Virus record (IMG/VR): IMGVR_UViG_3300020171_000040
Span: 1 to 51,230 of that record
DNA from: a virus
Length of the DNA: 51,230 bases
Direction: 5' to 3' (one strand)
The translations under genes were made by a program, and so were the position numbers. Of this stretch, positions 1 to 51,230 are shown piece after piece. Below the pieces are notes generated by a model. It saw only the letters and a list, made by a program, of their open reading frames with translations. It did not search any database and had not been told where the DNA came from. The stretch's first letter is position 1. Every line of letters starts with the position of its first letter.

Positions 1-3000
1 AAAGAATAACAATTCTGTTTTTAACCTATATCCCTGGTATGCTAAGAAAGCCCAGAATCGTCTATCATCTTCGTCCTCAGCATCAGACCAATGAGAGTAA
101 GCAAAACCACTTAATATTATTAACGAAGTAATGGCTACTAATTCTGATATGGTTCGTTTTATGTTAGCTTGTTCATGTGGACTTAAAGCAACCCATTCTT
201 CACTAAGAAGTGCGAGTTTCATACCTAGTATTTCCTTGTATAGTTTCTTAAAGAACTTATATGTAGTAATATAATTACCTTCTGTTGTTTGGTGTAACCT
301 TTCACTATAAGCCTTCCTGCCATATCTACGACGTACACCTGGTACAACAAACTTACGAAACATATATGCTAATTTACCAAGGAAATAACGTTGTGCTGCT
401 ACCTTAGCCTCTAGACTGTAAGCCCCATGTACACGATCAGCAATACCACGAAATCTCCTACCCCAACCCCTCTGGTCTTCTTCTGTCCATTTAGATTTCT
501 TAAGATTAACTTCATCTTTTATAGCAAGTTTACCATTTTTTACATAATAAAAGTCTATCATAGACCCTATGTCTTTACCATTATTATCTATTGCACGTAT
601 TTCATTTTCTATCATTGCATATAAGAACCTAGACCTAAGTATATGTTCACCACCCATTTGTACAGTAGCAAAAGCTTGTTGTTTAGCCAGTGCCTTCATC
701 TTGTTTTTATTAGCAAATTCAGTTTCACCAACTAAGTCTTCGTTCATGGCATTAAATTGCTGTATAATTAATGAACCTAGGCTCTCTGGCATACGCCTAC
801 CAACATCACCAAGCATACCTGGCAACCATTTAGCATAAAGACGGGATGCCTTTGTGTATGATTTTATAGTTACATACTCCCCCACTATTGCTTCTATACC
901 TTGCATTAACTCACCTATTGATAAGTTAGCAAATCCTTGAACAACATTAAGGGCAAGTAAATTCACAGAGGTGTACTTATTTACACCGTCTACGAATTTC
1001 TGTATATCAAGAGTTAAATCATCAGTTATTTTTAACTGATTTTTTTCTGCAGTATTACCATATACATACATTTGAAACCAGTCATTTAATTGATTTACAA
1101 GACTACTATTCTTAGTAACTGCTGATTCATTTTCAAATCCTGGAATTATTGATCTAAGTGAACGTAAAACCGCCCTACCCATTGAATCCTTCTTTTCTGT
1201 AACTCTGGTTTCTACAAAGTGTTTAGCCATCTCTATAGTAGGTAGTATATCCCTTTTATTTGCATAGTCATTAGCTGAATCCCAATATTTAAAATATATT
1301 GTTGGTAAATCATATGACTGTTTATCTTCTGTAAGTTTGTTTATATAATGAACTGGTAAAAAATATTTAGGATTACCAACTTCATCTGTATATTCTTGTG
1401 GATTATATTCTACATCACCTTTCTTACGTATAAAATCTAATTGAATTTCATTTTTAAAAGAAGATGCTATAGAAGTACCTTCCCTAAGATTTTCATTCAC
1501 GTTTTTATAAACACCAGGTAATCTATAACCAAGTCTATGTGAATAAGGTATACCAGAATCAGCTTCCTCTGCAGTTTTAACTAACAAATTATACATTTGT
1601 GCCATTGGATCAGTTGATTCAGCAATTGCATCATATTGTTCTTTTATTGATATAGTAGTACTTATACCTATTCTTTTCATAAAAACATCCCACTTTGGGT
1701 TATGCCAGGTTTTATCTATGGTACTGTATAACTTTCTATTTTTTGCTTTCCAATTTATTGCTATATCAGAAGCATCGGTACTTATTTCAGCAGGAGCATA
1801 CTCATTTCCATAATCATCTATTTTTGGTTTCGCTAATGAAGATATTGGAAAATGTTTATTAGGATGTGTTTCATTCTCCATTATTGCATTTACGTCTTTT
1901 ACAGAAATAAGTCCCACCTTATATTGCTCTACCAAATAAATATGCATAGCTTCTAAATAAGCATCTTCATGTTCTTTTAATGGGAAGTGTAATTGAATCC
2001 ATGCACCCACCTTTTTACCAGAATCATCCTTCTTACCTAAATCTCTAATTTCTCTTTCAGAATGCTCTAAACTACTTAAGAAAGGACGTATTAGATAAGA
2101 ACCTCTATCACTTATCTCAAGTATTTCATCATAATGTTTTCTCTCTGATGTCATACCAGTTTTACCTCTTTCTTTTTCTAGTCTAGTACAAATTCTATAA
2201 AACTCTATCTTCTTGTCTAATGCCTCTAACCTATTAGCTTCATCTGCTTTATTGAATGCAGACACTATAGCTGCTGCAATTGGATCTGTGGTATCAACCA
2301 ACGCATCCACCCATCGTACAGCCTCATTTACATCATTTGCTGCAACACTTAATTCCTTAAGTAACAATTCATAAGTAGCTTTATCTATATCATCACTTTC
2401 CTTTGATAAGTGGTAGTCAACAAATTCATTTACATCTTTACCATACCTTTTAAACTCCTCTTGTGTCATTACACCACTTACCTCTTTACCACCTATCTTC
2501 TCACCCTCTTTAAATGGAGTACCATGTTTAACTCTATGTGCCATTTTACGCCAAAGTGATTCAAGTTCTTCCTTCCTTTGTACACGTATCATATCAAAGT
2601 AAGGAACGAGTCGTTTGGCAACAGCTTCCTTACCTTTTAAAACATGAGCATTTTTGATTATATTTTTATTTTTAATAACATCATCAAGTACTAACTTTAT
2701 AGTGGGGTTGTTAAGTAGATCTGGATTTGTATCAAGCATGCTCTGTAAAGAATCAAGAGAATCATATGCTAGTATATAGTCTTTCCATTCTTGTAATAGA
2801 GCTGGTGTAAATATTAAATTACCTTCTGACATCTCTTTATATCTTTCAGATAATGCATTTGTAACTTTAGCTGCATACTTTATAATTTCAATTATAGCTA
2901 AACTAGAACTATCAATTTGAGACACTATATTAAAGTGTTCTTCAAAGCTACGACGTTTTGTAAAACTATATCTACGTCTCATTATGTCCACTTTGCTCTC

Positions 3001-5412
3001 TAACTTACGCATAGTACTCCTATAAACCTCTTCTAAAGTAGTGAGTTTATTAATTTCTATCTGCTCTAATTTATATCCCGGGGTAGAAAGAACATCAGCA
3101 TCGAGACTTGCTACTTGAGCAACACTGTCCCAACTATATCCCCTACCAGTACCATATATAGTTCTCAGTGCAAGTGGGGTAATAACAAAACTATCCATAC
3201 CACTTGAAAAAATCTGTGTATCTAATGATAAGGTTATTATATTTTTAGTCTCTTCATTAATAGTTGGAACTAATTGTATAATATTCATTGTATTAACCCT
3301 AACTTTACCACCTAAAACTTCTTCAAGTAAAAGTTTATATGCTGATAATTGTAATCTATAACTAGACTGGTTACTCTTACCTTTTTTTGTACTAGTATAC
3401 CATTCAAACCCTCCTTTTTTTGTTTTAAAATCATATAGATCTACCCGACCGAGACTATCTATTACCACTAAATCTATTGTACCAGCAATACCCTTAGATA
3501 TATCCCCCACTGTTACTTCTGACATTAATATCGGTTTGATACCATTAACAGTCCTAGTCTTTTCTATGTCATTTATTATCTTTTGTACCCTATCTTTAAC
3601 AGCATCAGAAATACTATATCCAGTTTCACCAACAATATCTTTCACTACACCAGTAACAATTTCTTCTGCTGTCATGTGAGTAGCTTTACCTAATTTACCA
3701 CCTTCTTTAAGTATAGCAAGTTCTTCTGCATTTAACTTAGGTATATCCTCTTCTGCTACACCATACCCATGTTCTGCATTTATTTGTGTGACAGACTTAA
3801 ATGTTATAGTAGGATCAGCCTTTAAAGAATACTTATGATTTACTTCATCAAATGCAAATAATTCACCAAATGCTTTAAGAGCGGTTTTAATTGTTCCAGG
3901 TTTTCCCGCGTCTACATGGGATTGGATATCATCAAGTAAACTATTTTTTACTTTAGCTTTTTTAGTAGCATTCGTTGTACGATTTACATTACGTATCTCT
4001 GTTTTATTTTCAAAGAACTTTCTTAGAGTTTTGTCCACAAAATCATTTAGATTACCTTCATGTTTTTTCCTAATTTGATAACCAGTCTTTAATCTAAACC
4101 AATCTATAATAGCATCTATAACTCTCTTGTACAATGGTCTACTAAACTTATAATCACTCATTTCCTTTAACTGAGAACGTAACCTAGCATCAGTAAAGAA
4201 GTTAGCTATAAATTCATGAACATCTTCAGCAGCATTTTCATTTGTTTTATTCTTTTGTTTAACATATGCAGACCATATCTCAGTCATAGTTTTCTTTAAC
4301 TGTCTATCTATGTTATCTTTTGGATTTTCTATAGCATCAAATACTAAAGCGTGACCCATCTCATGAACAAACGAGGATATAAAACCCTCTAATGTTGGAA
4401 CGTCTAGAACAACATTAATATATATACCTATTGAATGATCGTTAGATCTATACGCCATATATGTACCACTGTCAGGATGACTATGTTCCACTCTGATTTT
4501 TAAATTTTCAAATTTATTACGATTACCTAATATCAATTCTATAGAACCTGCTAACTCAGGAAACTTCTTTATTAAATCACCGTATGTATTGGATAAATAT
4601 GCAAGGAACTGAGGGACTGTTAATTCCTTAGCATTTTCGATAGCGGCTTTTATAGGTTTAGTATCTGCGTACTTGATTTTAAAGTCTTGACCCCCAAGTG
4701 TGGTATAACCACCCTCCCTAAACGCACTAACTTTTTTACTAGCCGGCCTACCTATATCAACCCTAACTTGAACACCCGTCCTAGGTCTAATATTAGGCTC
4801 TAAATAATGAACAGTTGTTGGATAAGCTTGAATACCCTCCTTTTCAAGTTCTTTAATTATCTTAAGGGCTTTGTATGAAGAGAACCCTTGTAGTTTTTTG
4901 ACTTTCCATTTCTTCCCAGGTGGTATAGCCCCCCACCTTTTGTTATCAACTAAACCAAATCGTTTCTCAATAGCCCAAACATAATTATTATTTAAATCTG
5001 TTATTTCATTTTCATCATATTTACGTATATCTGCACGTATAGAAGGGTCGGGATGTATTTTGGTTTGGTCCTCAGCATAAGTGTAGTCAAGGAAGGTGTC
5101 AGTAAATGGTTCCCCATTCTCATACACATCATGTGTTTCTGGTTTATAGTCATTTTTAATCCAGTTACCAAAGAAGTCTAGAAAACCTTCATTGAATACA
5201 GTGGACTTCATCCTTAAAGAAGCAGCTCTATCACCGTCATTTAATTCCATCAACTCCTCAAATAGTATACTAGCGTTACCTTTATGATCTTTGTCTAAAG
5301 GATTACCATTGTTATAATGCCATAGTTTGTGTACATATGTGGAGTCCTTAAAGACGTCTATCATCTCTAGGTATTCATCACTTGTTTTTATTGGACAGTA
5401 TATTGCAGCCAT
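1..5412 (-). CDS. giant virion/cargo protein with zincin and PD-(D/E)XK nuclease motifs (C-terminus beyond window)
   Basis: An uninterrupted frame runs from an ATG at 5412 to the window edge, giving 1804 codons without a stop. I translated it by hand. Residues 350-354 read HEMGH, a gluzincin/metzincin-type zinc site, followed about 60 residues later by EDVHEF, which could supply the third ligand. Around residues 644-663 the sequence reads GTIDLVVIDSLGRVDLYDFK. This matches the RecB/Cas4-like PD-(D/E)XK pattern, with D647, D661 and K663 as candidate catalytic residues, followed by a helix with QLSAYKLLLEE. The rest is helical and unrecognised. It lies 10 bp after the RNA polymerase gene, in the place where crAss-like phages encode giant capsid-packaged proteins. 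I infer a co-ejected protein that might process cargo (protease) and cut DNA (nuclease); neither activity is shown here. Its true length is unknown. Confidence 0.85.
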   Translation of the reverse strand, partial: MAAIYCPIKTSDEYLEMIDVFKDSTYVHKLWHYNNGNPLDKDHKGNASILFEELMELNDGDRAASLRMKSTVFNEGFLDFFGNWIKNDYKPETHDVYENGEPFTDTFLDYTYAEDQTKIHPDPSIRADIRKYDENEITDLNNNYVWAIEKRFGLVDNKRWGAIPPGKKWKVKKLQGFSSYKALKIIKELEKEGIQAYPTTVHYLEPNIRPRTGVQVRVDIGRPASKKVSAFREGGYTTLGGQDFKIKYADTKPIKAAIENAKELTVPQFLAYLSNTYGDLIKKFPELAGSIELILGNRNKFENLKIRVEHSHPDSGTYMAYRSNDHSIGIYINVVLDVPTLEGFISSFVHEMGHALVFDAIENPKDNIDRQLKKTMTEIWSAYVKQKNKTNENAAEDVHEFIANFFTDARLRSQLKEMSDYKFSRPLYKRVIDAIIDWFRLKTGYQIRKKHEGNLNDFVDKTLRKFFENKTEIRNVNRTTNATKKAKVKNSLLDDIQSHVDAGKPGTIKTALKAFGELFAFDEVNHKYSLKADPTITFKSVTQINAEHGYGVAEEDIPKLNAEELAILKEGGKLGKATHMTAEEIVTGVVKDIVGETGYSISDAVKDRVQKIINDIEKTRTVNGIKPILMSEVTVGDISKGIAGTIDLVVIDSLGRVDLYDFKTKKGGFEWYTSTKKGKSNQSSYRLQLSAYKLLLEEVLGGKVRVNTMNIIQLVPTINEETKNIITLSLDTQIFSSGMDSFVITPLALRTIYGTGRGYSWDSVAQVASLDADVLSTPGYKLEQIEINKLTTLEEVYRSTMRKLESKVDIMRRRYSFTKRRSFEEHFNIVSQIDSSSLAIIEIIKYAAKVTNALSERYKEMSEGNLIFTPALLQEWKDYILAYDSLDSLQSMLDTNPDLLNNPTIKLVLDDVIKNKNIIKNAHVLKGKEAVAKRLVPYFDMIRVQRKEELESLWRKMAHRVKHGTPFKEGEKIGGKEVSGVMTQEEFKRYGKDVNEFVDYHLSKESDDIDKATYELLLKELSVAANDVNEAVRWVDALVDTTDPIAAAIVSAFNKADEANRLEALDKKIEFYRICTRLEKERGKTGMTSERKHYDEILEISDRGSYLIRPFLSSLEHSEREIRDLGKKDDSGKKVGAWIQLHFPLKEHEDAYLEAMHIYLVEQYKVGLISVKDVNAIMENETHPNKHFPISSLAKPKIDDYGNEYAPAEISTDASDIAINWKAKNRKLYSTIDKTWHNPKWDVFMKRIGISTTISIKEQYDAIAESTDPMAQMYNLLVKTAEEADSGIPYSHRLGYRLPGVYKNVNENLREGTSIASSFKNEIQLDFIRKKGDVEYNPQEYTDEVGNPKYFLPVHYINKLTEDKQSYDLPTIYFKYWDSANDYANKRDILPTIEMAKHFVETRVTEKKDSMGRAVLRSLRSIIPGFENESAVTKNSSLVNQLNDWFQMYVYGNTAEKNQLKITDDLTLDIQKFVDGVNKYTSVNLLALNVVQGFANLSIGELMQGIEAIVGEYVTIKSYTKASRLYAKWLPGMLGDVGRRMPESLGSLIIQQFNAMNEDLVGETEFANKNKMKALAKQQAFATVQMGGEHILRSRFLYAMIENEIRAIDNNGKDIGSMIDFYYVKNGKLAIKDEVNLKKSKWTEEDQRGWGRRFRGIADRVHGAYSLEAKVAAQRYFLGKLAYMFRKFVVPGVRRRYGRKAYSERLHQTTEGNYITTYKFFKKLYKEILGMKLALLSEEWVALSPHEQANIKRTISELVAITSLIILSGFAYSHWSDAEDEDDRRFWAFLAYQGYRLKTELLFF

Positions 5413-5422
5413 TATTTATATA

Positions 5423-8400
5423 TTAACATTTTTCTTCTATTTCCTTACCTTTCTCAAAATCTATTTCCGTTTGTACAAATTGACCTTTGACTGATGTACC
5501 TATTACATTAACCTCTTTAAGTTTAATCCTACTCTCATTACCAGTATGATAAATAGTAAACTTAGCCCCAATTTTTTGTAAATAATCTATGAATTGACTA
5601 TCTACACCTGGCATATCCCCTACTACAAATTCAGCACCATTTTCCCTTGCTCTATTAATATATAACTTAGTTTGTTCAGTTAATGATTTATTTTTTAATT
5701 CTCCATTTCTTGCTAACATAACTATTTTAACATCATTTGACATTGAAGTAACAGCATCTTGTTTTACAGGATAATAATTCCATTTTTCATCCATAAAATG
5801 CTGCATAGTAGTAGAAGTAGATGTTTGTCTTTTACCACCACTCATTTCTCCAATAGCACTGTCAGCAACTTTTCTCATAGCTTTATCCTTACCATCCCCT
5901 TCTGGAATACCCTTACCCATATTTTCAAACCCACCCACATAACCTTGAAATCCTTTTGCCGCAAGTCGCTTAACAGAACGAACAACCCTATTATCTTCAT
6001 TGAACTGCAAGTCTAAAGCTCCATCAGCATAATCAACATCTATTTCTTCAGCAACTGACCTAACCATCTTAGTAGTTACTTGTTGTTTTTCAAATGGTAT
6101 TTCCTTGAATTTATCAACATTATCTTTAACTACCTTGATACGTTCTGCAAGAGATTTTTGTATTATAAGATTGTTATATTTTATAAACGAGGTCTCAGAT
6201 TCAATACCCATTTCAGTTGTTACAATACCATTTGATAAAGCACCTTTCTTATTAATAGGAACATATAGTGCTAGGTCTTCTGGTTTCTTAGTTTCTGGGT
6301 TAGTAATTTTAGATATACCAACCATTTTAAAGAGTGCCACATTCCCACCAATAATTTCACTTTCTTCTGTTCTAGCCTGTTGTTTAAACGCCTTTTCCAT
6401 GTCACTCACGTCCGCTACTTCTTCCCCAGTACGTGGGACATTGTATTGTGATATACTCCCATCACCAGTTAAGGTAACATAACTAGGATATACTACATCA
6501 CCATCTTCATTAGTACCTAAGGCATATTGAGAACCTCTACCAAAATTCAATGCAATATAATTTATAAAACCATTTTCATCCCTATTTGGTTGATAAGTCA
6601 TTAAACCATCTACCTTAGGTACATATCGCCAATTATACCAATTGTTTTCAAAGAAATCCTTTTTTATACTTGTATAAAACTCTACTATTGAAGCTGGGTC
6701 ATTGAGTTCCTCTAACATCTGCCTTATGAATTTATTAAAACTAGCGGGCTCATACTTTTTAGTTTTAGTATTCATCATATTTATTTCCTTGTTAGCAGAG
6801 GTTGGTATATACCTCAGGTAATCATAATACCTGTGTTTAAAACCAGTTGAATAGAATGCGTATAAGTATAATTGTCTACCAAGTAACTGAACTGTAGGAT
6901 CTTCATGTTCTATAATAGCTTTGAAATCTGCTATATAATCATCATTTTCCCAAACATCTGATGCAGACATGAATGGAGTAGTAATATAATTTTCAACAGC
7001 AGTTAGTGGTTTAGAATCCACTTGTAACATTTCAATAACCTTATTATCTTTTAACTCTTCATAGTATTTAAACCTAGGTGATTTGACTTTACTTATAGTA
7101 GCAAATACAGACTCATCATTATTTAAATATAAAGTACTTAATCTAGCTCTAGTCATCCCTATACCAAACCTCGGATCACTAAAGAATTTAGAAGTAACAG
7201 CACTGAATAAATCCCCAGTCATACTATTTATAATAGACATTCTAAAATTTTCACTATTTGGTATAGAATTAGCCAAACCCCAAAACATCCTACCAAACCC
7301 AGTGGAACCAATAATACTCTTATTATTAAATATTCTCTCTAAATAGAAAATACTATTATCTAGTAAAGTTGATAACATAGTACCATTCTCTACATATTCA
7401 CCCTTGCTGTTTATAAACCTATCTAAGTTTATAAAATCTCTCCTGTTTTCAGGTAAATCTAATTGTTCTATTTTAATCAAGTTATTTATGAAATGTCTAA
7501 ACTCTACTGGATTGCTACCAAAATCTTTAGTATCAACCCTGGTATTTAATACAAGACTATTTACCTTTTCGCCATCTCTAAATATCCTCATAAAATATTC
7601 AAGGAAATTTAGTTGCCGTATCTTATGTTCTTGACTTGTGTTTTTATTTGGATTTAACCCATCCATTAGTAAAGATTCATCTGACATCAATTCGTCAAAT
7701 GGGATGTATAGATCTTCTTCTCCCAAATTAATATCCAAGTCCTCATCAGTTTCAACTGGCCTATTTAAAGAAGCAAGTATTTGACGTTTAGCACGTTTGT
7801 ATGCCTTATCAATAGCGGTCCCAGGTTGATACTCTGTTTCTTCTGAAATAACATGTCTACCACCACCAACATTGTAAAACTCCCTTGCTAGTTTAACTAT
7901 AATAGGTTGTGCAAGAAAATCAAATGTACTTACACCAAAACCTAATCTTAAAAGTAGAGATGTCACAGAATACGTTGCGCTGTTAACATTAAGTTCGGAC
8001 ATATAATCGTCTTTAATAGCATCCACATGTCCATCGAGCATGGCAGACAACCAGTCTGTTACATACTTTAAATCCCCACCTTCTATCAAGTCGAGTGGAA
8101 TAACACCCTTTTCATTTATATCTTTACCATAATTAAAATTAGTACGAAGTTTAATGTTAGCCTGTTGTGTAAGGGAGTGGTTAGCATTCTGTAATGCATA
8201 TACCCCAATACCTTTTACTGAAGTCATAAATTTAAATTTAGTAGCAGACTGGTATGCTGGCGTCTCTGATTCAAGTGCTTCAAGAGGTATGGTTTTACCA
8301 CCACTCCTGGCAGTTATATACTTTCTTCTCCTTGCTTTCATTTCACCAGTAAGAGTACCTAAAGGTAGGGTTGTGTTCCTAGCATGTTTAATATCAGATA

Positions 8401-11400
8401 TAACTGTTTGGAATATCTCAAATATTCTATTCTCATTTGCCCCACTGGTATTTTGTGCCTCAATTGATAATTTACTAAAGTCTTCTACTGTACCAATTTT
8501 ATTAGCACCAATTAATAATTTTAAAATAACAGGTCTTTGTTTAGCCCATTTTTCATCATTGAATGATTCAATAAAGTTATTGTCATTCAATTCATCTAAC
8601 TCTCTTTGTTCAGTAGATACTATGTCTTCAAGGTATTGCTTACTAATATCATCAGTTGCAGCCTCTAGAGCCTTTTTATTTGCTTCTAAACTCTCTATTA
8701 TATTTCTCCTTATTATTTCATCCTGATCAGATAAAATCTTAGTCTCGTTATAAGCCCCTTCTTCAGAGTCCTTTAGTATCTCAGATGTTTTTGCATCAAA
8801 TATAGTACGGTCCCTTCTATATGTTTTATATAATTCACGTAATTTATTTTCATATCTTTCTTTAACAATCTCTACAGCATCACCTTCTAAAAACTTAACT
8901 TCTTCTAGTTTGCCATTCCTCATTATATAGTTCTTCATCATAGTGAATAACTTATCTATGTCAAAGTCAGAACCAGTGAGAGTGGTGAATTCAAGAGGTA
9001 AATGTATTACTTCACCAGCTTGATCTGGTAAATAATCAACTACCGTTAAATTAACAACTGAATTTTGTCCCTGGGTAGGAATACGATACCCCATTATTTG
9101 CATCTCTAACGGAAGGGTTTTTATTCTTTCTTCATGAGTTAATTTTTCATAATTTGGGATAAGTCTTTTAAAAGCACGGATAGGTACTCTACATTCCATA
9201 TTTATAATCCCAGTACCTTCGGAATTTACTTCATAAAATTTCAATTCTGATTTGAAATCCTTTTCAAGACCTGCCAAACCAGTACTGGAATATCCATAGT
9301 CAGATACTTGTATTAATTGAGAACCCGGTAACTTTAAATCTATCGTATTACTTGTAACAAGACGCATTAATCTTGAATACATCCAGGTCCTATCTGGAAA
9401 TGCATCTAGTTCAAGATACATTTTACCATCAGAATCAAGTCTTAAAGCAGACCTGAAATCATCAGACTTACGTGCTTTTGTAGCATCTTTACGTAACATT
9501 GAAATCAAACTATGGTTATTGACTATACCATTATGTATACCAAGAGCTGATTCAACATGATCTCTACCAATATTACTCACGGCCATCCTTGATTTTGTAA
9601 GAGCGTTAAGTAAGTCTCTACCAGAAGCAAAATTACCGTATGGTTTATCTGTTATTATATTTGAAGATCCTATTTTAAATACTTGACTACCCACCATTTG
9701 TTTACTTGCTACCTCATGGGCATCCGTGGTCTGTTGTTGACGTAGGTTTCTCCAATATCTAAGTTCTACATTTATATCTCTTAAATTTGCTAACTCGCCC
9801 CTGATCTCTTTGTTTTTGTATAAATTATGAGATGTAGTCATACCAACCTTTATGGCAGTATCGTAATTAAGAACGTGTATTTTATTTAATTTCTTATTTT
9901 CTATTTGAGTTTCAGGATCAGAAACATCATCTGAATATTGTCCTGTCTTTTCCATCCTGTGTAAAACCTCCTCAAGATGTGTACCTTTCACAAGTCTTGG
10001 GAATAGGACTGACATGGCCATTTTATCATATACAGTTCTATCAATACCATTTTCATTATGCTGACCAAAATAAACAGTTTTTTGTGGGTTGAGAACAACA
10101 TATAACGCCTTTATCTCTTCTGCTGGTGAAAGTACCTTAGTGGACATTAATAATTCAAAAGCATGTTGCACTTTCTTAGGGAATGCCCCAGACCGTTTTA
10201 ACATACTCTTATACATACTGGGTGATATAACAGCACTACCATCTGTTGCATCTACACGTTTAAATCCACTCACATTATTTAAAGACAGATCCTCAGCTTT
10301 TTTAAAATTATCAGGATTATCCTTATCTTTTTCATCATAATACTCCTTCCACAACTTAGTATGTAAATCAAGTAATGATTTATAATATAATGATTCAAAT
10401 TCTTGAGTTCTTACAGTAGCTGCATTATATGATACCTCTGTATCACCTTTTATATTTTCAGCATATGGTGTACCAGTGGAACCTAGACCATAATACCTTT
10501 TATATAAAGCTTCTACTATTTCACCTGAGTTAGTATCTTTGGCAAACAAAGCTGGGTCTCCCATAAATATTCTTTCAGATTCTATTATAGACATCGTATA
10601 ATTAATAAGATATTCACCCAAAGTAGCTCTAACACCATAGTCTATATCCTCACCCCTGTCTGATTCATATGTTGCTGTGGAAGATGGGTTTATAAGACCT
10701 GGAACATATCCGTTTGTTTCAGTATCTAATGCTATAACACCAAGAGTATTAGCATATTTTAATTCATTATTTATTCTTTTATTAAGTACAACGGTTAGTT
10801 TTTTAGTAAAGATAACTTTATTTTTATCATCAAATTTATCTATAATATCAAACCCCCTAAACTTGATTAAGTTTACAGCATTCGCAGCATTAGTATTATC
10901 TTGACCAGTATAGTGATAGTTAAGAATTAATTGCTTTCTTAAATTGTCCTTCTCTTCACCAGTCGCCTTTTTAAAATCTTCTATGAGACTTACAGCCACG
11001 GCTACTCTTTCATTCTCATCTCTATAAGCATCCCAGAAATAGTCTACTACTTCTTTTGAAAACCCAAGAGATTTTGTTTTAGGATCATACTCAGTTATAA
11101 CATTCTTAAATCTAGGAACGCCGTCCATAAAAAAGTATGTTTTACGTTGTGCCATTATTGGGAAAGGGAGGAGTCCTTCACTCATCATCAAATGAAAACG
11201 AACTAAATAATCTTCCCTCTCTGTCATATTAAGATACCCACGACCCTTGTCTTCCCTACCAACCTCTTTGAGATAACTATAAGTAACTAGTTTAAAATTC
11301 TTCCTCATTTCTGCTGCAGCTGCAACTTCTTGTTCGTTAGTTAAATCATTAGGAGTCATCATCCTTAATATTCTACTACGTTTAGTCCATAGATTATTAA

Positions 11401-14400
11401 CCCTTTCTTCAACATACCCTTCTTTATTCTTTATCCAATTAACTACTTTAGTTGCATGACAATCATCTGCAAATGTATTGTATTTATGTTTACGAGTAGT
11501 ATCACCATTACCAGGACCAACTTGCATATCTGCTTTTTTCTCAGGGTGTATTTCTATATAAGCACGTGCTATATCTTTTACAGCACCTATTTTAAATAGA
11601 CTATCCTCAGCTCTATCTACCTTATCATTATTTGCTGCAGATTCTGATGCTTTTGATGATATTAAAGTAGCTAGTTCATTCTCTGTCCAGTTATACAAAC
11701 GATCCATATCATTATTGATTGTTTCGCCTTTTATAGAATTTATCACACGTCTGATAGTACTCCCATCAACATATATACCAAAATCAGAAAGTAATTCTTC
11801 TATCCTAGGTAAGAATTTAACTAACTTACCTTCATAGTTTTTACTTTTGTTTTTCATTACATCAGACATATCCTGGGTTAATTCTATATATCTTTTTTCA
11901 ATCGCTTCAAAAAACCCTTTGTTATATTTCTTTGAATAAACCTTTTGGCTTTTAGTATCTGCTATATAGTTACCTTCTTTATCTTTTAATAACCTACCTG
12001 TTTTATCTTTCTTAGCATCATACTCTTCTACAGTCATTACTATATTTGGGTCATTGAAGAAATTATTACTCCACTGTCTAATATTATCATTTATTGCAGA
12101 TTGTTCAGCAGATCTGTTTAAATAAAAAATAAAACCCCTTGATGATCTTCTAAAAGTTAAATTTATAAAATCATGCTCAGCACATGAAAGTGTACCAAAA
12201 AATTGTTGCCTAACATTCTCAGACTCCCCTTCTAATTTATCGGCTAATTCAGCAAATGGGGCATAACTATCACGTTCTGCAATAAATTTAAGTTCAACTA
12301 TCATTTCCTCTATTGAGTTTAAATGGTGCAAAGTATGGAATGCTTTAGACCAAACTGCTTTAAAGTTCACTGGTTCATGGAGCATTGTTATTGGGTTAAC
12401 TTTAGAGACTCTCCTCAATGCCCCAGAGTCTTTGTCTTCAATTAATACACTATCCTCACTAAGTGTTGCAATCATCCATTTTATAGCAGGTAAAGCGGTA
12501 TCTTTTTTATTAACCTCATAAGCAACCCCTATGTAGTGATCACCTAATCTAGCTATACTTTCATTATCTTCTGTGTCAATGTCCGTAAAAGCATCCTCAC
12601 TTACCCCGACTTGTTTTATACCAATGGAAAGAAAATAACTATCTATTGCTGGTTTTATAACCTGTTGAAAAATATCATACCTACCTTGTTCATCTTTTGT
12701 ACCAAGTATTTCATCGTACATTTCATACAAATGTCTAGCATTATCTCTGTCATCTTTAGTGTTTTTTGCATATTCAGCATTCGCCTTATAACCATCTCTT
12801 AATTCTTCAAGGTGTGGAATAAGTAACATAAGATCTATTTTCCCTACATCATTAAGATCCTCCACTTCACTTTTGATAAGCACAGTCTTTGCTAAAGCAT
12901 TGGTTATTGTCCTAAAGTCTTTTCTGTTATTCAAAGTATTAAATTCAACACCTTTTATAACAGCCCTTGCATATAATTCATTACCAAGACTCTCCTTGTT
13001 TATCTCTAAAATAGAACTATTTCTATACTTACCATTACGTATTTGTTTAAACAACTGACTTACTTCAGCTTCAGACAACCTACGTTCACCATAGAATAAG
13101 GATTTTATACCCTGTACTATCCAGTCAAAGAATTTTTGGACTAGACCAGGTGCTTGTTGTTTATTATCAGATAGTATAAAAGACCTAAACTTCTCAGCAA
13201 GAATCTCTTCTACTTGTCTGTCAGTTGATTCTTTATCTAGTTTATAAGCAAGTCTAGCAGCACGATAAAAACGTTTACGTTCATCTGGAGTTAAGTAACC
13301 TAAACTAACCCGATGAAAAGCTTCATGATACACAGTACCTGTTTCAGCAGCTTCATAAAGTAATATAGCAGAATAAGAGTATAAAGCAAAGTTCTTCTTG
13401 CCCTTGTAAATAAGGTCTGTTATTCTATTCTTAAGTTTCCATTCTTCTTCAGCAATACCAACCACATCAAATGCCCACTTAATTTCCTTTTGGCGCACTT
13501 CTTTTGAATAACCCTCGTATGGAGTTGCTACTTCGGGTCTTGCAAACGGTGGTTCATCTGATTCATTATTATTTGCTAGTTTAGCAAGGTCTTCCATGGA
13601 TGGTGGAGCTGCTTCCTTTTGCTCAGATACTTTCCTACCTGTCCATCCAACTGTATCACCTTTAACTAAATAAAAATATTGATCAGATTCTTTATGAAAT
13701 ACTTCTACTTCTTTAGTTTGTGGATGAATGGACTTTATAACAACTTCAACACTTTCTGTTGAATTTTCTGCTTGATATACTAAAATATCACCAACCCCCG
13801 TAAATCTTTTTAAGATTTTATCTAAATAATCCTGTGTTACTTTCTCATAGGTTTCTATTTTAGTAGCATTAACAGTAGTTTCAACGGGTGCACCAGTTGC
13901 TTCTGTAGATGTAGAACTATTCTTATCTATATTAGGTGTAGTAGCGGCTTTAAATTCTTCTTCTAATGTCCTATTTGTTTTACCAGCAAGTCTATCCTCT
14001 ATATAATCAAATATTGCTTGGTTCTTTTTAGATCCCTTACCAAATTCTACACCAAAACTTGTCAGTGTGTAATTAACAAATTCTATTATTTCATCAATAC
14101 TATCGTTATCTCTTACAAAATTTTCTATACCTTTAGAAACAGTACGTATAACATTTTCATCTTCAACTACTTCTGAAGTTTCTATACTTAATAATTCCCT
14201 ATTTTTCTTCTCAAGGAACCTATTCTTATAAGGGGTGTCCTTTGTAACAACCGTTGGTTTCTTTTCTTCCTTCTCTTGTTTAGTATCAGAGAATTTAGCA
14301 TCTTCCTTATTTTTAAGATCCTCATTTGTTACTACATCTTCTGCAACAGGTTGTATTTCAGGTCTAACTAATGGTTTAACTTTACTTGTTATATTTAAAC

Positions 14401-17400
14401 GACCATTTTTTACAAGGTTTAGGTTAACAACAGGGTCCCTAAATAAACTACCTTGTTCATTACGAGACACGTCTGTAACAACCATGTTATTCTTTATAAG
14501 AAAACTGGCATATGTTTGTCCTTTTGCTCTATTGTAGTTCTTTGTAATAGTTTTACCGTTTACGTCTTTAGTTTTAAACGATATGGTAATCTTACGATCA
14601 TCAAGAAAATCACCATTTAAGTTTAATGCACCCTTACCTAAAGTAGGATTAAACAATTGAGTTGCAAATCTTTTATTCTCAATCAACCAATTTATAAAAT
14701 GCTCCCTGTTTCGTGAAAGATCTGATACTTCACCTGGGACGCCACGTTCATTTAAATCTATAGTATAAGGTACATTTTTTTCATTATTACCATAAGCTAA
14801 TACAACTCGTTGTCCTTTCACATGTAAATATAAACGTTTATCAACCATAACCTTTGCCAAGATAGGATCAGTACCATAACGTTTCTGAAACCTTAGGTTT
14901 CTTGGTTCTGTTATCTTTTCACCATGTACTACAAACAAATCAAGGAGTTCACCAGCGGTTATACCAGTTATAGTAACCCCGTTTCTTTCCTTTACTGCAT
15001 CACTAAATTTAACCCACTGTGCTTGTAATGGTACAGTACCAACACGTCTCTTCATGATCTTTGCTTGACCAACTAAAAAGAATGCATCGAGTATTAAACC
15101 AGCAAGTTCTGGTTCAAAAGTACCTTTATTTAATTTTATAATACCAGTTTCATCATTAAGTCCTTCATTCGCAAGATATGCGTATATACTACCCTTACCT
15201 TGCATTGATTTAGTAGTTTCAGTAATTGGACTATTCTTATCTAAGTATAAAGTGGTTAATTCTGGAGTAAGATCATTTGATTTTGTTATTGCTAGTTTAA
15301 TATCCTCTGCTTTAAGACCCAATGCTATTTCTAGGTTTTGATTTCTCTCCGATGGGTTAATTGCTTTACTTGCTGAATTAGGACTACCCTTACTCCTATC
15401 AAGACCACTAGTGTGCACTTCACCACCCTGTAAAATAATTGAAAGAAGATCCCTACGCAACTCTCTATTCTTTTTATATTGTCTTTTTTTATAATCAACT
15501 ATACTTTTCTTCCTTTCATCCTGAGTAGCCCCAGTATTTTTTATTTTTACTGGTACACTTGAATCTGGAACAAACTTGCTAGCATGTAAAGATAATCCTC
15601 CCTTATATGGTGTACTATTTATATTAAGTTCTATATCTACACTGATACCATCAACAAAAGAAGTATACGATTCGTCAGTAGCTTCATCTAAAAGGGTCAC
15701 TATCTCAGCCTTTGTTAACTTATTGCCACTCTTAAATTTCTTTAATATACCACGTTGTTTATCAGTAACTACTATCTTTAATATGGTTCTTACATAATTA
15801 TCACTTTCAGTTTTAGTTTCGTGGTATAACCCCGTTGATATTAAACTTTCTATTACCTTCTTTGTATATGGATCATTTAAGTTTATTCTATATGTAGCTG
15901 TGGAACCTTTGAAACTAGTATTCTTATTATTGATAGCCTTTACAAGACCTGGATTTCTATTATTATGTTGTTTAGCAACATAATCCCAAGTAGAATAAGA
16001 AAGTTTATTCATATTTGTAAGAGGTCCTTTAGTATCATCTATAACATCATCCTCTTCTTCTACTTCAACTTTCTTACCAAGTAATGCCTCATCCTTTTCA
16101 CTAAGACTATCATAAACATCGTCTTCAGTATTAGATAAGGAATCTGCTACCTTTTCAAAAGTACCCTCTTGTTTAACAACAGTTTCACCTCTTTCATTCT
16201 CTATAACGAAAGATGTAATATCGTTTTCATTAGTTTCATCAGCTTCTTGAATGCCTACAATCTTACCATTGATTGGTTCTTTTGTATCCTCATCTTCATA
16301 AACAATTGAATCATCAAGTTGTATACTACTATCTTTATCTATTGTATCGGGTTTAAGTAGACCAGCTTCCCTTAACAATTCCTTTTCTCTAGTAACACTA
16401 AGAGGAGTTGATGTACGTAATTCATCCATCATCTCAGTAAGTTGTATTACTGAAGCATTGGCCCAATTTAATCTTTGCGATTGTTTATAATACTCATCAA
16501 CCTGATCTTGTGGTAATACTATCTTTTTATCTGCTTTTGCTTCTTCTGCAGTACGTATACCTTTTACCTTAGTTTTCTTATTACCAATTTGTTCATCAAT
16601 TAAATTATCAAGTCCAGCTAACTCAAATTCAATTTTTGCAAGCGTTGCTATTATTTCTTTCTTTTCTCTTGGTGAAGCAGTTTCAGCAGTTTCTTCTTGT
16701 CTTTTCTTGAGGGTGGCTACTGTACGTTGTAGTGATAATCTATCTTGTTTATATAGTTCGGCTTTTCCACCAGGAATAGATAGGTCTCCAATCCCCTCTA
16801 TATTTTGCCCAGCACTTTCTACCGCCGTTTTTAATTTCTTAGCATTTTCAACAGTTGAATCAAGTAGGAACTTAGTATTAGCCATTACCTGAGCTTTCGG
16901 TTCTTTATCCTTCTCTGGTATTTCCTTATTTGTAGCATTCTCTTTTAAATACCTATCATAAAGATCACTAACTCTATCAATCCCCCTCTCTACTTGTTCG
17001 TAGAAAGCTGGGTCTTGCTTAAGTCTACCTTGCGTTTCAGGATCAACACCATATTGTTCAAATGAAGTACCTTCTGGGGCCTCCCTCATTTGTTTCATCA
17101 TGTCCTTTAGTGCAGCAACTGTGTTTGTTTTCTTTGCTTTCATTGCAAGAGATACAACAAATGCAGGGGCAGCTCTCTCAGCAATTAAAGGATCATTATC
17201 AGCAAGTGCTGCATCATATTCAGAAAAGGCTTGTTTGAGCATAGGCCCAAATGAAGTAACTGTTTCAAGTTGTGCTTTGTTTACTGCTTGCTGGATATTA
17301 TAATTTAGACCTTTCATGCTTACCTGCATAACACCTGCACCAATACCACCCCAAAAACCAGCAGTCCACATCTCCCCATCATCATAATTAGCCTTTAAAA

Positions 17401-18511
17401 CATCCATCATAGAATGTTTAACATTATGATTAGGATCGGCAGCATTACGTGCCATCAAATTTGATTGCTCATTTACAAGGAACTGATAAATTTCTTCCCC
17501 TGTTTCCCCAATCATATCCTTAGCAACTGCACCAACTCTTTTAGCTCTTGTTGTTAAAGAACCATAACCAAGATACTTTTGTACAGAAGGGGCCAATTCT
17601 GCCATTGCGGCTTTTTCAGCAGCAACACCACCTTTTGCAAACGCACCTAATTTATTAAGTAATATATACTGTGGTATATCTTGTAATAATAATATCCACT
17701 GTTTCTTGTATGTGTTAGATGCACCTAATGCTGCTACATCTCTAGCATCAACATCAGATAAACCCCTTTGTTTAGCATTTGCATAAGCCTCTTTATATAC
17801 TCCAGATGCCTCCATTAAATTCTCAGCATGCCTGGACCATAAAGCAGTAGTTATACCACGAAATGCTGCAGTTTTAGCAATAGCCCCTAAACCAATAGCA
17901 GAAGCTGCACCACCAGTAGCAGCAGCAAGTAACATAGCTGGAGCAACCATACCTATAGTAGAACCAACAGATATTGCATTCTCAGCCCACCATGATACTG
18001 AACCTGGATCAAACTTACCTTGTTTGTAAGGATCAACATATATAGGAAATCTTTCTCTACCCCTCTCTTGTAATAATTCAGCAAATCTAGATAAGCCATT
18101 ACCAAATTCCTGTTGACTATTTTCTGCTAAATCGACACCTAATGTTAAATCAGAACTATACGCAATTGTCTGTAATGCTGTTGAACCAACCTCTATACCA
18201 AACCTAACTATAGAATTACCTATCATACTAGTTGCTGTCTGGCGTTCGTGTAATAATCCCTGACTATACATTGGGTCTAATTCCGGGTTATAACTACCTT
18301 TACCTAACAGTTTTTCATAAGGTGCAACACTTCCAGGAAATGAAATAGAGGATGCTTCACCAGCAGAAACGTCTTTCCAAGAAAGTGGTTTCCCCTGCTT
18401 TTTATCCTCTGTTAATCCTGTTTCAGGATCTATTGGTAAAGTGGTCAAACCACTATTTATGTCTTTCCAAGATAACCTCTCTACTTGATTATCAAGTATT
18501 ATTTCTGCCAT
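5423..18511 (-). CDS. giant crAss-like virion RNA polymerase protein (4362 aa, multidomain)
   Basis: The crAss-like virion RNA polymerase is a single-chain, two-barrel enzyme that is packaged and ejected to transcribe early phage genes. Here the signature DFDID (DxDxD, metal-binding aspartates) is at residues 3182-3186, after GS and before KLF. The protein begins with two copies of an LSWKD motif (residues 13-17 and 43-47) and a Gly/Ala-rich hydrophobic stretch at about 178-220. Acidic, lysine-rich linkers near residues 800 and 1400 separate modules. HEAFH at 1729-1733, with EEILAE about 35 residues later, is a zincin motif. The C-terminus (about 4258-4340) contains VGDMPGVDSQF and resembles a SLOG/YspA-type nucleotide-binding fold. 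At 4362 aa it is far larger than the roughly 2200 aa enzyme of Cellulophaga phage phi14:2, so it is probably a fusion or polyprotein. RNA polymerase assignment is strong by motif and synteny; the accessory domains are less certain. Confidence 0.9.
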   Translation of the reverse strand: MAEIILDNQVERLSWKDINSGLTTLPIDPETGLTEDKKQGKPLSWKDVSAGEASSISFPGSVAPYEKLLGKGSYNPELDPMYSQGLLHERQTATSMIGNSIVRFGIEVGSTALQTIAYSSDLTLGVDLAENSQQEFGNGLSRFAELLQERGRERFPIYVDPYKQGKFDPGSVSWWAENAISVGSTIGMVAPAMLLAAATGGAASAIGLGAIAKTAAFRGITTALWSRHAENLMEASGVYKEAYANAKQRGLSDVDARDVAALGASNTYKKQWILLLQDIPQYILLNKLGAFAKGGVAAEKAAMAELAPSVQKYLGYGSLTTRAKRVGAVAKDMIGETGEEIYQFLVNEQSNLMARNAADPNHNVKHSMMDVLKANYDDGEMWTAGFWGGIGAGVMQVSMKGLNYNIQQAVNKAQLETVTSFGPMLKQAFSEYDAALADNDPLIAERAAPAFVVSLAMKAKKTNTVAALKDMMKQMREAPEGTSFEQYGVDPETQGRLKQDPAFYEQVERGIDRVSDLYDRYLKENATNKEIPEKDKEPKAQVMANTKFLLDSTVENAKKLKTAVESAGQNIEGIGDLSIPGGKAELYKQDRLSLQRTVATLKKRQEETAETASPREKKEIIATLAKIEFELAGLDNLIDEQIGNKKTKVKGIRTAEEAKADKKIVLPQDQVDEYYKQSQRLNWANASVIQLTEMMDELRTSTPLSVTREKELLREAGLLKPDTIDKDSSIQLDDSIVYEDEDTKEPINGKIVGIQEADETNENDITSFVIENERGETVVKQEGTFEKVADSLSNTEDDVYDSLSEKDEALLGKKVEVEEEDDVIDDTKGPLTNMNKLSYSTWDYVAKQHNNRNPGLVKAINNKNTSFKGSTATYRINLNDPYTKKVIESLISTGLYHETKTESDNYVRTILKIVVTDKQRGILKKFKSGNKLTKAEIVTLLDEATDESYTSFVDGISVDIELNINSTPYKGGLSLHASKFVPDSSVPVKIKNTGATQDERKKSIVDYKKRQYKKNRELRRDLLSIILQGGEVHTSGLDRSKGSPNSASKAINPSERNQNLEIALGLKAEDIKLAITKSNDLTPELTTLYLDKNSPITETTKSMQGKGSIYAYLANEGLNDETGIIKLNKGTFEPELAGLILDAFFLVGQAKIMKRRVGTVPLQAQWVKFSDAVKERNGVTITGITAGELLDLFVVHGEKITEPRNLRFQKRYGTDPILAKVMVDKRLYLHVKGQRVVLAYGNNEKNVPYTIDLNERGVPGEVSDLSRNREHFINWLIENKRFATQLFNPTLGKGALNLNGDFLDDRKITISFKTKDVNGKTITKNYNRAKGQTYASFLIKNNMVVTDVSRNEQGSLFRDPVVNLNLVKNGRLNITSKVKPLVRPEIQPVAEDVVTNEDLKNKEDAKFSDTKQEKEEKKPTVVTKDTPYKNRFLEKKNRELLSIETSEVVEDENVIRTVSKGIENFVRDNDSIDEIIEFVNYTLTSFGVEFGKGSKKNQAIFDYIEDRLAGKTNRTLEEEFKAATTPNIDKNSSTSTEATGAPVETTVNATKIETYEKVTQDYLDKILKRFTGVGDILVYQAENSTESVEVVIKSIHPQTKEVEVFHKESDQYFYLVKGDTVGWTGRKVSEQKEAAPPSMEDLAKLANNNESDEPPFARPEVATPYEGYSKEVRQKEIKWAFDVVGIAEEEWKLKNRITDLIYKGKKNFALYSYSAILLYEAAETGTVYHEAFHRVSLGYLTPDERKRFYRAARLAYKLDKESTDRQVEEILAEKFRSFILSDNKQQAPGLVQKFFDWIVQGIKSLFYGERRLSEAEVSQLFKQIRNGKYRNSSILEINKESLGNELYARAVIKGVEFNTLNNRKDFRTITNALAKTVLIKSEVEDLNDVGKIDLMLLIPHLEELRDGYKANAEYAKNTKDDRDNARHLYEMYDEILGTKDEQGRYDIFQQVIKPAIDSYFLSIGIKQVGVSEDAFTDIDTEDNESIARLGDHYIGVAYEVNKKDTALPAIKWMIATLSEDSVLIEDKDSGALRRVSKVNPITMLHEPVNFKAVWSKAFHTLHHLNSIEEMIVELKFIAERDSYAPFAELADKLEGESENVRQQFFGTLSCAEHDFINLTFRRSSRGFIFYLNRSAEQSAINDNIRQWSNNFFNDPNIVMTVEEYDAKKDKTGRLLKDKEGNYIADTKSQKVYSKKYNKGFFEAIEKRYIELTQDMSDVMKNKSKNYEGKLVKFLPRIEELLSDFGIYVDGSTIRRVINSIKGETINNDMDRLYNWTENELATLISSKASESAANNDKVDRAEDSLFKIGAVKDIARAYIEIHPEKKADMQVGPGNGDTTRKHKYNTFADDCHATKVVNWIKNKEGYVEERVNNLWTKRSRILRMMTPNDLTNEQEVAAAAEMRKNFKLVTYSYLKEVGREDKGRGYLNMTEREDYLVRFHLMMSEGLLPFPIMAQRKTYFFMDGVPRFKNVITEYDPKTKSLGFSKEVVDYFWDAYRDENERVAVAVSLIEDFKKATGEEKDNLRKQLILNYHYTGQDNTNAANAVNLIKFRGFDIIDKFDDKNKVIFTKKLTVVLNKRINNELKYANTLGVIALDTETNGYVPGLINPSSTATYESDRGEDIDYGVRATLGEYLINYTMSIIESERIFMGDPALFAKDTNSGEIVEALYKRYYGLGSTGTPYAENIKGDTEVSYNAATVRTQEFESLYYKSLLDLHTKLWKEYYDEKDKDNPDNFKKAEDLSLNNVSGFKRVDATDGSAVISPSMYKSMLKRSGAFPKKVQHAFELLMSTKVLSPAEEIKALYVVLNPQKTVYFGQHNENGIDRTVYDKMAMSVLFPRLVKGTHLEEVLHRMEKTGQYSDDVSDPETQIENKKLNKIHVLNYDTAIKVGMTTSHNLYKNKEIRGELANLRDINVELRYWRNLRQQQTTDAHEVASKQMVGSQVFKIGSSNIITDKPYGNFASGRDLLNALTKSRMAVSNIGRDHVESALGIHNGIVNNHSLISMLRKDATKARKSDDFRSALRLDSDGKMYLELDAFPDRTWMYSRLMRLVTSNTIDLKLPGSQLIQVSDYGYSSTGLAGLEKDFKSELKFYEVNSEGTGIINMECRVPIRAFKRLIPNYEKLTHEERIKTLPLEMQIMGYRIPTQGQNSVVNLTVVDYLPDQAGEVIHLPLEFTTLTGSDFDIDKLFTMMKNYIMRNGKLEEVKFLEGDAVEIVKERYENKLRELYKTYRRDRTIFDAKTSEILKDSEEGAYNETKILSDQDEIIRRNIIESLEANKKALEAATDDISKQYLEDIVSTEQRELDELNDNNFIESFNDEKWAKQRPVILKLLIGANKIGTVEDFSKLSIEAQNTSGANENRIFEIFQTVISDIKHARNTTLPLGTLTGEMKARRRKYITARSGGKTIPLEALESETPAYQSATKFKFMTSVKGIGVYALQNANHSLTQQANIKLRTNFNYGKDINEKGVIPLDLIEGGDLKYVTDWLSAMLDGHVDAIKDDYMSELNVNSATYSVTSLLLRLGFGVSTFDFLAQPIIVKLAREFYNVGGGRHVISEETEYQPGTAIDKAYKRAKRQILASLNRPVETDEDLDINLGEEDLYIPFDELMSDESLLMDGLNPNKNTSQEHKIRQLNFLEYFMRIFRDGEKVNSLVLNTRVDTKDFGSNPVEFRHFINNLIKIEQLDLPENRRDFINLDRFINSKGEYVENGTMLSTLLDNSIFYLERIFNNKSIIGSTGFGRMFWGLANSIPNSENFRMSIINSMTGDLFSAVTSKFFSDPRFGIGMTRARLSTLYLNNDESVFATISKVKSPRFKYYEELKDNKVIEMLQVDSKPLTAVENYITTPFMSASDVWENDDYIADFKAIIEHEDPTVQLLGRQLYLYAFYSTGFKHRYYDYLRYIPTSANKEINMMNTKTKKYEPASFNKFIRQMLEELNDPASIVEFYTSIKKDFFENNWYNWRYVPKVDGLMTYQPNRDENGFINYIALNFGRGSQYALGTNEDGDVVYPSYVTLTGDGSISQYNVPRTGEEVADVSDMEKAFKQQARTEESEIIGGNVALFKMVGISKITNPETKKPEDLALYVPINKKGALSNGIVTTEMGIESETSFIKYNNLIIQKSLAERIKVVKDNVDKFKEIPFEKQQVTTKMVRSVAEEIDVDYADGALDLQFNEDNRVVRSVKRLAAKGFQGYVGGFENMGKGIPEGDGKDKAMRKVADSAIGEMSGGKRQTSTSTTMQHFMDEKWNYYPVKQDAVTSMSNDVKIVMLARNGELKNKSLTEQTKLYINRARENGAEFVVGDMPGVDSQFIDYLQKIGAKFTIYHTGNESRIKLKEVNVIGTSVKGQFVQTEIDFEKGKEIEEKC

Positions 18512-18538
18512 TACATTATATTTAAATAAAATAAATTA

Positions 18539-20788
18539 TTATTTTCTCTCCAAGGCTTTGTATTGAATCTGAGTTAATTCTGTTAATACCTCATGTTCAG
18601 TTAAAGGTACAGGATTTCCTTCTTCATCTGCTAAATATTCACCATTTAATTGAATAAGATATCTACCACTATTTGGATCTGGTTCAACTCTAACGACTGG
18701 TTTATGATCCCCCTCCCTTACAGAAATATTATAGGTATGACCGTCTCTATCATTTATATGAACATTTAATTCATATATTAAAGCAGACGAACTTAATTTA
18801 ATAGCAGCTTCATCTTGTCTAGCAATAACTCTATCATTTATTAAACCCCTGCCTATAGAAGATTGTGCTGGTACTCTTATTTCATATTCACTAGATTCTT
18901 TTGCACCAGAGTCATCTGACTTTGGAGAAACTATACCAAAATGAAGTACTATATTTCCTTTTTTATCTATACCTGTATAAGTGAGTCTATTATCAACATC
19001 CCATCCATAAAATTTACCTTTCGCTTCATTTTTACCATCTTCATCAAGTATTTTATAACTACCATCCTTTTCCCTACTCTTTATCTCCATTTGATCTATA
19101 GTAGAAGGAATGCCTTTAATAAATTGATGTGTATAAGAGGGTGCTATTTTTTTACCAGTATTATCCGTTATATATTCAATATTAGTAGATGGGTCTTTTG
19201 TTGTTGACACTGGATAAAAGGCTTCTAATTGGTTTACATGTTGTAGTTCTGCTAAATATTGTTTGCTAAATTCATCATCTGCTGATTTTTGTCTTCTATC
19301 TAAATTTAATGATAACTGACGTAATATATTCATATCATCATTTAAAGCCTCTTTAGCAACTTGATCTGATAAAATACTAGACGTACCACCTTTATACATA
19401 TGTTTAATTGTATTTCCAGCAACTTTAAAAATATCACTGAATTTAAATGGTCTACTAGTATCTAATTCATCAAGAGCATTTCTAGATGCTTCATTTATAG
19501 CATCTGGAGAAACTGGTAAACGTGCCATTTTTAAAAGATTAACTGCAAATTCACCAGCTTTAGCAATACCATATGCTGACCAGTCTTGAGCACTATCTAT
19601 AGAAGTACCAAATCTATGCAAAGAAGACACAAGACCTTCTCCAAGTTGTACATCTATAGCATCTCGTATCTCAGAATCTGGCATATCTTTGTAGGCCTTT
19701 AAAGATCTTAATTTATTAAAAGCCTCTTGTCTCATACTAACTTCACTAGCAGTTATTTGTTTTTCTACTCTTTTCTCAATTATAGTTTTTAATTTACTAT
19801 TCCTATCTAATATACCTTGTGCTTTTATTCTTTCATCAGATCCTTCTGGGAAAGCTTCTACAGTTTCCAAAGCAGCTGCATGTTCTTGTTCTAAATATTT
19901 TTGTTTTTGTTTATCGTTCTCCCCTGGTATAGAATCTACAGATTCAATCGGAGTAGTCATAGCAGGTAGTTGAATATCTCCACCACCTCTTCCACCACTA
20001 TCTTGAAAATCAAAACCTAATATTTGATATTCGGCACTAGAAGTTTTCTTACCATATTCATACATTTCATTTTGTAGAATTTTAGTATCACTAAGTTCTG
20101 TATCAGGATGTGCTTGTTTGTATAGTTCTACAAGACCGGCACCACCTGGAGTTGATAATAACTCTTGAGCACCAGGATCTGATATAGACCTAATCTTTGC
20201 ATCACTAACACCATATTTACGTTGCCAAACCCCATCTTCTTTTACTATTTTAGAATAATCTTTAGGTACATTGGTGTAATAAGGTCTAAATAACTCATCT
20301 TTACTTTGAAATGCTTGTGGAGCATAGTTATATACACCCATCTCTTTAGAGTTCCATGTTGATCCAGGATCTTTATCCAATGCCGGATTCCATTTGTTAT
20401 TCATAGCAAGCGTACGTTTACCTTTCTGAGCTTCATCCCAGACAGTTCTACTTTCTTGCATTGCTTGTAGCCAAGGTTTATCTATATTACTGTTTATATC
20501 ATTAATTAGTTGTCTATATACAAAGGAATCACCCAAATCTTTACCTACATAACTATCCCTTATTTCATGTAGTTTATCCATTGTCCTTATTCTCTCCTTA
20601 TCATCTGGTGTACCAGCAATTGCTGTGAACATTTCAGCCCTTTGTATAGTAGCATCTGCAGCTGCAGCACCTTGATCATAACGTTGTTGCTTCATTTGAC
20701 CAGCTTGCATCATCTCAGTAAATGGGATTGGCACAAACGTGTTTATAAATTCAGATGCTATCGGTTGTTCAAATCGGTTTACTGCCAT
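18539..20788 (-). CDS. crAss-like cargo (internal virion) protein, 749 aa
   Basis: The N-terminus has a stretch reading FVPIPFTEMMQAGQMKQQR (about residues 18-36), a pattern I associate with the cargo protein that precedes the giant RNA polymerase genes in crAss-like phages. The remainder is soluble, mostly helical, with repeated charged segments and no transmembrane helix or catalytic motif that I can recognise. Its ATG overlaps the stop of the upstream gene by one base (TAATG), which suggests coupled translation. The next gene downstream is the 4362 aa polymerase protein, 27 bp away. The likely role is a capsid- or tail-stored protein ejected with, or chaperoning, the polymerase. This is an inference from position and N-terminal similarity. 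Confidence 0.75.
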   Translation of the reverse strand: MAVNRFEQPIASEFINTFVPIPFTEMMQAGQMKQQRYDQGAAAADATIQRAEMFTAIAGTPDDKERIRTMDKLHEIRDSYVGKDLGDSFVYRQLINDINSNIDKPWLQAMQESRTVWDEAQKGKRTLAMNNKWNPALDKDPGSTWNSKEMGVYNYAPQAFQSKDELFRPYYTNVPKDYSKIVKEDGVWQRKYGVSDAKIRSISDPGAQELLSTPGGAGLVELYKQAHPDTELSDTKILQNEMYEYGKKTSSAEYQILGFDFQDSGGRGGGDIQLPAMTTPIESVDSIPGENDKQKQKYLEQEHAAALETVEAFPEGSDERIKAQGILDRNSKLKTIIEKRVEKQITASEVSMRQEAFNKLRSLKAYKDMPDSEIRDAIDVQLGEGLVSSLHRFGTSIDSAQDWSAYGIAKAGEFAVNLLKMARLPVSPDAINEASRNALDELDTSRPFKFSDIFKVAGNTIKHMYKGGTSSILSDQVAKEALNDDMNILRQLSLNLDRRQKSADDEFSKQYLAELQHVNQLEAFYPVSTTKDPSTNIEYITDNTGKKIAPSYTHQFIKGIPSTIDQMEIKSREKDGSYKILDEDGKNEAKGKFYGWDVDNRLTYTGIDKKGNIVLHFGIVSPKSDDSGAKESSEYEIRVPAQSSIGRGLINDRVIARQDEAAIKLSSSALIYELNVHINDRDGHTYNISVREGDHKPVVRVEPDPNSGRYLIQLNGEYLADEEGNPVPLTEHEVLTELTQIQYKALERK

Positions 20789-21900
20789 TATCTTTTATTT
20801 TTAAGAGGTATGTTATATTGAGCCCTTACCTTTTGTGTTTCTTTCATAAAATCAGTTAGACCACCCCACGCATCTTGATATATCCTCCCTAGATTTTCAC
20901 TATTCTTTGCTTGGTTAGCCATCAACTGTTGCATTTGTGTAAATCTACCAAGGTCACTGAACCCCTGTCCCATGAATTGATTTCTTTGAGCCCTATTCTG
21001 TTCATTGGCTACTTGTGTCATCCAGTCCATCTGTGCTCTCTGTCCACCAAGTTGTGCATCCATCTGTGCTTGTTCTCCCATGTATTGATTATCCATATTA
21101 CTCTTTTGTGCCCATGCAGCTGAATCACCACGCATTCTATAATTCTGTGAAGCACCTAGATTAGCCATTAACTCACCCCTACTGTTTGCAGCACTACCTA
21201 TATTCCTGTTAGCAACTGCTTGACCAGTCCTATTTGCTTCAAGTAATGGGTCTATATTGAATCTCCTATTAGCCATTAATGATCTGGCACTACCCTCATA
21301 AGGGTTGTATTGAGCTCTTGTCCTAGTTGGTCTTTGTAAACCTTTAGCCATATTATAAAGCATAGGAGCCATTTGTCCTGCGAATGTACCCGCCTTCTTC
21401 CAATCAAGTCCACCAACTCCACCAGGAGTTGCTTTAAACCCAGGTAAGAAAGGATTATCTTTTGGATTACTATACTTTATATTAGAAGGAGCATCGTTTA
21501 CAAATGAACCATATTCTGGTTTTATATTCATTTGATCGTCAGGAGCAGAATATTTTAAGTAATCTGGAATACCTGTTGCTATATTACTTGTAGACATACC
21601 AGTTAGAGATTGACCCCCACCAATACCAGTAGGTAAATCCCCAGTATACATTGGTCTAAATTGATTTACTTGTGATAGTGGATCTAAACCAAAATTTGTT
21701 TGATATCTATCTTGACCAAAACCGTTACCTAAATTACCCCAATTATAATTAGATTGTGTATAACCACCTGCTGGACCATAACCACCCCACTGCATAGTAT
21801 CCCCACTAGCATCACCATTCAATTGCTGTTGCATAGAAAACAGAGCATTAAGCTTCTTTTCTACTAATTTCTTTGTATTCTTTTCTATTCTCGTACTCAT
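20788..21900 (-). CDS. Gly/Asn/Gln-rich probable internal virion protein, 370 aa
   Basis: I do not recognise a domain. The first 25 residues form a lysine-rich helix. Residues about 30-150 are low-complexity, rich in Gly, Asn, Tyr and Gln (for example QWGGYGPAGGYTQSNYNWGN). The C-terminal half is an amphipathic helical region rich in Gln, Met, Ala and Asn, including repeated QM/AQM units (about 270-330). This composition suits an unfolded or extended protein threaded through a portal. It is coupled by TAATG junctions to both neighbours, so it is produced in step with the 173 aa and 749 aa proteins. I infer a cargo or tail-lumen protein; the sequence gives no direct proof. Confidence 0.65.
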   Translation of the reverse strand: MSTRIEKNTKKLVEKKLNALFSMQQQLNGDASGDTMQWGGYGPAGGYTQSNYNWGNLGNGFGQDRYQTNFGLDPLSQVNQFRPMYTGDLPTGIGGGQSLTGMSTSNIATGIPDYLKYSAPDDQMNIKPEYGSFVNDAPSNIKYSNPKDNPFLPGFKATPGGVGGLDWKKAGTFAGQMAPMLYNMAKGLQRPTRTRAQYNPYEGSARSLMANRRFNIDPLLEANRTGQAVANRNIGSAANSRGELMANLGASQNYRMRGDSAAWAQKSNMDNQYMGEQAQMDAQLGGQRAQMDWMTQVANEQNRAQRNQFMGQGFSDLGRFTQMQQLMANQAKNSENLGRIYQDAWGGLTDFMKETQKVRAQYNIPLKNKR

Positions 21901-22421
21901 TACTTAATCATTTTACTAATTTTTTCTGCATCTTCAGCAAATGTATTACCTGTCTGTGGGTTTATTAGTCTATCACTAAACACCCTACCGCCATCTTTCA
22001 TGTGTAAATTAACACCACCCCGTGAATGTTTTGAACCTTTAACTTCTGCAACAGAACCATCAACACCCTGTATTACTTCACCACCTTCAACATTAACATT
22101 AGGTGCCATACCTGGGATAACACCACCCATTGCAAAAGTAGGTCTAAATGGATTATACACACCAGCTTGAGCAGCATCACCTTGCATCCTAAGTTGATTT
22201 GCATTTTCCTCTTTAACTGCTTTATTACCTTCAAATCCTTCCATTACACCACCTACCATTGATAGTGCTGCCCCACCTATCTGAGTCCATGGGGTTGGTA
22301 TCATTGAAGCAATTGCACCAACACCTGCTATTGTCCCACCCAAACCATATTGTACTAAACCACCGTCTTGTTTTACAAACTTACGTGGTACCTTCTTTAT
22401 TGTTCTCCTACTTATTGCCAT
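21900..22421 (-). CDS. conserved crAss-like small virion-associated protein, 173 aa
   Basis: The N-terminus is basic (MAISRRTIKKVPRKFVK). It is followed by a glycine-rich hydrophobic segment at about residues 25-62 (YGLGGTIAGVGAIASMIP, then GGAALSMVGGVMEGF) that could insert into a membrane. The C-terminal half has a glycine-rich beta-type region with MGGVIPGM, NVEGGEVIQG and RGGVNLHMKDGGRVFSD, a recurrent pattern in proteins found next to the muzzle gene of crAss-like phages. The gene starts 11 bp after the muzzle stop and overlaps the next gene by one base. A small internal or ejection-related membrane-active protein is plausible. No enzymatic motif is visible. Confidence 0.65.
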   Translation of the reverse strand: MAISRRTIKKVPRKFVKQDGGLVQYGLGGTIAGVGAIASMIPTPWTQIGGAALSMVGGVMEGFEGNKAVKEENANQLRMQGDAAQAGVYNPFRPTFAMGGVIPGMAPNVNVEGGEVIQGVDGSVAEVKGSKHSRGGVNLHMKDGGRVFSDRLINPQTGNTFAEDAEKISKMIK

Positions 22422-22432
22422 ATTATTTTATA

Positions 22433-25400
22433 CTATCGTATCGAAATTCTGTAACGCAACCCCATATTCGAAATTATGAATCTGTCATATGTACCATCAT
22501 TCTCATATTTAAAATATGCTATCAAATACTTATCACGCATACGTTCTTTAAATAACTGAGTAGCATCAACTGCTGTAAATATATTTGGGTTTGTACTTAT
22601 ATTAGCATTCACTATATTCCTAGGAACAACCAATGTCCAACCCCTTTCCCTACGTTCTATGTTAGTTTGTGGAGTTAATGTTGTTTCACCAGTGTTTTGA
22701 AAATCATTGTAACACTGTACTGTATTGAATGTATCAGCAAACGTATCAATGTTACCAGATTTAACTGGGCCAACAGACACTGTCTTTGATGCTGTACTTG
22801 ATATATAAAACAAATTATCAAACACCTTAGTGTAACTGTAGTCTGGATTAAACAATATTTCTAAAGTAGAATCTACATATTTGTCTGCTTCAATGGCTGT
22901 TAGTGCATAAAAATAACACCTATCCCCCAATATACTATCGTGTAGGAATAAGTAGTTTCTATCAAAGTCTGCACCACAATAATCACTACTAGTCGTTGTC
23001 AAATACCAGTTCTTATAAGGTATATACATTGATGGTATAAAACCATAAAATGATACAAACACATCCATTGGTTCATTAAACGAAATAGTGTGACTATTTG
23101 TTACACTAACATCAATAAAAGTAAATAATATTTCATTATTATTTCTATCAGCATGTGCTATTACTGTAAAATTACTATCTATAGTAGTGTCTAAGAAAGA
23201 TTGTATAAATTTAATCTTACTTAAATTAAGTAAATTATTAGAATATTTGTATATAGACTTTGATAATCTATCAAACCAATACAACCCTGATAAAGAACTT
23301 ACTATACTAAACTTATCCATACACCCAGTATGTTCGGATATGTAATCAAACCTATCCAATACACCACCTGTACCAAGTACTAGTTGTGCACTAGCGTTAT
23401 CGTTTATTAAACTCCTATCATTAACAGAAGTCATCCCAAATGCTTTGTCTTGCCAATAGAATAAGTGATTGTTAAAGTTGTATATTGCATTAACTGGACC
23501 ATTGATAGGATCCACTTCTATATATTCATTTACACCGAACTTAGTCCATGAGTCTGTTATTTCACCACTGTGTTTACTATTTGAAGCCTTGATCATACAA
23601 TCAAATTCAGTTTCAAGTATCTTATCTGTTACTAAAGATATTGCATATTTTATATCTACTTGTTGTGAATACACGGTGTTATATAAATATAAATCTTTCG
23701 TTTGTTTATATATTAATTCATCTGTATCTATAGTATGATTTCCTAAATACTCCTGTCTAAGATAATAAGCATAATCATCATATGCAGTAGGTATTTTAAA
23801 TAAATGAGCATCTGATTCACTATGTCTTAAATCACAATTTATAGAACTTTCTAGAGGTATATATACTGATTCAGTCCAAGTATCATGATAGGTAGCTGCA
23901 GTTAAATCAGCAAGTATAGTACTAACATCAAAATAATTTATAAAAGTATCACCATATGAAACATCAACCCAAGTACCAACAGCAGTTGGTTTAATTATAT
24001 CAGAACATGGCATTGAAACATTCAACTGTCTATCTTCATATGTATTACCACCATATTGTGAACCAAATACTCTAGACCTATAATTTACAATCACACCACG
24101 TACAGTCTCTGCAGACCAACTAGAATCAGAATATGCTATTGTTAAACCAGTAGAACCTTTACCATCTATATTAATTCTTGCTGCATAATTACTAAATGAT
24201 TTAGAATCTATTGATATAAGGTCACTTGTAGAAGAAACTGATGGGGATACTATAATTGCATCATCTATATTAGTTACAGTAGCTGTTGTGAATGGTACTC
24301 TAGTATTAGCTTTTAATTTAATTATATGTCCCATATTGAGGGATGAAAGAGATGTCCTAACTTCAGTAGTAGTATAACTAGAACCATAGTTTGTAACATA
24401 CTCTATATAATCATTACCTTGTTTTGATATATTCCTTGTTATATTTATTTCTGGTGAAACTAATTTAATAATCTCCCCATTATTAGGTAATGCTGTAATA
24501 GCTTGATCTGTATAGTAAACACCATCACTTAAATAAGAAGGTATTGCCAATCCTTGAGTAACTACAGACCTATCTACTCTATCTCTCTTAACTCTATATA
24601 TTCGCGCAAAAGTTGCATTTGTTGGAAAATTTTTAAAATAAACTCTAGGGTATATCCTATATGTTCCATATGCATAAGTTGGAATAATAGGAATTGCTAA
24701 AGAACTTGGTTTAACAGTTAAACCAGAAGCATTAGTAAAATCAGCATCGTGTAAACTAGGCATCCTTAAATCACACATCCATTGAGGATCGGATATTTGT
24801 CCACGGGTATTACCAAATTCAGCAAATAACCGATATACTTCATCTCGTTGCCAACTAAGTTTACCACCCTTCCATGGACTAGCATAGTTCCCATATGATT
24901 TATCAGTACTAGAACTTGGAGAAGTAGCATAAAATGTAGTATTACTATTAGAAGTATCTAGGTATATAAGTTCAGTTTCAAAATCTATTTTAATATTTTT
25001 ACCTTCTGCTCCTAATGTAGTACCATCTGCTTGGTACATCCATTGATAAGCTATATTACCATCATAATTGGTATCATTAAATTTATTTATACCATCATGG
25101 TCCACTTTATAACCAGTTGTTGGATTATCCCAATTTGATAAATCAGCTAATATTGTTTTATCTCCTTGAACGACATCTGATATTTTAGCAGTTGTGGTAG
25201 CAGAACCAGGTATAACTGCACCCAACGAACCATCGGCAATAATATCACTATATACTGTAGTAATATTATCACCAATAGTAGCAAGCAAAAGGTATGACCC
25301 TGTGTCCCCAGCCACCGTTCTATATATTTTTCTTGACAATGTCCCAGTTGGACCAATAGGAACTGCTGATAAAGGTACAGTTTGTCCTGTAGTTAAAACA

Positions 25401-26851
25401 CAAGTAATTTGATTAGATGTGGCCCCACCAGTTGTTTCCTCTACCTCAACTGAAGTAAAAGTCACCTTATAACTATGTGTTCCAGGGGTACATAATCCAC
25501 CCGCTGTTGGTGTACCTGCAACCAATGCTATTGGAGGAATGGCACTTTTAAACCTCACAACTCTGGCATCCCAAGCATCTACTGTAAATTCAGATTTAGT
25601 TATATTTGAAACAAATAATTTATTATCTTTACTAGCAATGTCTTGACATGTAAATAATTCCGTTGAGGATATATTAAATTCATCTATTGTTAATTCACCA
25701 AGAGTATCACCAGTATCTGTAATCCTCACTATTGAACCAGCAGTACTAATCTCAATTTCATTTGCTATAGTTATACTTGGTACTGAATTTAAATTTGCAT
25801 AATGCACCCTAATTAACCTAAAACGATTATAACCAACATTTGCTGTATTATCTATTTCTAATATAAACCCCTTGCCTGAATTAATAGATTCACTATCCCC
25901 CTTATAAACCTTAGTGTTTGTTAAGAAATCATTATCTGATACAACATGTATAGGATCACTTAACGGAGAGAATGCAGTTTCAGCACCATATATAATATAC
26001 AATTGATATGCATATGCTACCACACCTGTGTTAACCTCACCCCCAACTATATCTTTTAGAACTGGTTTAACTGGTTCAAACTCTGGTAAGAATTCAAATT
26101 TGTCAACTGACATATAATCACCTGCTGATACATATACTTCCCCATCTACTGTTAAGTTTGCTATTATATTTACAAAACGCATGTTATTATACCCATCGGT
26201 CCAATATACTTTTTGTACATTGGGTGTCTCATACCTAGCCACTGTTTTGATTGGGTAAACGGTACTGAATGTTAAATAAGAACTGTCAGTATTTAAATTA
26301 TCATCATACAATACTGTTAGAGCAGTCTGTGTCTCAGTTTCTATATCTATTGTTAAAGAATATATCATACTTCTACCAGCAGAAAGAAGATATGTTAGCC
26401 CCGATGCAGTTGTTGAAAATGCAACAGTAACAGTCAAGTGAGTATCATCAATTATTGTAGCAATAGTCCTAACAGTCTCCCCACTGACCGTAATAGTACC
26501 ACCTATTGCACCATTAGTAAAACCACTTAATGTACCTACCAATGTTGTTGTACCATTGGTTGTAACAGTACCTTCACTAACACCAGGAGCAGAACCTTTG
26601 TTACTGGTGGTAAATAGAATTATACGATCCCTTATTTCACAAGAACCAATTATAAACTGACCAGTTGCTACTATAGTATTACTTATTACCTTATTACCCT
26701 TAATAGTCTCTAATGAACCCGTTGAATTACCAACAGATGTCACTGCCCTAAAGTTCTGTGCATCTAAGTAGGATGTTTTTGGTAATAAAGCTTTATCTAT
26801 GTCTTTATTAATTCCACCAGTAAATGTATTGACGACGATTTTGTTTGCCAT
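22433..26851 (-). CDS. tail muzzle / tail stabilisation protein, 1472 aa
   Basis: The N-terminus (MANKIVVNTFTGGINKDIDK, then SYLDAQNFR) is typical of the crAss-like muzzle protein, related to P22 gp10-like tail needle-platform proteins that close the tail tube. The 1472 aa length and long beta-rich body with many Tyr, Thr and Asn also fit. Two segments look like inserted surface domains. Residues about 86-158 (GTVTTNGTTT to LTYLL) match a widespread phage beta-domain. Residues about 437-553 contain GTHSYKVTFTSVE and form a fibronectin-like insertion. Its ATG overlaps the upstream ring-protein stop (TAATG at 26851-26853). Assignment rests on N-terminal pattern, size and synteny. Confidence 0.85.
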   Translation of the reverse strand: MANKIVVNTFTGGINKDIDKALLPKTSYLDAQNFRAVTSVGNSTGSLETIKGNKVISNTIVATGQFIIGSCEIRDRIILFTTSNKGSAPGVSEGTVTTNGTTTLVGTLSGFTNGAIGGTITVSGETVRTIATIIDDTHLTVTVAFSTTASGLTYLLSAGRSMIYSLTIDIETETQTALTVLYDDNLNTDSSYLTFSTVYPIKTVARYETPNVQKVYWTDGYNNMRFVNIIANLTVDGEVYVSAGDYMSVDKFEFLPEFEPVKPVLKDIVGGEVNTGVVAYAYQLYIIYGAETAFSPLSDPIHVVSDNDFLTNTKVYKGDSESINSGKGFILEIDNTANVGYNRFRLIRVHYANLNSVPSITIANEIEISTAGSIVRITDTGDTLGELTIDEFNISSTELFTCQDIASKDNKLFVSNITKSEFTVDAWDARVVRFKSAIPPIALVAGTPTAGGLCTPGTHSYKVTFTSVEVEETTGGATSNQITCVLTTGQTVPLSAVPIGPTGTLSRKIYRTVAGDTGSYLLLATIGDNITTVYSDIIADGSLGAVIPGSATTTAKISDVVQGDKTILADLSNWDNPTTGYKVDHDGINKFNDTNYDGNIAYQWMYQADGTTLGAEGKNIKIDFETELIYLDTSNSNTTFYATSPSSSTDKSYGNYASPWKGGKLSWQRDEVYRLFAEFGNTRGQISDPQWMCDLRMPSLHDADFTNASGLTVKPSSLAIPIIPTYAYGTYRIYPRVYFKNFPTNATFARIYRVKRDRVDRSVVTQGLAIPSYLSDGVYYTDQAITALPNNGEIIKLVSPEINITRNISKQGNDYIEYVTNYGSSYTTTEVRTSLSSLNMGHIIKLKANTRVPFTTATVTNIDDAIIVSPSVSSTSDLISIDSKSFSNYAARINIDGKGSTGLTIAYSDSSWSAETVRGVIVNYRSRVFGSQYGGNTYEDRQLNVSMPCSDIIKPTAVGTWVDVSYGDTFINYFDVSTILADLTAATYHDTWTESVYIPLESSINCDLRHSESDAHLFKIPTAYDDYAYYLRQEYLGNHTIDTDELIYKQTKDLYLYNTVYSQQVDIKYAISLVTDKILETEFDCMIKASNSKHSGEITDSWTKFGVNEYIEVDPINGPVNAIYNFNNHLFYWQDKAFGMTSVNDRSLINDNASAQLVLGTGGVLDRFDYISEHTGCMDKFSIVSSLSGLYWFDRLSKSIYKYSNNLLNLSKIKFIQSFLDTTIDSNFTVIAHADRNNNEILFTFIDVSVTNSHTISFNEPMDVFVSFYGFIPSMYIPYKNWYLTTTSSDYCGADFDRNYLFLHDSILGDRCYFYALTAIEADKYVDSTLEILFNPDYSYTKVFDNLFYISSTASKTVSVGPVKSGNIDTFADTFNTVQCYNDFQNTGETTLTPQTNIERRERGWTLVVPRNIVNANISTNPNIFTAVDATQLFKERMRDKYLIAYFKYENDGTYDRFIISNMGLRYRISIR

Positions 26852-27765
26852 TAAGTAGCATTGTAAATTTTTTGTTGTTCACCAAGAGTAGAGAAACCAG
26901 TTGCATGCTCATTTATTTCAGGAACTAACCTCAACCAACTATTCTTTATACTCTCTAACTGATCTATGTTTGGCATCATAGCATTACCATATGCCTTCTT
27001 ACAATTATAATTCCACGAACGTCTGGCATCATAATACACAGCATCTCGTACTGATCCCTGCTTCCACTGGGGATATAACAACTTCATTGTTATATACCAG
27101 TATAATGCTTCCATGAAATCTGCATCATCTGGTACTAAAGGATAACCATTATTGTCTGTTGGTATAGCCTGATATGCCATTTGAATATAACCAGTGGATA
27201 CATTAACCTTTATATAATTTGATGTTATAATATATGTATAATCATTGGTTGTATTTGTATATGCATCTATTTGTTTTGCAGAACCAGTTCCAGTCATTTG
27301 ATTCAATAAACCATTCAAAGTACTCCTTGTTATAGGTTCATCATTTATCTTTGCTAAAGCTGCAGCATAATCTAAATCATATAAAGTCATTGCTAAAGTA
27401 ACTAAAGACGATTCTGGAAATGTAGTAATAATTGTATTAACTTCATTAGTAACTTTACCGTAATCAAATGACCCTGTGCCATATCTCATTGGGTAGAACG
27501 GACCATTTATATTCTCAGAGAAGCTAACTTGTATAACTGAATGAAAGTCACACGGTAATCTAGACTGATAATTACCTATTGTAATAATTGGTTCAGCATC
27601 CCTGCCAGTAACTTTATTTATAAAAGAAGGAAATGCTCCAATCTTTTCTAAAGCTTCACTAGCCCATTCAACCATATCTAATACACGATGATCACCTTCT
27701 TGCAAATCTAGATCCGTAAAGACCTTTGCTATAACACGTTTGATACTTACTAATTTATATATCAT
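26851..27765 (-). CDS. crAss-like connector/tail ring protein, 304 aa
   Basis: The N-terminal half reads VSIKRVIAKVFTDLDLQEGDHRV and WASEALEKIGAFPSF, then NYQSRLPCDFHSVIQV and PFYPMRYGTGSFD. I recognise this combination as a highly conserved structural protein of crAss-like phages encoded just before the muzzle. The C-terminus has a helical segment with WYITMKLLYPQWKQGS, resembling P22 gp4-like and T7 gp11-like tubular or adaptor proteins. It is expected to form part of the multimeric ring stack between portal and tail muzzle. The start is 1 bp after the previous stop. The exact ring level it occupies cannot be told from sequence. Confidence 0.75.
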   Translation of the reverse strand: MIYKLVSIKRVIAKVFTDLDLQEGDHRVLDMVEWASEALEKIGAFPSFINKVTGRDAEPIITIGNYQSRLPCDFHSVIQVSFSENINGPFYPMRYGTGSFDYGKVTNEVNTIITTFPESSLVTLAMTLYDLDYAAALAKINDEPITRSTLNGLLNQMTGTGSAKQIDAYTNTTNDYTYIITSNYIKVNVSTGYIQMAYQAIPTDNNGYPLVPDDADFMEALYWYITMKLLYPQWKQGSVRDAVYYDARRSWNYNCKKAYGNAMMPNIDQLESIKNSWLRLVPEINEHATGFSTLGEQQKIYNAT

Positions 27766-27766
27766 A

Positions 27767-28240
27767 TTATCCTAATTCAAAATAATCGTACTTCCCCGTC
27801 TTTATCAATTTCGCTAACAATCGCTTATTAGTCCTGGTCATAACCAGCCTATAGTAAAACAGGTTTTTAATTTTCTTTCTCTTTTTCTGCCAGTGAAAGA
27901 AATACTTAAATCCCCGTGTATGTTCATTGAGGTGGTATATGTATTTACCATTATCTACAGTATTGACCCAATCAACAGAACGAATATTTAACCTATTTAA
28001 ATTAACTTTTGTTTTAGCCACCCTAAGTTCACCCAAACCATATGGCATTTTAAATTCAATATTATCCCTCATTACAGAGTTCATTATATTTTTATAAAAG
28101 TCATATATTATATTACAATAACTAACTTGATCTATATTATACAGATGGTTGTTACCAATATCTTCCTTATAAAACTTATATATTTCTTTTATTGTATACG
28201 GGTGTTGTACTCGATTTGGTCCCCTGCTGTAAAATGCCAT
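27767..28240 (-). CDS. conserved crAss-like protein of unknown function, 157 aa
   Basis: This small basic protein is conserved in crAss-like tail clusters by my recollection of the motif HLNEHTRGFKYFFHWQKK (about residues 103-120). Residues about 15-60 form helices with aromatic residues, followed by IEFKMPYGLGELRVAKTK (about 62-79). That helix-then-beta layout, with a glycine turn in a beta arm, recalls HU/IHF DNA-bending proteins, which crAss-like phages do encode, but the match is weak. The C-terminus is very rich in Lys, Arg and Tyr. It sits between two ring-type structural genes and is coupled to the upstream one by TAATG. It could be a structural nucleic-acid-binding protein or a tail assembly factor. 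Confidence 0.6.
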   Translation of the reverse strand: MAFYSRGPNRVQHPYTIKEIYKFYKEDIGNNHLYNIDQVSYCNIIYDFYKNIMNSVMRDNIEFKMPYGLGELRVAKTKVNLNRLNIRSVDWVNTVDNGKYIYHLNEHTRGFKYFFHWQKKRKKIKNLFYYRLVMTRTNKRLLAKLIKTGKYDYFELG

Positions 28241-28950
28241 TATATAGATTTATTACCAACCACAATTGGGTTATTCATATCATCATTCTTTATATCAGTT
28301 GGTGCAGTAGCTTCTATTTTCAACTCTTTTTGTAATATCATCCCCTTCAATGTAGGAACCATATTAACAGGCATAGGATATTTACTATCCATATTAAAAT
28401 AAGGTTGATTAGTTATTGGATTAACAAATCTACCAACTTCTGCAGGATTTTCAAATATACCACGTATTGTTATAAATTCTAAAACACCACTGTTTACAAT
28501 ATATAGTTTGTTACTTCTTAAGAATGCTATCTTATCAGTAGCTGTGTACTTCTTATACCGTTGCCATTTAGACCTACCTTCTGGAACAAGTTGTATTTCA
28601 TTACCTGTTGGTGTACCTATGTATGTAAACCCAGATTTAAAATTCAAATCTAATGTCTTAGGTACATCTAAAGTAGTACAATATACTGACACACTTGTCT
28701 CTAAACCCAATGATGTTATTTCACCACCAGTTAAGTCTACACTAGTTAATCTTAAATTACTTATTTCTTGTATATAATCAGGGTTAGGTTTCTTTCCTTT
28801 GTCTAGGTCCTGTTTAAGTAGAACGCTTCTATATTGGTGCACCCAATCCTCTAATTGCCTAAGAGATATGGGTTCACTAGCAGATATATTGGACCCTCTG
28901 ATTATTAATAACAAATCAGCAATAATTGTCCTAAGTGTTACAAATTGCAT
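28240..28950 (-). CDS. crAss-like structural protein, probable connector ring component, 236 aa
   Basis: The N-terminus (LRTIIADLLLIIRGS, then ISLRQLEDWVHQYRSVLLKQDLDKG) is a helical pair followed by a beta-rich body. This arrangement occurs in a conserved crAss-like protein encoded among the ring/adaptor genes. The C-terminal segment (PMPVNMVPTLKGMILQKELK) is amphipathic. No catalytic motif is visible. Its stop overlaps the start of the 157 aa gene by one base, and it begins 15 bp after the 413 aa gene. A role in the head-to-tail ring stack is inferred from synteny with the 304 aa and muzzle genes. Confidence 0.65.
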   Translation of the reverse strand: MQFVTLRTIIADLLLIIRGSNISASEPISLRQLEDWVHQYRSVLLKQDLDKGKKPNPDYIQEISNLRLTSVDLTGGEITSLGLETSVSVYCTTLDVPKTLDLNFKSGFTYIGTPTGNEIQLVPEGRSKWQRYKKYTATDKIAFLRSNKLYIVNSGVLEFITIRGIFENPAEVGRFVNPITNQPYFNMDSKYPMPVNMVPTLKGMILQKELKIEATAPTDIKNDDMNNPIVVGNKSI

Positions 28951-28965
28951 TTTTAAATTGATTAA

Positions 28966-30207
28966 TTACATTCTACTCCATTTCAAAACAATAGTCCCAG
29001 AGGCAGTCAGATTACCTGTATTATCTGCATTCCATGTACCTGCACTATTAAGAAATACATTTTTAACACTTCCTGCAACATTAAGCGATATGCCTAATCC
29101 TATTCCTACTGATGCTGCTGTTAATGCAGATACTGCTACACCACCACCCACAGCAGTATTAATTGTCTGGCCTGTCAGTCTATCTTCAAATGTAGTTGTA
29201 CCACTAAGTAAAGCTACTACTCCTGATGCTATAACTGATCCTAATCCTGTATCTGTTGCCACCGCTGTCCCTGCTGCAGTTAATACTATTGCATTTAATG
29301 CAGAAACAAGTTCAAGATGTTGTCCTGCAGGAAATGCATATACTATATTACCTACACCAAGTGCTGCTGCTGCTCCGGCCAATGTTCCAACAATGAAATT
29401 AGTAAGTGTCAAAACTGTTGTCATATCCCTACTATCACCATATTCTTTAAAAGTTACAGTCCCCACTGGAGTTGAACCAATATTTGCCTTTGATTGCACA
29501 GAACCTGATTTAATTCCCTCAGAGTCAAATATAACCACCTGGACACCGTCCTGTGAAAAACCAGTCTGTGTAGTTGATACTTGATATAATCCCGTATCTG
29601 TAGATCCTACACCCACTGATGGAGCTCCAACAGCACCGCTTCCCACATTAGCTACAACAAAAGAAGGAGAGGCTGTAGATCTAACGTCTTGATTAACAGC
29701 ACCGGCAGTACCAGTAATAGTTAATGTAGCTGCAGCATTAGCGCTATTTATAAGTTTGGTCAACTGTGTTGCAGTACCTTCACCTTCAACTTCAAACGAT
29801 TGTTCATCGAGAGTAATTGAACTTGCAGCATCTTCAACAGTCAATGTAATCCCATAACCAGCAGTTACTGTTAAATTATCATTGATGTCTAATGCTTTAG
29901 CAGCAGCAATATCCAACGAAGCTGTACCACTTGTTAAATTAAATGTATTTGCCCCACCCGTAACTATAAGCCCACCACCATCTTTTAATTTGATACCATC
30001 TACCGTCACACCAGCCCCTGATGTTTTTTCACTAATAGTATCTGTGGATATAGTAGTCATTAACACATTGGTTAATATCAAGTCATCTGCTGTTATACCT
30101 TCGGCGTTAAATAATATTTCCTTAGTAGAATTATCTTTATTAGTGTATACTATGCTGGAACCATCACCCTGTTCAACTATCTTTATATTTTTACTTAATT
30201 GTGTCAT
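28966..30207 (-). CDS. fibre/decoration-type virion surface protein, 413 aa
   Basis: The N-terminal part (residues 1-170) is a repetitive beta-structure rich in Thr, Ala, Gly and Asp, like phage fibre shafts. The C-terminal part (about 255-413) includes LTLTNFIVGTLAGAAAALG, NIVYAFPAGQHLEL and GSVIASGVVALLSGTTTFED. I associate this block with a phage head-decoration or fibre-tip domain found in many unrelated phages. No transmembrane or enzymatic motif stands out despite the hydrophobic character, because the stretches alternate as strands. It lies downstream of the lysis genes and upstream of the ring proteins, an unusual position that suggests a module swap. Whether it sits on the head or tail is not clear. 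Confidence 0.6.
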   Translation of the reverse strand: MTQLSKNIKIVEQGDGSSIVYTNKDNSTKEILFNAEGITADDLILTNVLMTTISTDTISEKTSGAGVTVDGIKLKDGGGLIVTGGANTFNLTSGTASLDIAAAKALDINDNLTVTAGYGITLTVEDAASSITLDEQSFEVEGEGTATQLTKLINSANAAATLTITGTAGAVNQDVRSTASPSFVVANVGSGAVGAPSVGVGSTDTGLYQVSTTQTGFSQDGVQVVIFDSEGIKSGSVQSKANIGSTPVGTVTFKEYGDSRDMTTVLTLTNFIVGTLAGAAAALGVGNIVYAFPAGQHLELVSALNAIVLTAAGTAVATDTGLGSVIASGVVALLSGTTTFEDRLTGQTINTAVGGGVAVSALTAASVGIGLGISLNVAGSVKNVFLNSAGTWNADNTGNLTASGTIVLKWSRM

Positions 30208-30347
30208 TTTATTTTTTTTTGTTTGAATTTTAATATTGTTATACCAGCTTTTGCACCAAATGATTTAAGTTCTGGTATCCAAAAACCACCTTGTTTATTT
30301 TTACGATTTTTATATGTACCTTTTGCAACTGGTAATTCATTACTTAT
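30204..30347 (-). CDS. possible small protein with non-AUG start (about 47 aa)
   Basis: A short frame not starting with ATG, GTG or TTG runs from an in-frame stop at 30351-30353 to a TGA at 30204-30206. Reading from ATA at 30347 gives (M)SNELPVAKGTYKNRKNKQ and ends ...AGITILKFKQKKIK. The composition looks protein-like, with basic residues and a GGFWIPELKSFG core. Its TGA overlaps the ATG of the 413 aa gene (ATGA), as expected for a coupled gene. It overlaps the end of the 203 aa gene by a few bases. It could be a real gene using AUA, a product of frameshifting from the 203 aa gene, or a decayed remnant. I do not recognise the family. Confidence 0.35.
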   Translation of the reverse strand: MSNELPVAKGTYKNRKNKQGGFWIPELKSFGAKAGITILKFKQKKIK

Positions 30348-30951
30348 TTCTTAAAGTAAACAGTTTAATACCATATGATGCACTCCATGTTTTTTCATTA
30401 ATAGAATAATGAATACCATATAATCCATTAACTGTAGCAAAATTAGCACCTAACATACTACTTTTAACATCATTAAATATAATAGTCCCACCTAAATAAA
30501 AATATCTACTATGAATAACTGAATTATCAATATTATTTACAATTGTGGTAAACGGGATAAGTACCTTATATGACAAATCATATTTTATAGGCATGTTCTT
30601 AGTAACAGTGGTATATAAATTTATTGCTAAAGTATCATCTTTCTTTTCCCACTTATATTTATATACTGAAAAATAATCCTTAAGTATGGCAGCTGTATCA
30701 ACTACCATTGGTATTGAATCACCTGGTATAAACAAAGTATCTCGTGGTAACCACTTAACTATCTCATTAGGTGGTAATCCAGCAAGTGAATCAGCTATAT
30801 GATGCCAATGTGTATCTTCAATTACGATAGTATCTATAGTTATTGTTGGACATGGTCTAAACTTCTCATGAGCAGTCCATCCACTAAGTACACCAACACC
30901 CATTAATAATAATGCTACAATCCCCCCTATTATAAAATTAAACTGATTCAT
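30340..30951 (-). CDS. single-pass inner-membrane protein, spanin-like candidate, 203 aa
   Basis: An N-terminal membrane anchor (about residues 6-27, IIGGIVALLLMGVGVLSGW) is followed by a periplasmic-looking soluble domain with PCPTITIDTIVIEDTHWHH and a beta-rich C-terminus. The layout matches the inner-membrane proteins common in Bacteroidota phage lysis cassettes (DUF6808-like by general impression, not verified). It overlaps the holin candidate by 14 bp and is followed by a TAATG motif. With the endolysin and holin immediately upstream, an inner-membrane spanin or lysis-accessory role is reasonable. No long coiled coil typical of classical Rz is visible, so the spanin assignment is tentative. 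Confidence 0.5.
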   Translation of the reverse strand: MNQFNFIIGGIVALLLMGVGVLSGWTAHEKFRPCPTITIDTIVIEDTHWHHIADSLAGLPPNEIVKWLPRDTLFIPGDSIPMVVDTAAILKDYFSVYKYKWEKKDDTLAINLYTTVTKNMPIKYDLSYKVLIPFTTIVNNIDNSVIHSRYFYLGGTIIFNDVKSSMLGANFATVNGLYGIHYSINEKTWSASYGIKLFTLRNK

Positions 30952-31189
30952 CTTCTGATGTAAATTTTGTTAATCCCTTAAGTGTTACAACTAACACACT
31001 TATCCCAGCTATTGTCCATTTACTAAATTCAGGACTAATTGGATCTAATACCGCAATAATAGGAATATACAAAGGGAGTAAATATAATAATATATCCGCA
31101 ATCCTCTTTAACTTTTTATTAGACGGCTTGTCTAAATTATTTAATTTCAATTCCATTTTATACATATTTTTCGTAAATTGCCTCACCAT
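30938..31189 (-). CDS. two-helix membrane protein, holin candidate
   Basis: The protein has two hydrophobic helices, about residues 31-48 (ILLYLLPLYIPIIAVLD) and 58-72 (WTIAGISVLVVTL), with a basic N-terminus and a short acidic tail. Size, topology and position directly after an endolysin are those of a small phage holin, which would form the membrane lesion that releases the endolysin. The longest frame begins at 31189 and overlaps the endolysin by 32 bp. An ATG at 31156 (MELKLNN), just past the endolysin stop, is an equally good start and gives 72 aa. No strong ribosome binding site decides between them. Confidence 0.6.
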   Translation of the reverse strand: MVRQFTKNMYKMELKLNNLDKPSNKKLKRIADILLYLLPLYIPIIAVLDPISPEFSKWTIAGISVLVVTLKGLTKFTSEDESV

Positions 31190-31631
31190 TAACCTTTGTC
31201 ATTACTAGTACCTGGTTTCTGTTATTTTCTTTCTTATACGAGCAATGTACCCAACCACCAGTACCATCTTCAGAAATACTCTCTGCAATTACCTGATCGA
31301 ATACTAAATTATCTTTAATATAATCAAATAGTTCTTTATTAGTTATCTTACCATATACATCACAATCCAAATCTATTGCTGCGCCGTTATTAGCCATGTG
31401 TTGACTATCATTAGCACCTCCCAAAGCCTCGTTTAAAGCACTCGACCTAAAGAATGAAGATATATATATTGGAACATTGAAATGCCCCCTAACAAATTCA
31501 AATACTTTCTCTGCAACAAGTTTCATACGTATCAATTGCTCTTCATCAGGTTCATTAGATATATTAAGTCTCTTTGCCAGTTCACTACGTATTCCTTCTG
31601 AATATGCAATATGTTTTGAAATCTTTTCCAT
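31158..31631 (-). CDS. M15-family peptidase endolysin, 157 aa
   Basis: This is a compact zinc peptidase of the M15 (VanY/D-Ala-D-Ala carboxypeptidase-like) family, expected to cleave peptidoglycan peptides at lysis. The conserved substrate-site segment SSFFRS is at residues 58-63. The zinc ligands are H78 and D87 in SQHMANNGAAID, and H129 in WVHCSY. Those motifs cover the whole family signature, so the enzyme looks intact. There is no signal peptide and no separate cell-wall-binding domain, so it should depend on a holin, and a two-helix membrane protein is encoded directly downstream. The start is the ATG at 31631; a 15-codon open frame sits just upstream. Confidence 0.88.
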   Translation of the reverse strand: MEKISKHIAYSEGIRSELAKRLNISNEPDEEQLIRMKLVAEKVFEFVRGHFNVPIYISSFFRSSALNEALGGANDSQHMANNGAAIDLDCDVYGKITNKELFDYIKDNLVFDQVIAESISEDGTGGWVHCSYKKENNRNQVLVMTKVNGEAIYEKYV

Positions 31632-31635
31632 TACT

Positions 31636-31683
31636 TTATTTTTTATCGTACTCTGCTAAAAATAACTCTTGCTGTTCTGACAT
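31636..31683 (-). CDS. possible 15-aa leader or mini-protein
   Basis: Between the stop of the 125 aa gene (31686) and the endolysin start (31631) an ATG at 31683 opens a frame MSEQQELFLAEYDKK ending in TAA at 31636. It is charged and soluble in character. It fills the 54 bp gap almost exactly and ends four bases before the endolysin ATG, so ribosomes leaving it could re-initiate on the endolysin. It may be a translational leader, a remnant, or chance. Confidence 0.25.
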   Translation of the reverse strand: MSEQQELFLAEYDKK

Positions 31684-31685
31684 AT

Positions 31686-32063
31686 CTAAGTTTTTATAAA
31701 ACCATAATAACAATGTTTCTTTCGTGGTTTAATCTTTTTGACCACTGTAATAATACCTACCGATATAACGTCACCTAATATTGTATAACCTAAATCTTTA
31801 GTGTCAAACTTGCCTCCTTTAATCTTATCCAGCGATTCCTTCCCTATGCCTGCGATAGCAGCTCCTGTAATACCAAAAATAACAGGTTTTGTATTTTGTC
31901 CCACTAAATAACTCCATGCACTTATTACCGCCCCTGATCCGAAATGTAACTGTTTGTCCTTTGGTATTTGTGCAGAACAATCTTTAATTGATAGAATAAA
32001 TAATATCATTATTATCCCAATAAGAGAATAGAAAAATGCTTTATATGAAAATTCTTTGCTCAT
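31686..32063 (-). CDS. YfiM/DUF2279-like membrane protein, probable lysis-associated, 125 aa
   Basis: An N-terminal hydrophobic segment (about residues 10-28, FFYSLIGIIMILFILSI) is followed at once by KDCSAQ, where the cysteine could be a lipidation site or part of a signal peptide. The mature part starts with PKDKQLHFGSGAVIS and later has GKESLDKIKGGKFDTKDLGYTILGD. This KDK-x2-HF-x-AG plus D-x-GYT-x3-GD pattern is that of the YfiM/DUF2279 family, small outer-membrane or periplasmic lipoproteins often found in Bacteroidota phage lysis regions. A short basic C-terminus follows another hydrophobic stretch (about 92-108). An outer-membrane disruption (o-spanin-like) role is inferred from location. 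Confidence 0.6.
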   Translation of the reverse strand: MSKEFSYKAFFYSLIGIIMILFILSIKDCSAQIPKDKQLHFGSGAVISAWSYLVGQNTKPVIFGITGAAIAGIGKESLDKIKGGKFDTKDLGYTILGDVISVGIITVVKKIKPRKKHCYYGFIKT

Positions 32064-32066
32064 TTG

Positions 32067-32369
32067 TTATATTTTAATTTCTTTTTCGATAGGCAAGATT
32101 TCTTCTACCCAATCTTCAGCCCTATATTTTTCTGCCTTAAACTTCATAGCAATATTTGCCTGTGTGTTTATCCCCTCGTCTTCAGCAGGCAGAAAAATAA
32201 ACCACCTCTCCGCTTTAAAACTTTTATGTAGTTTATCAAATTCTTCATCTGATAAGTTCTCATTATCCCAACTCGTAGCATTATATCCCTGAATATTGGC
32301 TTTTCTCCAATCATGTATCTGTTTGGCAGTATCTTTTGCAAACTCACAAGTTGTGGTTATCGTTATCAT
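32067..32369 (-). CDS. hypothetical protein, 100 aa
   Basis: I do not recognise this protein. It is soluble, acidic and rich in Trp, Lys and Glu, with ATSWDNENLSDEEFDKLHKSF near residues 31-51, and has no transmembrane segment. It is coupled to the lectin-like gene by a one-base TAATG overlap at its start and is followed 3 bp later by the lysis-region lipoprotein-type gene. It may be a chaperone or small partner of the adjacent LamG-like protein, by position only. Confidence 0.55.
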   Translation of the reverse strand: MITITTTCEFAKDTAKQIHDWRKANIQGYNATSWDNENLSDEEFDKLHKSFKAERWFIFLPAEDEGINTQANIAMKFKAEKYRAEDWVEEILPIEKEIKI

Positions 32370-33274
32370 TAGTATATTGTATAATATGAGTTAATAATTG
32401 ATTCTACATTTTGACGTTGACCCTCAGATAAAGCAATATCAAAAGCTAATGTATTATTGAGATATCCATTCCATGGATTGTTCCACGCACTCCCTGTATA
32501 TCTAGCTCCGATTGAATAGTCTATAGCAGCATCATTGGTTGTAATTCCAGCCGTTGAAACAGGAGTTCCTGTTACATTATTTTTCCACCCTTCAATTTTA
32601 ACTCCCGAAGTAAACCTAAATGATAATATACACGGAACATTTGCAGTTAATGCAATACCGGCATTAACACCGGTAGCAGCGGGGATAAAAAGATAATCGT
32701 CCCGACCACCGTTCTCCCATGACATTTGCCTTTGATTTACTATATCGTCTTTTGCAACAATAGCACAGGATATATTAGATGACTTACCAGATGCAAACCA
32801 TGTCTGAGATAACCTTAAATTCATTGAAGAGGTTAAAACTATTAAAAAGTCATCAGTCCCATCATAGTTAATTATACCTTTGCCATTAACCAAACTCCAA
32901 ATAGGCTGACTTGCTCCGGTAGGCTGAATAGCATCATTATTGTTCCCCGAAAGATCATATAGTTTACTCACCGCTCCTGTAATATCTTTTTTTACTCCAA
33001 AATTAGCATCAGTAAGGAGTTTGCAACTGGAATAAATATTTTGCTCCTTTAATTCACGTATAACAGAGTTTATCCATGTTAAATCAACAACGATACCCCC
33101 ATCAGCCTCAATCCTATCCTTTTGAATGATAGTCTCTGCTTCGTAAGCAGCCCAGGAGAATTCATCTTTATCAGAGTACCTGCTATAATAAGTTTGCATA
33201 TTACCAAAACTATCAAATAAATAGGTTATACGTTCCTCTTCGTCTCTTCTTTCTATACTAGTAATTTTATTCAC
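32369..33274 (-). CDS. LamG/concanavalin-like lectin domain protein, 301 aa
   Basis: The N-terminal 85 residues are a helical/charged region. From about residue 90 the sequence has DITGAVSKLYDLSGNNNDA and later IINYDGTDDFLIV, SIGARYTGSAWNNPWNGYLNNTLAFDIALSEGQ. This is the layout of a LamG-like jelly-roll (concanavalin A-like) fold, typical of carbohydrate-binding tips of Bacteroidota phage fibres: an N-terminal DLSGNxNDA, a central core, then G-x-hhNxxhhFxxxLSxxQ. Its base composition looks less AT-rich than its neighbours, which suggests recent acquisition. It probably contributes to binding capsular polysaccharide or another surface glycan. Confidence 0.75.
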   Translation of the reverse strand: MNKITSIERRDEEERITYLFDSFGNMQTYYSRYSDKDEFSWAAYEAETIIQKDRIEADGGIVVDLTWINSVIRELKEQNIYSSCKLLTDANFGVKKDITGAVSKLYDLSGNNNDAIQPTGASQPIWSLVNGKGIINYDGTDDFLIVLTSSMNLRLSQTWFASGKSSNISCAIVAKDDIVNQRQMSWENGGRDDYLFIPAATGVNAGIALTANVPCILSFRFTSGVKIEGWKNNVTGTPVSTAGITTNDAAIDYSIGARYTGSAWNNPWNGYLNNTLAFDIALSEGQRQNVESIINSYYTIY

Positions 33275-33283
33275 GGATAGTAT

Positions 33284-33487
33284 TTAATTTTTACATTTCT
33301 TAACTATGTAATCTGCTATTAATTTGACAAGGTAACCCACCACAGCACCTAATACAGCTAATATAATTGTCTCTACTACCATATCCTGTGAAGGTAATAT
33401 ACTTACACTACTTACTGCCCCAATCGAACCCCCGGCTACCGGGAAAGCGTCTGTTGAAAATACCCCATTAATTATCCTATGTATCAT
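33284..33487 (-). CDS. small single-pass membrane protein, 67 aa
   Basis: A hydrophobic helix at about residues 37-59 (VVETIILAVLGAVVGYLVKLIADY) is followed by a basic tail KKCKN. The first 35 residues are small and polar/hydrophobic with Gly, Ala and Ser, including GGSIGAVSSVSI. This could be a holin or antiholin-type protein, but it lies several genes away from the endolysin and there is a better holin candidate. It starts 9 bp before the lectin gene. Confidence 0.5.
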   Translation of the reverse strand: MIHRIINGVFSTDAFPVAGGSIGAVSSVSILPSQDMVVETIILAVLGAVVGYLVKLIADYIVKKCKN

Positions 33488-33489
33488 TT

Positions 33490-33678
33490 TTATTTAGTTT
33501 TTTTATCTTCTTTAACTTCTTTAACAGACTTTTCCTCAATCTCTTTTAAAAGTATCTGCATACCTTCTATAGCACCTTCATATTTATGTACTAGAATGGT
33601 TAACTTATTTAATTCCTCAACAGCAATTTTATGTTGGTCTGTGAAGAGTTTTAATTTTTCTTCTATATTAGTTTTCAT
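33490..33678 (-). CDS. small coiled-coil protein, 62 aa
   Basis: A single long amphipathic helix with heptad-like hydrophobic spacing covers nearly the whole protein (EKLKLFTDQHKIAVEELNKL, then GAIEGMQILLKEIEEK). The tail is highly charged (KEVKEDKKTK). No hydrophobic segment. Neighbours are the 67 aa membrane protein, 2 bp downstream, and the HExxH membrane protein, 1 bp upstream, so the three probably form a translation-coupled unit. Function unknown; it may be a small cytosolic partner in lysis timing. Confidence 0.5.
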   Translation of the reverse strand: MKTNIEEKLKLFTDQHKIAVEELNKLTILVHKYEGAIEGMQILLKEIEEKSVKEVKEDKKTK

Positions 33679-33679
33679 T

Positions 33680-34021
33680 TTATTGTTTTATATATTTAAA
33701 CCATCCAAAACGTGGATGAACATAATTTACATTTTTTTCATTACCATAGGCTTCTCTTTCAAATGAAATATTTTGATAAGCCCGAGAACCATATATAAAT
33801 AACTTAATTATCCATTCAATAAAATACCAAAGATAAAAACCTATTCCTAACATTTCTTTTTGTTGTTGCCAGTGAATATACTCATGCCTTTTAGCAACTT
33901 CTTTAGTATTTACAGGACTTCTAAAATATATACCAAAAGGCCATAAAGTAATACCAATAAATCTCTTTGGTAGTATTAACCAAAGAATTGGACCGAACAT
34001 TTTTATTTTTATTGTTTTCAT
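33680..34021 (-). CDS. short membrane-associated HExxH protein (putative zinc peptidase), 113 aa
   Basis: HEYIHWQQQKEM at residues 46-57 is an HExxH zinc-binding motif, and FEREAY at residues 87-92 could supply a Glu as third ligand, giving an HExxH...E (gluzincin-like) arrangement in a very short chain. Hydrophobic stretches at about 10-33 (with PILWLILP and ITLWPFGIYF) and 59-78 (GIGFYLWYFIEWIIKLFIYG) suggest membrane association. This compact form is widespread as an uncharacterised protein in Bacteroidota and their phages, by my recollection. It sits between a fibre gene and small membrane-protein genes. It could act in envelope penetration or lysis. Confidence 0.6.
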   Translation of the reverse strand: MKTIKIKMFGPILWLILPKRFIGITLWPFGIYFRSPVNTKEVAKRHEYIHWQQQKEMLGIGFYLWYFIEWIIKLFIYGSRAYQNISFEREAYGNEKNVNYVHPRFGWFKYIKQ

Positions 34022-34047
34022 AGTTATTTATTTTTAAAATTGATTTT

Positions 34048-37014
34048 TTATGATCCTATTTTTACAAATCCATTTGCATCAATCCATAAATATTTTGATG
34101 CCCCACCACCAGGATTGGTTGTTGGTATATTCGGAACACCAATCCATTCTGTTCTAAGAGATATTACTCCATTGTCACCAGATCCTTGAAACTGAGCCAT
34201 CGTTTTACCTTTTCCGTTATATATTGATAAATGTCTATATCTTGTTATTCCACCATTTAGACCTTTCCTATTAATCGTTATAAACCCATATAAGTCGTTA
34301 TTTTCTACGTTTTCCCAGATCTCATTACCTTCGATCTTAAGTCCTCCCCTGTAAGCATTCGCCACATTAGTTATTGTCGTGGCTCCGGTGAAAGCTATGC
34401 CGGCTGTATCTGATGTAAAGATAACATCCGCACCAGAAGAGGTAACGACTACCCCCCCGGGAAGATAGGATGCTGCCCATTCTATTACAAATCCTGCTGC
34501 CGTATCTGTTAAAGAATTAAAGAATGAGGCTAATTTAGTAACCGCATCACAAAGAATATTTGCAGTCCCGGAAGTGCCTGTCAGCGTGATGGTATCAATT
34601 TGTTTAACTGCTGCACGATTAGCAACAATCGTTGATACTGTACCGGCTAAATCAGGATCAGAGTCATTAGTAATGCTCGTTGCTCCTGTAAAATTCGTTC
34701 CAGCGACATTTGCCGTAAATTTTAAATATACATCTGTACCTGTACCAAAAGCCTCAACTGTAACGCCCGAAGCAGTATAAGCAGCGGCATGAGCAGTAAC
34801 AAAATTATCCGCAGTGATCTCTAAATTTGTGCTAAAAGTCATAAGTCTTGATATAGCATTACATACTACAATAGCACTTCCACTTGCACCAGTAAGATCA
34901 ATACGATCTACCCTTGCTACTGCTGTTACATTAGCTTGTGTATTTACCACCGAACCTGACAGATCACCAACAGGCACGGGAACAGATTGAAATGTTGAGT
35001 TTGTTAAGGTAGCAGTAACTACTCCTGCTTCAGTAACTCTAAATGGTGCTGAAGCCATAGTAGCATGACCTGCCCAGAATCGTATATCATCACCTCCTGT
35101 AACTGCCGAGGATATGCCAACTACCCCTGCTGCATCTCTTATATAAGTATCTCCAATAGCAAATCCACCAATTGTTCCTGATATAGCTTTAAGCACTCCT
35201 GCACGTGTAACACTAAACGGTGCGCTTGCAAAAGCTGTGGCTCCCATGTGGATGCCTACCGCTGTATTAAATTCTATCCTTGTAGCATCTGCCCCGGCAA
35301 GTAATGTAGTTGCACCAATAGTAAAACCGCCAATAGCACCAGACGTAGCTGTAATATTACCAGTTAAAAATACATTATCACAATATAAACCTACACCAGA
35401 ACCAGCTGGTGCACCTGTTAAATTACCTAATCTAAACTTCTCTGCATTAAATGCACCATTATTTAAACCAGTATAACCTGCTATATAAGGATTATTAGTC
35501 TCTGATGCAGTTATATATATAGCATTCTGTCTAGCTGCTGTAGTTGTATGACCAAACTGTACTAAGTCCATATTGTTATATGGTGTACCTGATATAGTAG
35601 TAGCAACAACATTACCAGCATTAACTGCTGTAACTTGACCTACATATGCAGCTATACCTGTACCAGTAAGCTGTTGTGCTTTAATAAAATCATTAACTAT
35701 AAATGGTATAGTTAAACCTTCACCTTCATCAAAGTATATAGTAGTACCGGCAAATGTAGTACTTACAGCATTAGCTACTGTTACAAGCATACCGCCATTA
35801 ATAGAAGTAATCTTATTTATCTCTAATTCATATGCATGTAATGTACCACGTACCCTAAGTTCTTCAAACTCAGCCACACCTGCAGCAGTTATTTGCCAAT
35901 TACTACCAGCAAAACCTGTTGAAAAATTAGGTTCTTGTACAGTACCATCAACCCATAAATTATTATCCCCGGCTGCACTTTCCCCACCAACATGAAGCCC
36001 ACCATTTATACAAAGTGCAGAAAGTGGGATAGTAAATCCAATACCTACATTTCCTGCAGTATTAATTCTAATCTTTTCAGCACCGCCTGAATAAATTGAT
36101 AAATAATAAGATGCGTGTGATGAACCAAATTGAATTTGTCCAGAATTACCATCTGTAATATATTTAGCGGTTTCAGTCCCACCTTGTTGAATATACATAC
36201 CAGATAAAACACTACCTGCGGCAGCAGAATTAATTATTAAAGGAACACTTCCTGCTGCTGAATAAATATCCAATTTCGCCCCCGGTGTAGTAGTCCCAAT
36301 ACCTACATTGCCACCTGTGTCTTGTAAAATAACATAACTTGTTGTTTTTGTAGCATGAACAGTACCCCTGATTGTAATATCTCCATCTGCAACAGCACTA
36401 CCATATATTAAAGGACTGGTTATTTGAGTAGTAAATGTAGGACTCCCTGCCCTAATAGGTGCCCCTGTGCCACTTGCTTCTGTCCATACAGGAGCTGCAG
36501 CACCACCACCAACTAATAATTGAGTTAACGCCCCTGCTGCCAAAACAGCATAAGCATTGTCTGCTGTACCATATATCAATGTACCGGCAGCTTCCGTTAA
36601 CCCTGCAATACTTGTAAGAGATGCATGCAGGGGTTGATAATAACTACCATGTTGTCCATCTAATAAGTCTGAGTCTAGTAATGAACCTGCCCCATCAACT
36701 GTAAGCAGTTTAGCAAGTATGTCTGCAGCAGTCATAAATGACCCACCAGTACTACCACTACCCCCATCTGTAATACCATACCCCGCTAAAGTTGTAGGTG
36801 TATCTTGTATATTAGACCAATAAACTATAAAATTAAGATCTGGTTTGTCTATTAAATTATTATAATTACCAGTTGTAGCAACGGTTGCTAATTCTGGCCG
36901 ACCTATAATACTCGCCCAAGTACCATCAAAACCATTTACTATACCATACCCTGCTAAACTAGTTGGTTTATTACGTAAACTGTTAAAATACCCATCAAAT
37001 ATTATATCTGCCAT
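34048..37014 (-). CDS. tail fibre protein with tandem modules, 988 aa
   Basis: The N-terminal 85 residues have fibre-type repeats with KPTSLAGYGI, IIGRPELATV, LIDKPDL and TPTTLAGYGITDGG, a pattern of phage tail-fibre shafts. A middle part has GNVGIGTTTPGAKLDIY, common in Bacteroidota phage fibres. Residues 560-670 carry two IGGF-x-IG...SAPF-x-VT-x-AGV copies. Residues 701-783 and 803-884 are two copies of a beta-domain ending in FTGATSITN/FTGATTITN. The C-terminus (about 895-988) is a distinct tip without a recognisable peptidase or chaperone motif. Expected on the virion surface for host recognition. The stop of this gene region abuts small envelope genes; its start overlaps the 100 aa gene (TAATG). 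Confidence 0.8.
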   Translation of the reverse strand: MADIIFDGYFNSLRNKPTSLAGYGIVNGFDGTWASIIGRPELATVATTGNYNNLIDKPDLNFIVYWSNIQDTPTTLAGYGITDGGSGSTGGSFMTAADILAKLLTVDGAGSLLDSDLLDGQHGSYYQPLHASLTSIAGLTEAAGTLIYGTADNAYAVLAAGALTQLLVGGGAAAPVWTEASGTGAPIRAGSPTFTTQITSPLIYGSAVADGDITIRGTVHATKTTSYVILQDTGGNVGIGTTTPGAKLDIYSAAGSVPLIINSAAAGSVLSGMYIQQGGTETAKYITDGNSGQIQFGSSHASYYLSIYSGGAEKIRINTAGNVGIGFTIPLSALCINGGLHVGGESAAGDNNLWVDGTVQEPNFSTGFAGSNWQITAAGVAEFEELRVRGTLHAYELEINKITSINGGMLVTVANAVSTTFAGTTIYFDEGEGLTIPFIVNDFIKAQQLTGTGIAAYVGQVTAVNAGNVVATTISGTPYNNMDLVQFGHTTTAARQNAIYITASETNNPYIAGYTGLNNGAFNAEKFRLGNLTGAPAGSGVGLYCDNVFLTGNITATSGAIGGFTIGATTLLAGADATRIEFNTAVGIHMGATAFASAPFSVTRAGVLKAISGTIGGFAIGDTYIRDAAGVVGISSAVTGGDDIRFWAGHATMASAPFRVTEAGVVTATLTNSTFQSVPVPVGDLSGSVVNTQANVTAVARVDRIDLTGASGSAIVVCNAISRLMTFSTNLEITADNFVTAHAAAYTASGVTVEAFGTGTDVYLKFTANVAGTNFTGATSITNDSDPDLAGTVSTIVANRAAVKQIDTITLTGTSGTANILCDAVTKLASFFNSLTDTAAGFVIEWAASYLPGGVVVTSSGADVIFTSDTAGIAFTGATTITNVANAYRGGLKIEGNEIWENVENNDLYGFITINRKGLNGGITRYRHLSIYNGKGKTMAQFQGSGDNGVISLRTEWIGVPNIPTTNPGGGASKYLWIDANGFVKIGS
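34363..34914 (-). repeat. tandem domain duplication in the 988 aa fibre
   Basis: Residues 701-783 and 803-884 are about 83-residue copies. Both follow the order IDLTG/ITLTG, GSA/GTA, VCNAIS/LCDAVT, TFSTNLEIT/SFFNSLTDT, FVTAHAAAY/FVIEWAASY, then FTGATxITN. Identity is partial, so this is an old duplication rather than a recent one. The DNA here is visibly richer in G and C than the rest of the gene. Confidence 0.7.
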
Positions 37015-37316
37015 TATAAATCTATCATATAAAAAGTCTTCGCAATAGAATTAATGTGTTGCATCACATCTCTTATTTCATCAGTATCAAAAAAATTATA
37101 TTCATCGTATGCTATAGCACCAGAACTCGTTACAAATGTATCAAAGTAATCTACTATACAATCTAAGTATGCTGATAATAATATCACCTTCTGTCGTTCG
37201 CAGAATAAATCTATATGTCCTAATCTTTCCTTTATTGTTACTGTATCAACATATTCTGCTATCCCAGATCTTATGTATGATATATAATTATTTACTTGAG
37301 TCAGTGTACTTGCCAT
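37014..37316 (-). CDS. small structural-module protein, 100 aa
   Basis: I do not recognise a family. The protein is largely helical, acidic, with many Tyr, Asp and Ile, and two Cys (in LFCERQ and YLDCIVDYFD). It has no signal peptide or membrane segment. It sits between two fibre genes, 1 bp after the 880 aa gene and overlapping the 988 aa start by one base. A fibre assembly chaperone or connector is a fair guess from position. Confidence 0.55.
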   Translation of the reverse strand: MASTLTQVNNYISYIRSGIAEYVDTVTIKERLGHIDLFCERQKVILLSAYLDCIVDYFDTFVTSSGAIAYDEYNFFDTDEIRDVMQHINSIAKTFYMIDL

Positions 37317-37317
37317 A

Positions 37318-39960
37318 TTATACTTCGTATTGTATTATTATCCATCCTCTATTATAACCTGTAGAATCAAAATCAATACTATTAAAAGTCCCTGCAGCAT
37401 TTCTGGTAAGTACAATATTCGACCCTCCTATATATACATTTCCATTAGATACGCCTGTAGCTACATCAAGCCATCCAATAGGGAATATCAAAGGAGTTAA
37501 TATATCATCAGATTTTATAAATGCAGCAACAGTTCTTATTTTAGAATTAGTTAATCCATGTGGAACACTAACAGAAGGTGTGCTAACCATATTCCAATCA
37601 CCTATTTCAAAAGTTAAACCATTTAAACCATTAACCTTACCTGTAATTGTTACACTAGTAGCAGTTACAACACCAGCAGAAGTAACCTTAAATGGTGCTG
37701 TTGTTTTAGTTGAACCACCTATACATAATGCCCCATCACTGGCATCATTTAACCATATTTTATCAGCACCTGTTGTTATAACAGCAGAACCAGCTGTAAC
37801 ACTACCTAAATTAGCAGTTATTGCTGATAATGTAGATGTAGTTATCTTATCAGCAGTAATAGTACCAGCAGATATTTTATCCCCTGTAATAGTGCCAGCC
37901 AATATCTCACTAGCGGTAATAGCACCAGCAGCTATTTGAACTGCAGTAATTGTATCTGCAGCTATTTCATTTGCAGTAATAGTACCAGCTGCAATCAATG
38001 ATGCCACTATTGAACCTGTTGTTATCCTATTACCATCTATGGTTGTGGCGTTCCACACATAGACTGGAGTACCTTTACCATAATATGTATTACCATTAGT
38101 TGCAACTATAAAAGCATCACTTGATATATTAAGTAATGTTCCACTTGAGGAAAAAACAGTTGGTGTTGATAATTGCCAATAAACATATTTATCTGCAGCA
38201 CCACATGCCCCTGCTGCAACAGTATATGTTACACCTTTATATACTACTTGACATTCAATCCAAGATATTTGATCAGTAGTCGGGGTATCTGCAATAAAGG
38301 CATTATTGGTTATTAATTGAAAATTATAAGATAATATCTTATCTCCTGTAATAGTACCTGCCGCAATATCTGCTGCTACTATTGCCCCAGCATCAATTTT
38401 ACCTGCTATAATAGCCCCTGCACCAATTTGAGTAGCAGTTACTGAACCTGTAGTAATTCTATTGCCGTTTATAATAGTTGAATTCCACACTAATAAATAT
38501 GTACCCCCATTATTAAATGCCACGAGAAAACCATTATTGGTTAATGATGGTAATGCAACCGAATATAGAAATACCGTTGGTGTTGCTAACTCCCAATATA
38601 TATGTTTATCTCCTACCTCACAATTACCATTAACTATAGTATGTTCTTCACCATTATATACAACCTTACACCCACTATAAGCAACCTTACCAGCAATGGG
38701 ACTATTATTTGTAAATGTCCCTGACACAACAAAATTTAATGATGTTATATGACGTGCGGTAAGAGCACCAGTTAATATGTGTGTTGCCGTTATTTCACCA
38801 GCACCAATTTTACCTGCTGTTATTGCTGACGCTTGTATAGCAGGACCTGTCACAGCATCTGTGGCTATATTATTTGCCTCTATAGCATCATTGGCTAGTA
38901 AAGCATGTGTTACTGCACCAGTATCTATTTGAGTAGTACCAACAGTATTGACATTTAAAGCACCTGTTGTTGGATGTATAGCAGCAACATTTAATTTAGC
39001 CGCAATTATTGCATCGTTTTGTATTTTAGCAGATGATACAGCATCAGTATCTATCTGTAATGTACCAACTTTATTGGCATTTATTTCCCCATCTGTTGGG
39101 TTAATAGCAGCTAAACTTGTTTTTAAAGATGTAATAGCAGCATCAACTATATCAGTAGTACTAACATTCCGTGGTGTTGCACTAACAGAAACTGAATATG
39201 CAGCACTTAAATTACCAGACGTATCTTTAGCTTTTACCCAATACCATTGAATTGTACCACCTGTTAACTCAATATCAGTAAAATAATTAGTTGTACTATT
39301 AGCTATAACACTTGAAGATCCACTAACATTGCTAGTATACCTATATATATTATATGATGCTAAATCTAATTCTGTATTATGATCCCACTCTAATTTAACA
39401 GATCTAATGCCAGCTGTAGCAGAAACAGTCTGTACAGTGGCTGGTAATGTAGTATCTAAGGTTGTTGTTTCAACCAAAGGTGTACAAAATGCAGAAAGGG
39501 CGCCTTGTTTATTAACAGAAGCAACCCCAAAATCGTAAGAGGTATTGGGAATTAAGCCACCTATTTCTATAGTATTAGTATTACTACTAATATAACTATA
39601 GTAAGTAGAGGCTGTTTTCTTATACCGTATGTTATAGTGATCAAAAGTACTAGTTGATATTGCATTCCAGGTTATAATAATATAAGCTGATTGACCACTA
39701 CCTAATGCTATATTTAATCCCTTACTTGATAAAGCTAAACCAGTAGGTACAATATCTGTTGCAACAACATTAATCTGTGAACTATCTATAGTTATACCAG
39801 TAGACCTATCCCATGCTGTAAATATAGGATCTGACTCACCGGTCATTGCAGTACTAGTAGCACCACTAACAACTTTTATTGCTGCCCCTGGTGTAGGAGC
39901 AGATGTTGTAATTAAAGGTGTTGGATCAAAACTAGGACTACCAAGTGTAATTACTGCCAT
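37318..39960 (-). CDS. fibronectin-III tail fibre / receptor-binding protein, 880 aa
   Basis: Residues about 70-167 and 173-263 look like two fibronectin type III domains (for example SAYIIITWNAIS..NIRYKK, GLIPNTSYDFGVASVN, and later SVKLEWDHNTE..ASYNIYRY, YWVKAKDTSGN). Residues about 270-400 and 500-545 are short repeats of the AIxAxxIxAGxITxxxI type found in phage tail-tip host-specificity proteins. Two related ~100-residue modules follow at about 403-500 and 543-645, each with CKVVYNG/CQVVYKG, YWELATPTVF/YWQLSTPTVF and NGNRITTGS/DGNRITTGS. The C-terminus (about 745-880) is a separate tip. It starts at 39960, overlapping the upstream gene by 23 bp. Confidence 0.82.
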   Translation of the reverse strand: MAVITLGSPSFDPTPLITTSAPTPGAAIKVVSGATSTAMTGESDPIFTAWDRSTGITIDSSQINVVATDIVPTGLALSSKGLNIALGSGQSAYIIITWNAISTSTFDHYNIRYKKTASTYYSYISSNTNTIEIGGLIPNTSYDFGVASVNKQGALSAFCTPLVETTTLDTTLPATVQTVSATAGIRSVKLEWDHNTELDLASYNIYRYTSNVSGSSSVIANSTTNYFTDIELTGGTIQWYWVKAKDTSGNLSAAYSVSVSATPRNVSTTDIVDAAITSLKTSLAAINPTDGEINANKVGTLQIDTDAVSSAKIQNDAIIAAKLNVAAIHPTTGALNVNTVGTTQIDTGAVTHALLANDAIEANNIATDAVTGPAIQASAITAGKIGAGEITATHILTGALTARHITSLNFVVSGTFTNNSPIAGKVAYSGCKVVYNGEEHTIVNGNCEVGDKHIYWELATPTVFLYSVALPSLTNNGFLVAFNNGGTYLLVWNSTIINGNRITTGSVTATQIGAGAIIAGKIDAGAIVAADIAAGTITGDKILSYNFQLITNNAFIADTPTTDQISWIECQVVYKGVTYTVAAGACGAADKYVYWQLSTPTVFSSSGTLLNISSDAFIVATNGNTYYGKGTPVYVWNATTIDGNRITTGSIVASLIAAGTITANEIAADTITAVQIAAGAITASEILAGTITGDKISAGTITADKITTSTLSAITANLGSVTAGSAVITTGADKIWLNDASDGALCIGGSTKTTAPFKVTSAGVVTATSVTITGKVNGLNGLTFEIGDWNMVSTPSVSVPHGLTNSKIRTVAAFIKSDDILTPLIFPIGWLDVATGVSNGNVYIGGSNIVLTRNAAGTFNSIDFDSTGYNRGWIIIQYEV

Positions 39961-40540
39961 TTGCTATGATTCTTTCTAATGTGTATAATAAACTTATTAA
40001 CTCTTCAGTCTTAGCAACATAGGCATTTGACTGCAAAACGTTTAAACAACCATACGCATATAATGCATCTGAGACTGTTTTTGACTTACATTCATTACAA
40101 TTATACATAACAGGCAAGGCCCTTAATAATTCATATACATCTGTACGAACTATCCCGTCAATAAGTATATCTTCTTCTAATATACCAACATTTGTATTTA
40201 TAGTATATGTAATACTCCAAATACCATCTGGAAGTACGTCGTCTGCAGTACCATAAGCAACACCGCCAGATAATAACAAAGTGGCATCTATTTCAAATAC
40301 CATATCAGCTTGGGTATTAAATTCAGGGGCCACCCCATCACCAAACTCAGCAATTAAATTTATCTGTGTATATGTTGTTGCTGTACTATCAGATGTTGTT
40401 ATTGTAATATCTAATGTAGCAACTGTAACATCTGTTACATTAATATTACCACCGACTCCCCAATTCAAAGTTGCGTCATTCAAAGTCAAAAGGCGATTAT
40501 CATTTCTCTCTTTATATGAGAGCGTAGGAGTTAGAGCCAT
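39938..40540 (-). CDS. structural-module protein, 200 aa
   Basis: The first 130 residues are beta-rich (ITVTTLDITITTSDS-like content) and the remainder is helical, with a cluster YNCNECKSK (about 146-154) plus a further Cys in YAYGCLNVL, which could bind a metal or form part of a helix-turn. No family recognised. The gene is the first after the terminator at 40562-40588 and overlaps the fibre gene downstream, so it is probably the first cistron of the host-interaction unit; a fibre-anchoring or adaptor function is inferred. The stop is TAG. Confidence 0.6.
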   Translation of the reverse strand: MALTPTLSYKERNDNRLLTLNDATLNWGVGGNINVTDVTVATLDITITTSDSTATTYTQINLIAEFGDGVAPEFNTQADMVFEIDATLLLSGGVAYGTADDVLPDGIWSITYTINTNVGILEEDILIDGIVRTDVYELLRALPVMYNCNECKSKTVSDALYAYGCLNVLQSNAYVAKTEELISLLYTLERIIANGSNYTW

Positions 40541-40561
40541 ATTATATATTATTTATATTGT

Positions 40562-40588
40562 AAAAAAGGCGGACGTTTCGGCCCGCCT
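40562..40588 (-). terminator. intrinsic terminator after the head gene block
   Basis: On the minus strand the sequence reads AGGCGG, a 10-base loop GCCGAAACGT, then CCGCCT and a run of T. The stem is six perfect G/C-rich base pairs in an otherwise AT-rich region. The inner CG..CG may extend it with an AAA loop. It lies 17 bp past the stop of the 158 aa gene and before the 200 aa gene. Read on the plus strand the hairpin is not followed by a T run, so it is directional. Confidence 0.85.
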
Positions 40589-40604
40589 ATTCCACAAATT
40601 TTTA

Positions 40605-41081
40605 TTAGAATTTGAAATATTCAATAAAGATACTCATTGTACCATCATTAATATTCACACCAGCACCTGCTGTAAGGATAATATCCTTAGTTGCAGTTAA
40701 TGCAATACCACTATGTGTATTAGCAGAGGCTCTTGCTAATGCAACAACTTCCACAGGTGTATCAACTGTAGTAATTAATTCTGCGGCTACTATATTAATA
40801 ACCCCAGGTATAAGTTTCAGATAAACAGCTGCGTCCATACCTGCAATAGAAGTTGCTGGATAAAAACCAGCAGCAACCCCAGTATAACCTATGGAAAGAG
40901 TTGTATCATCTCCAGTATCAGCATCACCTAATTCTGTCTTTATGATTGCCCAACCATCAGTTACAATAACATTAGCTGGTAAAGTACCAACTGTTATATA
41001 ACTAGCGGCTGTAATTGCAGTAGTTGCAAAATTCACATCGAATTTCTGTACTACTTTTGAACTATATAATTTATTTGCCAT
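40605..41081 (-). CDS. probable head decoration / surface protein, 158 aa
   Basis: A small beta-rich protein with many Ala, Thr, Val and Ile and no membrane or catalytic motif. It contains SYITVGTLPANVIVTDGWAI (about 27-46) and a C-terminal TATKDIILTAGAGVNINDGTMSIFIEYF, which resembles phage head-decoration or fibre-like proteins in composition. A good Shine-Dalgarno, AGGAG, lies 9 bases before the ATG, uncommon among the neighbouring genes. A strong terminator follows the stop. Both features suggest high expression, as expected for a multi-copy capsid surface protein. The exact family is not recognised. Confidence 0.65.
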   Translation of the reverse strand: MANKLYSSKVVQKFDVNFATTAITAASYITVGTLPANVIVTDGWAIIKTELGDADTGDDTTLSIGYTGVAAGFYPATSIAGMDAAVYLKLIPGVINIVAAELITTVDTPVEVVALARASANTHSGIALTATKDIILTAGAGVNINDGTMSIFIEYFKF

Positions 41082-41100
41082 AATTAAATTCTCCTATTTT

Positions 41101-42144
41101 TTAAAGTGTTATACTATCGAAACCAAAAGATTCCATCCAAGAATTTAATCTTGCCAATACATTAGCCTGTTGTGTACCAGTTGTTGGTACAACAAAAGCA
41201 ACAATGGTTGACAAAGGGGCTTGTTTAATATACTGATTATCAGGAGATAAGTAAGCCTTATCATGTTCGATAACTATAATATTATATGTAGCACTCTTGA
41301 CAGTATCTACAACTGGTAATTTAACCGGCCAGTAAATTCTATTAGTAATACCTTCATATCCTAATTGTCCTTTTTCCATATCACGAATCTGCTCCCAGTT
41401 ACCAGAACCAAATGTAGGTCCAGTATAAGTAACAGTAGTGGATGTAGAGGCCATAATCTGCCAATTACCACTGGAATCAACATACAAGAAACGTACGTCA
41501 AAATTAACCATCTCGAATTCATTGAGGTCAGTTAATCCACCAGTACATTCTGGTATAGGTAATCCAGTCAATGTAATACCTGTAGTATTATCAGTAGCTG
41601 TAATTCTACGCCCTGAATGAGCATTTACTTTAGCAACCAAAGCAGCACAAAGTGTAGCAACAGTAGCAGCAGTAGCAGCAGTAGCAACATGTCTGTAAGT
41701 TTGTGTAAACTGTCCAGGATGTTCTACCATATCTTTGTATATAATACGTATAAAATATTCTGTCCCAGCAACAGGAGTCATTCCCGTGAGTGTAACAGCA
41801 GCAGTACGTTCTGCTTTTGCAGTATAGCCATTGCCAACGAATTTCTTCAGTTTGGCACCTTCTATAGGGTCAGATATCTTAATTTTGCGAGCTGCTGTAA
41901 TAGCAGTACCAGCTTCATTAGTGTAGGTAAAAGTTTCACTTGTTCCTTGACAAATATAAATTACATCGGAATCGAGCTTTGTAGCACCGGCCACCAATAC
42001 TTTTTTATACTTATCAAGAACAACTACTTCACCATCGGCTAATCCAGTACTAAGTGTAATGGTCGCTAATGTAGCACCATCAACAACTTGAGCATCACGG
42101 CTAATATCCTTACCGATTAATAGTCTATTTGTTCTTTGTAACAT
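41101..42144 (-). CDS. probable auxiliary capsid or head-fibre protein, 347 aa
   Basis: The first 100 residues contain a beta-rich region (VVDGATLATITLSTGLADGE..). Residues about 115-200 resemble a widespread phage structural beta-domain (VTLTGMTPVAG..YRHVATAATAATVATLCAALVAKVN..ITATDNTTGITLTG), similar in kind to the modules in the 988 aa fibre. The C-terminus has SWMESFGFDS. It lies after the connector-like 230 aa gene and before the decoration candidate. Auxiliary capsid is my preferred reading; a tail component is also possible. Confidence 0.55.
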   Translation of the reverse strand: MLQRTNRLLIGKDISRDAQVVDGATLATITLSTGLADGEVVVLDKYKKVLVAGATKLDSDVIYICQGTSETFTYTNEAGTAITAARKIKISDPIEGAKLKKFVGNGYTAKAERTAAVTLTGMTPVAGTEYFIRIIYKDMVEHPGQFTQTYRHVATAATAATVATLCAALVAKVNAHSGRRITATDNTTGITLTGLPIPECTGGLTDLNEFEMVNFDVRFLYVDSSGNWQIMASTSTTVTYTGPTFGSGNWEQIRDMEKGQLGYEGITNRIYWPVKLPVVDTVKSATYNIIVIEHDKAYLSPDNQYIKQAPLSTIVAFVVPTTGTQQANVLARLNSWMESFGFDSITL

Positions 42145-42164
42145 ATTTGTTTATGTTTTAATGT

Positions 42165-42857
42165 TTATTCAACTTTGTTTAACTCATTTGTTTGAGTTTG
42201 ATACCTAGGCTGCTCGATGTTTTCCAACACCATATTAGTAGCTAATGTAATAATCTCATCATGAGTATGTTCTGGTAAATCACAATTAGTAGGAGTTGTT
42301 TTACTCACTGTTATTGGTCTCTTTAGATATCTTATGTAATAATATGTAATTGTGTAGTTACCATCGGTTATCAATTCAATAGTGTTTTGATAAACTAATC
42401 TCAGGGGTTTTGCTTCTTCATAATGTAACACATGTTCACTATAAGGATCATCTATATGATTCCTATACGTATCTATTGTACACTTTGTAACCCCTTGTCT
42501 TTTTGTGGTATATCCAACCTCACCGAGTTTAATATACCGTATTAGCACCTCTTCCCCAAGTATAAACCATTTAGTTGTTAAACCCGATAAATCTGCTATA
42601 TAAGAATGTGGTTTAATTGTACCACCAGTAGGGACTATAGAAGTTTCCACAACTAATGTTTTAAGGTCTTCTGTTCTCTTTAAGTGTTCTTCAAAACTTA
42701 AATTCTTATCAGAACCAGTAAACCTAGTTTTAGCAAATCGGTATATAGCTGTATTTAACCAAAAGTCTATTTCTTCTGGTTCAAAGGCTGGTAATTCTAA
42801 CATACCAGTCTTATCGAGCTGTAACCTAAAAGCTAGGTGCATTTGAGTAATGTCCAT
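42165..42857 (-). CDS. head-tail connector / ring protein candidate, 230 aa
   Basis: The N-terminal half has MHLAFRLQLDKTGMLELPAF and EEIDFWLNTAIYRFAKTRFTG, a helical layout like gp6/gp15-type connector adaptors that dock on the portal. A beta-rich region with HVLHYEEAKPLRLVY and NYTITYYYIRYLKRP follows, then a C-terminal helix DEIITLATNMVLENIEQPRYQ. This helix-beta-helix order fits the first ring or adaptor protein of podoviruses, and similar proteins occur between MCP and tail genes in crAss-like phages. Starts 3 bp after the 303 aa gene stop. Confidence 0.65.
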   Translation of the reverse strand: MDITQMHLAFRLQLDKTGMLELPAFEPEEIDFWLNTAIYRFAKTRFTGSDKNLSFEEHLKRTEDLKTLVVETSIVPTGGTIKPHSYIADLSGLTTKWFILGEEVLIRYIKLGEVGYTTKRQGVTKCTIDTYRNHIDDPYSEHVLHYEEAKPLRLVYQNTIELITDGNYTITYYYIRYLKRPITVSKTTPTNCDLPEHTHDEIITLATNMVLENIEQPRYQTQTNELNKVE

Positions 42858-42860
42858 ATT

Positions 42861-43772
42861 TTAAATGGTATTTACAGATTTTTTACTTTTTCTACTTTTC
42901 ATTTCTTGTTTAAATGCCTTCTCTTCATCATCCTCAATGATCACCCTACCTTTTTTATCAGGTTTATTCTCTACTTCTGGTTCTTCCATTTCAATGGGTT
43001 CTTCAAAAGAAGGTGTATAATCAATTGTTGTTTTAGATTCAAGTTGCTTCATTATAGCAATCTTGATATCTTGATTCTTAGGATCTTCCAAGAAACTTAT
43101 TACTTCCCCAACATTATGTCCTATAATATCAGTTCCGTATTTGTAAACATTTTTATTCCTACGCATTATATTCTTTGCAATAGCGCGTTCAATGAGGGCT
43201 TCAGTTTCCTTATATGGATTCTTAACCCATTTATCTATAAAACCTTGTGGATTCCCTTCTACTATATCGAACAGGGTTTTTTCTACAAGTTCATTACTCA
43301 TTGAATCTCCGTTATGCCCATATATTCGTAGGCATTTTCTCATATCCTCTGGTGTTAAACCGTCAAACTCTCTAATGGCTTCACGTTTAACCTTTGAATA
43401 CAAGTTAGATTTTTTAGCTTCTTCTTCCTTATTTATAAGTACAAAATTAGCGGATGCTTTATTCTCAAGAATAGAATTCTTTACTCGTTTATGACTTTTA
43501 AGAAATAAGTACTTTAACTCATCGTGTACATCACTAGTGTCTAAATACAAATCTTTACCAGCTGTCCTGATAAAAAAGTCTTTCCAATATTCAGAAGAAC
43601 TCCTTAAATCAATACCAACTACTTCTCCTATTCTAATTTCGTCTGCGGGAGTGAGTCCTGTATATATCCTACCGGACCGTGTGAAATAGGGACCTATATC
43701 TTCATAACAGTTCCTATATTTAATTAACCCTGACCAAGATTTTCTCCCAATTGGTCGTAATACTACTATCAT
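42861..43772 (-). CDS. conserved crAss-like structural-module protein, 303 aa
   Basis: I do not recognise a domain with certainty. The N-terminus starts MIVVLRPIGRKSWSG; a helical middle contains LTPEDMRKCLRIYG, EALIERAIAKNIMRR and IGHNVGEVISFLED. The C-terminal 60 residues are charged and proline/glutamate-rich (EEPIEMEEPEVENKPDKKGR), ending in KSRKSKK, a disordered tail. A GAGGAA purine stretch lies just before the ATG. Position after MCP and before the connector suggests a capsid or neck component, or an assembly factor whose disordered tail contacts DNA. Confidence 0.6.
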   Translation of the reverse strand: MIVVLRPIGRKSWSGLIKYRNCYEDIGPYFTRSGRIYTGLTPADEIRIGEVVGIDLRSSSEYWKDFFIRTAGKDLYLDTSDVHDELKYLFLKSHKRVKNSILENKASANFVLINKEEEAKKSNLYSKVKREAIREFDGLTPEDMRKCLRIYGHNGDSMSNELVEKTLFDIVEGNPQGFIDKWVKNPYKETEALIERAIAKNIMRRNKNVYKYGTDIIGHNVGEVISFLEDPKNQDIKIAIMKQLESKTTIDYTPSFEEPIEMEEPEVENKPDKKGRVIIEDDEEKAFKQEMKSRKSKKSVNTI

Positions 43773-43787
43773 ATTTCCTCGTTTTAT

Positions 43788-44483
43788 TTACGGTTTATCA
43801 TTTTTATATTTCCAAATATAACCATATGCTGTTTTAAGTTTACCTCTAGCACACGCAGCAATATTACCATGTGATTTTTCAATACTTATAGAAGCCTCCT
43901 CTACACTACAATATTCTGCTATAAAATTTAATTCAAGATCATACTTAATAATATGTCTCCTTCTTGGATTATTTATAGACTGTTGTTTTCTTGCATTAGG
44001 GTTAGACCATCTTACATCATTACCTTTTTTGGCACGTTTTGACATTTCATCATGATCATATTCTAAAAGTTTATGAGATTTGGATATTTTATTTTTTGTT
44101 TCCTCTGATAATTTTCTACCCATTGCCTTTTGCCTAATCTTATCCTTTGTTTCCTCAGAATGAAATCTCCCAAAAGTACCATCACCACCAAGAGTTAAAT
44201 TATAACCTATTTTCCTATTATAACTATTTAACTCTTTTATCCAATATATCTCTCGTTCTTTTAAGTAATCAAAATCTTCATTATCTATAATTTCAATTAC
44301 TTCAATTTGGAAATTCTCTTTGCCATACTTCCTAATGGCATTGTGTAAAGGAAAAGTAGAGCCAACATTTGCATCAGAACAATGTTTGTACCAACGATTA
44401 GTGTTGGCTCCTTGGTTGGTTATACCAACGTATATTTTTCCATTTTTGTTATTTGTGATTTTGTAAACTTCTAATTTTCTCAT
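43788..44483 (-). CDS. GIY-YIG homing endonuclease, free-standing, 231 aa
   Basis: The N-terminal catalytic domain has KLEVYKITNNKNGKIYVGIT (the GIY-YIG equivalents VYKI and YVG at residues 5-20), then NRWYKHC and a Glu-containing helix EREIYWIKELNSYN with GYNLTLGGDG. The middle has paired HSEETKDKIRQKAMG and LSEETKNKISKSHK repeats, the NUMOD3-type DNA-binding motif, and a C-terminal IKYDLELNFIAEYCSVEEAS-like NUMOD1 unit. It is the T4 Seg/I-TevI type of self-spreading element. It sits between MCP and the 303 aa gene with no intron boundary visible. Its DNA looks more AT-rich than the MCP gene. It probably spreads by cutting related phages that lack it. Confidence 0.88.
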   Translation of the reverse strand: MRKLEVYKITNNKNGKIYVGITNQGANTNRWYKHCSDANVGSTFPLHNAIRKYGKENFQIEVIEIIDNEDFDYLKEREIYWIKELNSYNRKIGYNLTLGGDGTFGRFHSEETKDKIRQKAMGRKLSEETKNKISKSHKLLEYDHDEMSKRAKKGNDVRWSNPNARKQQSINNPRRRHIIKYDLELNFIAEYCSVEEASISIEKSHGNIAACARGKLKTAYGYIWKYKNDKP

Positions 44484-44575
44484 ATTAAGTATTTTAATAC
44501 TTATACGAAATAAAAACTAAAAGGTTACACTTTATCACAAATTATTTTAACTTATTTGCTACTTATTCGATATCG
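44484..44575 (-). other. 92-bp MCP-to-endonuclease spacer
   Basis: This is the longest intergenic gap in the window. It is AT-rich, contains the palindrome at 44486-44503 and an 8-base CGATATCG palindrome near the MCP stop. I see no G/C-rich hairpin with a T run, so no intrinsic terminator after MCP, and no RNA gene. Confidence 0.5.
44486..44503. promoter_or_regulatory. perfect palindrome at the homing endonuclease start
   Basis: TAAGTATTTTAATACTTA is an 18-base perfect inverted repeat, ending 2 bases before the ATG (44481-44483, minus strand). As RNA it could form an 8-bp hairpin across the ribosome binding site. It may alternatively be an operator. It is AT-only apart from one pair, so the hairpin is weak. 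Confidence 0.5.
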
Positions 44576-46057
44576 CTATTCAGCATCACACCATAATTCT
44601 CCGCTCGTAGTTGGGTCCAGAATCATAATCCCCTGTTCTGAGAGGAAATGGACTGAGTAACCATCTTTAGCGTTAGACCTAAGGGTTGTAATGGATTTAG
44701 CGTGTCCTGCTCCAGGAGCAACTGACCCACCGGTATACCACATTACCATCTCACGATCTTTACGAACTACTTTGCGTACGTTTGCTTCACCATCCCTACG
44801 ACCGAAGTCAAGGAAAGTCATACGATAAGACTCAAGAGGCTTACCTGTAATTGGGTGAAGTTTTCTATTGTATACAGGATTATCATAAAGTGGGAAATGC
44901 TTAAGTGTAATTTCTACACCGTTCAGACCTTTATAAGTCGTGAACTGTCCACCTAACGTTAGATTCTGACCACTTCCAGTTATGAAATTAGTAGAAACAA
45001 GCGTATAAGCAGAAGCTTTTGCCCTGAGTACTCTATCGAATTCACGCATTCCCATCTCTCCTGTTAGAGCGACGAACTTGCGTTCTCCCATACCAAGTAT
45101 GTTATAAGACAAATCTGACAAGAACGAATCAAGCGTATCTAGTGTCAAAGTTGTGTATGCTTTTTTATTTGCTGGTGCTATCTGTTGAAGAAGACCTGCG
45201 CCAATGTAAACTGGACGTCCGTTAGTACCACGAAGGTCTACGGTCCCGTTTGATTTAGCGTTGTATTTTGAGTACACAGACATTCTGTCAATACGATCAT
45301 ACCACTGGCGCATAGCAATCCATTCCTGATAAACCGACCAATAGTAGGTTGATTTCTTAGTTTTTGGATCACGTATAGCGATTACCATAACTGTAGAATA
45401 AGCATCACCGGTGATATCGTACGAAAGACGCATCGTGGTAAGATGATTTCTAAGTTTGAAAGGAGTCTGATAATTCAGTATATCAGCCTCTTCGCTATAC
45501 TCCTCATATGCACTACCTACTCTACTGACCTGTTTTCCAGGTAAAAGAAGAGCTGTAGGAATAAAGGATTCTGTTTGCCCGTCAGCAACTACTACTGTAT
45601 AAACCCAGTCGCTACCATCCTGATAAGGTTCTCCAAGAACCCTAACCTGATATTCCTTGTCGTCAAACTCAAGGATAGCTCCAGGACCAAACCATTTTTC
45701 TGCTAACCACAAAGTAATAGGTTCTTGAGCAATACCTGGAACTTTAGTAGTTTCGCCAGACGCTATCGTGGTACCGTTAATCTGTGCCTGTCTGATCATA
45801 ACTGCTTTGTCATGTTCTATCATAACATCCCATTCATACTCTCTATTCTCGATAGTCATGGTTTGTCCCATACCATTAGTCAAGAAGTCAAGGATGTTAC
45901 CCTGATCAAAACGACCGAAGATATAAGATATTACAGTAGATGCCTTGTGTGGCTCGGTAAGCAGCAAATTGGAAAGCATTCTTTCGTCTGCTAAATCGCT
46001 AGACCATTTTGTCTTAAAAAGTTGCAGACTATTAGTCAAATTATTTTCCATTGCCAT
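44576..46057 (-). CDS. major capsid protein, crAss-like HK97 fold, 493 aa
   Basis: The sequence is unmistakably the crAss-like MCP: LLLTEPHKASTVISYIFGRF near residue 30, WSVYQEWIAMRQWYDRIDR around 240, LLQQIAPANKKAYTTLTL in the middle, and a C-terminal SLRSNAKDGYSVHFLSEQG-like end reading TLRSNAKDGYSVHFLSEQGI. Length of 493 aa is normal for the family. Codons use more C and G at third positions than neighbouring genes, as expected for the most abundant virion protein. It lies 21 bp after the scaffold-like gene. The stop is TAG. Confidence 0.95.
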   Translation of the reverse strand: MAMENNLTNSLQLFKTKWSSDLADERMLSNLLLTEPHKASTVISYIFGRFDQGNILDFLTNGMGQTMTIENREYEWDVMIEHDKAVMIRQAQINGTTIASGETTKVPGIAQEPITLWLAEKWFGPGAILEFDDKEYQVRVLGEPYQDGSDWVYTVVVADGQTESFIPTALLLPGKQVSRVGSAYEEYSEEADILNYQTPFKLRNHLTTMRLSYDITGDAYSTVMVIAIRDPKTKKSTYYWSVYQEWIAMRQWYDRIDRMSVYSKYNAKSNGTVDLRGTNGRPVYIGAGLLQQIAPANKKAYTTLTLDTLDSFLSDLSYNILGMGERKFVALTGEMGMREFDRVLRAKASAYTLVSTNFITGSGQNLTLGGQFTTYKGLNGVEITLKHFPLYDNPVYNRKLHPITGKPLESYRMTFLDFGRRDGEANVRKVVRKDREMVMWYTGGSVAPGAGHAKSITTLRSNAKDGYSVHFLSEQGIMILDPTTSGELWCDAE

Positions 46058-46078
46058 AATTCAAATTTCAATTAATTA

Positions 46079-47212
46079 TTATTGTTTTAATAAAGTTTTT
46101 CCTAATAAGTTAGTTAATGAATCAGTACTGCCACTAGTCCCTTGGTTTCCACCACCACTGTGTCTTTTACCTTTGCTTGCTTTGAGTTTCTGATGCAAAT
46201 CTTTATAGGCGTCTGAGGTTGCGGTCTTTTTAGCAGCGCTAATTAACTTGTCCCCCTGTTTAGTAAAATAAGCTGACTCAATCAGGTTCTTAACATCACT
46301 CATGTAATCACGTTGATATTTAGTTACTCCTTCATTGTCTGGCTTAAATATATAATCCATCAAATCCATCTTGTCTTTGTCGGATATTTTTATGCCACGT
46401 ATGGCATCTAGACCTTTTATATTGTCTTGTACGGTAGAAATGAACTTTTGTTGCTGGTTTTTAGCAGCTATTGCATTATTTTTAGTATCCTCTAATAGCT
46501 TTTCCTTTGTAGTTTCTTTGTATTCTTTTAAAAATTCTACAGCTTCTTCACCTTCATCCTCTAAAGTACCACTATCTTCATATCTTTGGATAGCTCTTTT
46601 AATACGATCCTCTTTATACCCTTGTATCCTAGCTCTCTCTTGTATTGCTAACTTAGCATCTGATTCTTTAGTAGCATCTAATAGATCTACATTTAAACCA
46701 CCTGGAGCAGAGCCCTTATAATAATCCTCTAATTTACCACCATTTAATACAAACTCATTTAACTTTTCTAATTCTTCATTTGCATATGCTGGTTTAGATG
46801 CAGTCTCAACAACATCCTTCATATAATCAACCAATTCTTTAACAGAATCAAACTTTTCATCATCATCAAATTCCCAACCCATCTCATTAGCTAATTTCTC
46901 CTGGAAAAATTTAGCAATATCTGGTTCAAATTCAGTTAGTGCATCTGGTTCAGTTTTATCATCCTTTTTATCATCTGGTTCCGATTTATCGTCTAGATCA
47001 TCTAGATCAACATCGTCCTTAAGTAAAGGATCTATGATTGGATCTTTAATAGAATCATCACTATCAACTAGTGGATCCTTTAGTATATCAGCTAAATTAT
47101 CAGCGTCAATAACATTTTCATCAAGTGTATCTCCTGGAAAATCCCCAAGTAATGATCCTGTCAATGCTTGAAAACCTCCGAATACATCTGGTTTTTTAAT
47201 TACTTCTTCCAT
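46079..47212 (-). CDS. scaffolding-like protein between portal and MCP, 377 aa
   Basis: The N-terminal 100 residues are strongly acidic (DLDDLDDKSEPDDKKDDKTE at about 70-90). The middle (about 100-330) is helical with EEGEEAVEFLKEYKETTKEKL-type charged coiled coil. The C-terminus is basic and flexible, KLKASKGKRHSGGGN, then LTNLLGKTLLK. Acidic/helical body with a basic C-terminal helix, encoded immediately before MCP, is the hallmark layout of phage scaffolding proteins, which bind MCP through a basic C-terminus. No protease motif is visible. Assignment by position and composition, not by sequence family. Confidence 0.7.
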   Translation of the reverse strand: MEEVIKKPDVFGGFQALTGSLLGDFPGDTLDENVIDADNLADILKDPLVDSDDSIKDPIIDPLLKDDVDLDDLDDKSEPDDKKDDKTEPDALTEFEPDIAKFFQEKLANEMGWEFDDDEKFDSVKELVDYMKDVVETASKPAYANEELEKLNEFVLNGGKLEDYYKGSAPGGLNVDLLDATKESDAKLAIQERARIQGYKEDRIKRAIQRYEDSGTLEDEGEEAVEFLKEYKETTKEKLLEDTKNNAIAAKNQQQKFISTVQDNIKGLDAIRGIKISDKDKMDLMDYIFKPDNEGVTKYQRDYMSDVKNLIESAYFTKQGDKLISAAKKTATSDAYKDLHQKLKASKGKRHSGGGNQGTSGSTDSLTNLLGKTLLKQ

Positions 47213-47215
47213 GTC

Positions 47216-49594
47216 TTATTTTGGGTTACTTGTAGCTGGTTTATTAGCCACGATTCTTTTAATCTGAAGTTCAACATCTTTCTGATCTTCAGCTTTCCTA
47301 TTCTTTCTTGCAGCTTCTTTAATCTGCTCATCTTTCAATCTAATATCTTCTTTGATCTTCTCCGCTTGAAGCATCACCTTTTGATATTCCATATCATTAC
47401 CATCCTCATCTACCTCACCATCACCATCACCATCTCTACTAGAATTAGCTTGGATGATAGCTACTTGTAGAGATGTTTCTGCCTTACGTATAGAATCCTC
47501 TTCTTTAATACGAAGTGCTTCTTGTTCCATTTGCATGGCTAGTTGTGCCTGAGCCTGTTGTGCCTGCTGTTGTGCAGCCATCATTTCAGCCTTACTATTA
47601 TCTATTTCCATCAAACGTTTCTTAATCATCGACATGTTTTCACCTGTTATAATCTCAGAAGCCTCTAATAAAGTAGCTCCACTTGACATAGCTGGTTGTA
47701 ACATTGACCTCAATGATTGAATATTCTGTTCTTCTTTAGTAGCATCAGTTAAGAATATATCATGATCAGCATATATGAAATCATCTGTAATATCTAAAAA
47801 TATCCTAACGGCATCATTCATTACGTAATGTAACTTTTTAGTTTGTCCACTATTTTCCTGTTGATCACTCCATATACTCTTAGACGCATCTAATAACATC
47901 GTAAGTGCATTCTTTTTAACTTGGTTATGCACCCAAAACAAAGGTTCTGTTATATGAGAAGATTGTATTACAGCTCTTTCAACATTACCAACCAATTCAT
48001 TACTGTGTATAGATCCCTGTCTTTGTTTGGATACACCGGATATCTCACCTATCATATCCTCAATCTTTATCATAAGATTTATATACTCACCCAAAGCATT
48101 AGTCATACTTAAATCCTCAGATGACATCTGATTATATGGTGATGGTTTACCACCCTCACGACCTGGAATATCCCATCCCTCATCATATGGATTAATAAAA
48201 TTAATACCAAGAGCACTTATATAATGCATCCATTGCTCAACAGATATACCCAATCCCTTAGGTATTTGTGTTATATCCATTGTTAATACCTTACCTTTAT
48301 CCCTCGCTAAAGCTAATTCTAACCGATACCATATTATAATATACATATACTGTAACGGTTTCATTATACTAACAAGTGATTTAGGCCTGCTGTTTATATT
48401 ACTGTATATGGTACCACAATAAGGTAATTTCCTATTTGATGGATTATCTATAGAAACATGTTGATAATCAACTGGTCCTATACCAAAATAACCATCCTCA
48501 CCATATCTATATCCTTCCCATATCTCTGGTACCCATTCCCATTTAATCTCCTCACCTGGCCCAGCCTTGTAGGTTTCATCAACCATAGTTTCTTCTGTTT
48601 CACCGGTTTCTGGATTAGTAATCATTAAAAACCCAGTTTTTGTATAAGACCTCCATGTAGTATGATATACTGTTAGCATATTACCATCAGCATCGTAATT
48701 ATTACTACCAAACATCTTGTTAGAAAACTTTTCTTTATACATAACAGAAGGATTATTAACACTATCTGCACCACCAGAAAAGCTAGGTCTACCTTCACTA
48801 TATGCTAATATATCATCTAAATCAGATTCATCTAATAGATCAAAGAACCTATCATATATAGTAGCAGGACTCATCTCCATTCTTCGTAAGAACCAATCAC
48901 CATCTTCTATATATTCAAGATCTGGATCTTTATCATAATCACAATTAACTGGATTGACCCTTTCTAAACTAGGCTCCCCATTTATCACACCTACATAATA
49001 TATCTCTTCACTTGATATAAGAGCATCTTTCCACCCTTTTAAGAACTCATTCTGTAAGTTAAGTTTTTCTTTTAAGTAGTTAAGTGAATGAAATGCAGTC
49101 TCTTCTGATATAGTTTTATAGTTGTATTTCATATATTTTTCAATCTCAGGAGGTGTAATTTCCTGACCTTGTTCATCTTGTTGCCCACCACCTACATAAG
49201 AACTTATATATTGCATTAAGAGATTCTTTTTCTCCTCTTGTATCTTAGTAACAGCATCATAGTTTGTTTGTACTACCTTTATATTAAAAGGACGTTTGCT
49301 TTCTTCCCCAATAAGTAAATCTACTTTAGGTCTAATTATATTAAAGTTCTGCATTTTAGCAGGGAAACCATCCTCAACCTTATATGGATTAGTCACATAT
49401 TTTAGATCATCTTCATTATATTCACTATTGTAAAGACCGTATGCTGTAAGCATAATACCTTTTCTATCAGTACCACCAACAAAACCACTCCCCTCACGAG
49501 CGATTATAGAGTCCACAGACTCGTGTTGCCACTCCTCAGTTTTCTTAGAACGTGCTAATTTTTGTACAGGGAAAGTAGATTTTCGTGTATTCAT
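47216..49594 (-). CDS. portal protein, 792 aa
   Basis: The dodecameric portal forms the DNA gateway and docks TerL. The N-terminal region has MQNFNIIRPKVDLLIGEESKRPF (about residues 80-104), the crAss-like portal equivalent of the conserved wing/clip motif, then LKEKLNLQNEFLKGWKDALISSEEIYYVGV. The middle reads IDNPSNRKLPYCGTIYSNINSRPKSLVSIMKPLQYMYIIIWYRLELALARDKGKV, and ISGVSKQRQGSI follows. The C-terminus (about 665-792) is a long Gln/Glu/Lys coiled coil, suited to a barrel extending into the capsid. It is between TerL and scaffold, as expected. Confidence 0.92.
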   Translation of the reverse strand: MNTRKSTFPVQKLARSKKTEEWQHESVDSIIAREGSGFVGGTDRKGIMLTAYGLYNSEYNEDDLKYVTNPYKVEDGFPAKMQNFNIIRPKVDLLIGEESKRPFNIKVVQTNYDAVTKIQEEKKNLLMQYISSYVGGGQQDEQGQEITPPEIEKYMKYNYKTISEETAFHSLNYLKEKLNLQNEFLKGWKDALISSEEIYYVGVINGEPSLERVNPVNCDYDKDPDLEYIEDGDWFLRRMEMSPATIYDRFFDLLDESDLDDILAYSEGRPSFSGGADSVNNPSVMYKEKFSNKMFGSNNYDADGNMLTVYHTTWRSYTKTGFLMITNPETGETEETMVDETYKAGPGEEIKWEWVPEIWEGYRYGEDGYFGIGPVDYQHVSIDNPSNRKLPYCGTIYSNINSRPKSLVSIMKPLQYMYIIIWYRLELALARDKGKVLTMDITQIPKGLGISVEQWMHYISALGINFINPYDEGWDIPGREGGKPSPYNQMSSEDLSMTNALGEYINLMIKIEDMIGEISGVSKQRQGSIHSNELVGNVERAVIQSSHITEPLFWVHNQVKKNALTMLLDASKSIWSDQQENSGQTKKLHYVMNDAVRIFLDITDDFIYADHDIFLTDATKEEQNIQSLRSMLQPAMSSGATLLEASEIITGENMSMIKKRLMEIDNSKAEMMAAQQQAQQAQAQLAMQMEQEALRIKEEDSIRKAETSLQVAIIQANSSRDGDGDGEVDEDGNDMEYQKVMLQAEKIKEDIRLKDEQIKEAARKNRKAEDQKDVELQIKRIVANKPATSNPK

Positions 49595-49595
49595 T

Positions 49596-51230
49596 TTATA
49601 AAAATTTGTTTAAATAATTATTACCGTCCAGCTCGAATAGTCTATCCTTGAATAACGACTTCTTTGCGAACTCTTTTTTTTCTTTTACTTTAATGTGATG
49701 TAACTCACGTATATATATTATAACCATCATAAAGGACATACAATTATGGGTTGCTATATTTGATGCTATATAGGAATGATCTTCCTCTACTTCAAAATTA
49801 TATACCTTTTCATTTCCTTTTTCTACCCCTATTAATTTAATAGGAGTCCAAAACCCCTCTTCTGTTTCATATTGATAGTTTTTTTTAACTAAATTTATAT
49901 TGTTTACTTCTTGAAATTTCAATGAATGTTTTGCTATTTTATTTATATATTTTCTAGATATCATTAATGAATATTGATCATTATGATTTTCTTTTCTTGC
50001 TTTAATATATCTAATAGATGACCATATTCCATTATCTATTAAGATCTGCCTTATTTGTTTAATTAGAATTTCATATATTCCACTAACTTCAATAATCTCT
50101 CTTTTATACCCGTCATATTTAGCATTCTTTTTCTGATGACCATCTCCTTCTAAATAACCAACGGCTAACATTAATGTATTGGGAGAATTATACACAGATG
50201 CAGATAATTGTTTATTATTAGCTTTTCCACCACTGTCTTCTAAATATCTAGATAATTGTTCAGATCCTTTTGTTACTGATATATAAGTTCCCTTATCTGT
50301 TATTTTAGCCCCCTTAAATATATATTGACGTCCATTATATACTTTACCTTCTTGTTCTCCATATATGTTTAAAATTGATTTTAATTTGAGAGCCATCTCC
50401 ATTTGATCTCCTTGTAAACATATTTTTATTTGATTTCCAGTAACATATCCATCCGATACATACCAACCCAATAAATACATTAGATTATCATCGTGATAAT
50501 ATTTAGTTGGCCAAGATAACTCTTTTCCTAATTTTCTTTTTGGTTGTAATGCAAACTGATATTTATAATTTAAAGCATCCGCATTAACAAATCCAGTATT
50601 ATCTAAACTTTTAGTCCTATCGTTGTGTTTCTTTTTATCTGTATATGCTATATATAAAGGATGGTTACCAGTTGCCTTTAAAGTTTCATAGTTACCTGTG
50701 GTTTTAAACTCCAACACATCTTTATTAGTAACATGTTCATCTAATTTGGTAACTCTCTTAAAATTACCTCTATGAGTTAATACTAAATCCCCCTCTCTAA
50801 TATCTTCTATTTTTTTAAACCCATCTCTAACTGATATATTAGTTCCTTTAACTAAACATCTATCAAAGTTACCCTTTGAATTATATGCTATCAACTCTTC
50901 TAGTAAAGCCTCTGAAAACACCTTAGTCAAATTCCTACGACCTGGTGCATATTCTTCTATTAACCAATCCTTAATAGCACCCTCACCCCAATCTTTGATA
51001 CCCTGTGTCATATGAATACCTTTACCCCTAGTAACAGTACTATTCTTTACAATATCTTTGATTATATCTGGTTGGTCAGCTAAAAGGTATTCACAATGAT
51101 GTCTCATCATATAATCAAACAACCCCTTCTTTTCATTTTCATATAATATCTTAGCACTATAATATACTGATAAAAGTCTTACCTTATCATAAAATTGATC
51201 TGCCGTTTCAGGTCTACCTGTATATTCTGC
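49596..51230 (-). CDS. terminase large subunit (TerL) C-terminal part, interrupted by an intein
   Basis: TerL is the packaging motor; this end is the nuclease domain. The frame is open from the window edge, so the start is outside; an internal TTG at 51122 is not the start. The extein begins with EYTGRPETADQFYDKVRLLSV, a conserved crAss-like TerL segment, and continues through LFDYMMRHHCEYLL to LIAYNSKGNFDR. There a 372-residue intein begins (residue numbers from the TTG codon: 89-460). The second extein is CMSFMMVIIYIRELHHIKVK, ending in NKFL. The ATPase domain and the first nuclease aspartates lie beyond the window. Splicing would join NFDR to CMSF, a standard TerL layout near the last acidic nuclease residue. 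Confidence 0.9.
   Translation of the reverse strand, partial: AEYTGRPETADQFYDKVRLLSVYYSAKILYENEKKGLFDYMMRHHCEYLLADQPDIIKDIVKNSTVTRGKGIHMTQGIKDWGEGAIKDWLIEEYAPGRRNLTKVFSEALLEELIAYNSKGNFDRCLVKGTNISVRDGFKKIEDIREGDLVLTHRGNFKRVTKLDEHVTNKDVLEFKTTGNYETLKATGNHPLYIAYTDKKKHNDRTKSLDNTGFVNADALNYKYQFALQPKRKLGKELSWPTKYYHDDNLMYLLGWYVSDGYVTGNQIKICLQGDQMEMALKLKSILNIYGEQEGKVYNGRQYIFKGAKITDKGTYISVTKGSEQLSRYLEDSGGKANNKQLSASVYNSPNTLMLAVGYLEGDGHQKKNAKYDGYKREIIEVSGIYEILIKQIRQILIDNGIWSSIRYIKARKENHNDQYSLMISRKYINKIAKHSLKFQEVNNINLVKKNYQYETEEGFWTPIKLIGVEKGNEKVYNFEVEEDHSYIASNIATHNCMSFMMVIIYIRELHHIKVKEKKEFAKKSLFKDRLFELDGNNYLNKFL
49743..50858 (-). other. intein with LAGLIDADG homing endonuclease in TerL
   Basis: The intein starts at Cys (CLVKGTNISVRDGFKKIEDI, block A). 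TGNHPLY is block B, VYNFEVEEDHSYIAS is block F, and THN|C is block G with the next extein residue Cys. All splice residues (Cys1, block B His, penultimate His, terminal Asn, Cys+1) are present, so it should splice. Two LAGLIDADG (DOD) motifs, LMYLLGWYVSDG and LMLAVGYLEGDG, lie inside, each with the acidic Asp. Boundaries were confirmed at codon level: TGT at 50856-50858 and AAT at 49743-49745. Splicing restores TerL; the endonuclease would spread it to intein-less alleles. Confidence 0.93.

Follow-up and report, generated by a model that had tools for sequence, protein, structure and literature searches.

The terminase large subunit (TerL) gene of a crAss-like phage is interrupted by a class-1 LAGLIDADG intein of 372 amino acids (49743-50858, minus strand), which splits the last catalytic motif of the TerL nuclease domain. 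The gene lies at the end of the window, by which we mean the whole stretch of DNA analysed, a linear virus record of 51,230 bases. The insert is very probably a mobile intein with a probably active LAGLIDADG endonuclease, which would splice from the TerL precursor and home with co-conversion. Natural pairs of carrier and empty alleles at this site suggest that invasion of the active site rewrites a conserved residue at each arrival.

The minus-strand frame at 49596-51230 is open and continues off the end of the contig, and the TTG listed as its start is an artefact of this truncation. Both the TerL ATPase domain and motif I of the nuclease fall beyond the window. The N-extein portion within the window (50859-51230, minus strand) belongs to the nuclease domain and matched the PHROG terminase large subunit family phrog_6681 (E=4.6e-35), and the C-extein with the stop codon occupies 49596-49742 (minus strand). 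The next downstream gene, at 47216-49594 on the same strand, encodes the portal protein (phrog_6547, E=4.5e-143), and PHROG head families matched both the adjoining portal and the major head protein. Families of the crAss muzzle and ring proteins were also present in the window, and TerL homology together with these neighbours identifies the gene as a crAss-like terL. Its best annotated relatives were Suoliviridae, with 68% identity to cr118_1, and the phage may belong to this family (Delta group). The portal gene of cr118_1 (L012 4554-8141) is annotated with about 1195 amino acids as compared to 792 in the window, and may also hold an insert. No tRNAs or Rfam RNAs were found in the window, which also contains a single open reading frame of 4362 amino acids at 5423-18511 (minus strand).

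The insert runs on the minus strand from the codon at 50858 down to 49743, beginning with CLVKGT and ending with IATHN, and is followed by the TGT codon of the +1 Cys (49740-49742), a position that is Val in relatives without the intein. Splicing block A (50820-50858) holds Cys1 (50856-50858), which is invariant in all same-site inteins, and block B (50655-50696) holds the TGNH motif at residues 63-66, while blocks F and G (49743-49811), VYNFEVEEDHSYIASNIATHN, end with the terminal His-Asn at 49743-49748. The homing endonuclease domain covers residues 118-320 approximately (49899-50507) and contains two LAGLIDADG (DOD) motifs, LLGWYVSDG with D136 (50448-50474) and AVGYLEGDG with D239 (50139-50165). 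Cys1, T63, H66, D136, D239 and the final HN were invariant in an alignment of nine same-site inteins. The class-1 assignment is thus based on Cys1, TxxH in block B, the C-terminal His-Asn and the +1 nucleophile, and that of a LAGLIDADG homing endonuclease on two motifs, each with a catalytic Asp. The Pfam domain Intein_splicing was recovered with an E-value of 4.6e-10 (39.9 bits, curated cut-off 35.8), and LAGLIDADG_3 in two stretches above its curated cut-off (E=3.1e-10). An AlphaFold2 model with the same-site alignment as input had a mean pLDDT of 86.6, and its best PDB matches by Foldseek were PI-SceI (1vde, E=8e-17) and the TliVMA intein (7qsu, TM 0.68), which together with the Pfam match indicate a HINT fold. 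Free-standing LAGLIDADG enzymes came next, and the endonuclease domain matched I-Tsp061I, I-DmoI and PI-SceI. The GC content of the intein is 27.7% as compared to 34% for the window. A search with the single intein sequence returned one distant match only, and no relatives of the intein were found in bacterial and archaeal genomes at the sensitivity used. The identity of the insert as an intein is far beyond chance, and the initial annotation, which had proposed a complete intein with these boundaries and motifs between NFDR and CMSF, was correct on both counts.

NFDR (50859-50870, minus strand) corresponds to nuclease motif III, with the catalytic Asp at 50862-50864 and the AGA codon for Arg at 50859-50861, so that a single residue separates the catalytic Asp from the intein. 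In a MAFFT motif alignment, NFDRVMAF was aligned with YHDDLVMSL of T4 gp17 (D542) and GHDDIVMSL of P74-26 TerL (D429), which places D429 of P74-26/G20c as the counterpart of the NFDR Asp; the HDD-motif Asp is indispensable in G20c (PMC5389553). Residues N634, D636 and R637 were invariant in 26 TerLs. In a model of the intein-free L020 TerL, the last long helix begins at residue 636, with the NFDR Asp at its N-terminus, and the best Foldseek matches were the T4 gp17, T7, Sf6 and HK97 terminases, with an E-value of 5.6e-12 for T4 gp17 (3cpe) and low whole-chain TM-scores. The motif II Glu (LYENE, 51138-51140, minus strand), a presumed counterpart of T4 E458, is also invariant in the 26 TerLs and was assigned by motif order; it was not aligned cleanly by MAFFT to T4 gp17 and P74-26 TerL. 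No meaningful alignment of the TerL profile to these two proteins was obtained with hhalign, also for the nuclease domain alone, and a TerL sequence search against the PDB returned nothing useful. The active-site assignment therefore rests on the motif order in the MAFFT alignment, on invariance and on the fold recovered by modelling and Foldseek. By this alignment with T4 D542 and P74-26/G20c D429, the intein sits inside the last catalytic motif of the nuclease, in agreement with the earlier suggestion that the Asp in NFDR is the last acidic residue of the active site. Before splicing, the catalytic Asp is severed from the helix that it caps, and it follows from this anatomy that the nuclease of unspliced TerL should be dead.

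We compared this site across 106 non-redundant TerLs, ten of which are full-length carriers; the search was enriched for carriers, and 10/106 is therefore not a frequency. Besides the window, eleven same-site inteins were identified (L010, L049, L095, L097, L098, L100, L103, L104, L106 and the partial L105 and L112). L106 is a distant crAss-like TerL, and the other carriers include gut-type lineages. In the remaining 96 orthologues, this very codon is free of any insert. They include close relatives of the window, with 84-86% identity across the shared part, and the closest intein-free TerLs (L020, L021 and L003/L004) read GNFDRVMAFMM. The distant TerLs L008 and L009 also have no insert at the NFDR site. 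These intein-free orthologues, which the initial annotation had advised looking for, led us to reject the idea that residues 89-460, the intein, are a normal TerL domain. In-frame stops were observed in the TerLs of L010, L011, L013 and L103 and in some inteins, which is consistent with TAG being read as an amino acid, and TAG was translated as Gln in these four.

Inteins are usually thought to insert before a pre-existing Cys, Ser or Thr. Here, the +1 residue is Cys in all ten full-length carriers, as compared to Val in 85, Ala in 6 and otherwise Leu or Ile among the 93 of 96 empty sites that are not Cys, and Val occurs at this position even in T4. Since Val at +1 is unable to support splicing, arrival of the intein must change the codon. 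The preceding Arg is encoded by AGA in 11 of the 13 Cys alleles, carriers and empty alleles combined, as compared to 18 of the 93 others (Fisher p=6.6e-6, shared ancestry ignored). The excess of AGA persisted when set against the Arg codon usage of each gene (p=0.005, shared ancestry ignored), and in the Val alleles AGA is rarer than their own codon usage predicts. Furthermore, the window and L049 share a Ser at +3 where their respective relatives have Ala. The AGA/TGT association and the shared Ser fit a short co-converted tract, and the +1 Cys, often with the preceding AGA codon, has apparently been brought by the intein through co-conversion.

A variant of this explanation is that the +1 Cys arose first by mutation in some lineages and made them invadable, in which case empty Cys alleles would be pre-adapted targets and co-conversion would be unneeded. 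We consider this unlikely, though worth weighing, because three empty alleles (L048, L072 and L152) do have Cys at +1, and a joint clade of L072 with its neighbouring carrier L100 was not rejected (AU p=0.074). However, all three have the AGA/TGT junction, with the AGA codon that is typical of carriers, nearly every carrier is surrounded by Val-type relatives, and the +3 Ser of the window and L049 again fits a co-converted tract. Under co-conversion, the three AGA/TGT alleles are possible scars of precise intein loss. The view in the initial annotation that precise loss from such sites is hard follows an established argument, namely that insertion at conserved sites protects inteins from loss (PMC2814812), but precise loss may happen all the same, judging from the three alleles.

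The intein and the TerL trees conflict, which indicates that the intein moves horizontally. The TerL tree required nine changes of carrier state, of which supported branches force at least six, and a more careful tree of 41 rows required eight, with at least seven forced; L017, a short row, was excluded from the trees. In the intein tree, the window, L049, L098 and L100 formed a clade with 100/99 support in which L098 and L100 are sisters, whereas a single clade of their TerLs was rejected (delta lnL 219, AU p about 1e-57 to 2e-57). Identities among these four are 70-77% for the inteins and 63-73% for the exteins. Likewise, dS was 0.75-1.3 by domain in the inteins as compared to 2.1-3.2 in the exteins for window/L049, window/L100 and L098/L100 (NG86, near saturation); extein dS was saturated for window/L098 and L095/L097. 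Vertical inheritance from a TerL ancestor with many independent precise losses is very improbable: the same-site inteins do cluster, they range from gut-type lineages to the distant L106, and the three empty Cys alleles resemble losses, but each of the many precise losses would have needed a reversion from Cys to Val, as 93 of the 96 empty sites are not Cys, and both the tree conflict and the lower intein dS in the estimable pairs speak against it. Judged from these sequence comparisons, there is horizontal transfer of an allele-specific intein among crAss-like phage lineages.

A related intein was also found in a terminase that is not crAss-like (L107 2501-3580). It is inserted in the context HDDILFA/C...HN/S, shifted downstream by four residues relative to the homologous position, and groups with the same-site inteins on a long branch. 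A broader reading, which we regard as plausible but somewhat short of probable, is that one lineage of inteins has become specific to the last acidic motif of terminase nucleases and spread over crAss-like phages and this unrelated terminase, each time forcing the change from Val to Cys by co-conversion and leaving the Cys (AGA/TGT) as a lasting scar after loss.

From what was computed, namely the anatomy and homology of the insert, its position at the active site, the intein-free alleles, the horizontal transfer and the Cys/AGA association, we infer splicing and homing of the window intein, with cleavage, co-conversion and an inactive precursor, as follows. A single TerL precursor would be made with the intein included, and the intein would excise itself by an N-S shift at Cys1, transfer to Cys+1 and cyclisation of Asn372, so that ligation of ...GNFDR to CMSFMM... 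would restore the last nuclease motif. The endonuclease would cleave the intein-free terL codon in co-infecting phages, and repair would copy the intein and at least the +1 codon, whereby the conserved Val would become Cys. By horizontal transfer, the intein lineage would follow one site over the crAss-like phages.

Conditional splicing, for example by a redox response of Cys1 and Cys+1, could instead make the intein a regulatory switch that times DNA cutting during packaging. The interruption of a nuclease active site in an essential late gene would suit such a role, and other inteins splice conditionally, such as that of mycobacterial DnaB. We nevertheless find a switch hard to credit, since the closest relatives L020, L021 and L003 manage without the intein, and both its patchy occurrence and the purifying selection acting on the endonuclease fit a selfish element. 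The dN/dS of the splicing part was 0.11-0.32 and that of the endonuclease part 0.05-0.26 (NG86; dS near saturation), and both parts thus seem to be maintained; the endonuclease is probably active. That the window intein is a relic with a degenerate endonuclease or splicing domain that hampers TerL is very improbable, because, apart from some substitutions of its own relative to related inteins, the diagnostic residues are all intact, the frame is open and dN/dS is approximately 0.13-0.32 for pairs involving it.

Several known systems resemble the one described here. TerLs of Delta-group crAss-like phages are reported typically to carry an intein, and one to hold two (Yutin et al. 2021, PMC7886860); these are in the same gene and the same phage order as the window intein. 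The example described in the relevant passages of that report is of Hint-Hop inteins, with no insertion site given there, whereas we map the site to the last nuclease motif, find an endonuclease of the LAGLIDADG type and report intein-free alleles as well as transfer. The TerL1 and TerL6 inteins of mycobacteriophages (PMC5050341, 2016) are likewise mobile, patchily distributed and located at functional motifs of large terminases, but all seven sites in that study are in the ATPase domain, while the window site and its motif I neighbour are in the nuclease domain. For the haloarchaeal MCM-d intein (PMC10643990), invasion of alleles with a splicing-incompetent +1 residue (Pro) similarly requires co-conversion to Ser; such invasions are few, whereas here no carrier was found without the change from Val to Cys. 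PI-SceI/VMA1 and TliVMA (1vde, 7qsu) share the fold, a HINT splicing domain with an inserted double-motif LAGLIDADG endonuclease, but have only 12-16% identity to the window intein and differ in host gene and target. The mapped nuclease site, the contrast between carriers and empty alleles and the Val-to-Cys pattern are added here, and no description of them was found in the literature searched. With carrier/empty pairs and candidate loss scars, it becomes possible to test each step of the homing cycle, from gain through co-conversion to loss, in abundant gut-type phages.

The crAss-like TerL is a standard marker gene, and inserts in its nuclease domain break its annotation. A second intein lineage was identified at nuclease motif I (IAG/C...HN/CDPYDHD) in 11 TerL loci, and the TerL genes of L098/L108 and L104 have two inteins, at motifs I and III. 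In 5 of the 11 loci, an insert of 226-276 nucleotides without an open reading frame follows only 10 nucleotides (TGY GAC CCG T) after the intein, at CDP^YDHD (L011 7069-7294; L015 3184-3410; L143 3662-3937; L153 3632-3876; L180 3358-3599). Its removal restores the Tyr codon, with a U before the insert and a G at its end, and the insert can pair with the exon in a P1-like helix. Covariation was observed, with 17 of 65 pairs changed on both sides, a value reached in none of 500 shuffles, and with the structure derived from the same alignment. The insert was not recognised by Rfam, yet it resembles a compact group I-like intron; such introns of about 206 nucleotides have been reported in Jug phages (PMC12363816). 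A conserved piece of this intron was found in 42 viral stretches, of which 17 are beside the motif I intein in TerL, 3 in TerLs without a neighbouring intein (L189, L192 and L202), 1 is cut and 21 are elsewhere. The motif I intein and the intron possibly share a homing target. Finally, L006 (320-3421) has a third TerL intein site, located upstream of motif I of the nuclease, AEQP/CFPGDTF...WAHN/CTPAEATL, with a LAGLIDADG_3 domain.
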